Source of the DNA: Mycoplasma crocodyli MP145
Lineage (GTDB): Bacteria; Bacillota_I; Bacilli_A; Mycoplasmatales; Metamycoplasmataceae
Assembly: GCF_000025845.1 (NCBI RefSeq)
Contig: NC_014014.1
Span: forward strand, 124,001 to 188,000
Reading direction: 5' to 3'
Length of the DNA: 64,000 nucleotides
In this document: positions 1 to 64,000 of the stretch, one piece after another
How the letters are laid out: each line of letters opens with the position of its first letter
Numbering within the stretch: the stretch's first letter is position 1
The notes under the pieces: model-generated
What the model saw: only the letters and a program-made list of their open reading frames with translations
Databases searched by the model: none
Told to the model about the DNA's origin: nothing
Made by a program: the position numbers and the translations under genes

Positions 1-225
1 CCTAAAAAATCATTTGTAATGGTTAGACAAGGAGTTAAGGGATTAGCAAATCATAATCCAATTAACCTTGTTGATATAAATGAAGTAATTTTAATGAATG
101 AATTAGTTGAAAAAGCTAAGAAATTACAAGTTGAAGTTGTTGCAGGTATGACATCAAGAGATTTATTACCATTAGTAGAAGCAGCAGAAGCTAAAGAAAA
201 AGAAAGTAAAGAAGGAGACAAATAG
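1..225 (+). CDS. rplC: 50S ribosomal protein L3, 3' end only
   Basis: C-terminal fragment of the large-subunit protein L3; the gene starts before the window. The reading frame is open from base 1. Its first residues, PKKSFVMVRQGVKG, match the end of the L3 core (the PG-PKK-LV-V region), and rplD follows immediately, as in all S10 operons. About 55 residues follow the point where most bacterial L3 proteins end, finishing in a Glu/Lys-rich stretch (EAAEAKEKESKEGDK), so this L3 has a C-terminal extension. The stop lies 2 nt before the rplD start, indicating translational coupling. Identity rests on context and the short core match. Confidence 0.85.
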   Translation, partial: PKKSFVMVRQGVKGLANHNPINLVDINEVILMNELVEKAKKLQVEVVAGMTSRDLLPLVEAAEAKEKESKEGDK

Positions 226-227
226 TC

Positions 228-1310
228 ATGGCAGATCAATTAAAACCAACAACTAAAAAAGCTCCAGCTAAAACTACTACTTTAAAAGCAGCTCCTGCAA
301 AAGAAAAGGCTCCTCTTAAAGCAGCCCCTGCAAAAGAAAAAGCAACAATCAAAGCTGCATCAGCTAAAGATAAAAAAGTTATTTTAGAAACAACTAAAGT
401 TAAAGAACCTAAAGTTGTTAAAAAAACAACAAAAAAAGTTACACCTGATATTGAACAAACACAAACAATTGAAATTACTAAAACTGTTACAACAACTTTA
501 ACAAAGACAATTCATGGTGAAGATGGTGAAAAAATCGTTGTAAAGACAACAACAAAAGCACCTAAAAAAGAAGTTGTAGCTAAAGAAGTAGCTCCTAAAA
601 AAGTTGTAGTTAAAGAAACAACACCAAAAAAAGAAGTTGTTAAAAAAGAAACAGCTCCTAAAAAAGCCGTAGCAAAAGAAGATACAAAAGTTACTGTTGA
701 AACATCAACAAAGAACTTAGTAAAATTTGATGCTAAACTTCCAAGCGAATTATTTGCTAGTGAAAAAATTTATGAACAAGCAATATTCGACACAATTCTA
801 TCTGACCGTGCTTCAAGAAGACAAGGAACACACCAAGTTAAAAACCGTGCTCAAGTAAGTGGTACAGGTAAAAAACCTTGAAGACAAAAAGGAACAGGTA
901 GAGCAAGAACAGGTTCTCTTAGAACACCAGTATTTGTTGGTGGAGGTAGAGCATTTGGTCCTCAATCAGAAAAGAACTACTCATTAAAAGTTAATAAGAA
1001 AGTAAGATATGCAGCTTTTGTTTCAGCTCTTACATTATTAGCTAATGATAAGGCAGTTGCAATTGATGATTTAAAATTAAACAAAATTTCAACAAAAGAA
1101 CTTGTTAAGAAATTAACTACATTAAAGATCAATGATGTAAGACATATCTTAATAGTAACTGAAGATGAAACTTTATTTAAATCAGCAGCCAACTTATCAA
1201 ATGTTGTCACTGTAAAACCACATTCATTAAGCGTTGAATTATTAATTGCAGCTGATGTTATGGTTATTTCAAAAAACAGTCTTAAAGTGTTAGAAGGGAA
1301 AATTAAATAA
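228..1310 (+). CDS. rplD: 50S ribosomal protein L4 with a long Lys/Ala-rich N-terminal extension
   Basis: L4, an early 23S-binding assembly protein that lines the exit tunnel. The protein is 360 residues against the usual 200-210. The L4 core begins near residue 163 (LVKFDAKLPSELF) and contains the conserved loop RRQGTHQVKNRAQVSGTGKK, then Trp (TGA codon at 879-881), RQKGTGRARTGSLRTP and GGGRAFGP. Residues 1-160 are a low-complexity basic tail with AAPAKEKA and APKKEVV-type repeats, resembling histone H1 tails. The ATG lies 2 nt after rplC, and the stop overlaps the rplW start by one base. Reading the TGA as a stop would truncate the core, so code 4 applies. The role of the tail is unknown. 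Confidence 0.95.
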
Positions 1311-1762
1311 TGCAATTTACAGATATCATTAAAAAACCTATTTTAACCGAAAAGACTTATGCACAAATGGAAAAAGGAGTTTATTCATTTGCAGTAGCTT
1401 ATGATGCAAACAAATTCCAAATTGCTAATGCAGTTGAAGTAATTTTCAAAGTAAAGGTTGTGAAGGTTAATACAATTAAGATAGATAAAAAACCTAAGAA
1501 TGTAGGACGTTACCACGGTTTTGTAAATCGTTATAAAAAAGCTATTATTACTTTAGCAGAAGGTAACACAATTAACATCTTCCCACAAGATGATGCAACA
1601 AAAACCACTGAAGTAAAAGCAGATAAAAAAGCTGCTAAAGAAGTAAGTGATGTAGAAAAAAGAGCAGCAGCAAAACTTGCACACAAGAACGAAAAAGCTT
1701 CTAAGGCAGTTTCGAGTGTTGCTTCAAAGAAAACTACAACAAGAAAACTTGGTGGAGAATAA
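1310..1762 (+). CDS. rplW: 50S ribosomal protein L23 with a basic C-terminal tail
   Basis: L23, the 23S-binding protein at the tunnel exit that docks trigger factor and SRP. The product is 150 residues. The first about 95 form the normal L23 core (MQFTDIIKKPILTEKTYAQM, then a basic loop with KKPKNVGRYHGFVNRYKKAI). The last about 53 are a Lys/Ala/Glu-rich extension (KADKKAAKEVSDVEKRAAAK and onward) absent from typical L23. The start codon overlaps the rplD stop (taATG), so it is probably translated by reinitiation. A 100-nt gap with inverted repeats follows before rplB. Confidence 0.95.
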   Translation: MQFTDIIKKPILTEKTYAQMEKGVYSFAVAYDANKFQIANAVEVIFKVKVVKVNTIKIDKKPKNVGRYHGFVNRYKKAIITLAEGNTINIFPQDDATKTTEVKADKKAAKEVSDVEKRAAAKLAHKNEKASKAVSSVASKKTTTRKLGGE

Positions 1763-1775
1763 TCCACTCATAAAT

Positions 1776-1833
1776 AAACTTATATAAGTTTGTTACAAAA
1801 CGCGGAAAATTTAAGCTTAAAAGAAAGATCCGC
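1776..1833 (+). promoter_or_regulatory. Inverted repeats in the rplW-rplB gap
   Basis: This is the only sizeable gap in the first 8.8 kb of an otherwise tightly packed operon. It contains a perfect 16-bp palindrome (AAACTTATATAAGTTT, 1776-1791) and a second hairpin formed by GCGGA (1802-1806) and TCCGC (1829-1833), which encloses the palindrome TTTAAGCTTAAA (1810-1821). The second loop lacks a following T-run, so a simple terminator is unlikely. An RNA element controlling rplB expression or an mRNA processing site is possible, but function is inferred from position only. Confidence 0.4.
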
Positions 1834-1862
1834 AACTATTTTTAAGCAAGGAGTAAGACACA

Positions 1863-2708
1863 ATGGCAATTAAACATTATAAGCCAACTACAAATGGTCG
1901 TCGTAATATGTCTTCTCTTAATTACAAAGAAAACCTTAGTGGTCATGCACCTGAAAAATCTTTAATGGTTATATTAAAGAATAATGCAGGTCGTAATAAT
2001 ACAGGAAAAATTACTGTAAGACATCATGGAGGAAGAGTTAAGAGATTCTATAGACTTATCGACTTCAAACGTAACAAAGATAATATTCCAGCTGTAGTTA
2101 AAACAATTGAATATGATCCAAACAGATCAGCAAACATTTGTTTATTAGCATATGCAGATGGAGAGAAAAAATACATTTTAGCTCCGAAAGGAATTAAAGT
2201 AGGACAAGTTGTATATTCAGGAGATCAAGCAGATATTATTGTAGGTAATGCTTTACCTTTATCATTAATACCTGAAGGTACATATGTTCACAATATAGAA
2301 ATGCAACCAGGTGGTGGTGGTGTTATAGCACGTAGTGCTGGAACATCAGCTCAAATTCTTGGTAAAGATGATGACGGGAAATACGTTGTTTTAAGACTTA
2401 AATCAGGTGAAACAAGACGTATCCTAGCTCGTTGTCGTGCAACAATAGGTGTTGTAGGGAACGAAGAACACTTATTAGTTAATTTAGGAAAAGCTGGAAG
2501 AAGCAGACATCTTGGAGTTAGACCTACAGTTAGAGGATCGGTTATGAACCCTGTAGATCACCCACATGGAGGAGGAGAAGGTAAACAACCAATTGGTCGT
2601 AAAGCCCCTCTTACACCTTGAGGTAAAAAAGCTCTTGGAGTTAAAACAAGAAAAACTAAGAAATCTTCAAACAAATTAATTATTAGAAGAAGAAAGGATG
2701 CTAAATAA
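1863..2708 (+). CDS. rplB: 50S ribosomal protein L2
   Basis: L2, a core 23S-binding protein close to the peptidyl transferase centre. It has 281 residues, normal for the family. Visible motifs are [18 protein letters not shown] at the N-terminus, the central [18 protein letters not shown] and [19 protein letters not shown], and the C-terminal [20 protein letters not shown] with the conserved His used in assembly and peptidyl transfer. A TGA at 2619-2621 encodes the conserved Trp just after this motif. The start has an AAGGAG-type site at 1848-1853. The stop overlaps the rpsS ATG by one base. Confidence 0.97.
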
Positions 2709-2986
2709 TGGCACGTAGTCTTAAAAAAGGTCCATTTGCAGACGATCATTTACTTAAAAAAGTAGATGCTATCGTTGAAGGTAAAGCACCTAAAAAACCT
2801 ATCAAAACTTGATCAAGACGTTCAACAATCTTTCCAAGTTTTGTAGGATTAACATTCTCTGTTCACAATGGTAAACAATTTATCGAAGTATATGTAACTG
2901 ATGATATGGTAGGACACAAATTGGGAGAATTCTCACCTACTAGAACATTTACAGGACATGGTTCAGATAAAGGTAAGAAGAAATAA
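2708..2986 (+). CDS. rpsS: 30S ribosomal protein S19
   Basis: S19 binds 16S RNA in the small-subunit head together with S13. It has 92 residues, as expected. [10 protein letters not shown] at the N-terminus, an internal TGA-encoded Trp in [15 protein letters not shown], and [13 protein letters not shown] are all family hallmarks. Its in-frame TGA would break the frame under the standard code. It lies between rplB and rplV with one-base stop/start overlaps on both sides, so it is translationally coupled. Confidence 0.97.
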
Positions 2987-3345
2987 TGGCTAATACAGAA
3001 GTTAAAAAACAACAAGCTTACGCTTTAGTTAAATTACAACACGTATCTGCACGTAAAGCAAGATTAGTAGCTGATCTATTTAGAGGTAAAGATATTAGAG
3101 TGGCTTTAGGTATATTACACAATACATCTAAAAAAGCAGCTCCATTATTTGTTAAATTATTAAACTCAGCAATCGCTAATGCAACAAACAACCATGGAAT
3201 GGACGCATCAAAATTATTTGTTAAAGAAGTATTGGTTAATGAAGGACCAACACTTAAAAGATTTCAACCAAGAAGCCAAGGAAGAGCTTATTCAATCTTC
3301 AAACGTACATCACACTTATCAATAACATTGGAGGAAAAGAACTAA
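2986..3345 (+). CDS. rplV: 50S ribosomal protein L22
   Basis: L22 contacts all 23S domains and its beta-hairpin lines the exit tunnel (a macrolide-resistance hotspot in other bacteria). It has 119 residues. Motifs: VSARKARLVADLFRGK near residue 22, NSAIANATNNHGMD in the middle, and RFQPRSQGRAYSIFKRTSHL at the C-terminus, which is the conserved hairpin and RTSH end. It overlaps rpsS and rpsC by one base each. Confidence 0.97.
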   Translation: MANTEVKKQQAYALVKLQHVSARKARLVADLFRGKDIRVALGILHNTSKKAAPLFVKLLNSAIANATNNHGMDASKLFVKEVLVNEGPTLKRFQPRSQGRAYSIFKRTSHLSITLEEKN

Positions 3346-4019
3346 TGGGACAAAAAGTTAATCCAAATGGATTCCGTTTCGGAGTTACTAAAGCACACAA
3401 CACTACCTGATTTGCTGATAAAGCACAATTCGGTAATCAATTAGTTGAAGATGCAAAAATCTATAAATTCTTTGATAAATATGTACGTCAATACCAATTA
3501 GGTAAAGTGGAGATTAAAAGAACACAAGATAACCACACTACTGTAACATTACATAGTGCAAAACCAGCAGTTGTTTTAGGTCAAGAAGGTAAAAACATCG
3601 TTGAACTAACAACTAAATTAACAAAATTCATAAAAAATAAACACATTAAAATCAACATCAAAGTTGTTGAATTAAAAAACCCTGATTTAAATGCAAGATT
3701 ACTTGCAGAAATGATCGCTATTAAATTAGAAAACCGTGAAAGCTTTAGAACAGCTCAAAAAATGGCAATTAGAAATGCTATGCGTGCTAGAGCTAAAGGA
3801 ATTAAAACTAGTGTTAGCGGTCGTCTTAATGGAGTTGACATGGCTCGTTCTGAAGGATATTCAGAAGGAGAAATGAAACTTCATACACTAAGACAAAACG
3901 TTGATTATGCTACTGCAACAGCTCGTACAACATATGGAGCTATTGGAGTTAAAGTTTGAGTTTCACTAGGTGAAATATTGGAAGGAGATGATAAACATGC
4001 TTCAACCAAAAAGAACTAA
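3345..4019 (+). CDS. rpsC: 30S ribosomal protein S3
   Basis: S3 lies at the mRNA entry channel and contains a KH RNA-binding domain. It has 224 residues. It begins [19 protein letters not shown], with two TGA-encoded Trp codons (3409-3411 and 3957-3959). The KH-type segment includes [14 protein letters not shown], and the C-terminal domain carries [19 protein letters not shown]. The 3' end overlaps rplP by 23 nt, longer than other overlaps in this operon. The last residues ([10 protein letters not shown]) lie over the rplP start. Confidence 0.96.
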
Positions 4020-4434
4020 ATACCGTAAACCATTTTTAGTGAAACACGATAAACGTGTTGCACACAAAGGAAACAAAGTTTCATTTGGAGAATTTGGTTT
4101 ACAAGCTGTAACAAGTTCATGAGTTACAGCAAGACAAATCGAAAGTGCTCGTATTGCTATTACAAGAAGAATGGGACGTGAAGGACAAGTTATTATTCGT
4201 ATCTTCCCACACTTCTCAAAAACTTCGAAACCTATTGGGGTTCGTATGGGATCTGGAAAAGGATCGCCTGAAAAATGATATACAGCAGTTAAAGTTAATA
4301 CAATGATGTTTGAAGTAAGCGGTGTTAAAGAAGATATTGCAAGAGATGCATTACGTCTTGGTGGACACAAATTACCTGTTAAATGAAAGATTGTTCAAAA
4401 AGAAGCAACACAAGAATTAGAAGGAGCTAAATAA
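3997..4434 (+). CDS. rplP: 50S ribosomal protein L16
   Basis: L16 binds at the A-site/5S side of the large subunit and is needed for late assembly. It has 145 residues. The N-terminus [13 protein letters not shown] and internal [17 protein letters not shown] and [11 protein letters not shown] motifs are characteristic. Three TGA codons encode Trp. The start is inside the 3' end of rpsC, preceded by GGAGATGAT at 3983-3991. The stop overlaps the rpmC start. Confidence 0.96.
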
Positions 4435-4625
4435 TGTTATATAAAGATATTAAAGCAAAAAGCGTTGAAGAATTACAAACATTAGTAGTTGATCTAAAAG
4501 CTGAACTTTGAACTTTAAGATTCAAAAACGCTACAGGTTCACTTGACCAAACACACAAAATTAACGAAATAAGAAAAGATATTGCAAAAATCCTTACAGC
4601 TTTAAACGAAAAAGGGGCTAACTAA
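4434..4625 (+). CDS. rpmC: 50S ribosomal protein L29
   Basis: L29 is a short coiled two-helix protein near the tunnel exit. It has 63 residues: [14 protein letters not shown] at the N-terminus, then [17 protein letters not shown] with Trp from TGA, and [16 protein letters not shown] at the C-terminus, matching the family. An in-frame TGA makes it look shorter under the standard code. It lies between rplP (one-base overlap) and rpsQ (2-nt gap), the conserved order. Confidence 0.95.
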
Positions 4626-4627
4626 TT

Positions 4628-4897
4628 ATGGAAAGAAATTCAAGAAAAACCTTAACTGGAACAGTTGTTTCTGCTCACAAGACACCAAAAACAATTATTG
4701 TTGCAGTTGACACTTACAAAAAACACCCATTATATGCTAAACGTTTTAAATCAACTAAACGTTTTGCTGTACATGACGAAAACCAAGAAGCTAAATTAGA
4801 TGATATAGTTTTAATAATGGAGACTCGTCCATTATCAAAAACTAAACATTTTAGATTAGTATCAATTAAACAATCAGCTATTGAAGGAGCTAAATAA
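4628..4897 (+). CDS. rpsQ: 30S ribosomal protein S17
   Basis: S17, an OB-fold protein binding the 5' domain of 16S RNA. It has 89 residues. [23 protein letters not shown] followed by [11 protein letters not shown]-like sequence ([12 protein letters not shown]) and [14 protein letters not shown] are the family signatures. It starts 2 nt after rpmC and overlaps rplN by one base. Confidence 0.96.
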
Positions 4898-5262
4898 TGC
4901 TTATAGAATTATCAAGAGCTAACGTAGCTGATAACTCAGGTGCTAAAGAAATTGGTGTTATTCGTATATTAGGTGGAAGTAAGAAAAAAGTTGCTAATAT
5001 TGGTGACATAATTATTTGTTCAGTAAAAAAAGCTATTCCTAATGGTGGTGTTAAAGCTGGTCAAATTGTTAAGGCTGTTATTGTTAGAAGTCGTTATGGT
5101 ATATCAAGAGAAAACGGATCATACATTCGTTTTGATGATAACGCAGTTGTATTACTTAAAGAAGACTTGACTCCACGTGGAACACGTGTATTCGGTCCAG
5201 TAGCTCGTGAAATCCGTGAAAGATTCCCAAAAATCGTTTCACTTGCACCAGAAGTTTTATAG
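4897..5262 (+). CDS. rplN: 50S ribosomal protein L14
   Basis: L14 lies at the subunit interface, forming bridges to 16S RNA. It has 121 residues, the standard size. It shows the L14 signature [20 protein letters not shown], the conserved [15 protein letters not shown], and the C-terminal [14 protein letters not shown] and [12 protein letters not shown]. It overlaps rpsQ by one base, and rplX follows after 18 nt with an AAAGGAG ribosome-binding site at 5264-5270. Confidence 0.97.
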
Positions 5263-5280
5263 TAAAGGAGATTATTAAAT

Positions 5281-5610
5281 ATGAACAAAATTAAATTCAA
5301 GAAAAATGATCAAGTTTATGTAATTGCTGGAAGAAGCAAAGGTAAAAACGGGACAATACAATCAGTTAATCATAAAGACCAAACAGTTATTATTAAAGAT
5401 ATTAACATGGTAACAAAACACAACAAGCCAACACAACAAAACACAGAAGGATCAATATCTTCAAAAGAAGCTGCTATTCATGTATCAAACGTGGCATTCT
5501 TAGTAAAAAAACCTGCTAAGAATTCACCTGCTCAATATTCAAAAATTGGATTCAAAATTAAAGATGGTAAAAAAGTAAGAGTAGCTAAAAAAACTAAGAA
5601 GGAAATATAA
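5281..5610 (+). CDS. rplX: 50S ribosomal protein L24
   Basis: L24, an assembly initiator with a KOW motif that binds the 5' region of 23S RNA. It has 109 residues. The KOW segment [17 protein letters not shown] lies at residues 11-27, and [17 protein letters not shown] and [13 protein letters not shown] follow as in other L24 proteins. The C-terminus is Lys-rich. It is followed one base later by rplE. Confidence 0.95.
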
Positions 5611-5611
5611 T

Positions 5612-6160
5612 ATGTCTTTAAAGAAAGTTTACTTAGAAAAAGCAGTTCCTGCTTTAATTAAAAAATACAATTACTCATCAATAATGGCTGTTCCAAGAAT
5701 AGAAAAAATCGTTATAAATATGACAGCAGGTAAAGAAGTTTCAAACTCAAAAGCAATCGAGGAAGTTATTAATGAATTAACATTAATTTCATCACAAAAA
5801 CCATATCAAACAGTAGCTAAAAAATCTAACGCTTCATGAAAACTTCGTGAAGGAATGCCTATGGGTGGAAAAGTTACACTCCGTAGAGAAAGAATGTGAG
5901 ATTTCTTAGAAAAATTAATCAATGTTGCAATGCCACGTATCCGTGATTTCCGTGGTGCAAATCCAAAAGCATTCGATGGTAGAGGAAACTTTGCTCTCGG
6001 AATTAAAGAAGAAATCATATTCCCAGAAATTGAATTTGACAAAATTCGTCGTATAAAAGGTTTAGACGTATTAGTAGTAACTAATGCAAAAAGTGATCAA
6101 GAAGCTAAAAGTTTACTTGAATTACTTGGTGTACCATTCGAGAAAAAAGGAGATAAATAA
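5612..6160 (+). CDS. rplE: 50S ribosomal protein L5
   Basis: L5 binds 5S rRNA in the central protuberance. It has 182 residues. Motifs: [17 protein letters not shown] near residue 26, [22 protein letters not shown] with a TGA Trp at 5837-5839, and [20 protein letters not shown] in the second half. The frame continues through two TGA codons to a TAA that overlaps the rpsZ start by one base. Confidence 0.97.
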
Positions 6161-6345
6161 TGGCTAGAAAATCGCTTATAGTTAAAGCAAAACGTCCTGC
6201 TAAATTCTCTTCTCGTGCTTATACACGTTGTGAATTATGTGGACGTCCACATGCTGTTTTAAGAAAATATAAAATATGTCGTATCTGCTTTAGAAATCTT
6301 GCTCATGAAGGTAAGATTCCAGGTATGAAGAAAGCGAGTTGATAA
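6160..6345 (+). CDS. rpsZ: 30S ribosomal protein S14, zinc-binding type
   Basis: S14 (61 residues), the short zinc-ribbon form common in Firmicutes and mollicutes. Two CxxC pairs are visible: RCELCGRP and KICRICF. The sequence ends GMKKASW: the last codon is TGA (6340-6342) followed by TAA, which is one of the clearest proofs in this window that TGA is Trp, because KKASW is the canonical S14 end. It overlaps rplE by one base. Confidence 0.97.
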
Positions 6346-6347
6346 TT

Positions 6348-6743
6348 ATGTTTATAACAGATCCTATTTCAGATATGATCGTTCGTATTAAGAACGCAAA
6401 CCAAAGAAAACATAAAACTGTTTCGATTCCATACTCAAATAAAAAAGCAAAAATTTTAGACATTATTAAACAAGAAGGATACATTACTTCTTACCAAGTT
6501 GAAGGTGAATTAGCAACTAAAAACATCGTTGTTACACTTAAATACAAAGGTGCTCAAGCAGCAATAATCGGAATTAAACGTGTTTCAAAACCAGGACTTA
6601 AAGTTTATGTTAAAGCCGAAGAACTTCCAAAAGTTCTATCGGGATATGGTACTGTAATTATTTCAACATCTAAAGGTGTTATGACTGAAAAACAAGCAAG
6701 AAAGGAAAATGTAGGTGGTGAAGTTATCGCTTACATTTGATAG
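6348..6743 (+). CDS. rpsH: 30S ribosomal protein S8
   Basis: S8 binds the central domain of 16S RNA and in other bacteria represses its own operon. It has 131 residues. I chose the ATG at 6348 ([20 protein letters not shown]) rather than the in-frame TTG upstream, because the N-terminus then matches other S8 proteins. The C-terminus is [20 protein letters not shown] then GGEVIAYIW, where the final Trp is TGA followed by TAG. It starts 2 nt after rpsZ. Confidence 0.96.
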
Positions 6744-6751
6744 GTAGCTGT

Positions 6752-7294
6752 ATGTCTCGTGTTGGTAATAGAGTTTTAACAATTCCAGCTGGAGTTACAT
6801 TTACAGTAGATGCTTCTAATAACGTTACCGTTTCAGGTAAATTAGGAACATTGCAAAGAGTTTTCAGTCCACTTATAACAATCAATGTAGAAAATAATCA
6901 CGTTACAACAGTTCGTGCAAACGAAGAAAAACACACAAAACAACTACATGGAACAACAAACTCACATATCTCTAATATGTTAGTTGGAGTTTCGAAAGGT
7001 TTCAAAAAAGACCTTGAAATTAAAGGAGTTGGATATAAAGCAACACTTAAAGGAAATGTTCTTGAAGTTGCTGCTGGATATTCACACACAGTATCAGTTA
7101 ATATTCCTAGTGATGTAAAAGTAGAAGTTCCTAAAGCTACTGACGTATTGATCAGTGGAATTGACAAACAAAGTGTTGGTCAATTTGCAGCTATCGTTAG
7201 AGCAATTAGAACACCTAATCCATATTCTGGAAAAGGTATTGCATATAAAGGTGAAAAAATTAGACGTAAAGAAGGAAAAACAGCTTCTAAATAG
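6752..7294 (+). CDS. rplF: 50S ribosomal protein L6
   Basis: L6 binds near the sarcin-ricin loop and factor-binding site. It has 180 residues. The ATG at 6752 gives MSRVGNRVLTIPAGV, the normal start. The C-terminal signature RTPNPYSGKGIAYKGEKIRRKEGK is at residues 154-177, matching the family end. The gene continues the spc operon order, with rplR 21 nt downstream. Confidence 0.97.
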   Translation: MSRVGNRVLTIPAGVTFTVDASNNVTVSGKLGTLQRVFSPLITINVENNHVTTVRANEEKHTKQLHGTTNSHISNMLVGVSKGFKKDLEIKGVGYKATLKGNVLEVAAGYSHTVSVNIPSDVKVEVPKATDVLISGIDKQSVGQFAAIVRAIRTPNPYSGKGIAYKGEKIRRKEGKTASK

Positions 7295-7315
7295 AAGTTG
7301 TAGAAAAGAGAAATT

Positions 7316-7666
7316 ATGGCAAAATTATCAAGAAATGAAGCTAGAGTACTTAAACACAATCGTTTACGTCACTATATCTCAGGAACATCAACAGTTCCTC
7401 GTCTTAACGTATTTAAATCACACCAAAACTTTTATGCACAATTAATAGATGATACTAAAGGAGTTACTTTAGCATCTGTATCAACACTAAAAGATAAAAA
7501 ATATAGTGGAAATATTGCAGCTGCTAAAGAACTTGGTTTATTAATGGGTGATGCTATTAATAAATTAAAAATTAAAGAAGTTGTTTTTGACCGTGGTGGT
7601 TACTTATTCCATGGTCGTGTTAAAGCATTTGCAGATGCAGTTAGAGAAAAAGGAGTTAAATTCTAA
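7316..7666 (+). CDS. rplR: 50S ribosomal protein L18
   Basis: L18 binds 5S rRNA with L5. It has 116 residues. Conserved parts are [20 protein letters not shown] near residue 14, [18 protein letters not shown], and the C-terminal [20 protein letters not shown] then REKGVKF. It is preceded by AAAAGAGAAATT rather than a strong SD. The stop overlaps the rpsE ATG by one base. Confidence 0.97.
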
Positions 7667-8430
7667 TGGAAAATACTAAAAAAGAAGTTAAACCTTCAGT
7701 GGATAAACCTGTTGTTAAATCAACAAGTTCAAAACCAGTAGGAACAAAACCAGCGAGTGCAACTAAACCTGCATCAGCTTTTAAACCTGCTGCTCCTAAA
7801 ACAGAAGGAACAAAAGAACTTAGAGCTCCAAGAAAAGTTTTTGATAAAAAAGAAGGTAGAGGTCAAGACCAAAACAAAGATAACAAAGAGAATAGAGCAC
7901 CACGTCAAAGAAGAGATGGTTCAAGACCAAATAACCGTGTAAAAGAAGATGCTTTCCCAGATTTCAGTGAAAAAGTAGTTGATATTGCTCGTGTTACAAA
8001 AGTTGTTAAAGGTGGAAGAAGATTCAGTTTTTCAGCTTTCGTTGTTGTAGGAAACAAAAAAGGTCGTGTAGGTTATGGGCATGGTAAAGCAAATGAAGTA
8101 CCTGATGCAATTAAAAAAGCGATCAAAGATGCTCAAAACAATCTAATCAATGTTTCAGTTATTAACGGAACAGTTCCTCATGAAATTCAAGCTAAATTCT
8201 TAGCTTCAAAAGTTATGCTTAAACCAGCTCCAAAAGGAAAAGGACTTATAGCATCAGGAACTGTTAGAGCTGTTGTTGAATTAGCAGGATACACAGACAT
8301 AGTTACTAAAACATACGGATCACGTTCAAAATCAAATACAGTTAAAGCTACAGTAGAAGCTCTTAAAAATTTAAGAACACCAGAACAAATAGCTTTTATT
8401 AGAGATAAAGATGTAAAGGAATTATTATAA
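7666..8430 (+). CDS. rpsE: 30S ribosomal protein S5 with an N-terminal extension
   Basis: S5 acts at the mRNA entry site and in decoding accuracy. It has 254 residues against a usual 165-170. The S5 core starts near residue 95 ([20 protein letters not shown]) and carries [20 protein letters not shown] and [17 protein letters not shown], then the C-terminal domain with [18 protein letters not shown]. Residues 1-94 are low-complexity and rich in Lys, Pro, Ala, Arg and Asn ([20 protein letters not shown]), comparable in character to the L4 tail. It overlaps rplR by one base, and rplO follows one base after the stop. Confidence 0.96.
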
Positions 8431-8431
8431 T

Positions 8432-8872
8432 ATGGCTATTACATTACACAATTTAAAATCTACAGCAGGTTCAAGACCTGACAAACACCGTGTTGGTCGT
8501 GGACATGCTGCGGGTAAAGGAAAACAAGCTGGAAAAGGTCAATCTGGACAAAACAAACGTAGTGGTCACAGACTAGGATTCGAAGGTGGTCAAACACCAT
8601 GATTCCGTCGTATTGGAAAACGTGGATTTACAAATGTAAACCATGTTGAATATCAAGTTATCAATTTATCACAACTAGAAACATTCTTTACTGCAAAAGA
8701 AGAAGTAAATATTGAAACATTATTTGCCAAAGGAATAATTAAACGTAGCTTACCTGTTAAATTATTAGCTAACGGTAAATTAACCAAAAAACTAAACGTT
8801 AAAGTTCACAAAGCTTCAGAAACAGCAATTGATGCTGTCGAAAAACTTGGTGGAACAGTAGAATTCTTATAA
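8432..8872 (+). CDS. rplO: 50S ribosomal protein L15
   Basis: L15, a late-assembly large-subunit protein, 146 residues. The N-terminus [20 protein letters not shown] and the Gly/Lys-rich loop [20 protein letters not shown] are diagnostic, followed by [18 protein letters not shown] with the Trp as TGA. In most bacteria secY follows immediately; here a terminator and an unrelated 4.1-kb segment intervene. L30 (rpmD) is absent between rpsE and rplO, as usual in mycoplasmas. Confidence 0.96.
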
Positions 8873-8888
8873 TCAAATTCAAAATCAT

Positions 8889-8913
8889 AAAAGCAAGTTT
8901 AACTTGCTTTTTT
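8889..8913 (+). terminator. Rho-independent terminator after rplO
   Basis: AAAAGCAAG pairs with CTTGCTTTT around a TTTAA loop and runs into a T-tract. It ends the ribosomal-protein transcript before the inserted segment, so secY onward needs its own promoter. Confidence 0.85.
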
Positions 8914-9123
8914 AATTTCCGAATATTACTATGCCATAGCAATTTATGTAATTTATTATTTTAAAAATTACATGCCAAAAAATAATTGTGATGAAATGAC
9001 CATGTCTGATTATTTAGTAGAAAGTTAGGACTCTATTTGAGGAATGAACAAGAGATTAAAAAAATAATTCTTATAAAGTTGATAATGATGATTTTAATAG
9101 TAAAATAAGTAAATGATCAATAT
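8914..9123. other. Gap with inverted repeats and no intact gene
   Basis: No intact coding sequence is recognisable. It contains the palindrome CTATGCCATAG (8929-8939) and a perfect 9-bp inverted repeat, ATGTAATTT (8946-8954) with AAATTACAT (8965-8973). Short open stretches at 9003-9100 are broken in every frame (for example SRKLGLYLRNEQEIKKII), which may be the debris of a decayed gene, possibly from the mobile segment that carried the R-M genes. No transposase motif could be identified. Confidence 0.4.
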
Positions 9124-9165
9124 GAATACATTGTATTCTTATATGTTTTAAAATGGTATAAGAAT
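9124..9165 (+). promoter_or_regulatory. Two overlapping hairpins upstream of the methyltransferase
   Basis: GAATAC-ATT-GTATTC (9124-9138) and ATTCTTATA (9135-9143) with TATAAGAAT (9157-9165) share the bases ATTC, so as RNA only one can form at a time. As DNA they are two adjacent dyads just before the methyltransferase start at 9189. TATAAG at 9157-9162 may act as a -10 element. R-M operons are often controlled by operator dyads in this position, but no controller gene is visible. Confidence 0.35.
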
Positions 9166-9188
9166 TAATTTGGTGTTAAAGGAAATCG

Positions 9189-10600
9189 ATGACAAATATA
9201 AAAAAGAATGGTGTTGTTTATACACCAACCAATATTGTAAAAAAATTCTCAATGAAAGCGGGTATTTTGGAGAAAACATACTTAAAAAACATGTTATAGA
9301 TAATTCTTGCGGAGATGGTAGGTTTTTAGAAGAAATTGTTAAAACTTATATAAAAGAATTTTTTAAAATAGATAACGATTTAATTAAATTAAAAAATCAA
9401 CTAGAGCATTTTATACATGGTATAGAAATAGATTTGGAAGAATGCAAAAAATGTATAAATAATTTGAATTTAATTATCAAGGAATACAACATCGACAATG
9501 TTAATTGAGATATTATTGTTGCTGATACTCTTGATACAAATATATATACAGGTAAAATGGATTTTGTTTTAGGCAATCCTCCTTATGTAAGGGTTCATAA
9601 TTTTGATGATCGATTTTCTAAAATAAAAAACAAACGTTTTACAAAAAAAGGCATGACTGACTTGTTTATACTTTTCTATGAAATTGGATTGAATATGTTA
9701 AATGAAAAAGGAGTTCTTTGCTATATAACTCCTTCAAGTATCTTTAATAGTTTTGCTGGTTTAGAATTCAGAAAATTTATTATTCAAAAAAAATTGTTAA
9801 AAAGCGTAATTGATTATAAACACTATCAAGTTTTCGAAAGTGTTTCTACATATACAACAATTTTAAAACTCGATAAAAACAATACCGATGAAAATATTAA
9901 CTATTTTTCATACAATGATCATAATCAACAATATGATTTCATTGATAAATTAGAATATAATGATTTTTTCATTAACAATTCTTTTTATTTTCAAAAGAAG
10001 GAAAAATTAGTAATTTTCAAAAAAATAATAAATTGTAACATTAAGCAAAATAATATAAACGTAAAGAACGGTTTCGCCACATTATGCGATGATATTTTTA
10101 TAAAAGATCACTTCGAATTCAAGAGTAAACACATTTTTAATGTTTTAAAATCATCTAGAAAAAAATGAAAAAAAATAATTTTTCCATACAACAAAGAAGG
10201 TGCTTTAATAACATTTGAATGTTTAGAAAAAGAACTTCAAGATTATTTGACAATTAATAAGGATAGATTATTAAATAGAAGTTTTGATAAAGGACAAAAC
10301 AAATGATATGCCTTTGGAAGAAGTCAAGCAATTAATGATTTTTGAAAGGAAAAAATATCAATAAATAATTTAATAAAAACAAAAGAGAATTTAAAAATTG
10401 AATTATTAAAATCTGGTGAAGGTGTTTATAGTGGATTATACATTATTGGAAATTTTGATTTGGATAAAATTAAACAAATTTTAATTAGCGATGAATTTAT
10501 AGAGTATATTTCTTTAATTTCTAAATATAAAGCTAATGGATATTATACTTTTTCGTCAAGTGATCTTAAAAAATATTTAGTCTATAAGTTAGGAGTATAG
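9189..10600 (+). pseudogene. Type II N6-adenine DNA methyltransferase, frameshifted
   Basis: Gamma-class adenine methyltransferase that would methylate the site of the adjacent endonuclease. The start ATG at 9189, with AAAGGA at 9178-9183, gives MTNIKKNGVVYTPTNIVKK, the typical YTP-x-IV motif. At the A7 run 9239-9245 the frame is lost: the next segment (ILNESGYFGENI) is one frame over, consistent with loss of one A. Motif I is VIDNSCGDGRFLEE, the catalytic motif is GNPPYVRVHN (9587-9616), and the target-recognition half ends YYTFSSSDLKKYL and YKLGV. About 470 residues if the frame is repaired. The A-tract could be phase-variable, or the gene could be dead; neighbouring endonuclease damage favours decay. 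Trp is encoded by several TGA codons, so the gene is adapted to the mollicute code. Confidence 0.85.
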
Positions 10601-10601
10601 T

Positions 10602-11295
10602 ATGGAATTTTTAAATAACATCAAAAAAAGCTTTAAAGAATATATCGAAAACGGTGAGAGAAGTAATGCAAAACTTAACCCATACATAGTTTTGTTGCAA
10701 AAGAAATCAAAATGCTTTTAGGTAATGATTATGATGTTCATAGTTTAGGTTATGGAAACGGTAAAGAAATAAAAATTCCTGGAAGATATATTGACAAAAC
10801 AGTAGATATAACAATATCTAAAAATGATTCGGTCATAGCAGGAATAGGAGTAAAGTTTGTGATGTCTAATTATAAACAAAACTCTAACAACTATTTTGAG
10901 AATATGTTAGGTGAAACAGCAAATCTAAGATCTAATAATATACCCTATTTTCAAATTTTTATTTTACCTGAATTAATTCCATATTTTGATAAATTTGGAA
11001 ATATAAGATCCTGAGAAAAAATAAATGAGTAAATATTAAAAAGTACATTGTTTTAAGTAACGATAATACTAATTCATATTTTCACACACCTAATAAAACT
11101 CTTTTTTCTCTTTTGAATATAGGTGACTATAATTTAATTAATACAAAAACTAAAAAGGAATATATAAACCATTTTAAAAACAATGATTTTATAGTTAAGT
11201 ATAGTGATAAAAAGATAACTTTCTCAGATCAAACAATTTATAATGATTTTGAAGATTTTATCATGAAAATATATCACACTATAAAATCTATTTAG
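10602..11295 (+). pseudogene. Restriction endonuclease partner, multiply frameshifted
   Basis: Remnant of a gene starting one base after the methyltransferase stop (MEFLNNIKKSFKEYIENG). The frame shifts near 10680-10690, shown by SFVAKEIKMLLGNDYDVHSL continuing in another frame, and shifts again near 11030, after ILPELIPYF and SWEKINE, to NIKKYIVLSNDNTNSYF. The last segment ends KIYHTIKSI at a TAG. Reassembled length is about 230 residues. The stretch TVDITISKNDSVIAGIGVKF resembles a PD-(D/E)xK core in which the acidic residue before xK is replaced by Gly. The assignment as endonuclease rests mainly on its pairing with the methyltransferase. I cannot name the specificity. Confidence 0.65.
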
Positions 11296-11440
11296 TAAAG
11301 AACTTTAATTTACTTGATGATATAAATTTAATAAACTAAAAAAATTTCTAAATTAATTAGAAATGATTTTAATGATCATTTTAAAACTAAACACTATTCT
11401 CGTTTACATATAACAACAAGCAACATTGTTATGTTAACCG

Positions 11441-11469
11441 GTTAAAAAAAACATTCATGTTTTTTTAAC
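11441..11469. terminator. Bidirectional terminator between convergent genes
   Basis: GTTAAAAAAAACAT and ATGTTTTTTTAAC form a long A/T stem around a two-base loop. It lies between the R-M remnant (+) and the membrane protein gene (-), so it can serve both directions. Confidence 0.6.
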
Positions 11470-11505
11470 GTTAAATATTTGTGTATAAAATTAAATGATT
11501 ATAAA

Positions 11506-12837
11506 TTAATTACTATTGTTTTTTTCGTTTTGTTTATTTGGTTCCTCATTTTTTTCTAATTGCTCATCAGGAGCTAATTCTTTATTTTCACTAGGTGATT
11601 GTTCAACTTTTTGATGAGCATTAAGTTTCTTCTTTTTGTTTCTTTTAATTAAGAAAACAATAAAGAAAATTACCAAACCAATTCCCGTTGCAATTCCGGC
11701 TAAAAATACAATTAATCTTCACACACTAAGTTTAGGTTGTTCATCAGAAGTTTGAACATAAGTAGGTTGAACTGGCTTAGTTTCGGTTGTAGCAACACTT
11801 TTATTAGGTGTTATAAAACCAATCATATATTCTTTGTATTTATTATCAAAATCTTGCATTTCTTTTGTTTGATTACAAATTCCTGTTAATCAATCTTTTC
11901 TTGCTTGATCATTAGAAACTTCGTTTATTTGTTCTTCTATTTTTTTGATAATAAAATTTTTATTGGTTTCCATTTTTGAAAGTTCTTCTTTAATAAAGTT
12001 TGAAATATTAAAAGCTTTTCTCTCTCCATTATTTAATTGATTTTTCAAAATATTTACATTTTTATTAAAAATTTCAATGCTTTCATTAGTATATATTTCA
12101 AAATTATGAATTTGATAAAAATCTGAGTCTAAAAAACGGAGGTTTTCCTTGCCAATTTTAGTAAGTCTATTTTCTACATAATCTCTCATTTTTTCAACTA
12201 AATAATCTACTAACTTTTCTGCATATTCATTAATTGTATTATTTTGATGGTTGATATACAACTCAAGTAAATGATGTTTATTATCAAATGAAATTCATTC
12301 ATCTCTACCATCATTAAAATAAACTATATAGGTATGACCATTTGGCCTTACTTGATTATTTAGTTTCTTTGATATGCTTCTTACGTCTTTAAATCCTGTA
12401 AATTTTAAATTTTCATCAAATTCAGGTTCTAATCGAACTTTATAATTACCACTATTATAATAATTATCTCTATATGTTGATGATAAATGAGCCATAACCG
12501 ATCCTTCATAAGTATTGTCAAATGACATTCAACCTTGTATGGCAAATTCAAAGTTATATAAAACACCCAAAACTTCATCGGTTAGAATTTCGCGTATTCT
12601 TGGTCTTATTTTTTCTTGAAAAGCAGGTCTTAATTGTCTTTTTATTATCAATTCATCAAACGAATCTCATGTTAAGTATATCTTATGGTTTGAAGTATTG
12701 ATATTTTTCATGTATTGTACTTTATCAACAATATCATTTTTTTCATTTTTATAACTTGTTCCTACAGTAATAATTGAAATCAATGAAATTGCTGATATTG
12801 AACTAGTTAACAATATTTTTTTTGTTATTTTTTTCAT
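11506..12837 (-). CDS. Surface protein with N-terminal and C-terminal membrane segments, function unknown
   Basis: A 443-residue protein I do not recognise. Residues about 7-25 (KILLTSSISAISLISIITVG) form a signal or anchor segment without a lipobox Cys. The middle is a mixed, Asn/Lys/Glu-rich domain with helical stretches (NEYAEKLVDYLVEKMRDYVE). A C-terminal hydrophobic helix (LIVFLAGIATGIGLVIFF) is followed by KRNKKKK and a short acidic/Gln tail, the arrangement of a C-anchored ectodomain protein. Several TGA codons encode Trp. It lies antiparallel inside the interrupted spc operon. There is no Shine-Dalgarno sequence before the ATG. It could belong to the inserted segment; whether it has homologues elsewhere cannot be judged here. 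Confidence 0.8.
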
Positions 12838-12855
12838 AAAAAAATTATATCACTT

Positions 12856-12885
12856 ATTATAGGAAAAACTTTTTTACCAGTTCAA
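12856..12885 (-). promoter_or_regulatory. Promoter of the minus-strand surface protein
   Basis: On the minus strand TTGAAC (12885-12880), an 18-nt spacer and TATAAT (12861-12856) form a near-consensus promoter. The start codon is at 12837, leaving a leader of only about 12 nt with no SD. Confidence 0.6.
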
Positions 12886-12949
12886 AACTAATTACAACAT
12901 TTAAAATAAAAAGGAAAAAATAAGGAAATAAAACCAATGAGAATAATGT

Positions 12950-12974
12950 ATAATTGCAAAAGTATTTAAAGGAG
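12950..12974 (+). promoter_or_regulatory. Promoter -10 and ribosome-binding site of secY
   Basis: TATAAT at 12950-12955, preceded by TG, is followed by AAAGGAG at 12968-12974. Because a terminator and the inserted segment separate secY from rplO, this site is the likely source of the secY-rplQ transcript. No good -35 is seen. Confidence 0.5.
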
Positions 12975-12978
12975 TATT

Positions 12979-14406
12979 TTGTTTTTTCGAAGAATAAAAA
13001 AATTGGGTATTACAAAATTATTTTATAAACTTAGGGCAGCTTGAGTTAATTTTTGGTCTACTAAAGATGTAACTAAAAAAATAATGTATACACTACTTTT
13101 AATCAGTATCTATGTAATCGGAACCACAATCACATCTCCTTTTGTAAAGATAAATGCAGGCCGTTCAATTAATGATGACTCATTTCTTAATACTCTTAAC
13201 TTAGTAGGTGGTGGAGGATTAAATCAATTTTCAATTTTTGCACTAGGAATATCACCATTTATTAATGCATCTCTTGTAATGATGATTTTACAATCAAAAT
13301 TATTCCCTCCGGTCTATAAGTTATCTCAATCCGGACCACAAGGAAGAAGAAAAATTAATGTAATAACCAGAGTCATTACTCTTGTTATATCATATCCTCA
13401 AGCTCTATTTCTAACTAAGTCACTTTCAGCAGGCGGTGCAAGAAGTGCGTTTATTTCAATAGTTCCTGCTTTTGGAATGTCTCAAGATTTAATTTCATAT
13501 TTTATTTTACCTTTGATTTTGGTTGCTGCTTCATTATTTGTGTTGTTCATTAGTGAACAAGTTACAAATAAAGGAATTGGTAATGGAACAAGTTTGATAA
13601 TTTTTTGTGGTATCGCTATGAGACTTCCTTCACAATTTAGTTCGGCATATAAAATTCTTGTCGGAGATTTAAAAAGTGAAGGAACATTTGTTGGTATTAT
13701 CAATTTCTCAACTTATATTTTAATTTATCTTGTAGTGCTAATGATTATCACAATTGTCTATAATGCAGAGCGTCATATTCCAATTCAACAAACTGGAGCT
13801 GGAAGATCGAGAAACATTAAAGAAATGGGGAAACTTCCAATCAAACTTAACCCAGGTGGAATTATGCCAATTATTTTTGCGATGATGGTTCTATCATTTC
13901 CAACTATGATAGCCAATGTCTTTCCAGGTAACAGCCCAGCAAAATTTTGAATAAATCATAACTTACAATTTACTCAACCACTTGGTTTATCACTTTTAAT
14001 ATTAATAACTTTTGTATTTTCATTGCTTATGGGATTACAACAATCAAGAGTTGATAAAATAGCTGAGGATTTTGCTAAATCATCTACATTTGTTCCTGGA
14101 TTAAGACCTGGTGAAGAGACACAAGATTATTTGATTGGTGTAGTTTTTAGATTAAGTTTATTTTCAGGTTTCTATTTAGTTATTTTGGTTTCAATGCAAT
14201 TCATTCAAATAATAACAGGAATACTTGCCCCGCAAATTGCATTTGGTGGTACGGGAATGGTAATTCTTGTTAGTGTTGCACTTGAAACATTTAGCCAAGT
14301 TTCAGCAAGACGTAAATCAACAAAGTTGGCTAAAGCAAAAAGAGTAACAAAGAAAAGTTTTGAATCAAATTCAAGCAACAAAAAAGGAGACGGATTGTTA
14401 TGATAA
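12979..14406 (+). CDS. secY: Preprotein translocase subunit SecY
   Basis: SecY, the channel of the Sec translocon, 475 residues with about ten membrane helices. The start is most likely TTG at 12979 (MFFRRIKKLGITKLFYKLRA), because the cytoplasmic N-terminal helix is present upstream of the first ATG (13084) and AAAGGAG lies 4 nt before the TTG. Conserved segments: GLNQFSIFALGISPFINASL in helix 2, QSGPQGRRKINVITR, the cytoplasmic loop GAGRSRNIKEMGKLPIKLNP, and ETQDYLIG near the end. The last codon is TGA (Trp) before TAA, and the end overlaps adk by 7 nt. It works with SecG (21527) and SecE (not in this window). Confidence 0.96.
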
Positions 14407-15050
14407 AAGTAAGAGAAAATATTATCTTTATGGGCCCACCAGGAGCTGGTAAAGGAACAGTAGCAGAAGTTTTATCAAAAACCACTGATTTAGTTCACAT
14501 TTCTACAGGAAATATATTCCGTGAAGAAATTGCAAAACAAACTCCGTTAGGATTAAAAATTAAAGAACTTGTTGAATCGGGTTCATATGTAACTGATGAA
14601 ATCACAAATGAAATAGTAAAAAATAAAGTTCTAGAATTACATAAAAAAAATAAATTTATGATTTTAGATGGTTATCCAAGAACATTAGAACAAGCAAGAT
14701 TCTTGGATAAAATTAAAGAAGTAAAATTCAAGGTTGTTCAATTAGTTGCAAATGAAGATATAATTATTGAAAGATTAACAGGAAGACGTTTTTGTTCAAA
14801 ATGTAATTCAACTTATCACATTCCATATAGACCTTCAAAGCAAGGTGATTTATGTGAAAAATGTTTAATTCCACTTTCAATTAGAAAAGATGATGCACCT
14901 GAAGCCATTAAAGTTCGTTTGATAACTTATGTTAATCAAACTAAACCTTTATTAGATTACTATGCTAAAACTAAAAGAATGGTAGAAGTAGATAGTTTAA
15001 GAGCTCCAGAAGTTATAGCTCAAGATATTTTGGATTTACTTCAAAAATAA
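14400..15050 (+). CDS. adk: Adenylate kinase
   Basis: Converts AMP + ATP to 2 ADP in the cytoplasm. It has 216 residues. The P-loop GPPGAGKGT is at residues 11-19, LDGYPRTLEQA is the conserved NMP-binding segment, and RRFCSKCNSTYHIPYRPSKQ plus LCEKC gives the four Cys of a zinc-binding LID as in Gram-positive Adk. DAPEAIKVRL is also conserved. The start overlaps the secY end, so it is coupled. The secY-adk-map-infA order is typical for Firmicutes and mollicutes. Confidence 0.97.
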   Translation: MIKVRENIIFMGPPGAGKGTVAEVLSKTTDLVHISTGNIFREEIAKQTPLGLKIKELVESGSYVTDEITNEIVKNKVLELHKKNKFMILDGYPRTLEQARFLDKIKEVKFKVVQLVANEDIIIERLTGRRFCSKCNSTYHIPYRPSKQGDLCEKCLIPLSIRKDDAPEAIKVRLITYVNQTKPLLDYYAKTKRMVEVDSLRAPEVIAQDILDLLQK

Positions 15051-15103
15051 ATATTTTATTGTAAAATATATAAATTAATTTAATTGTAAACAAGGAGGTT
15101 ATT

Positions 15104-15853
15104 GTGGAGTTAGTAAAAACTAAAGACGAAATAGAAAAAATAACCAAATCTTGTTCAATCTTGGCAGAAGTCAAGCAAGTGCTTTGAGACTTTATAAGAC
15201 CAGGAGTTTCTTTAAAAGAAATAGATCAATTGGCTTTTGAAGAAATTAAAAAAAGGAATGCCAAACCCGCCTTCTTAGGGTTGTATGGTTTTCCAGCAAC
15301 GGCTTGTATATCCGTTAATGAACAATTGATACATGGCATACCGTCAGATTACATAGTTAAAGAAGGTGATCTAGTAAAAGTAGATTTAGGATGTAATTGA
15401 CAGGGTTATAACAGTGACAGCGCCTTTACCAAAGGTGTTGGAAAAATAAATCTAGAAGACCAAAGATTAATCGATGTAGCTAAAAAAGCTTTTGAAGTTG
15501 GATTAGCTGCTATCAAGCCAAATGCAAGAGTTGGAGATATCTCTTTTGCAATTGGTCAATATATAAAAAAGAACAATTTATATACACCACATGGTTATTG
15601 TGGTCATGGTATAGGTAAATCAGTTCATGAGGATCCAAATGTTCCTAATTTTTCTAAGAAACCAGGAATTGGACCCCTTCTAAGAGACGGGATGGTTATC
15701 TGTATTGAACCAATGATTACAAAATCAAAAACAGTAAAAACCTTGAGTGATAAATGAACAGTAGTTTCAACTGATAATACTAACACTGCTCATTATGAAC
15801 ATACTGTCCTAATCAAGGATGGTAAGGGTATTGTTCTTACGAAAGGAATCTAA
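15104..15853 (+). CDS. map: Methionine aminopeptidase, type I
   Basis: Removes the N-terminal Met from nascent proteins. It has 249 residues. The GTG at 15104 follows an AAGGAGGT site (15092-15099), which is why it is preferred over TTG at 15102. Metal ligands are visible in order: Asp in VKVDLGC, Asp in YNSDSAF, His in GHGIGKSVHED, Glu in CIEPMIT and Glu in AHYEHTVLI. HGY and GIP segments also match. It abuts infA directly (infA starts on the next base). Confidence 0.97.
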
Positions 15854-16069
15854 TTGGCAAAAGATGCTATAAAAATGAATGCCGTAGTTAAGCAAGCCTT
15901 TTCATCAGATTTGTATGAAGTGGAACTTGAAAACGGTTTAGTTATAAAAGCTCATATATCAGGAAAAATGCGGGTAAATCACATTCGTATTTTGCCTGGT
16001 GACTCTGTAGAGGTGGAAATAAGTCCTTACGACTTAACACAAGGAAGAGTTACTTACAGACATAAATAA
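15854..16069 (+). CDS. infA: Translation initiation factor IF-1
   Basis: IF-1, an S1/OB-fold protein that blocks the A site during initiation; 71 residues. It uses a TTG start at 15854, giving [20 protein letters not shown], with [20 protein letters not shown] and [18 protein letters not shown] following the family exactly. There is no gap to map, so reinitiation after the map stop is likely. IF-1 with a TTG start suggests low or tuned initiation, which is an inference. Confidence 0.95.
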
Positions 16070-16078
16070 GGAGAAATT

Positions 16079-16192
16079 ATGAAAGTTAGAGCAAGTGTAA
16101 AAAAAATGTGCAAAGATTGCAAAATTATTAAACGTAAAGGTGTTATTCGTGTAATTTGTATATTACCAAAACACAAACAAAGACAAGGATAG
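16079..16192 (+). CDS. rpmJ: 50S ribosomal protein L36
   Basis: L36, 37 residues: [20 protein letters not shown] and onward, ending PKHKQRQG. It has the zinc-binding pattern CxxC, C and H of the C+ type (MCKDCK, VICI, PKHK). It is preceded by AAGGAGAAAT. The gene lies between infA and rpsM, its conserved place. Confidence 0.96.
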
Positions 16193-16200
16193 GAGAATAA

Positions 16201-16569
16201 ATGGCTAGAATTTTAAACGTCGAAATTCCAAACGATAAACGTGTTGTTATTTCATTAACATACATTTATGGTATTGGTCCATCATTAGCAAAGCAAATTT
16301 GTGCAGAAGCTAAAATAAATGAAGATTCTCGTGTTAAATCATTAAGCGAAGAAGAATTATCAAGAATTCGTGAAGTAGCGAAAAAATTCACAACAGAAGG
16401 TGATCTACGTAGAGAAGTAAACTTAAACATTAAACGTTTAATGGAAATTAAATGTTACCGTGGTATTAGACACCGTAAAGGATTACCAGTACGTGGGCAA
16501 GTTACTCAAAAGAATGCTCGTACACGTAAAGGACCTAGAAAAACAGTTGCTGGAAAGAAAGGTAAATAA
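16201..16569 (+). CDS. rpsM: 30S ribosomal protein S13
   Basis: S13 contacts tRNA and the large subunit through bridge B1. It has 122 residues. [20 protein letters not shown], the helix-hairpin segment [32 protein letters not shown] and the basic end [20 protein letters not shown] are the usual family features. Confidence 0.97.
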
Positions 16570-16571
16570 TC

Positions 16572-16958
16572 ATGGCTCGTAAAACAAAGAAAAAGAACAT
16601 TACTAATGGTGTTGCACATATACATTCAACAAACCAAAACACTATTGTTACTTTTGCTGATGAAGCTGGAAATGTTATTTCTTGATCTTCAGCTGGTGCA
16701 ATCGGTTACAAAGGTACAAAGAAGAAAACACCTTATGCAGCAGGTTTAGCAGCAGCTGCAGCAGCAGAAGCTGCTAAAGAACATGGTATTAGAAGTGTTA
16801 AAGTAGAACTTAAAGGTCTTGGTGCAGGTAAAGATGCAGCAAGAAAACAAATTGAAGTTTCAGGTATTACTGTTTCAGAAATTAAAGATGTTACACCAGT
16901 TCCACATAACGGAACACGTCCTCCAAAACGTATTCTTAAACGTGAAACAAAAAGATAA
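16572..16958 (+). CDS. rpsK: 30S ribosomal protein S11
   Basis: S11, on the platform near the mRNA exit, 128 residues. [20 protein letters not shown], the TGA-encoded Trp in [38 protein letters not shown] and the end [17 protein letters not shown] match the family. It is 2 nt after rpsM and precedes rpoA. Confidence 0.97.
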
Positions 16959-16979
16959 TAAAAACGAAAGCAGGTAAAA

Positions 16980-17981
16980 ATGGAAAAATTTCAAAAATTA
17001 GACTATTTAGAAGTACCATCTTCAACAACTAGTGATTTTGAAGGAACATTTAACTTACAACCATTAGAGAGAGGATTTGCAACAACACTTGGTGTAGCGC
17101 TAAGAAGAGTGTTGTTATCAAACATCACCTCTCTAGCTCCTTTCTGTGTAAGAATAGAAGGTGTAACTCATGAATTTCAAGGAATTACTGGGGTTATAGA
17201 AGATGTACCAAGCCTTATAATGAATTTAAGAAAAGTTCGTTTTAGTTACGATCCTGAATTAGTAAAAGATGACGAAATAATAAAGGTAGAACTTAAGGCT
17301 GATCAAATTGGAGAAATAAACTCTAGATACTTAGAAGTAGTAGATAACCTAAACGTTGAAGTTATCGATCATAATATTCATATTGCCGACGTTGCTTTAG
17401 AAAACTCGTTAAGATTAGAATTATATCTACGTCCAGGAAGAGGATTTGTTTCAAGTGAAGAAAACAAAGCTTTAGTAAGCAAGTTAGAAACACAATTAGA
17501 GACAAAAATTAAAAAAGGGAAATTCATTGCTGTTGATTCAAACTTTTCACCAGTTGAAAAAGTTAACTATGTAGTTTCTGAATTAAACTCATCTAGTGTT
17601 AAAATTGAAGAAAAATTAGAATTCAATGTTATTACTGATGGAACAGTTAAACCTAAGGATGCTATTAAACAAGCAGCAGAAATTTTAATTTCACACTTTA
17701 AAGTAATTGGAAATGTTGACGAAATAAAAGATAGTATTTTTGAAACATCTGAAGATAAAGTTTTAGATGTTCAAGAACAAGACATTGATATTAATCAACT
17801 AGGACTTTCAGTTCGTTCTCTAAATGCTTTAAGAAGAATTGGAAAAACTAAAGCAAGCGAAGTTGCAAAAATGACTTATGATGAATTAGAACAAACCAAG
17901 AATTTAGGTAAGAAATCACTTGATGAAATTATTACCAAAATTAAAGAACACGGTTTTGAATTAAGAAAAGGAGATGAATAA
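16980..17981 (+). CDS. rpoA: RNA polymerase alpha subunit
   Basis: Alpha subunit, the assembly scaffold of RNA polymerase, 333 residues. The N-terminal domain includes PLERGFATTLGVALRRVLLS and HEFQGITGVIEDV. The C-terminal domain, for promoter UP elements and activators, includes INQLGLSVRSLNALRRIGKT and LGKKSLDEIITKI. It lies between rpsK and rplQ as in the alpha operon. A GAAAGCAGGT site precedes the ATG. Confidence 0.97.
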   Translation: MEKFQKLDYLEVPSSTTSDFEGTFNLQPLERGFATTLGVALRRVLLSNITSLAPFCVRIEGVTHEFQGITGVIEDVPSLIMNLRKVRFSYDPELVKDDEIIKVELKADQIGEINSRYLEVVDNLNVEVIDHNIHIADVALENSLRLELYLRPGRGFVSSEENKALVSKLETQLETKIKKGKFIAVDSNFSPVEKVNYVVSELNSSSVKIEEKLEFNVITDGTVKPKDAIKQAAEILISHFKVIGNVDEIKDSIFETSEDKVLDVQEQDIDINQLGLSVRSLNALRRIGKTKASEVAKMTYDELEQTKNLGKKSLDEIITKIKEHGFELRKGDE

Positions 17982-17982
17982 T

Positions 17983-18345
17983 ATGGCGAATCCTACACAA
18001 ATTTATTCACGTGACACAAAGTGAAGACAAGGTGTAATGCGTTCTTTAGTTAGTGAATTATATGCTAACGGAAGAATTACAACAACTTTAACAAAAGCAA
18101 AAGAAGTAAGAAGACATGCTGAAAGAATGATTCAAAAAGCAAAGAACCCTACTTTAGCAAACCGTCGTATAGTAGCAGGATTTTTACGTCCTTTAGTACT
18201 TAAAGATGGAACAAAAGTTTTAACACATTTATTTAATACAATTGCACCAAAGTATAAAGAAAGAAATGGTGGATACACAAGAATAATTAAATTGCCTACA
18301 AGAGTTGGAGACAACACAAGAATGGCTATTATTGAACTTGTATAA
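17983..18345 (+). CDS. rplQ: 50S ribosomal protein L17
   Basis: L17, at the tunnel exit, 120 residues. MANPTQIYSRDTKWRQGVMR, with Trp from TGA (18022-18024), then RSLVSELYANGRITTTLTKA and RNGGYTRIIKLPTRVGDN are family features. It is the last gene of the ribosomal cluster, followed by a terminator. It starts one base after the rpoA stop. Confidence 0.97.
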
Positions 18346-18354
18346 TAATGATTA

Positions 18355-18380
18355 AAAACAAACTCATCGTTTGTTTTTTT
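18355..18380 (+). terminator. Terminator after rplQ
   Basis: AAAACAAAC and GTTTGTTTT form a 9-bp stem with loop TCATC and a T-run. It ends the secY-rplQ transcript. Confidence 0.85.
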
Positions 18381-18450
18381 AATTTCTTTTTTTACCAATT
18401 CATTAATCACACAATATTATATGTAAATTTTAATTGTTAAACAAAAGATA

Positions 18451-18479
18451 AAAATGCAGTCATTAATCGACTGCATTTT
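18451..18479 (-). terminator. Terminator of the 5'-nucleotidase gene
   Basis: AAAATGCAGTC and GACTGCATTTT form an 11-bp stem around ATTAATC, placed just after the stop of the minus-strand gene. A T-rich tail follows on that strand. Confidence 0.75.
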
Positions 18480-18491
18480 AATTAAGTTTAA

Positions 18492-20543
18492 TTATCCTTC
18501 AATTTTAATTTTTGTTAAGATCTCTGGTTTGTTATAGTAACTTAATTCATGTGCAAATGGTGTGTTTGTTTTACCTTCAGCAAAGTTTGTTGAATCGGTT
18601 GAATACTTGAAATGATTAATCATAACTTCAAGTAAATCACCACCTTCATAATCAGTTGTTGCTTTCTTATTTTCCATGAAGTTTAACATTTTATATCCGT
18701 CTCCACCAGCTAAAATAAAGTCATTTGTAACAATTGTATATGTTTCTGTTTTATTTATTTCTTTATCATGTATTTTAATTGTGGATTCATCAGCTTCGTA
18801 TGTGTAAACTTTTTTACCATCTTTGATGGTTTCTGTTTTCTTAATTGTAAATGAAACGTTTTGTGAAAATTGTGGATATGCACCAGATTTAACCTTTGAA
18901 GCACCATGTTTAATAGCATCGATTAATGTTTGACCATCTACTCTTACTGCTGCAATACGGTTTCCAAATGGCAATACTCCAAGAACATCACCTCTTTTTA
19001 CATCACCTACTGGTAAATCAGCACGAAGTCCTCCACCATTCATTAATCCAATCATTTTATCTTCTGAATAGTATTTATCAAAATCCTTTGTATCTTTTTT
19101 AGCCTTAGCTAATTCATCAGCAATAGCATTTGCTGCTAAAACTCCTAAGTTTGTTTGTTCAACTCTTCCTCTTCAGAACTCTATACCATCTACTTTTATA
19201 TTTTCAATATGTTTAAAGTGAACTGTGTTTTTGAATGCTAAAACATTATTAACTTCACCAAATTTTTTAGTTAAAGCAGCGATTAGTTCATCAACTTTTT
19301 TGTTTTCTTTTCCATGTGAAGCGATTTCAACTTCGTTAATATCTCTTTGTACTTGACCAAGATTTTCAACTATTTTTCCTGTTTTTTTATCAACTAATAA
19401 GTCTATTTCACTTAGATATTTTGTATAACATTCAGTTTGTGTTAATCATGATTCTTTATTTTTTTCTAAATCAACTTTTGTGTGCGAGTGTCCATCGATT
19501 GTTAAATCAACTCCTGTTGCGTTATCTGCAAAGTATCTTGAATCTCATTCAACTTGATTTCTTCCTACTCCAAGGTGCGTTAAAGCAATAATGAAATTAA
19601 TTTTTTCTTTATTTTCAATTTCTGTAACAATTTCTTTTGCAGCTGTAACTGGATCTTTAAAAATTACGTCCTTAGAATTTCTTGGGTGAGATGTAATTGT
19701 TGTATCAGGTGTTGTTATACCGATTAAAGCAACTTTAAATCCGTTTGCTAATGTAACAACTTTATATGGTGTAAAAGGTCTTGTACCTTTAACTCCTTCT
19801 GGCATTGTGTCTTTATAAACAACGTTAGCTGATAAGAAAGGCATCTTGTCTTTTGTTTGTTTATCAATATTTATCATATGTTCAAGCCCAAAATCGAATT
19901 CGTGGTTACCAATGGCAATAGCGTCATAATTCATTTCTTTAGCAACAAGACTAATTGTTACTCCTTTGTCTGAATCGTTCATTGGAAGTCCTTGAATTAA
20001 ATCACCTGCCGAAAGAAGTAAACTGTGTTCTACATTTTGCATGAATTTTGCTAATGTATCCATACCAGAAAAGTTATTATATTTTCCATCATCGAATACT
20101 AAACGACCGTGTTCATCATTTGTGTTAAAAATTTTAATTGTTTGTGTATCGCTTTTAGCTTCTAGTTTATTTACCTTAACTAAAGCTTTATTAATTTCTT
20201 CTCTTAAAGGTGCGACAATTTTTGACTTTTCAGCAACAAATTGTTTTCTTTCTTTTTGGAGTGCTTCTTTTTTTGTTTTATCTTTTTCTTTATCAATAGC
20301 TTTTTTCTTAGCAGCTAATTCTTTAGAAAACGTTAATAATTGAGCATTGTAATTTCCCATAGCATCTTTAAATTCAACTCTTGCAGCATCTAAGGCTTTC
20401 TTTTCTTCTGCTGTCATTTCATTTGTAGAAGGAGTTACAGGTTTAACTGGTTTATTTTTATCATCACAAGCTGCACTAATTGTAGCTGGTAATATAACAA
20501 GAGGAGCTATAGCTCCTACAAGCATAAGTTTTTTAATTTTCAT
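18492..20543 (-). CDS. 5'-nucleotidase / cyclic phosphodiesterase-type lipoprotein
   Basis: Surface-anchored UshA-like enzyme expected to hydrolyse nucleotides outside the cell, feeding nucleoside uptake in an organism without de novo synthesis. It has 683 residues. A signal peptide with lipobox ISAAC (Cys26) is followed by a Lys/Glu-rich coiled-coil-like region (residues about 44-128). The metallophosphoesterase domain has FNTNDEHGR (about 139-147), LSAGDLIQG (178-186), IGNHEFDFG (211-219), ALTHLGVG and TIDGHSHT. The C-terminal nucleotidase domain has MNGGGLRADLPVG, GVLPFGNRI and LAGGDGYKM. The frame runs through several TGA Trp codons. The ATG has TTTAGGAG upstream. Substrate preference cannot be told from sequence. 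Confidence 0.93.
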
Positions 20544-20630
20544 TTTTTTCTCCTAAATATAGAATTAATTAAATAATTCTTAATAATTATACAAACTTTT
20601 TCAAGACGTATCCTAATAAACTTTAATTGA

Positions 20631-20759
20631 AGAAAAAAAAGCACAATGTGCTTTAAAATATTTCCACAAAAATAATTTTATATTATTGATATGAAGGTGA
20701 ACGATATGTTCCAAGAGCAATTACTCGCAGAGAGTAATAACCATTCAATCGAATGCATT
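20631..20759 (-). ncRNA. Candidate small RNA with own promoter and terminator
   Basis: No gene explains this stretch, yet on the minus strand it has the anatomy of a small transcription unit. A near-consensus promoter lies upstream (next entry). A predicted transcript of about 130 nt contains hairpins CATTC-GATT-GAATG (20755-20742), ATTACTC-TCTGC-GAGTAAT (20738-20720) and GAAC-ATATC-GTTC (20711-20699). It ends in AAAGCAC-ATT-GTGC followed by TTTTTTTTC (20654-20631), a good rho-independent terminator. It does not show the motifs of SRP RNA, tmRNA, RNase P RNA or 5S rRNA. A 32-codon ORF on the opposite strand has no ribosome-binding site. Confidence 0.55.
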
Positions 20760-20765
20760 AATGAT

Positions 20766-20793
20766 ATAATACCACAATTTTGATAATAGTCAA
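20766..20793 (-). promoter_or_regulatory. Promoter of the candidate small RNA
   Basis: On the minus strand TTGACT (20793-20788), a 16-nt spacer and TATTAT (20771-20766). The match to -35 is five of six, and to -10 five of six. The inferred start is near 20759. Confidence 0.55.
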
Positions 20794-21081
20794 TGTTTTT
20801 TTAAAAATAATTTGTTCGGTAATAAATTGAATTGTTAAACAGTATCAAAATTAACAATGATTGACTATATTTATTAGCCTACCACAAAGGTAATTAAGAA
20901 AATAAGGGGCAATTTATTTTGTTGAAATAATGACTTAAATACATAAATATAATTTATGAAATAAGTTCATTTTCATGCTTAAACAATTTTCTTGTAGCAT
21001 GATGACAATGCTATAAGTTTTAATTATGTTTAATATACGAATCCACCACTAATGAAGTGTGTTATTTTTATAATTTATTTT
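20794..21081. other. Non-coding stretch with several inverted repeats
   Basis: No intact gene. Visible dyads: ATTGTTAA (20831-20838) with TTAACAAT (20851-20858); a second TTGACT box on the plus strand at 20859-20864, pointing away from the small RNA promoter; CATAAAT-ATA-ATTTATG (20942-20958), nested in ACTTA and TAAGT; and TCATGCT (20973-20979) with AGCATGA (20996-21002). It may hold regulatory sequence or gene debris; function is not clear. Confidence 0.4.
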
Positions 21082-21383
21082 TTAATTCACCATAAATTTT
21101 GAAAAATATTTAGTTTCATATTTTTGATTATTCAATGATAAATTTTCATAGTCAAATACTAGTGCAAAATAGAGACTATTATTTTTCTTTTTTGAATTTT
21201 TAAGTTGATTTAATTTTAAAATATGATTTTTTCTTGCTCAAAATCATAATCTAATATGTATGAGTTATTTTTGTTTAATGGTTTTTCTATTTTTTTATCA
21301 TCATCAAAAATATTTGCATTTGTAGAATTTACTATGCTCAAAGCATTCAAGCCTTTGTTTAGTATGTTTATTAATTTAAACAT
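21082..21383 (-). pseudogene. Small broken ORF, product unknown
   Basis: On the minus strand an ATG at 21383 with AAGGGGTG before it encodes 55 residues (MFKLINILNKGLNALSIVNS, then IFDDDKK and ILDYDFEQEKIIF) to a TAA at 21216. The adjacent frame continues at once with KLNQLKNSKKKNNSLYFALV and ends at 21082, giving about 97 residues in total. The joint is a T4A4 run, so a single-base indel is likely. It could also be an intact 55-residue protein followed by chance coding. I do not recognise the family. Confidence 0.35.
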
Positions 21384-21499
21384 TCACCCCTTTTATTATT
21401 TTATGTAACATAAAAAATAATCTAATTGCTTTAATTTTAATTAAGTATAAATTTGTAATCTTTTTTAAAGAAAACATTATACAAATATTAACAATAAAG

Positions 21500-21522
21500 T
21501 ATAATTACAAAAGTTATTGGAG
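21500..21522 (+). promoter_or_regulatory. Promoter -10 and RBS upstream of secG
   Basis: TATAAT at 21500-21505 and TTGGAG at 21517-21522, five bases before the secG ATG. Likely the promoter for secG and the genes behind it. Confidence 0.5.
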
Positions 21523-21526
21523 TAAT

Positions 21527-21757
21527 ATGTTAGCACTAGTTATAGCAATGTTAATGGTATCGGTAATTATAATTATCGTTTCTTTTATTATGTCTCCAGA
21601 TTCAAATGGATTTTCAGGAGCGCTTGTTGGATCGGGTGATCTTGATTTATTTAAAACTTCTAAAGAAAGGGGAGTTAAAAAAATTCTTAAATATACAATG
21701 TTTAGTTTAGGCTTAGTTCTTTTAATAGCTGCCCTTGTTTTAAGAATATTTATTTAA
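21527..21757 (+). CDS. secG: Preprotein translocase subunit SecG
   Basis: SecG, the small auxiliary subunit of the Sec translocon, 76 residues with two membrane helices (LALVIAMLMVSVIIIIVSFI and YTMFSLGLVLLIAALVLRIF). Between them is the conserved loop GFSGALVGSGDLDLFKTSKE, a good match to the SecG pattern. It is followed 9 nt later by rnr, the standard secG-rnr pair of Firmicutes. Confidence 0.9.
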   Translation: MLALVIAMLMVSVIIIIVSFIMSPDSNGFSGALVGSGDLDLFKTSKERGVKKILKYTMFSLGLVLLIAALVLRIFI

Positions 21758-21766
21758 CAACAAACA

Positions 21767-23992
21767 ATGAATATTAAAGAAGAATTATTAAAATATTTAC
21801 AATCATCTAATGAAGTTAGGTCATTTTTAAGTATTGCAAAAGGTTTAAATATAAAGCCAAACAAGAATAAGGAGTTGACAAAAGTGTTGCAGGAATGCCA
21901 ACAAAACTTTTTAATTTTTAAGAATGAAAAAGATGAATATTTTGCTCCTGTTTTTAAGGAAGAAATTGAAGGTAATATTTCAATATCAAACAATGGAAAA
22001 TTTGCTTTTGTTGACTACAACATTAATGAAGAATTAAATACAAAAAATTCGGTTTTTATAATAAAAAATAATTTCAATGGAGCTATACACAATGATTTAG
22101 TAGTTGTTAAAATTTTCGAAGATATCACAAGAAATAAAGAACAAAGACTTTTTGGAGTAGTTTCAAAAATTAAACAAAGAATGACAAATCAATTGATAGG
22201 ATTTGTAAAACAAAAAGGTATTTATGTTGATTTTGAACCGATTGATAAAAAATTTAAATTTAATAAATACAAAATTGTAGGAATGAAACAACAAGCTAAT
22301 TTAAATGATTTAGTAACCGTTAAAATAGAAGAAATTACAAAAAGTTTCATACTTGTTTCTATTGAAAAAGTAATAACAAATGATGCAGATACAAAATTAT
22401 TCATAAAAGCTTATCTTGAAGGAGTTAATGTTCCTAAAATATTTCCTGATTCTCTCGAAAGTGAAGTTTCTTTAATCCCGCAAAATATTGATAATGAAAA
22501 CAAGGAAAATCGAGAAGATTTTACCAATGACTTAATTGTTACAATAGACGGTGATGATACAAAAGACTTTGACGATGCTATAAATGTAGTTAAGTTAGAT
22601 AACGGCAATTATTTACTTTCTGTTCATATTGCTGATGTTTCATACTATGTAAGAGAAGGTTCAAAAATTAATGAAGAAGCACTTAAAAGAGGAACAAGTA
22701 TTTATCTTGCTGATAAAGTAATTCCAATGCTACCTGAAGCTTTGTCAAATGGAATATGTTCATTAAACCCTAATGAAAAAAGATTTGTACTTAGTTGCAT
22801 AATGGAAATAGATAACTCAGGTAAAACTGTTAAAACTGTAATAAAACAAGGAATTATCGATAGTAAATATAGACTTACATATAAGCAGGTTAATGACTTT
22901 TACGACACACAAGTTATAAAAAATGAATGATTTAGTTCTAATCCAAATCTCAATTCAAAAGAATTTGGTGTAGATAATTTATCGAAAATGCTAAATGAAG
23001 CAAAAGAACTTAGTTTAATTCTTCATAAATTTAAAGTAAATGAAGGGTATATTGATTTTGAAATACAAGAACCAAAAATTTTATTCAATGAAGACGGGTC
23101 GGTTAAAGATATAACATTTTATCCAAGAGGTTTTTCTGAAGAATTAATTGAAGATTTTATGGTTAGAGCAAATGAAGAAGTTGCAAAGTATTTAAGTGGG
23201 CATCATTTTCCTGCGATGTATAGAGTTCATGAAAAACCAGATGAAGAAAGATTGTTATCTTTTAGAAATGTACTTAGTACATTAGGAGTAAAGGTAGTTC
23301 TTCCAATAGGTCAAATAACTCCTTTAATTTATTCGGGTATAATAGAAAAAATTAAAGAACAAAGAAATGATGAATTTATAAAAATGCTATTTTTAAGAAC
23401 TATGCAAAAAGCTGTTTATTCAGGAGACAATTTAGGACACTTTGGTTTAGCTTCTCAATGTTATTGTCATTTTACAAGCCCTATTAGAAGATATCCTGAT
23501 TTAGTAATTCATAGAATTTTAAGAGAACTTGTTCTTAATAAAGATATATCAAAAAAAGAAGAATTAACTAATCTAGTCTTTTCGGTTTCTAAGGCTAATT
23601 CAGCTAGTGAACAAGGAGCGGTAGAAATAGAAAGAAAAGTTAATGATTTACTTTTTTCTGAATATTATAAAAATAAAATTGGAACTGTTTTAAAAGGTCA
23701 AATTGTTAGTGTTGTTAAGTTTGGTTTCTTTGTTGAATTTGAAAATAAAACAAATGCACTTGTTCATAAAAGTGTTCTTCAAGATGATACACTTGAGCCT
23801 AATGATACTATGACGCAACTAAAAGGAAAAAATGATACTTACACAATAGGATCATATATTGATGTTGTTGTTGCTGCTGTAGATCTTGTAGATGGTAAAG
23901 TAGATTGTGTTCCTCAAAAGTTTTATCAAGATTTCTTGAATCAAAAAATCAATAGAAGAGCAGTTGAAGATAAACACTTCAGAAAGAATTAA
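21767..23992 (+). CDS. rnr: Ribonuclease R
   Basis: 3'-5' exoribonuclease of the RNB family; in mycoplasmas it is the main exonuclease for mRNA and rRNA processing. It has 741 residues. An N-terminal winged-helix/cold-shock part is followed by the RNB catalytic domain starting at VTIDGDDTKDFDDAINV, with the acidic cluster that binds Mg, and later HFTSPIRRYPDLVIHRIL. The C-terminal S1 domain is GTVLKGQIVSVVKFGFFVEF. Trp at 22928-22930 is TGA. The following gene starts 2 nt after the stop. Confidence 0.96.
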
Positions 23993-23993
23993 A

Positions 23994-26310
<2,317 letters not shown>

Positions 26311-26402
26311 ACAAAAACAAATATAGTATTAGCAATAAAAATAATTTTTTATTTGGTAATATTATATAGGCGCAAATACAAAGGTATAAAAGGAGGCATA
26401 GG

Positions 26403-26687
26403 ATGATATTTTCAAGAGCAATTAAATTTGAATTAAATCCAGAAAAAATGAAGGGCTTTGTCGACTACCTTTACATTTTTGTAAAGAAAACAAGATTAGA
26501 AACACAAAACTTATCATTTGAATATGGATTAAATAGCGAATCAGAAGTTGTGCTAGTTGAAAGATGAAGTTCAGAAAAAGATTACAAAGCTTTTAACAAA
26601 AAAGAAGAAGTAAAAAAAGAATTAAGTACATTAGAAAAAATGGCTTATAAAACAACTGAATTATATGCTTTCGACACAATAAAATAG
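26403..26687 (+). CDS. Small ABM-domain (monooxygenase-like) protein
   Basis: A 94-residue protein resembling the antibiotic-biosynthesis-monooxygenase ferredoxin-like fold. The indicative part is VVLVERWSSEKDYKAFNKKE, matching the typical E-x-W-x(3,5)-A/Y pattern of this family. The start ATG at 26403 has GGAGGC (26392-26397) before it. Members range from quinol monooxygenases to proteins of unknown role, so function is open. It is followed by a terminator and msrB. A role in oxidative metabolism fits that neighbour but is speculative. Confidence 0.65.
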
Positions 26688-26694
26688 TAATAAT

Positions 26695-26732
26695 AAACGC
26701 TTAATTAATCAATTTGATTAAAGCGTTTTTTT
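26695..26732 (+). terminator. Terminator between the ABM protein and msrB
   Basis: AAACGC and GCGTTT close an imperfect stem (CTTAATTAATC with GATTAAAG) followed by TTTTTTT. Confidence 0.75.
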
Positions 26733-26752
26733 ATTCTTTGAAAGGGGAAAAA

Positions 26753-27184
26753 ATGAAAAAAACAAAAGAAGAATTAAAAACAATTTTAACTCCATTACAA
26801 TATAGAGTTACACAAGAAAACGGTACTGAAAAACCGTTTGATAACAAATATGATGAACATTTTGAAAAAGGTATATATGTAGATATAGTTGATGGAAGTG
26901 TATTATTTTCGTCTGTTGATAAATATAATTCAGGATGTGGATGACCAGCATTTTCTAAACCGGTTGATAGTTTAAAAGAAGTAAGTGATTATAGCCACGG
27001 TCTAAACAGAGTTGAGGTTAGATCGAAAAATGCAGATAGCCATTTAGGGCATGTTTTTACAGATGGTCCAAAAGACAAGGGTGGGCTAAGATATTGTATT
27101 AATTCAGCCTCATTAAAATTTATACCATTTGATAAAATGGAAGAAGAAGGTTACAAAAAATATAAAAACTTATTTAAAAAATAA
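26753..27184 (+). CDS. msrB: Peptide methionine-R-sulfoxide reductase
   Basis: Repairs R-methionine sulfoxide. It has 143 residues from the ATG at 26753, preceded by AAAGGGG. Motifs: [51 protein letters not shown] and [12 protein letters not shown], in which the Cys is the catalytic residue. The two CxxC zinc pairs of many MsrB are absent, so this is the zinc-free form. MsrA is not in this window. Trp is encoded by TGA in the GCGWP motif. Confidence 0.95.
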
Positions 27185-27240
27185 GTTTTTTTCTTATTGA
27201 TTTAATTTAGTAAAATATAAGAATATTTAAGGAGCAAATC

Positions 27241-28080
27241 ATGTTTTATTTATTAAATAAGAAAAAGGGAATTAGTTCAAGAAAAGCAATAGATGATTTT
27301 TCAAGATTAATTAAAATAAAAAAAATGGGTCACAGTGGAACGCTTGATCCGTTAGCTACAGGTTTGCTCTTGGTAGCCACAAATGAAGATACAAAACTAT
27401 TACAATATATTACATTTAAAAACAAAAAGTACTATGTGCAAGGTAAATTTGGAATTTCTACTGATACTTATGATATTGAAGGAACGATAACTAAAGAATC
27501 AAATATTATGGTTTCTGAACAAGTTTTTAAATATGAGTTATCCAAACTCGCAAAATTAAAAATTCAAATGCCTCCTGCTTATTCAGCCAAAAAAATTAAT
27601 GGTGTTAGGGCATATGAATTAGCTAGAAAGAACCAAGAAAAAATAGATTTAAAAGAACAAAAAGTAGATGTTTATAATTATAAAATAAAATACTTTGATT
27701 ATGAAAAACAAACATTTGGAATTGAGTTTGATGTAAGTGAAGGAACATACATAAGATCATTGATTCATGATTTAGGTATTTCTACAAAAGCTTATGCAAT
27801 AATGACGGATTTAGATAGAATAGGAATTGGAAATTTAGATATTTCAATGCTGAACAGTAAAGATTATTGTTCTGTAGAAACTGATTTGATCATTAATCTA
27901 AATAAATTGAAATATAGCGAATCTCAAAGAAGGTTATTGGTTAATGGTGCCGGTTTTGAAGTAAAAGGCTTTGATAATGAAACCATTTTATTAATTAATA
28001 ATGAAAACAAAACAAGCGGAATAGCACAAATAGAAAAAGGAATTTTGAAAGTTAAAAAAATATTCCCTGAAAGGATTTAA
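27241..28080 (+). CDS. truB: tRNA pseudouridine-55 synthase
   Basis: Makes pseudouridine 55 in the T-loop of tRNAs; 279 residues. The catalytic motif GHSGTLDPLATGLLLVATNE is at residues 33-52, with Asp39 as the predicted nucleophile. MPPAYSAKKINGVRAYELAR and EGTYIRSLIHDLG are the other family blocks. It has an AAGGAGC site (27230-27236), and is followed 2 nt later by the HAD gene. In many Firmicutes truB precedes ribF, and here a HAD gene lies between them. Confidence 0.96.
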   Translation: MFYLLNKKKGISSRKAIDDFSRLIKIKKMGHSGTLDPLATGLLLVATNEDTKLLQYITFKNKKYYVQGKFGISTDTYDIEGTITKESNIMVSEQVFKYELSKLAKLKIQMPPAYSAKKINGVRAYELARKNQEKIDLKEQKVDVYNYKIKYFDYEKQTFGIEFDVSEGTYIRSLIHDLGISTKAYAIMTDLDRIGIGNLDISMLNSKDYCSVETDLIINLNKLKYSESQRRLLVNGAGFEVKGFDNETILLINNENKTSGIAQIEKGILKVKKIFPERI

Positions 28081-28082
28081 AA

Positions 28083-28898
28083 ATGAGAAATTTAAAAAAG
28101 AGAATAAAAATTGCTGCATTTGATATTGATGGAACCATTTTACCATATGGTAATAGAGTTTTTTCTAAAACGACAAGACATATGTTTAAGGAACTTGCTA
28201 AAAATAATGTTATAAGTGTTTTAGCAACAGCAAGAGAGTTTGCAACCATTGGAGATTTTCTTGAACAACTTGAAGGTGTCGACTATTTTATAGGTGGAAA
28301 CGGTGCTTTTATATATGATGTAAAAAATAAAAAATATATATATGAAGTGTCTCTTAATAAGAATGAAATCCAAGATGTTTATTATAAGTTTCAAAATAGA
28401 TTAGGTGGCTTCAGTATAGTCGACCAAGACAAGGTTTTTAAAGATAAAAACCTAAGCCTTGAGACATGATTTATAAGACCGAATGCACATAATTATTATG
28501 ATCTGGATTTTTCCAAAATTGGTAACAAACATCTCCATATTGCTTGTGTAGCAACTGAAGAGTCTAAAGAATTAACAAAAGATTTAATGAATTATATTGT
28601 TTCTAAAAAATATGATCTTGAAGTAAATTCTGTGTGATCTCACGGTTTATTTATTGGAAAAACTGGTGTAACAAAAAGTCATACTTTAGAAATTTTAACT
28701 AAGATGTTAGGAATGTCTCAAAACAATTTAATAGCTTTTGGAGACAGTTCAAATGATTATGAAATGTTAAGAGATGCTTATTATGGTGTTGCTATGGAAA
28801 AGGCAGGATGAAAATTAAAAAGTGTTGCAAAAGATGTTGCAATAGATTGTGATTTTGATGGTGCTTACCATAAATTAAAGGAATTAAATGTTATTTAA
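28083..28898 (+). CDS. HAD-superfamily (Cof-like) phosphatase
   Basis: Haloacid-dehalogenase hydrolase of the Cof/YidA subgroup, 271 residues. Motif I is FDIDGTILPYG (nucleophile Asp), motif II region TARE, and motif IV GDSSNDYEMLRDA. These enzymes dephosphorylate small phosphometabolites such as sugar phosphates or FMN; the neighbouring ribF makes a flavin substrate conceivable, but this is only context. It overlaps ribF by 11 nt and passes several TGA Trp codons. Confidence 0.88.
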
Positions 28899-29748
28899 AA
28901 ATGACAATGATTTTTTAGTTTATGATTTAGATTCGTATATAAACAAGGTAAATACAGTTTTTGTTCTTGGTTCTTTTGAATCGCTTCACTTAGGTCATTA
29001 TGAATTATTTAAACATACCTTCAATAATTATCCAAACCATAATAAGGTTATTGTTTTTTTTAACAACGATTCTAATATGGCTAAATTTAACAATGAGTTT
29101 TTCAGTGATCAAAAAACACGATTAAACCAAATTTCACAAATAGGATTTGATGCTGGGATAGCGCTTGATTTTACTAAAGTTAAACAATTTAGTGCACAGG
29201 AATTTATTGAAAAAATTGCACAAGGTCAAAAAAGTATTTTTATAGCTGGTGAAGATTTTAAATTCGGTCATAATGCTTTGTCAACGGTAGATTTGATCAA
29301 CACTTTTAATAACAATTATAAATCAATTTCAATTCCTGTTTTTAAGATTAATAATTCGAAATTATCAACTTCTAAACTAAAAGATCACATTGAATTTGGT
29401 GATATAGCAATATTAAATAGTTATTTACTTTTTGACTATTCTATTAACACAAATCTTAAACATAATTTAGAACTAGAAATATGTCAAAACATAAAAAAAC
29501 TTCATAGCGGAATATATGCAGTTAGAGTAGATTTTAATAATTTTTCTTATTTTGGTATTTTACATGTTTCATTAGAAAAAGTTTATAAACTAGAATTTAT
29601 AGATTTTAAATATACGAATATTGAACCTATTGAAATTGAAGTTTCTCTAAAAAAATTAATTAGAATAATTGTTAAAAAAGACAATGATTTAATTTTAGAA
29701 AATGATTTGATTATTGCTAAAACATTTTTTATAAATGATGCTAAATAA
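28888..29748 (+). CDS. ribF: RibF-like FMN adenylyltransferase (riboflavin kinase half degenerate)
   Basis: FAD synthesis protein, 286 residues. The N-terminal nucleotidyltransferase domain has FVLGSFESLHLGHYELFKHT, a variant of the GxFDGxHxGH motif, and GEDFKFGHNALSTVDL, close to the usual G-DF-FG pattern. The C-terminal half aligns only loosely with riboflavin kinase: LHSGIYAVRVDF and FGILHVS stand where GVYAV and G-x-NIG normally occur, so the kinase motif appears lost. It may be adenylyltransferase only. The gene end overlaps its terminator. Confidence 0.75.
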   Translation: MLFKNDNDFLVYDLDSYINKVNTVFVLGSFESLHLGHYELFKHTFNNYPNHNKVIVFFNNDSNMAKFNNEFFSDQKTRLNQISQIGFDAGIALDFTKVKQFSAQEFIEKIAQGQKSIFIAGEDFKFGHNALSTVDLINTFNNNYKSISIPVFKINNSKLSTSKLKDHIEFGDIAILNSYLLFDYSINTNLKHNLELEICQNIKKLHSGIYAVRVDFNNFSYFGILHVSLEKVYKLEFIDFKYTNIEPIEIEVSLKKLIRIIVKKDNDLILENDLIIAKTFFINDAK

Positions 29749-29769
29749 TAGGCATCATTTTAATTTTTA
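29733..29769 (+). terminator. Terminator overlapping the ribF end
   Basis: AAATGATGC (inside the last codons) pairs with GCATCATTT, followed by TAATTTTT. Confidence 0.75.
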
Positions 29770-29836
29770 CATACAAAATATAAACGATATTTTTTTTCAA
29801 TTTTAATATAATTATTATGAAAACAAAGAGGTAAAA

Positions 29837-32533
29837 ATGAAAAAAATTAATAAATTAAAAATGTTTGGAGTATTAGCAATTGCAATTTCTTTTGCACCTA
29901 TTGCTATGTCTACTTCATGTAAAAAAATTGATGATAAAAAACCAGTTACTCCTCCCACCCCAGGTAAAGAAAAAACTGATAAAGAATTAATTGATGAAGA
30001 AGTATTAAAGGTAAAACTTTCTATTAAAGGCTTAGAAGAAACTAAATACAATACCAAATTTGCTGATGAAATTAATAAAACCGATATTGTATTAAATGGC
30101 TATGATACAGCTAAATATACATCAACAATTGAAGAATTTAAAACTTCAAAAGATGAAGGTAAAATAACAGTTAAATATACATTAAAACTTACAAAAGACA
30201 ACAAAATAGTAAGTAAGCAAATGACTCATGAATTTAAAAACTTTAAAGTTGCAGCAACCACCCCGGTTGTAAAAACTGATAAAGAATTAATTGATGAAGA
30301 AGTATTAAAGGTAAAACTTTCTATTAAAGGCTTAGAAGAATCTAAATACAATACAAAATTTGCTGATGAAATTAATAAAACCGATATTGTATTAAATGGC
30401 TATGATACAGCTAAATATACATCAACAATTGAAGAATTTAAAACTTCAAAAGATGAAGGTAAAATAACAGTTAAATATACATTAAAACTTACAAAAGACA
30501 ACAAAATAGTAAGTAAGCAAATGACTCATGAATTTAAAAATTTCAAGATTATAACCGAAGAAGATTTAATTAATGATGAATTTGCAAAAGTTACATATTC
30601 AATTGATAAGTTAGAAGAAAGTGCATACCCAACTAAAAAAGCAAGCGAAATTACAAAAGCAATGTTATTGTTCGATGGTTATGAAAAGACTAAGTATGAA
30701 GTTATAGTGGTTAATTTTGTAACAGATGATTCATTAGGAACAATTAATTTTACATATCAACTTAAGTTAACTGCTAAACCAACAGTTTTAAGTTTGACAA
30801 AAAACGTTGTCTTAACTAAGTTTAAAATTGATACAACCATTGTTAAAAGCGCAGAAGATACTGAAGTTGAAAAAATAACAGTTTCAATTTTGGGTATTAA
30901 CGTTGTTGATTATCCTAAACATGTACCAGATGAATTTGAATTTGATTCATCCGTTGAACTTAATGGATATGATAAATCTAAATATTTAGCAAGTGTTGAA
31001 AAAATTACTTCGGATAGGTTTGAAGGAACTTTAAGTGTAACTGTTAAAATTACAAATCAAGCTGACACAACAAAAGTAAGTAAATTAAGAACCATTCTTG
31101 TAAATGGTTTTCAAAAAAATACCAAAACCGAAAAACAAATAGCTGATGAAGAAGTGATGAAACTAAAATTTATTATTAATGGAGTTGAAGAAAAAGATTA
31201 CAAAGATACTCTTCCAGAAGATATAGATAAACTACAAATTCAATTAATAAATTACTTGTCAGAGCGTTTTGATGCTGAAATTACAACTTTTAGTGCTGAT
31301 AATAAAATAGGTAAAATTACTTTCAATGTTAAATTAACAAGTAAATATGACAATAAAATTATGAGTAGAGAAAGAACAATCGAGATTAATGGGTTAAAAA
31401 CATCTACAAAAACAGCTAAAGAATTAATTGATGAAGAGGCTAAAAAAGCAACATTAAAAATTAAAACATATGAAGAAGCAGATTATCCAAACATCTCGCT
31501 TATTGATTTAAATAATTATGATGTAAGTGTTATTAATATTAATTCAACTAAATATTATGGAACCATCACTCATTTTAAAAGAGATGTAGAATTAGGAAAA
31601 TTAACAGTTAAATTTAAATTGAGTTTATTAGTACCTTCAGCAACTCCGCTTGAAAGTGAAGAAATAACAAAAGAAATAACCACATTTAAAAGAGTTAATA
31701 TTCAAGAAGAAATAGATAAAGAAATAGACAAAATAAAAATTATTGAAATATCAGGAATTGAAAAAGCAAATTATCCTAAACACTTAGCTAGTTCTATAAC
31801 CAAAGACAAAGTTAAGCCAAATACAGGTGTAATTAACCAAAATCTCTACTATGCAATTGTTGATGAAGTTAATGCTGATGATGAAGCCGGAAAATTAACT
31901 GTTAAATTCCACTTAAAATTTCTTAATGGATTAACTATAATAAGTAAAACAAATACTATGGTTCTAGATAATTTCAAGAAAAAAACACAAAAAGAATTAA
32001 TTGACGAAGAACTTGCAAAAGTAAAAGTGGCTATTAAAGGTATACCTACAACTGAATATAAAAATAAACAAGCAAGTGAAATTAAAGAAGATCAACTTGA
32101 ATTTACAGGATTTAATACTGAAAGATATGAAGTTAAGGTTGAAAACTTTAAGACTGATAATAGAACAAGTAAAGTAACTTTTGATTATTATCTACAAACA
32201 AAAGCAACACCAGTTACAATAAGTGCTAAAAAATTTGGTTTTGAAATTACAGGCTTTAAAGTACTTACAGAAATGGAATTATTAGAATTACAACTTAAAC
32301 TTATAAAATATAGTTATGTTGGTAAAAAAGAAGATATTAAAGCTTCAACAGCAGATAAAGGAAGAATATCTATTAATGATTATGATCCAACAAACTTTGA
32401 CAAAACAGAAGTAACTATTACAAATACAAACGATGCAGAAGGAAAACTTACATTCACATACACATTAAAATCTAAAAAAGACACTACCGTAACTAAATTA
32501 GTTACCGTTGTAATGGAAGGATTTAAGAAATAA
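29837..32533 (+). CDS. Large repetitive surface lipoprotein of the lipoprotein-17 repeat type
   Basis: An 898-residue lipoprotein. The signal peptide ends at MSTSC (Cys29), then a Lys/Pro linker, then nine tandem domains of about 90-100 residues. Each starts like KELIDEEVLKVKLSIKGLEE and contains a GYD-x-x-KY motif and a KGKITVKY-like strand, ending with a F/NGFK motif. This matches the mycoplasma lipoprotein-17 variable-surface repeat as I recall it. Repeats 1 and 2 are almost identical in DNA, the others diverged. A promoter -10 TATAAT is at 29807-29812 and AGAGGT at 29827-29832 is the likely RBS. Expected role: host interaction or immune evasion, by family inference. Confidence 0.88.
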   Translation: MKKINKLKMFGVLAIAISFAPIAMSTSCKKIDDKKPVTPPTPGKEKTDKELIDEEVLKVKLSIKGLEETKYNTKFADEINKTDIVLNGYDTAKYTSTIEEFKTSKDEGKITVKYTLKLTKDNKIVSKQMTHEFKNFKVAATTPVVKTDKELIDEEVLKVKLSIKGLEESKYNTKFADEINKTDIVLNGYDTAKYTSTIEEFKTSKDEGKITVKYTLKLTKDNKIVSKQMTHEFKNFKIITEEDLINDEFAKVTYSIDKLEESAYPTKKASEITKAMLLFDGYEKTKYEVIVVNFVTDDSLGTINFTYQLKLTAKPTVLSLTKNVVLTKFKIDTTIVKSAEDTEVEKITVSILGINVVDYPKHVPDEFEFDSSVELNGYDKSKYLASVEKITSDRFEGTLSVTVKITNQADTTKVSKLRTILVNGFQKNTKTEKQIADEEVMKLKFIINGVEEKDYKDTLPEDIDKLQIQLINYLSERFDAEITTFSADNKIGKITFNVKLTSKYDNKIMSRERTIEINGLKTSTKTAKELIDEEAKKATLKIKTYEEADYPNISLIDLNNYDVSVININSTKYYGTITHFKRDVELGKLTVKFKLSLLVPSATPLESEEITKEITTFKRVNIQEEIDKEIDKIKIIEISGIEKANYPKHLASSITKDKVKPNTGVINQNLYYAIVDEVNADDEAGKLTVKFHLKFLNGLTIISKTNTMVLDNFKKKTQKELIDEELAKVKVAIKGIPTTEYKNKQASEIKEDQLEFTGFNTERYEVKVENFKTDNRTSKVTFDYYLQTKATPVTISAKKFGFEITGFKVLTEMELLELQLKLIKYSYVGKKEDIKASTADKGRISINDYDPTNFDKTEVTITNTNDAEGKLTFTYTLKSKKDTTVTKLVTVVMEGFKK
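29971..30541 (+). repeat. Near-perfect 300-bp tandem repeat inside the lipoprotein gene
   Basis: The segment beginning AAAAACTGATAAAGAATTAA occurs at 29971 and again at 30271, exactly 300 bp apart, so each unit is 100 codons. The copies differ by only two bases up to about 30541 and diverge in the linker. The in-frame unit length means copy number can change without breaking the gene. Confidence 0.9.
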
Positions 32534-32545
32534 CATCATTTTTCT

Positions 32546-32583
32546 AAAATTAACCAGGCTTGTGCTTGGTTAATTTTTTTAAA
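32546..32583 (+). terminator. Terminator after the first repetitive lipoprotein
   Basis: AAAATTAACCA and TGGTTAATTTT form the stem, with GGCTTGTGCT-like loop, followed by TTTTTTT. Confidence 0.75.
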
Positions 32584-32695
32584 AACTAGTATTAAGCAAC
32601 TTATAAAACTTAAATTTTAAAAAAACTTCAAGTTTACTAAAAAAGGAAAAAACAGCATTTCATTTCTATATAATATTTTATAAATAGGGGTTAAA

Positions 32696-34273
32696 ATGAA
32701 AAAAATAAACAAGTTAAAAACGTTCTTAATATTGAATGGGGTTATATCTTTTATACCATTAGTCATATCAACATCTTGTGATAATAAGAAAGAACATAAA
32801 CCTGATTCTTCACTAGATATGCCCACTGTTCCTAAAGATAAAGAAAAAACAGCTAAAGAATTAATTGATGAAGAAATAGATAAAACAAATATAACAATTG
32901 ATGGGCTAGAAGTGCAAAAATATAATACAAAATTTGCTGATGAAATAACAGAATCGATCACTAACATAAATGGCTACGATAAAGCTAAATATGGTTTTGT
33001 TATACAAAAATTTACTACTTTAAAATTAGAAGGTAAAATTACTATTACATATTCATTAAACACTAAAGATGAAAAAAGTAAAATTATTAGTAAATCAATA
33101 ACTAAAGAACTAAGTGGCTTCAAACTTGAAAAAATCAGTACCATTAGCAATGAGGATAAAGAACTTGTAAAAGTTAAAGTTTCTTTAGATTCGGTCGACA
33201 AAGATACCTATGGTGAACACGTTCCTGATGAGTTTGATGAAACAAGTATTTTATTTAGTGATTATGATGAAACTAAATATGAAGCAAATGTAATTAAGTT
33301 AACACCTGATAGACTTCAAGGAACATTAACTATTGAGTATAACATTTCAAATAAAGAAGATAGTGCTAAAGTTAGTAAAATAGCATCATTTGTTTTATCA
33401 GGATTTGAAAAAAATACAAAGACAACTAAAGAATTAATTGATGAAGAAGTATTAAAAGTAAAAGTTAATATTAATAATATTGAAGCTGAAAACTATTCAA
33501 AATATTATGCTAGTGAAATTCCTGAATTTGACTTAGTAATAAGTGAATATTCATCAAGATATACAATACATCGAGATGAATTTAAATTCGATAATAAAAC
33601 AGGTAAGGTATCAATAAAATATTGATTAGAATTAAGTTATGATCACTCTATAGTTAGTGACAAAAAAGTCTATGAAATAATCGGATTCAAACAAACTGAT
33701 AAATCACTTCAAGAATTAATTAATGAAGCAGCTGAATCAACGAAGATTACTGTAAAAGACATACTTGAAGAAAACTATCCAAAATCATTTTTAACAGAAG
33801 TCAAAGACAAGGATATAAAAATAACTGGATATAATGATACTATTTATATAAGTAAAATTAAAAGTATTGAAATTAAACCAACTGAAGGAAAAATAACAGT
33901 TGTTTATACTTTAAAAGAGTCGATAGGTAGTTTAGAAAGTGTTGAAAAAACAAAGATAATCACAGCGTTTAAAAAGTTTGATATTTCTATTAAAAAATCA
34001 TTGGATTTAGAAGTGGATAAAATTACTGATTTCACTATAGATGAGTTAGATAAGTCTAAATATTTAACTGTTTTAGCAAGTACGATTGATGTAAATAAAA
34101 TTAAACCAGTTTTATCGGTAGTTGATTTAACTAAATATGATTTTAAAATTAATGAAATTAAAGCGGAAGATAAAACTGGAACTATAAGTATAAAATATCA
34201 CTTAAATCTAAAAAGTGATCAAATGTATATAAGTAAAATTAATACATTTGTAATAAAAGGATTTAGATTATAA
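32696..34273 (+). CDS. Second repetitive surface lipoprotein, paralogue of the preceding gene
   Basis: A 525-residue lipoprotein with signal peptide ending ISTSC (Cys28) and five domains of the same repeat family (KELIDEEIDKTNITIDGLEV, then GYDKAKYGF and similar). Trp at 33623-33625 is TGA. Its signal peptide begins MKKINKLKTFLILNG, close to MKKINKLKMFGVLAI of the upstream gene, showing common descent. Its repeat 3 (EDKELVKVKVSLDSVDKDTY, then EHVPDEFDE) resembles repeat 4 of the upstream protein more than its own neighbours. TATAAT at 32669-32674 and AGGGG at 32686-32690 lie upstream. Function is surface-related by inference. Confidence 0.87.
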
Positions 34274-34345
34274 AGTTAATATAAAATACAAGCAATCAAT
34301 TTTGATTAATCATTCTTTGTAAAGGTGTTAAAAATTAGAAAATAA

Positions 34346-34460
34346 TTGAGCATTTTTAAAATTTTATTGCTATAATAATTTCGTTATTTATTAACTGAAA
34401 AATTCTGTACTAGGTTTATATATTAAATATATGCTTGGTTAGAACATAATTAAAGGAGAC
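34346..34460 (+). promoter_or_regulatory. rpsO promoter and possible structured leader
   Basis: TTGAGC (34346-34351), a 19-nt spacer and TATAAT (34371-34376) precede a leader of about 80 nt. The leader can fold as CTAGGTTTATATA with TATATGCTTGGTTAG around 34411-34443. S15 represses its own mRNA through structured leaders in many bacteria, so a similar element is possible; this is inference. AAAGGAG at 34452-34458 is the RBS. Confidence 0.45.
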
Positions 34461-34464
34461 AATT

Positions 34465-34731
34465 ATGGTTACAAAAGAAAGAAAAGCTGAACTTGTTAAA
34501 AAGTATGGTGCTAACCCTAAGGATACAGGTGCAACATTTGTTCAAATAGCAATTTTAACTGAAGAAATCGAAGATTTAAAACCTCACTTTTTAAACAATC
34601 CAAAAGACAATCACTCACGTCGTGGATTTATGGCTAAAATTTCAAAACGTAAAGTTTTATTACAACACTTAAAGAAATCAAATTTTGATTTATATAATAA
34701 ATGTTTAGAAGACCTTGGAATTCGTAAATAA
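34465..34731 (+). CDS. rpsO: 30S ribosomal protein S15
   Basis: S15 binds the central domain of 16S RNA early in assembly; 88 residues. KYGANPKDTGATFVQIAILT, HFLNNPKDNHSRRGFMAKIS and KRKVLLQHLKKSNFDLY are conserved. It is a single-gene unit with its own promoter and terminator. AAAGGAG precedes the start. Confidence 0.97.
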   Translation: MVTKERKAELVKKYGANPKDTGATFVQIAILTEEIEDLKPHFLNNPKDNHSRRGFMAKISKRKVLLQHLKKSNFDLYNKCLEDLGIRK

Positions 34732-34768
34732 AAAAATAAGCAACTTAACGAAGGCTGCTTATTTTTAT
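34732..34768 (+). terminator. Terminator after rpsO
   Basis: AAAAATAAGCA and TGCTTATTTTT form the stem around an ACTTAACGAAGGC loop. It may also serve the convergent gene, whose end it overlaps. Confidence 0.8.
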
Positions 34769-35397
34769 TTTCTGTTTTCGTATGATAAAAATTTGTTTAT
34801 CAGTGCTTTTTCTAAAATGTCTCCAAGATATGTAACATCATTTCTTGAAAGAATAAGTTTATTAAATATTCTAATATAAATAATAATTGAAACTAATGTA
34901 ATAATAGCCATAATAAAAGCACACAATCCAAAAGATAGCATTACCATAATTGCCTTAGAAAAATTTAGTGTGAAATTAATTGAGATACCATAAAATATTC
35001 CAGCAATACTATTTACAAAAATATTTATGCTTAAAAAAGCTATTATCATTGTTAATTTAAGAATATTTATTAGGTTCTTGGGGGGCTTAGTTCCCGATGC
35101 TATTTTATAAACCATGAATCTTACAGGTTTATAATCTTTAACAAATCACTTTATAACAGGATTAAACAAAAACAATGAATAGAGCTTATTATTGTCATCT
35201 TTATATTTTTCAAATGTTTGAATATATAAAATATTAATAGATGAATAAAATAAAAAAAGTGCTGAAAAGTCATGTATTAATCAACCAAAAAAAGAAAAAT
35301 ATTTAGAAACTCAACCAAGTAGAAGAAAAGTAATCCCTATTCCCAAACAAAATAAGGAGATTAAAAAACAAAGTTTAAATTTATTAATCTTTTTCAT
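34765..35397 (-). CDS. Multi-pass membrane protein, unknown function
   Basis: A 210-residue protein starting MKKINKFKLCFLISLFCLGI, with TGA-encoded Trp residues at several positions. At least four hydrophobic segments are visible (near residues 8-30, 38-55, 110-140, 150-175), including KLTMIIAFLSINIFVNSIAG and FGLCAFIMAIITLVSIIIYI. A central RFMVYKIASG loop gives a faint resemblance to RDD-family proteins, not enough to assign. It is convergent with rpsO and divergent from recA. Confidence 0.75.
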
Positions 35398-35531
35398 ATT
35401 TTTCAATTATATATTTTTCTTTTAATTAATATAATTTAATTAATAAACAAAATAACAAACATGGAAAAAAATCTTTTTTGTTCTTTTTTTGTTCGTATTA
35501 TTTTTTTTATTAATAGCATCATGGAGGAAAG

Positions 35532-36515
35532 ATGATTAAAGAAGAAGAAAAAAACATAATTATCAAAGAAGCTTTAAATGCTATTGGTAAAAAATTTGGT
35601 AAAGAATCTATCATGCTATTAGGTAGTGTAACCGATGTAACTATTGATACCTTTTCAAGTGGTTCTCATTCACTCAATAAGATTTTAGGAGTTGGTGGAT
35701 TTCCTAAAGGAAGGATTATTGAAATTTATGGGCCTGAAAGTTCAGGTAAAACAACGGTTTGTTTACATGCTATTGCTGAAATTCAAAAAAAAGGCGGACT
35801 TGCAGCTTTTATAGATGCTGAACATTCAATAGATCCTAATTATGCATCTAATATAGGTGTTAAGGTTGATGAACTTATTTTATCTCAACCGGATTCGGGT
35901 GAACAAGCTTTAGAAATAGTTGATTTATTAGCTAGATCAGGAAATATTGATTTAATAGTTGTTGATTCGGTGGCTGCTCTAGTTCCGGAAGCGGAACTTC
36001 AAGGTGAAATGAAAGACCAACAAATCGGAACACAAGCAAGGTTAATGTCTAAAGCACTAAGAAAAATAGCTGGAACATTAAATAAAAACAAAACAACAGT
36101 TATTTTTGTTAACCAAATCAGAGAAAAAGTAGGTGTTATTTTTGGTAATCCAGAAACTACTTCAGGTGGTAGAGCCCTTAAATTCTATGCTTCAATTCGT
36201 GTTGAAGTTAGAAAAGGGGCAAATATAAGTGATTCTAAAGACATTGTTGGAAATGAAATTAAATTCAAAGTGGTAAAAAACAAACTTGCTGCACCTTATA
36301 AAAGTGCAACAAGTGAAATAATATTTTCACGAGGAATTAATGCTACAAAAGAATTAATAGATTTAGCAATTGAAGCAAATTTAATATCTAAAAAAGGCTC
36401 TTGATATAGTATTGACGATAAAAATGTTGCGCAAGGTGAAAAATCACTTGAAGCATACATTGAAGACAATATAGATCTTAAAAATGATTTAATGAAAAAA
36501 CTTAACTTAATTTAG
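35532..36515 (+). CDS. recA: Recombinase RecA
   Basis: RecA catalyses strand exchange in homologous recombination, which would drive repeat exchange in the lipoprotein genes. It has 327 residues. Walker A is GPESSGKTT, Walker [13 protein letters not shown], and the L2-adjacent block [20 protein letters not shown] with [20 protein letters not shown] is conserved. A GGAGG RBS (35523-35527) precedes the ATG. The frame passes TGA at 36402-36404 (KKGSWYSID). The acidic C-terminal tail of longer RecA proteins is short here. Confidence 0.97.
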
Positions 36516-36537
36516 TCTTATATATTATAATTAACAC

Positions 36538-37356
36538 ATGAATAAAAAGGGAATAAACTTATTATTTCTTGGCGATGTATTTGGCGAACTGGGAATTAAA
36601 ATAATAGAAGATATGCTTCCGGGCTTAATTAAAAAATGAAAAATTGATTTTGTAGTTGCTCAAAGTGAAAATGTTTCAGATAGAAAAGGTTTTATAGAAG
36701 CTGATTATTTGAGATTAAAAGCTGCTGGTGTCAATGCTTTTACTCTTGGAAATCATGTATGATCAAAACCAGACATTTTGAAAATAATTAATAACGAAGA
36801 TATTATTAGACCTCTGAATATAGAAGAGTCATATCCCGGTAAAGGTTCAAACATCTTTACCCTTCCTAATGATGTAACAATTAGAGTTACTTCATTAATG
36901 GGAATAACCTTTAATCATCTTCTTCCTCCATGAGAAGAAGAGTATGCAAATAACTTTTTTGACTATATAGATGATATTATTGAGAACGGTCGAAAAAGTG
37001 ATTTCCATTTCATTGACTTCCATGCAGAAACTACTTCAGAAAAGAATGTTCTTGCCTTATATTTGGATGGAAAAATAGATGGTATATGTGGTACGCACAC
37101 GCATGTTCAAACTAATGATGCCCGTATACTACCTAATGGAACAGCATTTATAACAGATGCCGGAATGAGTGGTCCATCCAATTGTGCAATTGGAGCAAAC
37201 TTCCAAGAAGTTTATGAAAAAATGAGATACGGATCTAAAGTTAGATATAAAGCAGGAAATAATGAACCACAATTTAATGGTGTGTTAATGCAGCTTAATA
37301 TAAATAAAAAGCTTAATAAAATTACTCCTATAAATATAGGACCTAAATTAAAATAA
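36538..37356 (+). CDS. YmdB-family metallophosphoesterase
   Basis: Calcineurin-like phosphodiesterase of the YmdB/TIGR00282 group (2',3'-cyclic nucleotide phosphodiesterase in Bacillus), 272 residues. Metal-binding blocks: FLGDVFGELG, QSENVSDRKG (Asn-x-Ser variant), LGNHVWSKP, DFHAETTSEK and GTHTHVQTND. It follows recA by 22 nt; ymdB is also near rny/recA in Firmicutes. TGA codons are Trp. The start ATG 36538 has no good SD. Confidence 0.88.
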
Positions 37357-37385
37357 TGGTGTGCCGTGGCAAACCATTATTTTTA
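37352..37385 (+). terminator. Terminator after the ymdB-like gene
   Basis: AATAATGG and CCATTATT form the stem with inner TGTGCCGTGGCAAA, followed by a T-run. It overlaps the stop codon. Confidence 0.8.
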
Positions 37386-37400
37386 TAGCAATTAATATTA

Positions 37401-37418
37401 ATATACGCGCGCGTATAT
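37401..37418. repeat. Perfect 18-bp palindrome with a CG-alternating core
   Basis: ATATACGCGCGCGTATAT is its own reverse complement and contains an alternating purine-pyrimidine core, strikingly GC-rich for this AT-rich surrounding. It lies about 80 bp upstream of the first rRNA promoter. It is not present upstream of the second rRNA operon. A protein-binding site or cruciform/Z-DNA-prone element is possible. Confidence 0.6.
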
Positions 37419-37476
37419 ACATTTATAAATATTAATTACTAAATTAAATACCTATAAAAATATTTTAATTATTTTG

Positions 37477-37504
37477 TTTGGAAATATTTTTTTTATCTTA
37501 TAAT
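37477..37504 (+). promoter_or_regulatory. Promoter of rRNA operon 1
   Basis: TTTGGA (37477-37482), 16-nt spacer, TATAAT (37499-37504). The same boxes with the same spacer stand before operon 2. The leader TTCTTTGAAAACT (37538-37550) is a boxA-like antitermination sequence. Confidence 0.75.
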
Positions 37505-37578
37505 AGTTAAGCAAGCTTTAAATTAGCAAGCATGAGTTCTTTGAAAACTAGATATATACAATATAACATGACAGTCAA

Positions 37579-39085
<1,507 letters not shown>

Positions 39086-39409
39086 ACGGAGTACAGTTGT
39101 TACAAAATGTCACAACACTTACAATAAAGACTAATTAATATAATAAATAAACAAGGCGTCATGTTCTAATGATTTTAGTCCATTAGGTATATCTAGTTTT
39201 GAGAGAACTCTCTCATTTGTTCTTTGAAAACTGAATAGTAAAGAATATTGATATGAACAACGACATCAATAAATAAAATTAACAAAAACAATTTTGTCAA
39301 TTTGTTTTGATCATCGAGAAATTTATTACATCAAGTAATAATTCATTGAAATGTCTTAAAATACATCAACAATAGGAAAATACATAACAATAAATATTTT
39401 GAAAGTTGT
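39086..39409 (+). other. 16S-23S internal spacer, copy 1
   Basis: About 324 bp with no tRNA gene, as usual in this group. It contains a boxA-like TTCTTTGAAAACT (39221-39233), matching the one in the operon leader, preceded by a GAGAGAACTCTCTC hairpin (39199-39212). This probably serves antitermination and RNase III processing. Confidence 0.75.
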
Positions 39410-42300
<2,891 letters not shown>

Positions 42301-42369
42301 AAGATGTCAATTAAGACATTTTAATGAATTATGATTAAGCATCTTTACATTCAGTTTTGAGAGAACAAA

Positions 42370-42395
42370 GTCCAAAATGGACATTTTTTTTATCT
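42370..42395 (+). terminator. Terminator of rRNA operon 1
   Basis: GTCC-AAAAT-GGAC followed by ATTTTTTTT. It is preceded by GTTTTGAGAGAAC, as in copy 2. Confidence 0.7.
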
Positions 42396-42565
42396 TTTTT
42401 TACTATGTATAAGTCGAATAAGATAAATGCTATATTTTTTTGCATTAACATTTTATTTTGAACATAATAATTTTTACAAATTGAAATAAGAAATTATTGG
42501 TAATAAATACATTTTTCAAGCCCTAAAAAGCATTTTTGCTAATTTTTATATATAATTTTATTATT

Positions 42566-43621
42566 ATGGAAAAAATATTTGACAATTTCGGTCTTAATTC
42601 AGATTTTTGTTCTTTTGAAAAGGTAACATTTAGCCCCAATGAACTAAGAGAAATCAAAAAAATAGCAACATATGCTACAAAATCACTTGATAGTGACCTA
42701 CTTGAAGAACAACTAAAACTCATAATAATTAACAAATTAGAAAAATGACCTCATAAATTTAATGAATCTAAAAAGGAAATTGTTATTGATAAATGCATTA
42801 ATACAAATAACTTATCACGCGGTTTTTGTCACATCACCAATAGAATTTTGAAGGTTACACATTTTAAATTTTTAAACGCTTGTGTCAAAAGAATTATTAA
42901 GTCACTTAAATACAAACCTAAAGTAACGTTTGAAAATTGTGTAATGGTTTTAATGAATTCAAAAACTTATAGTAATAAAGGTTTGCTAATTAATGAACAA
43001 GAATATTTATGTGAACGTAAAAATAATTTTTTGAAAGCAATAGATATACCTTATGGTTTTTTTCAATTAGTAGGTGATTTTGCAATAAAAGAAAATTATT
43101 TATATAAAGATACAGTAACCCATTTTTTTAAAAAAGAAGAATTTTCGCAATCTACTGAAATAAGAAATTTATTTTTGGTAATTCCAGCTTTATTAGAATT
43201 GATAGAAAATTTCTATTTAAATGAATACTTTAAAATTGATGACAAACACTTGTGAAATTATATTGAAGATTATTTTTATACACAAAGGAATATAAATAGA
43301 AAGGTTTATATTCCTAGCCCATATGCAATATCTGAATGAATTAGTAATTATTATAAGATCACTCGTGAAGAAGCAAAAATACTTTATTCAAAAATTGCAA
43401 AAGGAATAAAACACGAAAATACACTATATTGATTATTATCATCTTTATACTTTTATTATTTTGACGAATTTAATGACCAAGAGTTTGTAAAATTTTTAAA
43501 ATCAAACTTTATTTACTCATTTACTTTTGAATTTAAGCATTTAAGTAATTACAAAATAGCTAAAATGTTTTTTATGATTCATAAACTTTATTTCTTTTAT
43601 TCTAATGAACAATCAGAATAG
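42566..43621 (+). CDS. Unknown 351-residue protein between the rRNA operons
   Basis: I do not recognise this gene. From the ATG at 42566 (MEKIFDNFGLNSDFCSFEKV) the frame runs through TGA Trp codons to TAG. The protein is Lys/Asn/Phe/Tyr-rich and looks mostly helical, with no signal peptide, clear membrane segment, or known catalytic motif. Internal features are ITREEAKILYSKIAKGIK and several Phe/Tyr-rich patches (FYLNEYFKIDDKH, YWLLSSLYFYYFDEF). It is the only gene in the 1.3 kb separating the two rRNA operons, so it shares their transcriptional neighbourhood. There is no SD near the start, and a TATAATTTTA box stands 17 nt upstream, suggesting an almost leaderless mRNA. Confidence 0.75.
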
Positions 43622-43722
43622 TCCTTTTATTTATGAAAAATCAAATGTAAAACTTTTTATATAATGCTTTTTTAGAGAGTTTTTTTATTAGAAATTTTAT
43701 TTGAAAAAAAATGAAAAAAAAG

Positions 43723-43750
43723 TTTGGATTATTTTTTTTTAGCATATAAT
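43723..43750 (+). promoter_or_regulatory. Promoter of rRNA operon 2
   Basis: TTTGGA (43723-43728), 16-nt spacer, TATAAT (43745-43750), same architecture as operon 1. The initial transcribed region CCTTTTCAAAAGG can form a small hairpin and differs from copy 1. The boxA-like TTCTTTGAAAACT follows. Confidence 0.75.
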
Positions 43751-43825
43751 TGTTAAGCAAGCCTTTTCAAAAGGAAGCATGAGTTCTTTGAAAACTAGAT
43801 ATATACAATATAACATGACAGTCAA

Positions 43826-45332
<1,507 letters not shown>

Positions 45333-45656
45333 ACGGAGTACAGTTGTTACAAAATGTCACAACACTTACAATAAAGACTAATTAATATAATAAATAAACA
45401 AGGCGTCATGTTCTAATGATTTTAGTCCATTAGGTATATCTAGTTTTGAGAGAACTCTCTCATTTGTTCTTTGAAAACTGAATAGTAAAGAATATTGATA
45501 TGAACAACGACATCAATAAATAAAATTAACAAAAACAATTTTGTCAATTTGTTTTGATCATCGAGAAATTTATTACATCAAGTAATAATTCATTGAAATG
45601 TCTTAAAATACATCAACAATAGGAAAATACATAACAATAAATATTTTGAAAGTTGT
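45333..45656 (+). other. 16S-23S internal spacer, copy 2
   Basis: Same 324-bp tRNA-less spacer as in operon 1, with the boxA-like TTCTTTGAAAACT (45468-45480). Confidence 0.75.
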
Positions 45657-48551
<2,895 letters not shown>

Positions 48552-48620
48552 AAGATGTCAATTAAGACATTTTAATGAATTATGATTAAGCATCTTTACA
48601 TTCAGTTTTGAGAGAACAAA

Positions 48621-48645
48621 GTCCAAAATGGACATTTTTTTATCT
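48621..48645 (+). terminator. Terminator of rRNA operon 2
   Basis: GTCC-AAAAT-GGAC then ATTTTTTT, one T shorter than in copy 1. Confidence 0.7.
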
Positions 48646-48715
48646 TTTTTTGCTATGTACAAGTCGAATAAGATAAATGCTATATTTTTTTTATTTTTAG
48701 AATATAATTAAAAAC

Positions 48716-50131
48716 ATGAATAAATTGAATAATAAACAATTAGTATTTTTCGGGTTTAACTTTGTTGTTGGATTTGGATTTATTGCTACCATGACATCAC
48801 TTGTCCAAAATAAAGGATGAGGTATTTTAATTTTCATTATTGCTTCATTTATAGCACTTACTGTAGCTCTTTCGTTTTCTAAACTAGCCCATAAATATCC
48901 TGAAACTGTAGGTGGATCTTATGCCTATTCTAAAGAGGTTTTTAATAAGCCGTTTCAATTTTTTATAGGTTGAAATCAATTTATACAAGGTTTATTAATA
49001 AGTTCAACAAGTCCATTATTTTTCGCAACTATTATGAAGGAATTCGATTCTAATTCGAGTCATGAAATTTATTATATTTTAGTTTCCTTATTTATATTTT
49101 CACTTATAGTCACAGTAACTACATTCGGACTAAAAACAAGTAAATTTGTTATATTTGTTTCATCGATTTTGAAATATTTAGTTATATTTGGTGCTATCCT
49201 ACTTCTTGTAATAAATATCTTTATTGGAATTAATCAAGCAACAATTAATCCTGATTTAGGTTCAAAAGATACAATTGCTAAACCATCCGTTTTATTCGCA
49301 AGTATTATATCATTCATAATTGCTTTTGGTGGAATAGAAACAGTTGCAAGCATCTCTAAAGACACCGAGGTTAAAAACTTCAGAAAAACGTTGTTATTTA
49401 TTTTTGGTTTAATTTTAATATTTTACTTTATTGTATATATACTTTTTATTTTTCAACCTAAAACACTTGGAACAACAACATTTATTGGCCTTTATAAATC
49501 ATCGCTTGGATTAACTGGATTAATTCTTTTTGGGATTGGTATGTTCTTTAATAGATTAAGTGCAACATCATCCTTTATCTTTGGATTGTCAAGATCTTTT
49601 GTTGCGCTTTCACTTGATGGATTTGTACCTGCTATATATTCAAAAAAGAATAAACATGGTGAATATAGAAATGCTATTTTACTCTTTGGATTATTGAATC
49701 TTATTACGATGTTTGCAATAGGACTTTTACCAAAACTGCTTTCTTCAAACAGTAACGTTCAAAATATATTTGACACATTACTTGATGCTGTTGCAATATT
49801 CTTTTTGATACAATATTTTTTCACAATAATAATTGCTCTATTGTTGCACCGTAAAAAAGAAATAAAAATTGACTTATGAGAATTCATTTTATATGTAATT
49901 GGACTAATTATTATAGTAATATGTTTGATAAGTTATATCTTTCCTATAATATATAACATTTTCCCTCTTAAATCTCCTGAAACATGACAAGTAAAAAATA
50001 CAATAATTGTTGTTTCGTATTTATTGATAAATATCATAGGATACATATGATGATACTTGTACACTATTTATAAAGATAAAAAAGAACTTAAAAATTCTAA
50101 ACAAAAAAATATAAATAATGAAACTGATTAA
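48716..50131 (+). CDS. APC-family amino acid permease
   Basis: Cytoplasmic-membrane amino acid transporter of the APC superfamily, 471 residues with about 12 hydrophobic segments. The N-terminal block VGFGFIATMTSLVQNKGWGI and YPETVGGSYAYSKEVF match helix 1 and the loop after helix 2. SFIIAFGGIETVASISKDTE matches the conserved helix 6 and following loop. Trp residues at several positions are TGA, including 49877-49879. Substrate cannot be told. The TATAATTA box at 48703-48710 lies very close to the ATG, with no SD. Confidence 0.87.
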
Positions 50132-50427
50132 AGTTTTAATATAAAAAAATATTATGAAATTAAAATTCATTTTATATACAAAAATTTATTAAAAATTCCT
50201 TATTATTATCATTATTATTTAAAAATAAATAAAAAAATGCTTGAACATTTCTTTTGACCTATCAAGCAAGATCACAAAAGTTTAAAAAATAGTATTTTCA
50301 TTAAAAAAATATTGTTTTTTAAACTTTTTAATTTGTAAAAAAAATTCATTAGATGTTTTCATATTTTTCCATATGTTTTCATTTGTATTTTAAAAAAATA
50401 TAATTATTATGTAAATTAAGGAGATTT
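50132..50427 (+). promoter_or_regulatory. Intergenic region with promoter for the sugar ABC operon
   Basis: AT-rich, no gene. A -10 TATAAT at 50399-50404 and RBS AAGGAG at 50419-50424 lie before the ABC lipoprotein gene. Two copies of TGTTTTCAT (50354-50362 and 50374-50382), 20 bp apart, could be an operator for a sugar-responsive regulator; no regulator gene is nearby. Confidence 0.4.
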
Positions 50428-51624
50428 ATGAAAACAAAAAAATTACTAATAGGATTAGGGGCAATGACAGCATTAGCTGCATTAAGTGTTGCTGCTATTT
50501 CTTGTGAAAATAAAACTAATAAAGATACACAAACTACAACACCAGTTACTGCAGAATCACCAAGAATCGCAATTTCTGATCCAGATAATCCTAGATGGCT
50601 TAAAGCACAAAAAGAATTATTGGCTGCATTTGATACACACAAAGTTGGAGCTGTTTCTTCAATAGTTAAAGATCAACCAGCACAAAATGCATTTATAGAT
50701 GCAGCTGTTGCAGGTGGAACAAAAGGTCTTATCATTGGAGCAGTCGATGGAAGTGCTGTAGCCGGTTCAGTTAATGGTGCAGCAACAAAAGGAGTTAAAG
50801 TTGTTGCTTATGACCGTTTAATTAAAGGTACAGATAAATACAATTGATATACAACATTTGATAACTCAAAAGTTGGAGAATTACAAGGACTATACTTATT
50901 AAGTTCTATATATGGACAAATAGCAAAACCATTCGCTACAGAAAAAGAAGCAGTTGAATATGCAAAAGCTCACAATTTAGCCGCTGAATCATTTGTTTAT
51001 TCATTGGCTGGATCACCAACTGACAACAATGCACCTTTGTTCTATAAAGGAGCTAAAAAAGTTGTTGATGCTGTAATGGCTGTTGATAAAAACTTAAAAT
51101 ATGCCAGAGCAGAAAAAGAAAGTTTTGAAACAGCTGCTGTTGATAACTGAGATTATTCAAAAGCTCAAGCATCTATGTCTGCATTCTTAACATCTTTTGC
51201 TAACAAAGATAAATTAGTTGGAGTTATTTCACCTAATGACGGAATGGCTAATGCAGCTATTGCATCATTAAAAGGTGCTCAAATTGATGTTAAAAAAGTT
51301 TCTATTACTGGACAAGACTTTAATGCAGATGCTATTAAAAACATTAAATCAGGTGAACAATTAATGACAATTTATAAACCAGATTCAAGTTTAGCTAAAG
51401 TTGCTGTTGCAATCCTTAAAACAATTATGGATGACGCAAATAAAACTAAATCACCAGCTGAAATTTTTGCTATTGTAAAAGAATTATTGCCAGCTGAACT
51501 AAAAGGAATTGTTACATTAGATAGTGAACAATACAAATCAACTGATACACATAAAATTAACACAATTATTTTAGTGCCTACAGTTGTTACAAAAACAAAC
51601 ATTGCAGAATTCGAAGGAAAATAA
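50428..51624 (+). CDS. Sugar ABC transporter substrate-binding lipoprotein, XylF-like
   Basis: Periplasmic-binding-type protein anchored as a lipoprotein, 398 residues. The signal peptide ends with lipobox AAISC (Cys26). The mature part resembles the xylose-binding branch of the type I family: GVKVVAYDRLIKGTDKYNWY and TTFDNSKVGELQGLYLL, then VGVISPNDGMANAAIASLKG and ITGQDFNADAIKNIKSGEQ. TGA at 50845-50847 encodes Trp. It is the first gene of a four-gene set (binding protein, ATPase, permease, ROK kinase). The true ligand may be another pentose or hexose; family resemblance only. Confidence 0.87.
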
Positions 51625-51631
51625 TTAACCT

Positions 51632-51664
51632 TAAAAAGGGTCTTATCAATTTAAGGCCTTTTTT
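51632..51664 (+). terminator. Attenuating terminator between the binding protein and ATPase genes
   Basis: TAAAAAGGGTCTTA and TTAAGGCCTTTTTTA form an imperfect stem with a T-run. Such a hairpin after the first gene often gives excess binding protein relative to the membrane parts. Confidence 0.65.
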
Positions 51665-51683
51665 AATGAATGAAAGGAGTTGC

Positions 51684-53216
51684 ATGAAAGAAGAATTTAT
51701 TTTAGAACTAAAAAACATTTCAAAAACATATGGTGCAACCAAAGCGTTAAGTGATGTAACATTTAATGTAAAAAGAGGTAGAATTCTAAGTTTGGTTGGG
51801 GAAAACGGTGCTGGTAAAAGCACGCTTCTTAAGGTATTTTCCGGAGTTATTCCTTATGGAAAATATGAGGGAACATTATTCTTTGAAGGTCAAGAAGCAC
51901 GTTTTGCAAGCATCAATGAATCTGTTTCAAAAGGTATTTCAATAATTCACCAAGAATTAGCTATCTCCCCACATCTTACAGTTTGTGAAAACATGTATTT
52001 AAATAATTACATGAAGAAATTCGGAGTAATTCAATGAACAAAGATGTATGAAGAATGTGAAAAATACCTAAAAATGGTTGGACTAAATATTAAGTCAGAC
52101 ACTATTGCTGGTACACTTTCTGTTGCTCAACAACAATTAATTGAAATAGCTAAAGCCCTATCTAAACAATCAAAATTAATATTTTTTGATGAACCTACTT
52201 CATCATTAAATGATGATGATAGTTTCAAACTTCTTGACATCATGAAAAAACTTCGTGATGAAAAAGGTGTAACATCAGTTTTTGTTTCTCATAAACTAAA
52301 TGAAGTTTCATATGTTGCTGATGATGTAGTAGTAATTAGAGATGGAAAATTTATTTCAGCTTACGACAAAACAATTAGACCAATTAATGAACAAGAATTA
52401 ATCAAGGACATAGTCGGTAGAACTCTAGAAGCTAAATTTCCACCAAAAAATCCTAACAAACCGATTGGCGATGTAATTTTTGAAGTAAAAAATGTAAGTG
52501 TTCTTAACCCATTGGTAAGTAATTATTACACTGTAAAAGATGCTTCTTTTAACTTGAGACAAGGAGAAATTCTTGGAATATCAGGACTTGTTGGTTCAGG
52601 AAGAACTGAATTAATGCTTTCAATATTTGGAAAATATTACAACAAAATTGAATCAGGAACAATATTATTAAGAGGTAAAGAAGTAAGGTTTAAAAATCCA
52701 AGAGAAGCAATTCGAAAAGGTATTATGTATGCAAGTGAAGACAGAAAGAATATAGGACTTATTCAAATGTTTTCGATTAAGTCTAACATTACATCTGCAT
52801 CAGAACATATTTACTCTAAATTGGGAGTTTATAACATCAATAAAGAAGAAAAAGATTCTATAAATTACTCACAACAAATGGGTGTTAAAACAAAAAATAT
52901 CAATAATGAAGTAGAATCTCTTTCTGGAGGAAACCAACAAAAAGTTGTTGTTGCAAAAGCTTTATCAACTGATTTTGATATTCTTATTATTGATGAACCA
53001 ACAAAAGGAATTGATGTTGGTTCTAAATTAGAAATTTACCAATTGCTTATTGAATTAGCCAATAATGGAAAATCAATAATAGTTATTTCATCTGAACTTG
53101 AGGAATTGTTAGGTATAACAGACAGAATATTTGTTATGGCTCAAGGTAAAATAAAAGGTGAAATTTTAACCAAAGATGCTACTCAAGAAAAGATTATGCA
53201 AATTGGTTTATTATAG
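51684..53216 (+). CDS. Sugar ABC transporter ATP-binding protein, XylG/RbsA-like
   Basis: Energises sugar import; 510 residues with two fused ABC domains, as in monosaccharide (CUT2) importers. Start ATG 51684 follows AAAGGAG (51673-51679). Domain 1: Walker A GENGAGKST, signature region LSVAQQQLIEIAKAL (degenerate), Walker B IFFDEPTSS. Domain 2: GLVGSGRTE in place of Walker A, as is usual here, signature LSGGNQQKVVVAKAL and Walker B LIIDEPTKGID. TGA codon at 52035-52037 is Trp. The permease follows 11 nt later. Confidence 0.95.
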
Positions 53217-53227
53217 GAAGGAGAAAA

Positions 53228-54526
53228 ATGGAAAATAAACAAAACATAATGGATAAAATCCGTGAAGGTGTTGATAATACAGCTAACATTATTAGTAAAG
53301 CATTCAAACCAATGAATGATTTACTAAAGAAAATGTTTGCAATACCTATGCAAAATAAATATTTTGCAGCATCAGTAAAACATCTTCAAAAATTTTCAAT
53401 GTACTACATTTTGATTTTAATATTTATTATATTCACTATTTTCAGTAGTGGTAATCTATTGCAACCAGATCAAATTGTTTTACTTATCAAGAATAATTCA
53501 TATATTCTTTTATTAGCTCTTCCTATGACTCTTGTTATTATTTCTGGTAATATAGATTTATCAGTAGGTAATGTTATGGGGTTCATGGGATTCGTTGCTG
53601 TTATTATTTATAATAGCACCGGTCAAAGTATTTTATTAACAATCTTTTTAACAATGCTAGCAGGTTTATTGTTAGGAATGACTCATGGAATCTTAATAGG
53701 TTTCTTAAGAATACCTGCATTTATAATCACATTAGGTTCGATGCTTGCTTTTAATGGTGCGAGAATAGCTATAACAAATGGAGCGCCATTATTTCCAAAA
53801 GAAGGATTTGATTCTACTTTTGTACAAGGTGTAATCGGTTCTATCCCTGATATTAGAATTGCAAACAGATTTTTCTTAGTTGCCTTTTTAGTAATAATGG
53901 TTTTCACAATTTCCTTAGTAGCACTTAGAGTGTTTTCATACTTTAGAAAAACCAAAATGAAACTTCATGTTGAAAACTGAGTAACATTTTTAATAAAAAC
54001 AGTTTTATACTTTGCGTTCGGTACAGGATTGGCCATATATATAGCATTAAGTTCACTTGGTTTACAATATTTCATTCTATACATAATCATTGCAGTTTTA
54101 TTATTTGTATTTGTTAGCAAATTCACTACATATGGTAGAAGTGTTTATGCTATTGGTGGAAATAGAAAGGCTGCTCAACTATCGGGAATGGATCCGAGAA
54201 AAACAAATTTTATCACTTTTTCAATAATGGGTGCCATGATAGGACTAGCAAGCATAGTATTTACAGCCATATCGAATAGTGCGACAGCAACAGCTGGTGT
54301 AGGATTTGAATTATTTGCTATTTCATCTGTATTTGTTGGTGGAGCAAGTGTTTGAGGTGGAATCGGTTCAATTACAGGAACAGTAATCGGTTCGTTTATA
54401 CTTCAAGTTATTAATCAAGGTATGCAAATTAAAGCGGTTCCTGTGTATTCGCAAGAAATTGCTAAAGGTTTAATTCTAATAGCTGCTGTTGGTTATGATG
54501 TCTTCTCACATAGAAAAATTAGTTAA
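53228..54526 (+). CDS. Sugar ABC transporter permease, XylH/RbsC-like
   Basis: Membrane subunit of the CUT2-type importer, 432 residues, longer than RbsC because of a 50-residue N-terminal lead. NIDLSVGNVMGFMGFVAVII is the conserved helix-2 region, and MTHGILIGFLRIPAFIITLG the following one; YGRSVYAIGGNRKAAQLSGM is the cytoplasmic loop that couples to the ATPase, and FVGGASVWGGIGSITGTVIG the last conserved block with a TGA Trp. It starts after AGGAAGGAGA. Confidence 0.94.
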
Positions 54527-54544
54527 ATATAGTAAGATTAAAAT

Positions 54545-55441
54545 ATGATAAACAATAATAAAATTGCCGCTGTCGATATAGGTGGCACAAACACCCGTTT
54601 TGCTCTATTTGATCAAAACGGAAAAATTAAACTAAAAGAAAAAACTTCGTCAAGTTTTGATGATTCGCACTTAACATGTAACTGAATACTTGAATTAGTT
54701 AATAAATATAATATAGAACATCTTGCTCTTTGTATTCCTGGACCAAGTGATTATGAAAAAGGTTTAATTATAAACCCTCCAAATTTAAGAGGTTCATGAT
54801 TAAATTTTGATATGAAAAGTTACTTACTAAAAAATTCGAAATTGAAAACAATAATTTTTGAAAATGACGCTAATGCAATGGCTTTATCAAATCACCGTGA
54901 GTATAAAATTGACAAAAATAAAGTTAGTCAATTTTATACAATAAGTACTGGCTTTGGTAGTGGATTAATAATTAATGATTCTATTTATCATGGAAAAAAT
55001 TACTTAGCTCAAGAGGTTGCACAAATACCTGTTTGCTCAAAATCATTTGAACTTACACATCATATGAGAAACAATTATGCTCTTGAACTTCATTGCTCAG
55101 GAAAAGGTTTAGAAGTAAAAGCTAAAGCATTAAAAATTGCTAATTCAACCCAAGAAGTATTTGAATTAGCAAAATCTGGCAATAAAGATGCAATCGAATT
55201 GTTGAACACAGCCGTTGATACACTTGCAAGAATGATAGCTATTAATGCAGGTATGTTAGCCCCACATAATTACTTTATAGGTGGGAGTGTTGCATTAAAT
55301 AACAAATGATTTATTGATCAAGCAGTTGAAAAAGCAAAAATAATGTCTGATCCAATTCATTTAAATGGTGTAAATTTCTATTATGATAAAAATGGAGATG
55401 ACAGTGCCTTATACGGTTTATATCACTTAATCCAAAAATAA
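54545..55441 (+). CDS. ROK-family sugar kinase
   Basis: Phosphorylates a sugar after import; 298 residues. The phosphate-binding motif AVDIGGTNTRFALFDQNG is near the N-terminus, and the catalytic segment FENDANAMALSNH has the Asp of the ROK group. The usual zinc motif (C-x-C-x2-G-x2-G-C) is missing: the region reads ALELHCSGKGLEVKAK, so zinc is probably not bound. It follows the permease by 18 nt, suggesting co-transcription and a shared substrate, for example a hexose or N-acetyl sugar. Substrate unknown. Confidence 0.83.
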
Positions 55442-55448
55442 TTAAATT

Positions 55449-55477
55449 AAAAACTCTGATTCATTCGGAGTTTTTTA
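55449..55477 (+). terminator. Terminator after the ROK kinase gene
   Basis: AAAAACTC and GAGTTTTT form the stem around TGATTCATTCG, followed by a T-run. Ends the sugar operon. Confidence 0.8.
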
Positions 55478-56017
55478 ATTTAATTATTCAAAGCTATAAA
55501 TGATTAAATTAAAAATACTATATTAAAATTAATATTTTTATTTTGCACTTATATTATAAAAAAAGAATTGAACAACGAATATTTACTTTGAAATTTATAG
55601 ATTTAACAATATTTAAGTGTTTTCAAATTACCGTGGAATAATTTTAATTGATTTATTAATCGTTCTCAAAATAAAGTTATTTCTTCTTAATGTATTTAAT
55701 ATTTTTTAATTTAATATTAACAAGTTTTGAAAAGTTATATGAATTTTCTGAGAAAAATAAAAAGTCAAAAATTATTTATTAATTTCTTTGTATGATAATT
55801 ACATTTTTTATAAAATAAGTTTCTACATTATGTTTATTTTTGACGCAATCTATATTTGATGATAATTTTTTTTATAATTTATAGATATATTTAATATTTA
55901 TTTTTTTTGTATTATAATATAAAAGCTTTATTTAATTAAAAAAATAAAACTTAATAAAAATATTTTGATATTATTTTTTTTATAATATAATAGTAAAGCA
56001 TCAAAGCAACACAATTA
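55478..56017. other. AT-rich gap before the tRNA cluster
   Basis: About 540 bp with stops in every frame and no recognisable gene. Near its right end, TTGATA (55965-55970) and TATAAT (55986-55991), separated by 15 nt, are the likely tRNA-cluster promoter. I saw no clear RNA structure in the rest. Confidence 0.5.
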
Positions 56018-56094
56018 GGAGAAGTAGCTCAGCTTGGTAGAGCACTTGGTTTGGGACCAAGTGGTCGCAGGTTCGAATCCTGTCTTCTTCACCA
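56018..56094 (+). tRNA. tRNA-Pro (anticodon TGG)
   Basis: 77 nt with encoded CCA. Acceptor GGAGAAG pairs with CTTCTTC; the anticodon loop is TTTGGGA. First of an eight-gene cluster. Confidence 0.96.
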
Positions 56095-56097
56095 TGT

Positions 56098-56174
56098 GGG
56101 GGGATAGCTCATTTGGCTAGAGCGCCTGCCTTGCACGCAGGAGGCGGTGGGTTCGAATCCCATTCTCTCCACCA
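56098..56174 (+). tRNA. tRNA-Ala (anticodon TGC)
   Basis: 77 nt with encoded CCA. Acceptor GGGGGGA pairs with TCTCTCC; the anticodon loop is CTTGCAC. Confidence 0.96.
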
Positions 56175-56178
56175 TTAT

Positions 56179-56255
56179 GGCACTGTAGCTCAGCTGGTTA
56201 GAGCATCCGGTTCATACCCGGAAGGTCAAGAGTTCGACTCTCTTCGGTGCTACCA
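56179..56255 (+). tRNA. tRNA-Met, elongator (anticodon CAT)
   Basis: 77 nt with CCA. Anticodon stem TCCGG/CCGGA, loop TTCATAC. It looks like the elongator rather than the initiator because the acceptor end (GGCACTG with CGGTGCT) is closed by a G-U pair and the three G-C pairs of the initiator stem are absent. Overall resemblance to Bacillus elongator Met. Confidence 0.85.
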
Positions 56256-56279
56256 TACGGAAAACTAACTGATTGATTT

Positions 56280-56355
56280 GGACCTATAGCTCAACGGTTA
56301 GAGCAACCGGCTCATAACCGGTTGGCTACAGGTTCGAATCCTGTTAGGTCCACCA
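56280..56355 (+). tRNA. tRNA-Ile2 (CAT, expected lysidine-modified)
   Basis: 76 nt with CCA. Acceptor GGACCTA/TAGGTCC, anticodon stem ACCGG/CCGGT, loop CTCATAA. The body (GGACCTATAGCTCAACGG) is very like the Bacillus tRNA-Ile(CAU) that TilS converts to read AUA, so Ile is preferred over Met. Confidence 0.8.
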
Positions 56356-56448
56356 GGGTGATTACCCAAGTCTGGCTGAAGGGACTAGTCTTGAAAACTA
56401 GCAGGGGATGCAAGTCCCGCGGGGGTTCGAATCCCTCATCACCCGCCA
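56356..56448 (+). tRNA. tRNA-Ser (anticodon TGA)
   Basis: 93 nt with CCA and a long variable arm. Acceptor GGGTGAT pairs with ATCACCC; the anticodon loop is CTTGAAA. It abuts the preceding tRNA with no spacer. Confidence 0.95.
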
Positions 56449-56476
56449 GTTGTCAAAAATTTGACGCTTTTTATAT

Positions 56477-56552
<76 letters not shown>

Positions 56553-56555
56553 AAT

Positions 56556-56632
56556 GGTTCAGTGGTAAAGTGGTTTAATACGCCTCCCTGTCACGGAGGA
56601 GAACGCGGGTTCGATCCCCGTCTGGACCGCCA
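56556..56632 (+). tRNA. tRNA-Asp (anticodon GTC)
   Basis: 77 nt with CCA. Acceptor GGTTCAG with CTGGACC (one G-T pair); the anticodon loop is CTGTCAC. Confidence 0.94.
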
Positions 56633-56637
56633 TTATT

Positions 56638-56713
56638 GGCCTTGTAGCTCAGTTGGTAGAGCAACAGATTGAAGCTCTGTGTGTCGCTGGTTCGATTCCT
56701 GCCGAGGCCACCA
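56638..56713 (+). tRNA. tRNA-Phe (anticodon GAA)
   Basis: 76 nt with CCA. Acceptor GGCCTTG with CGAGGCC; the anticodon loop is TTGAAGC. Last gene of the cluster. Confidence 0.95.
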
Positions 56714-56766
56714 AAAAACTTATTTATTGTGATTTCTTAGGAACTCAGAATAAATAAGTTTTTTTA
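56713..56766 (+). terminator. Terminator of the tRNA cluster
   Basis: AAAAAACTTATTTATT and AATAAATAAGTTTTTT form a long stem, followed by more T. It may also end the convergent lipoprotein gene. Confidence 0.8.
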
Positions 56767-56833
56767 ATTATCTTTTGATAAAAAACATATACATAAGTAT
56801 ATGTTCTATAAGAATGTGATAATCTAAATATTA

Positions 56834-58459
56834 TTATCTCTCTGGAAAGGCTTCAAAGTCTTTGTTATCAGCCTTGAATTCCCAGTTAAATTCTTTCTTC
56901 ATTTTATCTACTCAAGCCTTAAATTTATCATTTATTCATTTGTCATCATAAGATTGACCTATTGGATAGCCATAGATGCTCTCAAAATTACTTTTAGTAA
57001 GGTGTGGAGCTTGAAAATAGGGATTAGGTTGCATATGATTATTTGGATACTCTTTATCTCAATACTTCTTATCATATTTTTTAGGGAATGTGGTTTTAAT
57101 ATCTTGGTTTCTTGATAAAATCTCACTTCCTGAGCCAGGAAAGAATGGGTTATGATAAGACATAAATTCAGTGATTATGTTGTCGTTTGGTTGATTTTTA
57201 GCAGCTTTTGATTCAAGCATATTTTTATATGATAAAGCCTTTGTAGCCCCATTAAATTCTTGTGATTTTGAATAAAGTGGAGAAAGGAAGTTGTTAGACA
57301 TTCTTATTATCTCTTCATACATGTCCATAGGTTGGAATGATGAAGTATCATCTGAATTAACAAATATTGTGTCTGGTGCAGATGAGACATGATAAAGTGG
57401 GTTAAGATATGAACCAAGGTTTTCAAACATCTTAAAGTTATCATTTATAAATGGATTTATGTATTCATTTTTATCTGTTGGTGTTTTCTTTGCTTTAAAC
57501 TCTGTAAATTGTTCTTTTAAAGTCTTTTCTTTATTGTTTCCAACTGATAATATGAATTCAAGATATTCTAGATAGTAATAAATTATTTGGATATGGTAAT
57601 TAGTCAAATATGCAAATGAGTATTTTTCAGCAAGTGCAAGAACTAATGTGTAATCCATTTGCTCATCATAGTTTTCATATTTAGCAGTTGCAATATCTTG
57701 GAAAAGAAGTTTTGGTCTTATGGTTATAAAATATCTATTTATATTATTGTGTGTTGGATCAAGATTATTATCACCTTTCTCAGTAGAGTTTACTAAGAAA
57801 TCTTCAATGACATAATTAAGATAGTTTCCATATAATGTTTTAACATTAAAGGTCGAATAAACTTCACTAGGATTAGGATTTATTTTGGTTGGAGTGACTT
57901 CTTTTTTTGTATTTGGGTCTATATAAGATTCAGCAAGAATCATCGAAGGAGTTACACTATGAATGGATTGAAACAAAGGAATTGAATCTTTAAAAGCAGT
58001 TTTATCATGTGCTATTTGATATTTTATTTCAGTAATTTTATTTTTTAAGTTAGTTTTATGTTGGTCAGTTCAAGTGGTTAAATTGTTTTCCTTTTTATAT
58101 ATCTCAGGCAGTCATTTTACTCACTTTCATAATTCATCAGTACCTTGATTCTTTGAAATATCAGGAAAAGGCATTTTAGATGTTGTGTGTTCTGCTATGA
58201 ACTCTTTTTTCATTCTTGATGCTTTTTGTTTTGGTGTTTCTGGAACAAAAGGTTCTGTTTTTGGTTTTGTTGTATCAGATGAATTGGAATTAGGTGTTGT
58301 TGATATAGGAGTAGTGGTTATAGATGAGTTATTGCTTGGTGGAGTTTGAGGTTTAGGCAAGTTTGGGCTTGGTTTGGGGAATAAAAAACAAGAACTAACA
58401 GCCAAAGGGCTGGTTAGTGCAAGTATTGTTGTAGGTATAAGTATTTTTTTCATTTTCAT
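56834..58459 (-). CDS. Surface lipoprotein, unknown function
   Basis: A 541-residue lipoprotein. The signal peptide ends at AVSSC (Cys24), followed by a Pro/Ser/Thr-rich linker (residues about 30-75; SNNSSITTTPISTTPNSNSS). The rest is a folded domain with many Trp (TGA) codons near its start and end. A Tyr-rich helix-like stretch (YHIQIIYYYLEYLEFIL) lies about two-thirds of the way. No known enzyme motif is visible. Two in-frame ATGs (58459, 58453) are possible starts, and no strong SD helps the choice. It is divergent from the next lipoprotein gene. Adhesin or binding roles are conjecture. Confidence 0.82.
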
Positions 58460-58706
58460 TTTTTGTCTTTCTTTTAATTATTTTTAAATAATTATACTAT
58501 TTGTTTCTGTTCTCATTATTTAGATGATGTTATAAATAAAATTGCTATTTTAAACCTTAGAGCAATTTTTATTATATGCTTAAATCGTTTTTGACTTTAA
58601 AAATATATGAGAGCTTATATATAAGTATGAGTATCTTTATTTTTTCCTTTTATTTATTAACATAATTTAATACTATAATATAATTTATTAATAATGTGGA
58701 GGCTAT

Positions 58707-59237
58707 ATGAAAATTAGAAAAAAAGCAAAATTAATTATAGGTCTTTTGCCTTTAGTTAGTTTGCCTTTAATTATGGTTTCCTGCAATAATGAAAGAGCAA
58801 AGTTATACAAAGTTAATAAATTATTAACTGATGAATTTATCTTACAAGAATCATCAAAAAAAATCCCTACAATTGATTTTTCAAAGCATAAAAAAGAAAA
58901 GTGTTTTGAAAATATTGAGTCGATTCAAAGTAATTTTAGAGCCGATACTTTATGATGTTTAGGTGCTTTTGTGGCACCGAATAAAGTAAATTTTAAAGGT
59001 AAAGTTTTCAGTTATGAAATTGAAAAGGTAAATCATCTTTTAGGAACATCGAAGGCTGATATTTTAATCAATATTTATATTGATGATTTTAAAGAAAACG
59101 GTAAACCAACATACATTAGAAACTACACTATTACAATGGATGGATTTAAATCAACACCAAGCAATCATAATCACTGAGTACCAAATTCAGATGGTTCTCA
59201 GGATTCATGTGAAATATGTATGACTTATAATAGTTAA
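58707..59237 (+). CDS. Small lipoprotein, unknown function
   Basis: A 176-residue lipoprotein with signal peptide ending IMVSC (Cys26). TGA codons at 58953-58955 and 59175-59177 encode Trp, giving one continuous frame. The C-terminus is distinctive: SNHNHWVPNSDGSQDSCEIC then MTYNS, with a His/Asn patch and a CxxC that could bind metal or form a disulfide. There is also a Cys near residue 71 (KEKCFENIE). No homologue recognised. A TGGAGGC site (58696-58702) precedes it; ileS starts 9 nt downstream, so they may be co-transcribed. Confidence 0.75.
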
Positions 59238-59246
59238 GGAGAAAAA

Positions 59247-61913
59247 ATGGATTACAAAAAAACACTTAATATGCCAAATACAAAATTTGATATGCGGGCA
59301 AATTTAACTCAAAAGGAACCTCTTTTCAGAAAACAGTGAGAAGATAATTTGATTTATAAAAAAGTACTTGATAAAAATAGAAATAATCAATCATTTATAT
59401 TACATGATGGTCCTCCATATGCAAATGGAGACCTTCATGTGGGTCACGCCTTAAATAAAATTCTTAAAGATATTATAGTTCGTTATAAATCTCTTAGAGG
59501 TTTTTATAGCCCATATGTACCAGGTTGAGATACTCATGGTCTTCCAATTGAACATAAAATGTTGGAAGAAGCAAAACTGAATAAAGATGAATTAACTCCA
59601 CTAATTTTAAGGAAAAAAGCAGCTAAATATGCTTTTAAACAAATTGATAATCAAAGAAAACAATTCAAAACACTACAAATGTTAAGTAACTTTGAAGATA
59701 TTTATATTACTATGAATAAGTCGTTTGAAGCAAAACAATTAAAACTATTTAAGAAAATGGTTTTAGATGGTTTGGTATTTAAAGGGCTCAAACCCGTTTA
59801 TTGATCACCTTCTTCACAATCTGCATTAGCAGAAGCAGAAGTTGAATATCAAGATGTTATTTCTCCTTCTATTTTTGTTGCTTTCGAAATTAAAAAAGCA
59901 GCAACTAAAACAATTTCAAAAGGTGATTATATTGTAATTTGAACAACAACTCCTTGGACATTAATTGCTAATGCAGGTGCTGCATTAGGTTCAGAGTTTT
60001 ATTATTCTAAAATTGAATATAACAACAAAAAATACTTTGTTGCTACCGATTTAGTAGAAAAATTCATTAGTCAAATGGGGTGAGAAAATTACAAAATCAT
60101 CGGTTCGTATCATTCGAAAGAATTGGTTGGATCAACTTATTTAACTCCTATTTTAAAACATGAAGCTCCAGTTGTTTTTGGTCATCATGTTACTCTAGAA
60201 AGTGGAACTGGTATCGTTCATATAGCTCCATTGTTTGGTGAAGATGACTTTTTAATAGGTAAGAAAAATAATCTTGAAATGATTATGCATATATCAGATA
60301 ATGGTCATATTGATTATGAATGTAAGTATGATAAGCTTTACTATGAAAAAGCAAATAAAATTATTATTGAGGACTTAATTAACGAAAGTTCATTGATTAA
60401 GGAAGATAAAATTAAACACTCATACCCTCATGATTGAAGAACTCATAAACCAATAATGTTTAGAGGTACACCACAATGATTTGTTTCTATTGATAAAATA
60501 AAGGACAAGATTTTAAGTGAACTTGAAAAAATTGAAACATATCCATTGTGAGCTAAAAAAAGAATGATGCAAATGATTCAAAATCGAAATGATTGAACCA
60601 TTTCTAGACAAAGAACTTGAGGTGTTCCGATTATTATTTTCTATGATGAATCCAAAAAGCCTATTATTGAAGAAGAAATCTTTGATTATGTAATCAATCT
60701 AGTTGAATTATATGGCTGTGATATTTGATGAGAAAAAGAAACGGATGAGTTATTACCTGAAAAATTTAGAAATAAAAACTTCACAAGAGAAATGGATATT
60801 ATGGATGTTTGGTTTGACTCAGGTTCAACAAGCATAGCTGTTGATATAGAAGGCGTAAAACAGCCTTATGATGTTTATCTTGAAGGAATTGATCAATATA
60901 GAGGATGATTTAACTCTTCAATAATTAATTCTGTAGCATACTCTGGGAAATCACCATATAAAACATTAATCAGCCATGGTTTTGTCTTAGATGGTAAGGG
61001 TGAAAAAATGTCTAAGTCAAAGGGAAATATCATATCACCACTTGATGTAGTAAAGAAGAATGGTGCAGATATTTTAAGGTTATGAGCAGCTAATAGTGAG
61101 TATTCAAATGACGTTAATATTTCTGAATCTATTCTTGATCAAAATGGTGAAATATATAGAAAAATAAGAAATACTTTGAGATTCCTACTTGGTAATTTAG
61201 AAGGTTATAAATATAACAAAAATCAAAAAAGAGATGGTATTCATTCATTTATAAAAGAAGAATTAAACAATTTAAAAGTTCAAATTTTGAATGCATATGA
61301 TGAATATAAATTTATCAATGTAATTAAAATACTAAATAATTACATAGTTAATTTATCAAGTTTTTATTTAAGTGTTACAAAAGATATTCTTTATGTTGAC
61401 AAATACGATTCAGACAGAAGAATGCAAACACTTGCAAACTTTTATGAAATTACAGAATTTTTAATTTTTGCACTTGGCCCTATTTTACCGACAACCATTG
61501 AAGAAACTTATAGTTTTTTCAATAAAGAAAACAAAGTTGAATCATTTATGCTTGAGAATTATGATTTTTCTAAATTAAGTGTTAATAATAAAGTTCTTGA
61601 TGAATTTGCAGAGTTTTTTGAATTAAGAGACAGAGTAAATATTTTAATTGAAAATGCTATTAAAAATGGTCTTATCAAAAGATCTAACGAAGCATTTGTA
61701 ATGATAAAAAAACCATCTAGTCATATTGAAAAACTTGATTTAAAACAATTGTTAATGGTTGGAAAAATATCATATAATGATAACGAGAGAATAGAATACT
61801 TTGATGGAGAAAAATGTCAAAGATGTTGAAACCATTTTGAGAAATCTGATATCAAAAATGACTTGTGTATAGATTGTTTTGAAATTATTAAGGATGTAAT
61901 GAATGAAAAATAA
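59247..61913 (+). CDS. ileS: Isoleucyl-tRNA synthetase
   Basis: Charges tRNA-Ile; 888 residues. The class I HIGH motif is [20 protein letters not shown], the KMSKS motif [20 protein letters not shown], and an editing domain lies between them ([17 protein letters not shown] and [14 protein letters not shown]). The C-terminal zinc finger GEKCQRCWNHF and DLCIDCFE has four Cys. Many Trp positions are TGA. AAGGAG precedes the ATG. The last 11 nt overlap lspA, a common ileS-lspA arrangement. It would also serve the Ile-CAU tRNA at 56280. Confidence 0.97.
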
Positions 61914-62922
61914 AATTTTAGAATATAGTTTAAAATTAAAAAAACACGTGATACAAAATAAGAAGAAAATAATTATTAATTACATAATATTTATAACGAT
62001 TATGATTGCTTTAATTCTTATTGATCAATTAACAAAAACCTTTATTTTTAAACATGGTGATGTATTTAAATTTGAGTTTGATAAATATGGAAATGAATTA
62101 ATTCAATCTCCAGATTCGATTGGAAATAGATATGAAACAACTTGAATAAGTCCTCAATCAATTTATCCAAATGATCCACAAAAATGAGGTGGAAACGCTT
62201 TTATGGGTACTAGGTTTATATGACACCGTGGGGTAACTTTTTTACCAAGTGGTGTAAATATATCTGTTATTCAATTCATTAGCATGTTAATCTTAATAAT
62301 CGGTATCACAGTACCATTATTCACTAAAAGAAAAATACTTATTGTTGCTTTAGCGATAGTTTTAGCTGGTGATTTTGGAAACATGCTTGATCGCTTTATG
62401 TTTAGAGGTTATGTAAAAGATTTATTCTATTGACCTTGATTAGAAAAATGACTTAATAAAAGTATTGGTACATTTAACTTTGCAGATACTTGTGTAATGG
62501 TTGGAGCTATTTTATCTATAATTTCTATAATTTGAGATGTTATCGAAACTTCAATTGCTGAGAAGAAAAAAGCAAGAATTGAAAAGGATAAAATTATTCA
62601 AGATGAAATATCGCCTTTACAAGAAGAACAAGTTGTTCAAAACACTGATCACGCAAAACCTGAAGAATTAGATTGCATTTCTAAAACAAATAATGAAGAT
62701 CAAATACTGGATGAATTAGTAAATATTCAAATCCAAAATGAAACTAATTCAATAGAAATAGAAACTACAATAGTTAGTGATGAATCGATTGTTAAAAAAG
62801 AAAAAGCACCTATTAAAAAATCTTCAAGATCAAAAAAATCGATAGTTGTTTCAACGGATTCTAAAACAAGTAAACCAACAACTAAAAAGCCTGTGTCAAA
62901 GGCAAAAACCAAAAAAGAATAA
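61903..62922 (+). CDS. lspA: Lipoprotein signal peptidase (SPase II) with a long C-terminal tail
   Basis: Aspartyl protease of the membrane that cleaves prolipoproteins before the lipid-bearing Cys; the substrates include the lipoproteins in this window. It has 339 residues; the usual length is 150-200. The catalytic Asp residues lie in VLAGDFGNMLDRFMFRGYVK and FNFADTCVMVG (near residue 193). LILIDQLTKTFIF is the first membrane-adjacent motif. After the last membrane helix (near residue 205), about 130 residues form a charged tail ending in basic repeats (SKPTTKKPVSKAKTKKE). It overlaps ileS by 11 nt. Confidence 0.93.
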
Positions 62923-62926
62923 TATT

Positions 62927-62960
62927 AAAAAATCAAAGTTTTAAATGCTTTGATTTTTTT
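62927..62960. terminator. Bidirectional terminator between lspA and ptsI
   Basis: AAAAAATCAAAG and CTTTGATTTTTT form a 12-bp stem around TTTTAAATG. Flanking T-runs on both sides allow use by both convergent genes. Confidence 0.8.
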
Positions 62961-62965
62961 GATTT

Positions 62966-64000
62966 TTATTTTAAACTCTTATTTAGAAGTTCAATAACTT
63001 CTTCTTCGGTGTCGAGTTCCAATGCTTTGTTTGCTAAACTTTCCATTTCCTTTTTAGAAAGTTTATTAACCAAATCTCTACTTGCAAGAATATTACCAGC
63101 AGACATAGAGAATTCATCAAGACCTAAACCTAGTAAAAGAGGAAGTGCTCTTTTATCTCCTGCCATTTCTCCACACATACCTGCTCATTTGTTATGTTTG
63201 TGTGCTCCGTCAATAACCATTTTTACTAGTTTTAAAATTGAAGGATTTAGCGGCTGATAAAGATAAGAAATGTTTTCACTCATTCTATCAGCAGCCATTG
63301 AATATTGAATTAAATCATTTGTTCCTATTGAAACAAAGTCTGCATATTTACAGAATTTATCTGATAAAACAGCGGCAGCAGGAGTTTCCATCATTAACCC
63401 AACCTCAATATCTTTTTTATCAGCAATTTCTATTTTTTCTTTTTTAAGTTCATCATAACATTGATCATAAACAGCTTTTGCCTCTAAAAACTCTTTAACA
63501 TTAGTAATCATAGGAAACATAATTGCTACCTTTCCATACTTACTTGCTCTAATTAATGCGCGCAATTGAGTTTTAAAAATATCAATATTTTTTAAGCAAA
63601 ATCTTATTGCTCTATATCCTAAAAATGGATTCATTTCTTCTGGAAACTTAAAGTATTTTAATGTTTTATCCCCACCAATATCTAGTGTTCTAATAACAAC
63701 TCTTTTACCGTTCATTGCCTCAACAACTTTTTTATATGAATTAAATTGTTCTTCTTCGGTTGGTCAATGATCATTATCCATGTATAAAAATTCCGATCTA
63801 AATAGTCCAATTGCTTCAGCATCATTAAATAAAACACTTTCAATATCCTTTGGTGTTCCTATGTTGGCAGCTAATTCAACATGATGTTTATCTTTTGTTA
63901 TTGAAGGCTTACCTTTTAATAATACTAATTTTGAAGTATATTCTATATATTCTTTAAGCAATTTATTATATTTTTCCAATTCTTCTTTTGTTGGTTCAAT
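62966..64000 (-). CDS. ptsI: PEP-protein phosphotransferase (PTS enzyme I), 3' part
   Basis: C-terminal about 344 residues of enzyme I, which transfers phosphate from PEP to HPr for PTS sugar uptake; the 5' part, including the phosphorylated His, lies beyond the window. Visible blocks: [81 protein letters not shown] and the PEP-domain signature [24 protein letters not shown] Trp lies before AGMCGEM. With the ABC sugar system, this indicates two sugar-uptake routes. Confidence 0.95.

What the first reader, a model, noticed from the sequence alone, without database searches (positions are those of the whole stretch)
20631..20793. Undescribed small RNA candidate on the minus strand
A promoter (TTGACT-N16-TATTAT), a run of three short hairpins and a strong terminator delimit a transcript of about 130 nt in a gene-free region. 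It carries no signature of the RNAs every mycoplasma needs (SRP, tmRNA, RNase P, 5S), so it may be a regulatory RNA. It lies just upstream of the 5'-nucleotidase gene on the same strand.
Basis: partly seen in the sequence, partly recalled or inferred. Interest (0 to 1): 0.65.

Follow-up and report, generated by a model that had tools for sequence, protein, structure and literature searches.

The report
Genus-wide unnamed small RNA in Mycoplasmopsis
The candidate is a real small RNA gene: the same three-hairpin RNA, with its own promoter and terminator, was found in 49 of 61 species of the mycoplasma genus Mycoplasmopsis, matches no catalogued RNA family, and its job is still unknown.

Summary
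On the minus strand at 20793-20633 there is TTGACT-N16-TATTAT, a run of three short hairpins and a GC stem followed by T8, in a 983-base gap without genes. The window alone is only mildly unusual (fold z = -2.85; promoter-like sites no commoner than chance). Relatives settle it. The sister species keeps the RNA at the same place with compensated stems. Covariance models then found it in 49 of 61 Mycoplasmopsis genomes, beside different genes, each time after a TATAAT-like box. On 45 distinct sequences, 96% of stem cells pair and 195 are double changes that keep the pair (0 of 500 shuffles reach this). It is a stand-alone RNA gene, not a leader of the 5'-nucleotidase gene. No Rfam 15 family matches, and nothing credible appeared in 20 genomes of other genera. 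The most conserved part is single-stranded: C(C)UUUC right after hairpin 3, then AAUAAU. In 22 of 45 sequences it reads CUCCUUUC, the letters of the 16S anti-Shine-Dalgarno tail. A trans-acting RNA pairing with ribosome-binding sites is therefore my best mechanism (about 0.3). The window's own copy fits this poorly (CACCUUC). Expression was not tested.

The parts
20788..20793 (-). -35 element TTGACT
   Evidence: with its spacer nearly identical to the promoter of a tRNA-Ile gene in relative G034
20766..20771 (-). -10 element TATTAT (TATAAT in most relatives), preceded by TG
   Evidence: columns 1-6 of A14 are 84-100% conserved
20633..20760 (-). small RNA, about 127 nt; start inferred from the -10 box, end from the terminator
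   Evidence: model hits at 20630-20760 minus; family alignment
20742..20755 (-). hairpin 1 (CAUUC/GAAUG)
   Evidence: 4 of 5 pairs show double changes across 45 sequences, 100% of cells paired
20720..20738 (-). hairpin 2 (AUUACUC/GAGUAAU)
   Evidence: A-U to G-C and U-A to C-G already in the sister species; all 7 scored pairs covary in 45 sequences
20699..20711 (-). hairpin 3 (GAAC/GUUC)
   Evidence: all 4 pairs covary in 45 sequences
20693..20699 (-). pyrimidine-rich single-stranded segment CACCUUC (C(C)UUUC in most relatives), proposed pairing site
   Evidence: conserved columns 118-123; 22 of 45 relatives carry CUCCUUUC
20682..20687 (-). AAUAAU, near-invariant single-stranded element
   Evidence: columns 131-136: two invariant U and one invariant A, the rest 80-93%
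20655..20679 (-). A/U-rich hairpin 4 before the terminator, present in many but not all relatives
   Evidence: read by eye; a longer alternative pairing with 86% of cells paired is
20633..20654 (-). intrinsic terminator (7-bp stem, T8)
   Evidence: relatives read here end in a different, compensated GC stem with a T-run
18492..20543 (-). neighbour: 5'-nucleotidase lipoprotein gene, separate unit downstream
   Evidence: PF02872, E 1.7e-30

Best explanation
A stand-alone, probably constitutively transcribed small RNA gene, member of an uncatalogued RNA family that is near-universal in Mycoplasmopsis. Shown: three hairpins under selection for pairing, conserved -10 box, own terminator, changing neighbours, no Rfam match, no detected member outside the genus. 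Inferred: the RNA acts in trans; the hairpins hold a single-stranded pyrimidine segment (C(C)UUUC) and AAUAAU open, and the pyrimidine segment pairs with purine-rich ribosome-binding sites (GAAAGGAG) of mRNAs and so tunes their translation or stability, as the UCCC-type small RNAs of Gram-positive bacteria do. The confidence given is for a conserved trans-acting RNA that works through this segment; pairing with Shine-Dalgarno sites in particular is about 0.3; that it is a real RNA gene and family is about 0.97.
For: Sister copy, same place, E 1.5e-23. Hits genus-wide, weak ones checked by reading. Covariation on three alignments; RNAalifold returns the same 16 pairs and an unbiased scan of all column pairs ranks the three stems highest. 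Neighbours differ. Own terminators. 22/45 segments contain CUCCUUUC, and 28/45 pair with GAAAGGAGGU better than 95% of their own shuffles; median -11.2 against -6.2 kcal/mol; the 16S 3' end in this window reads ACCUCCUUUCUA.
Against: The window's own segment (CACCUUC, -7.6 kcal/mol, 19% of shuffles as good) and those of its nearest clades (CACUUUC, CACUGUC) pair poorly with a Shine-Dalgarno sequence. Part of CUCCUUUC is the 3' arm of hairpin 3, so its letters are also set by that stem. The shuffles ignore kinship. No transcript, target or partner protein was tested.
Confidence: 0.55

Rival explanations
1. A housekeeping RNA that works by binding a protein or the ribosome (scaffold, decoy or sequestration), with the conserved single-stranded C(C)UUUC and AAUAAU as the protein site.
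For: Near-universal, mostly single copy, -10 box close to consensus and a promoter like that of a tRNA gene; AAUAAU is near-invariant and pairs with nothing in the consensus structure.
Against: No partner known; half the family carries letters that match the anti-Shine-Dalgarno tail, which a protein site alone would not call for.
Confidence: 0.33
2. A Mycoplasmopsis form of an RNA already described elsewhere in mollicutes, such as the abundant MCS4 RNA (about 125 nt, said to resemble U6) of Mycoplasma capricolum, known to me from memory only.
For: Similar length and stand-alone gene.
Against: Its sequence and paper were not in reach. The family models find nothing credible in nine genomes of the family f6, three of them from genus g15, nor in about 1.04 Mb of one g15 genome searched again with another model and a motif scan.
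Confidence: 0.07
3. A strongly diverged version of an essential RNA (SRP, tmRNA, RNase P, 6S).
For: Near-universal in the genus.
Against: No such Rfam model matches even at permissive thresholds. The rest of the genome was not searched for the standard copies.
Confidence: 0.03
4. A 5' leader or riboswitch of the 5'-nucleotidase gene.
For: Same strand, directly upstream, in this species and its sister.
Against: Ends in a terminator; in other species the same RNA stands beside unrelated genes, also facing away from it.
Confidence: 0.01
5. Chance arrangement of promoter, hairpins and terminator in A+T-rich DNA.
For: Promoter-like sites are at the chance rate.
Against: Covariation and distribution.
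Confidence: 0.005

Closest known systems
UCCC/C-rich-motif small RNAs of Gram-positive bacteria (Staphylococcus RsaE, Bacillus RoxS; from memory)
   Same: Short stand-alone RNA, hairpins with an unpaired pyrimidine stretch complementary to Shine-Dalgarno sites, intrinsic terminator.
   Different: Here the stretch lies 3' of a conserved third hairpin, is C(C)UUUC and not UCCC, and is followed by AAUAAU; no sequence relation found; targets unknown.
Rfam SpR08_sRNA (RF02443)
   Same: Best permissive Rfam match over this stretch (29.4 bits, E 0.0076 in a 977-base search).
   Different: Opposite strand, far below the gathering score of 80 and E 0.49 in the larger search: chance.
MCS4 RNA of Mycoplasma capricolum (from memory)
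   Same: Small abundant stand-alone mollicute RNA of similar length.
   Different: No detectable family member in the related genomes searched; its own sequence could not be compared.
Putative small RNAs of Mycoplasma hyopneumoniae, M. flocculare and M. hyorhinis (PMC5088518)
   Same: Predicted mycoplasma small RNAs.
   Different: That paper reports them as specific to each species; this family spans a genus and has covariation support.

Membership tests
New Mycoplasmopsis small RNA family defined here (models R1-R3) | Covariance-model match of the window copy | tested here: met
   R2: 117.2 bits at window 20630-20760 minus; it was a training sequence, but its sister and 47 others were found step by step
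New Mycoplasmopsis small RNA family defined here (models R1-R3) | Three compensated hairpins | tested here: met
   96% of cells paired, 195 double changes, 0/500 shuffles
New Mycoplasmopsis small RNA family defined here (models R1-R3) | C(C)UUUC and AAUAAU after hairpin 3 | tested here: inconclusive
   Window copy has AAUAAU exactly but CACCUUC in place of C(C)UUUC
Any Rfam 15 family | Score at or above the gathering threshold | tested here: not met
SRP RNA, tmRNA, RNase P RNA, 6S RNA | Match to the family's covariance model | tested here: not met
Cis-acting leader or riboswitch | Constant association with one downstream gene | tested here: not met
UCCC-type trans-acting small RNAs | Unpaired C-rich motif complementary to Shine-Dalgarno sites | tested here: inconclusive
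   Met in about half the family (22/45 with CUCCUUUC), weak in the window copy
UCCC-type trans-acting small RNAs | Demonstrated mRNA targets | not testable with these tools
   needs pull-down or mutant transcriptomes
MCS4 RNA | Homology to the M. capricolum RNA | tested here: inconclusive

The most novel reading that the evidence does not exclude
A genus-wide, structured mimic of the 16S anti-Shine-Dalgarno tail: an abundant RNA that competes with the 30S subunit for ribosome-binding sites and sets translation globally in wall-less bacteria that have few transcription factors.
Probability: 0.2. Interest if true: 0.82.

Novelty: new variant of a known kind. Interest (0 to 1): 0.62.

Why it matters
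Mycoplasmas keep almost nothing that is not needed. An RNA retained in at least 49 of 61 species of a genus that includes M. bovis and M. agalactiae, with strict selection on its stems and two unpaired motifs, must do something useful; yet it is absent from Rfam and turned up in none of the papers found. The alignment and model make it directly testable and would let annotators label it in dozens of genomes.

Tried and rejected
DNA comparison across 60 relatives gave mostly short A+T-rich chance matches; one hit overlapped only the promoter and proved to be a tRNA-Ile promoter. An open frame on the opposite strand (start near 20691) suggested a transposase remnant; reading the sister sequence by eye, the frame meets a stop, and the longest sense frames are 0-30 aa and inconsistent. 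R1's weak hit L056 was dropped as false from its appearance; L058-L060 and L062-L065 were not pursued. Weak R3 hits in G092 and G084 lie inside long protein genes (topoisomerase- and Tex-like by eye) and the one in G046 has no family features. R2 could not be run on the whole genus: several requests failed, so R3 was used on chosen genomes. For the outgroup test about 1.04 Mb of genome G059 was taken as stretches. The strict motif scan finds only 26 of 44 known members, so its negative in G059 is weak. The literature search found no description; most subscription papers are not held.

Full report
WHAT IS THERE. On the minus strand the window shows TTGACT (20793-20788), 16 bases, TATTAT (20771-20766), then RNA sequence from about 20760 to a 7-bp stem with T8 ending near 20633. 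The gap between the 5'-nucleotidase gene (18492-20543 minus, PF02872) and secG (21527-21757 plus, PF03840) holds no long reading frame. Folding gives -26.2 kcal/mol, z = -2.85. Promoter-like sites are at the chance rate, terminator-like sites above it. From the window alone the case would be open.

RELATIVES. The window lies in a 934,379-base genome (that length is, from memory, that of M. crocodyli MP145). Of 61 genomes of the genus, G060 gave a DNA match of 77% over 148 bases, E 1.5e-23, upstream of the same nucleotidase gene, with a different lipoprotein gene inserted on the other side before secG. Five stem pairs already differ on both sides and still pair. A model of these two sequences (R1) found seven further convincing copies and a weak one (G014) that later proved good. 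R2 added six in eight more genomes (G065 weak, accepted after reading). R3, which also holds the -10 box, added 30 of 38, each read by eye, and three more weak ones were confirmed by reading. Total 49 of 61. Seven genomes gave nothing with R2 or R3 (G034, G013, G067, G016, G069, G008, G004) and five were searched only with the strict R1 pass. Names come from an exact pattern scan of 84,980 species, which returned only Mycoplasmopsis felifaucium, agalactiae, gallinarum, bovis, Mycoplasma simbae and Mycoplasma sp. CSL7475-4.

STRUCTURE. On 45 distinct sequences the 16 pairs of hairpins 1-3 are 96.0% standard, 195 cells carry double changes (shuffled mean 50.7), the covariation score is 0.724 against 0.204, and no shuffle of 500 reaches it; sliding the partner by 1-3 columns drops pairing to 31-51%. 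This alignment was fitted to the model, but the MAFFT alignment A13 shows the same (99.4% paired, 10 of 16 pairs with double changes), RNAalifold predicts the same pairs, and a scan of all column pairs ranks stem pairs first. The terminator stem covaries too. Conserved letters outside the stems are the -10 box, AUG before hairpin 1, UNCU before hairpin 3, C(C)UUUC after it and AAUAAU.

A GENE OF ITS OWN. The copies whose flanks were examined lie next to unrelated genes: PTS EIIC and ftsY, trmD, ruvB and an RNA methyltransferase, trigger factor, an EF-Tu-type GTPase (probably lepA), lacI-type regulators. Each of the 16 read in full ends in a terminator-like stem with a T-run of its own. The window's promoter is nearly identical, -35 through -10, to that of a tRNA-Ile gene in G034, which hints at strong, steady expression (inference). 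No reading frame is conserved.

MECHANISM. The invariant unpaired segments are the likely working parts. The 16S 3' end in this window is GGAUUACCUCCUUUCUA. In 22 of 45 members the segment is CUCCUUUC, letter for letter the anti-Shine-Dalgarno core; 28 of 45 pair with GAAAGGAGGU better than 95% of shuffles. I therefore favour pairing with ribosome-binding sites in trans. Steps shown: structure, conservation, complementarity in half the family. Steps inferred: expression, pairing in the cell, effect on translation. Against: the window's own clade has weak complementarity. The chief rival is a protein- or ribosome-bound housekeeping RNA.

LIMITS OUTSIDE THE GENUS. R3 gave no credible hit in 20 genomes of other genera and families of the order, and about 1.04 Mb of one of them searched again with R2 and with a motif scan gave only chance-level hits. 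The RNA changes fast, so distant homologues may be missed. Whether it relates to the MCS4 RNA of M. capricolum, which I know from memory only, could not be tested.

VERDICT. A real, uncatalogued small RNA family, near-universal in one genus of minimal bacteria. The kind (small structured trans-acting RNA) is known; this family, as far as could be checked, is not.

Noticed in passing
L137 170-259 and 2308-2397 (genome G028): Two copies of the RNA about 2.1 kb apart, with two lipoprotein-like genes between them, the larger resembling an exonuclease/endonuclease-type protein by eye: a local duplication, the only second copy accepted.
   Followed up: partly
L061/L070 (G080), L071 (G065), L120 (G031), L125 (G070), L127 (G079), L128 (G082): In one branch the RNA lies just upstream of a gene that starts like a lacI-type regulator (PF00356 confirmed only in G080), a conserved locus within that branch.
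   Followed up: partly
L008 1489-1541 minus (G034): The promoter of a tRNA-Ile gene is almost identical to the window's small RNA promoter from -35 to -10, spacer included.
   Followed up: partly
window 37580-48551: Two 16S-23S rRNA pairs in tandem on the plus strand; no 5S rRNA was found in the window at Rfam's gathering score.
   Followed up: no
L057, L066, L067, L069, L053, L055, L068, L103-L105: In a large subgroup the fourth hairpin has a UGCG-type loop and is followed by a further conserved stretch (UUGUCUUAUG or CUUAUAUGUUAAU) before the terminator, so their transcripts are longer (about 150-170 nt).
   Followed up: no
window 20991-21017 plus: A second terminator-like hairpin in the same gap on the other strand, with no gene assigned to it.
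   Followed up: no
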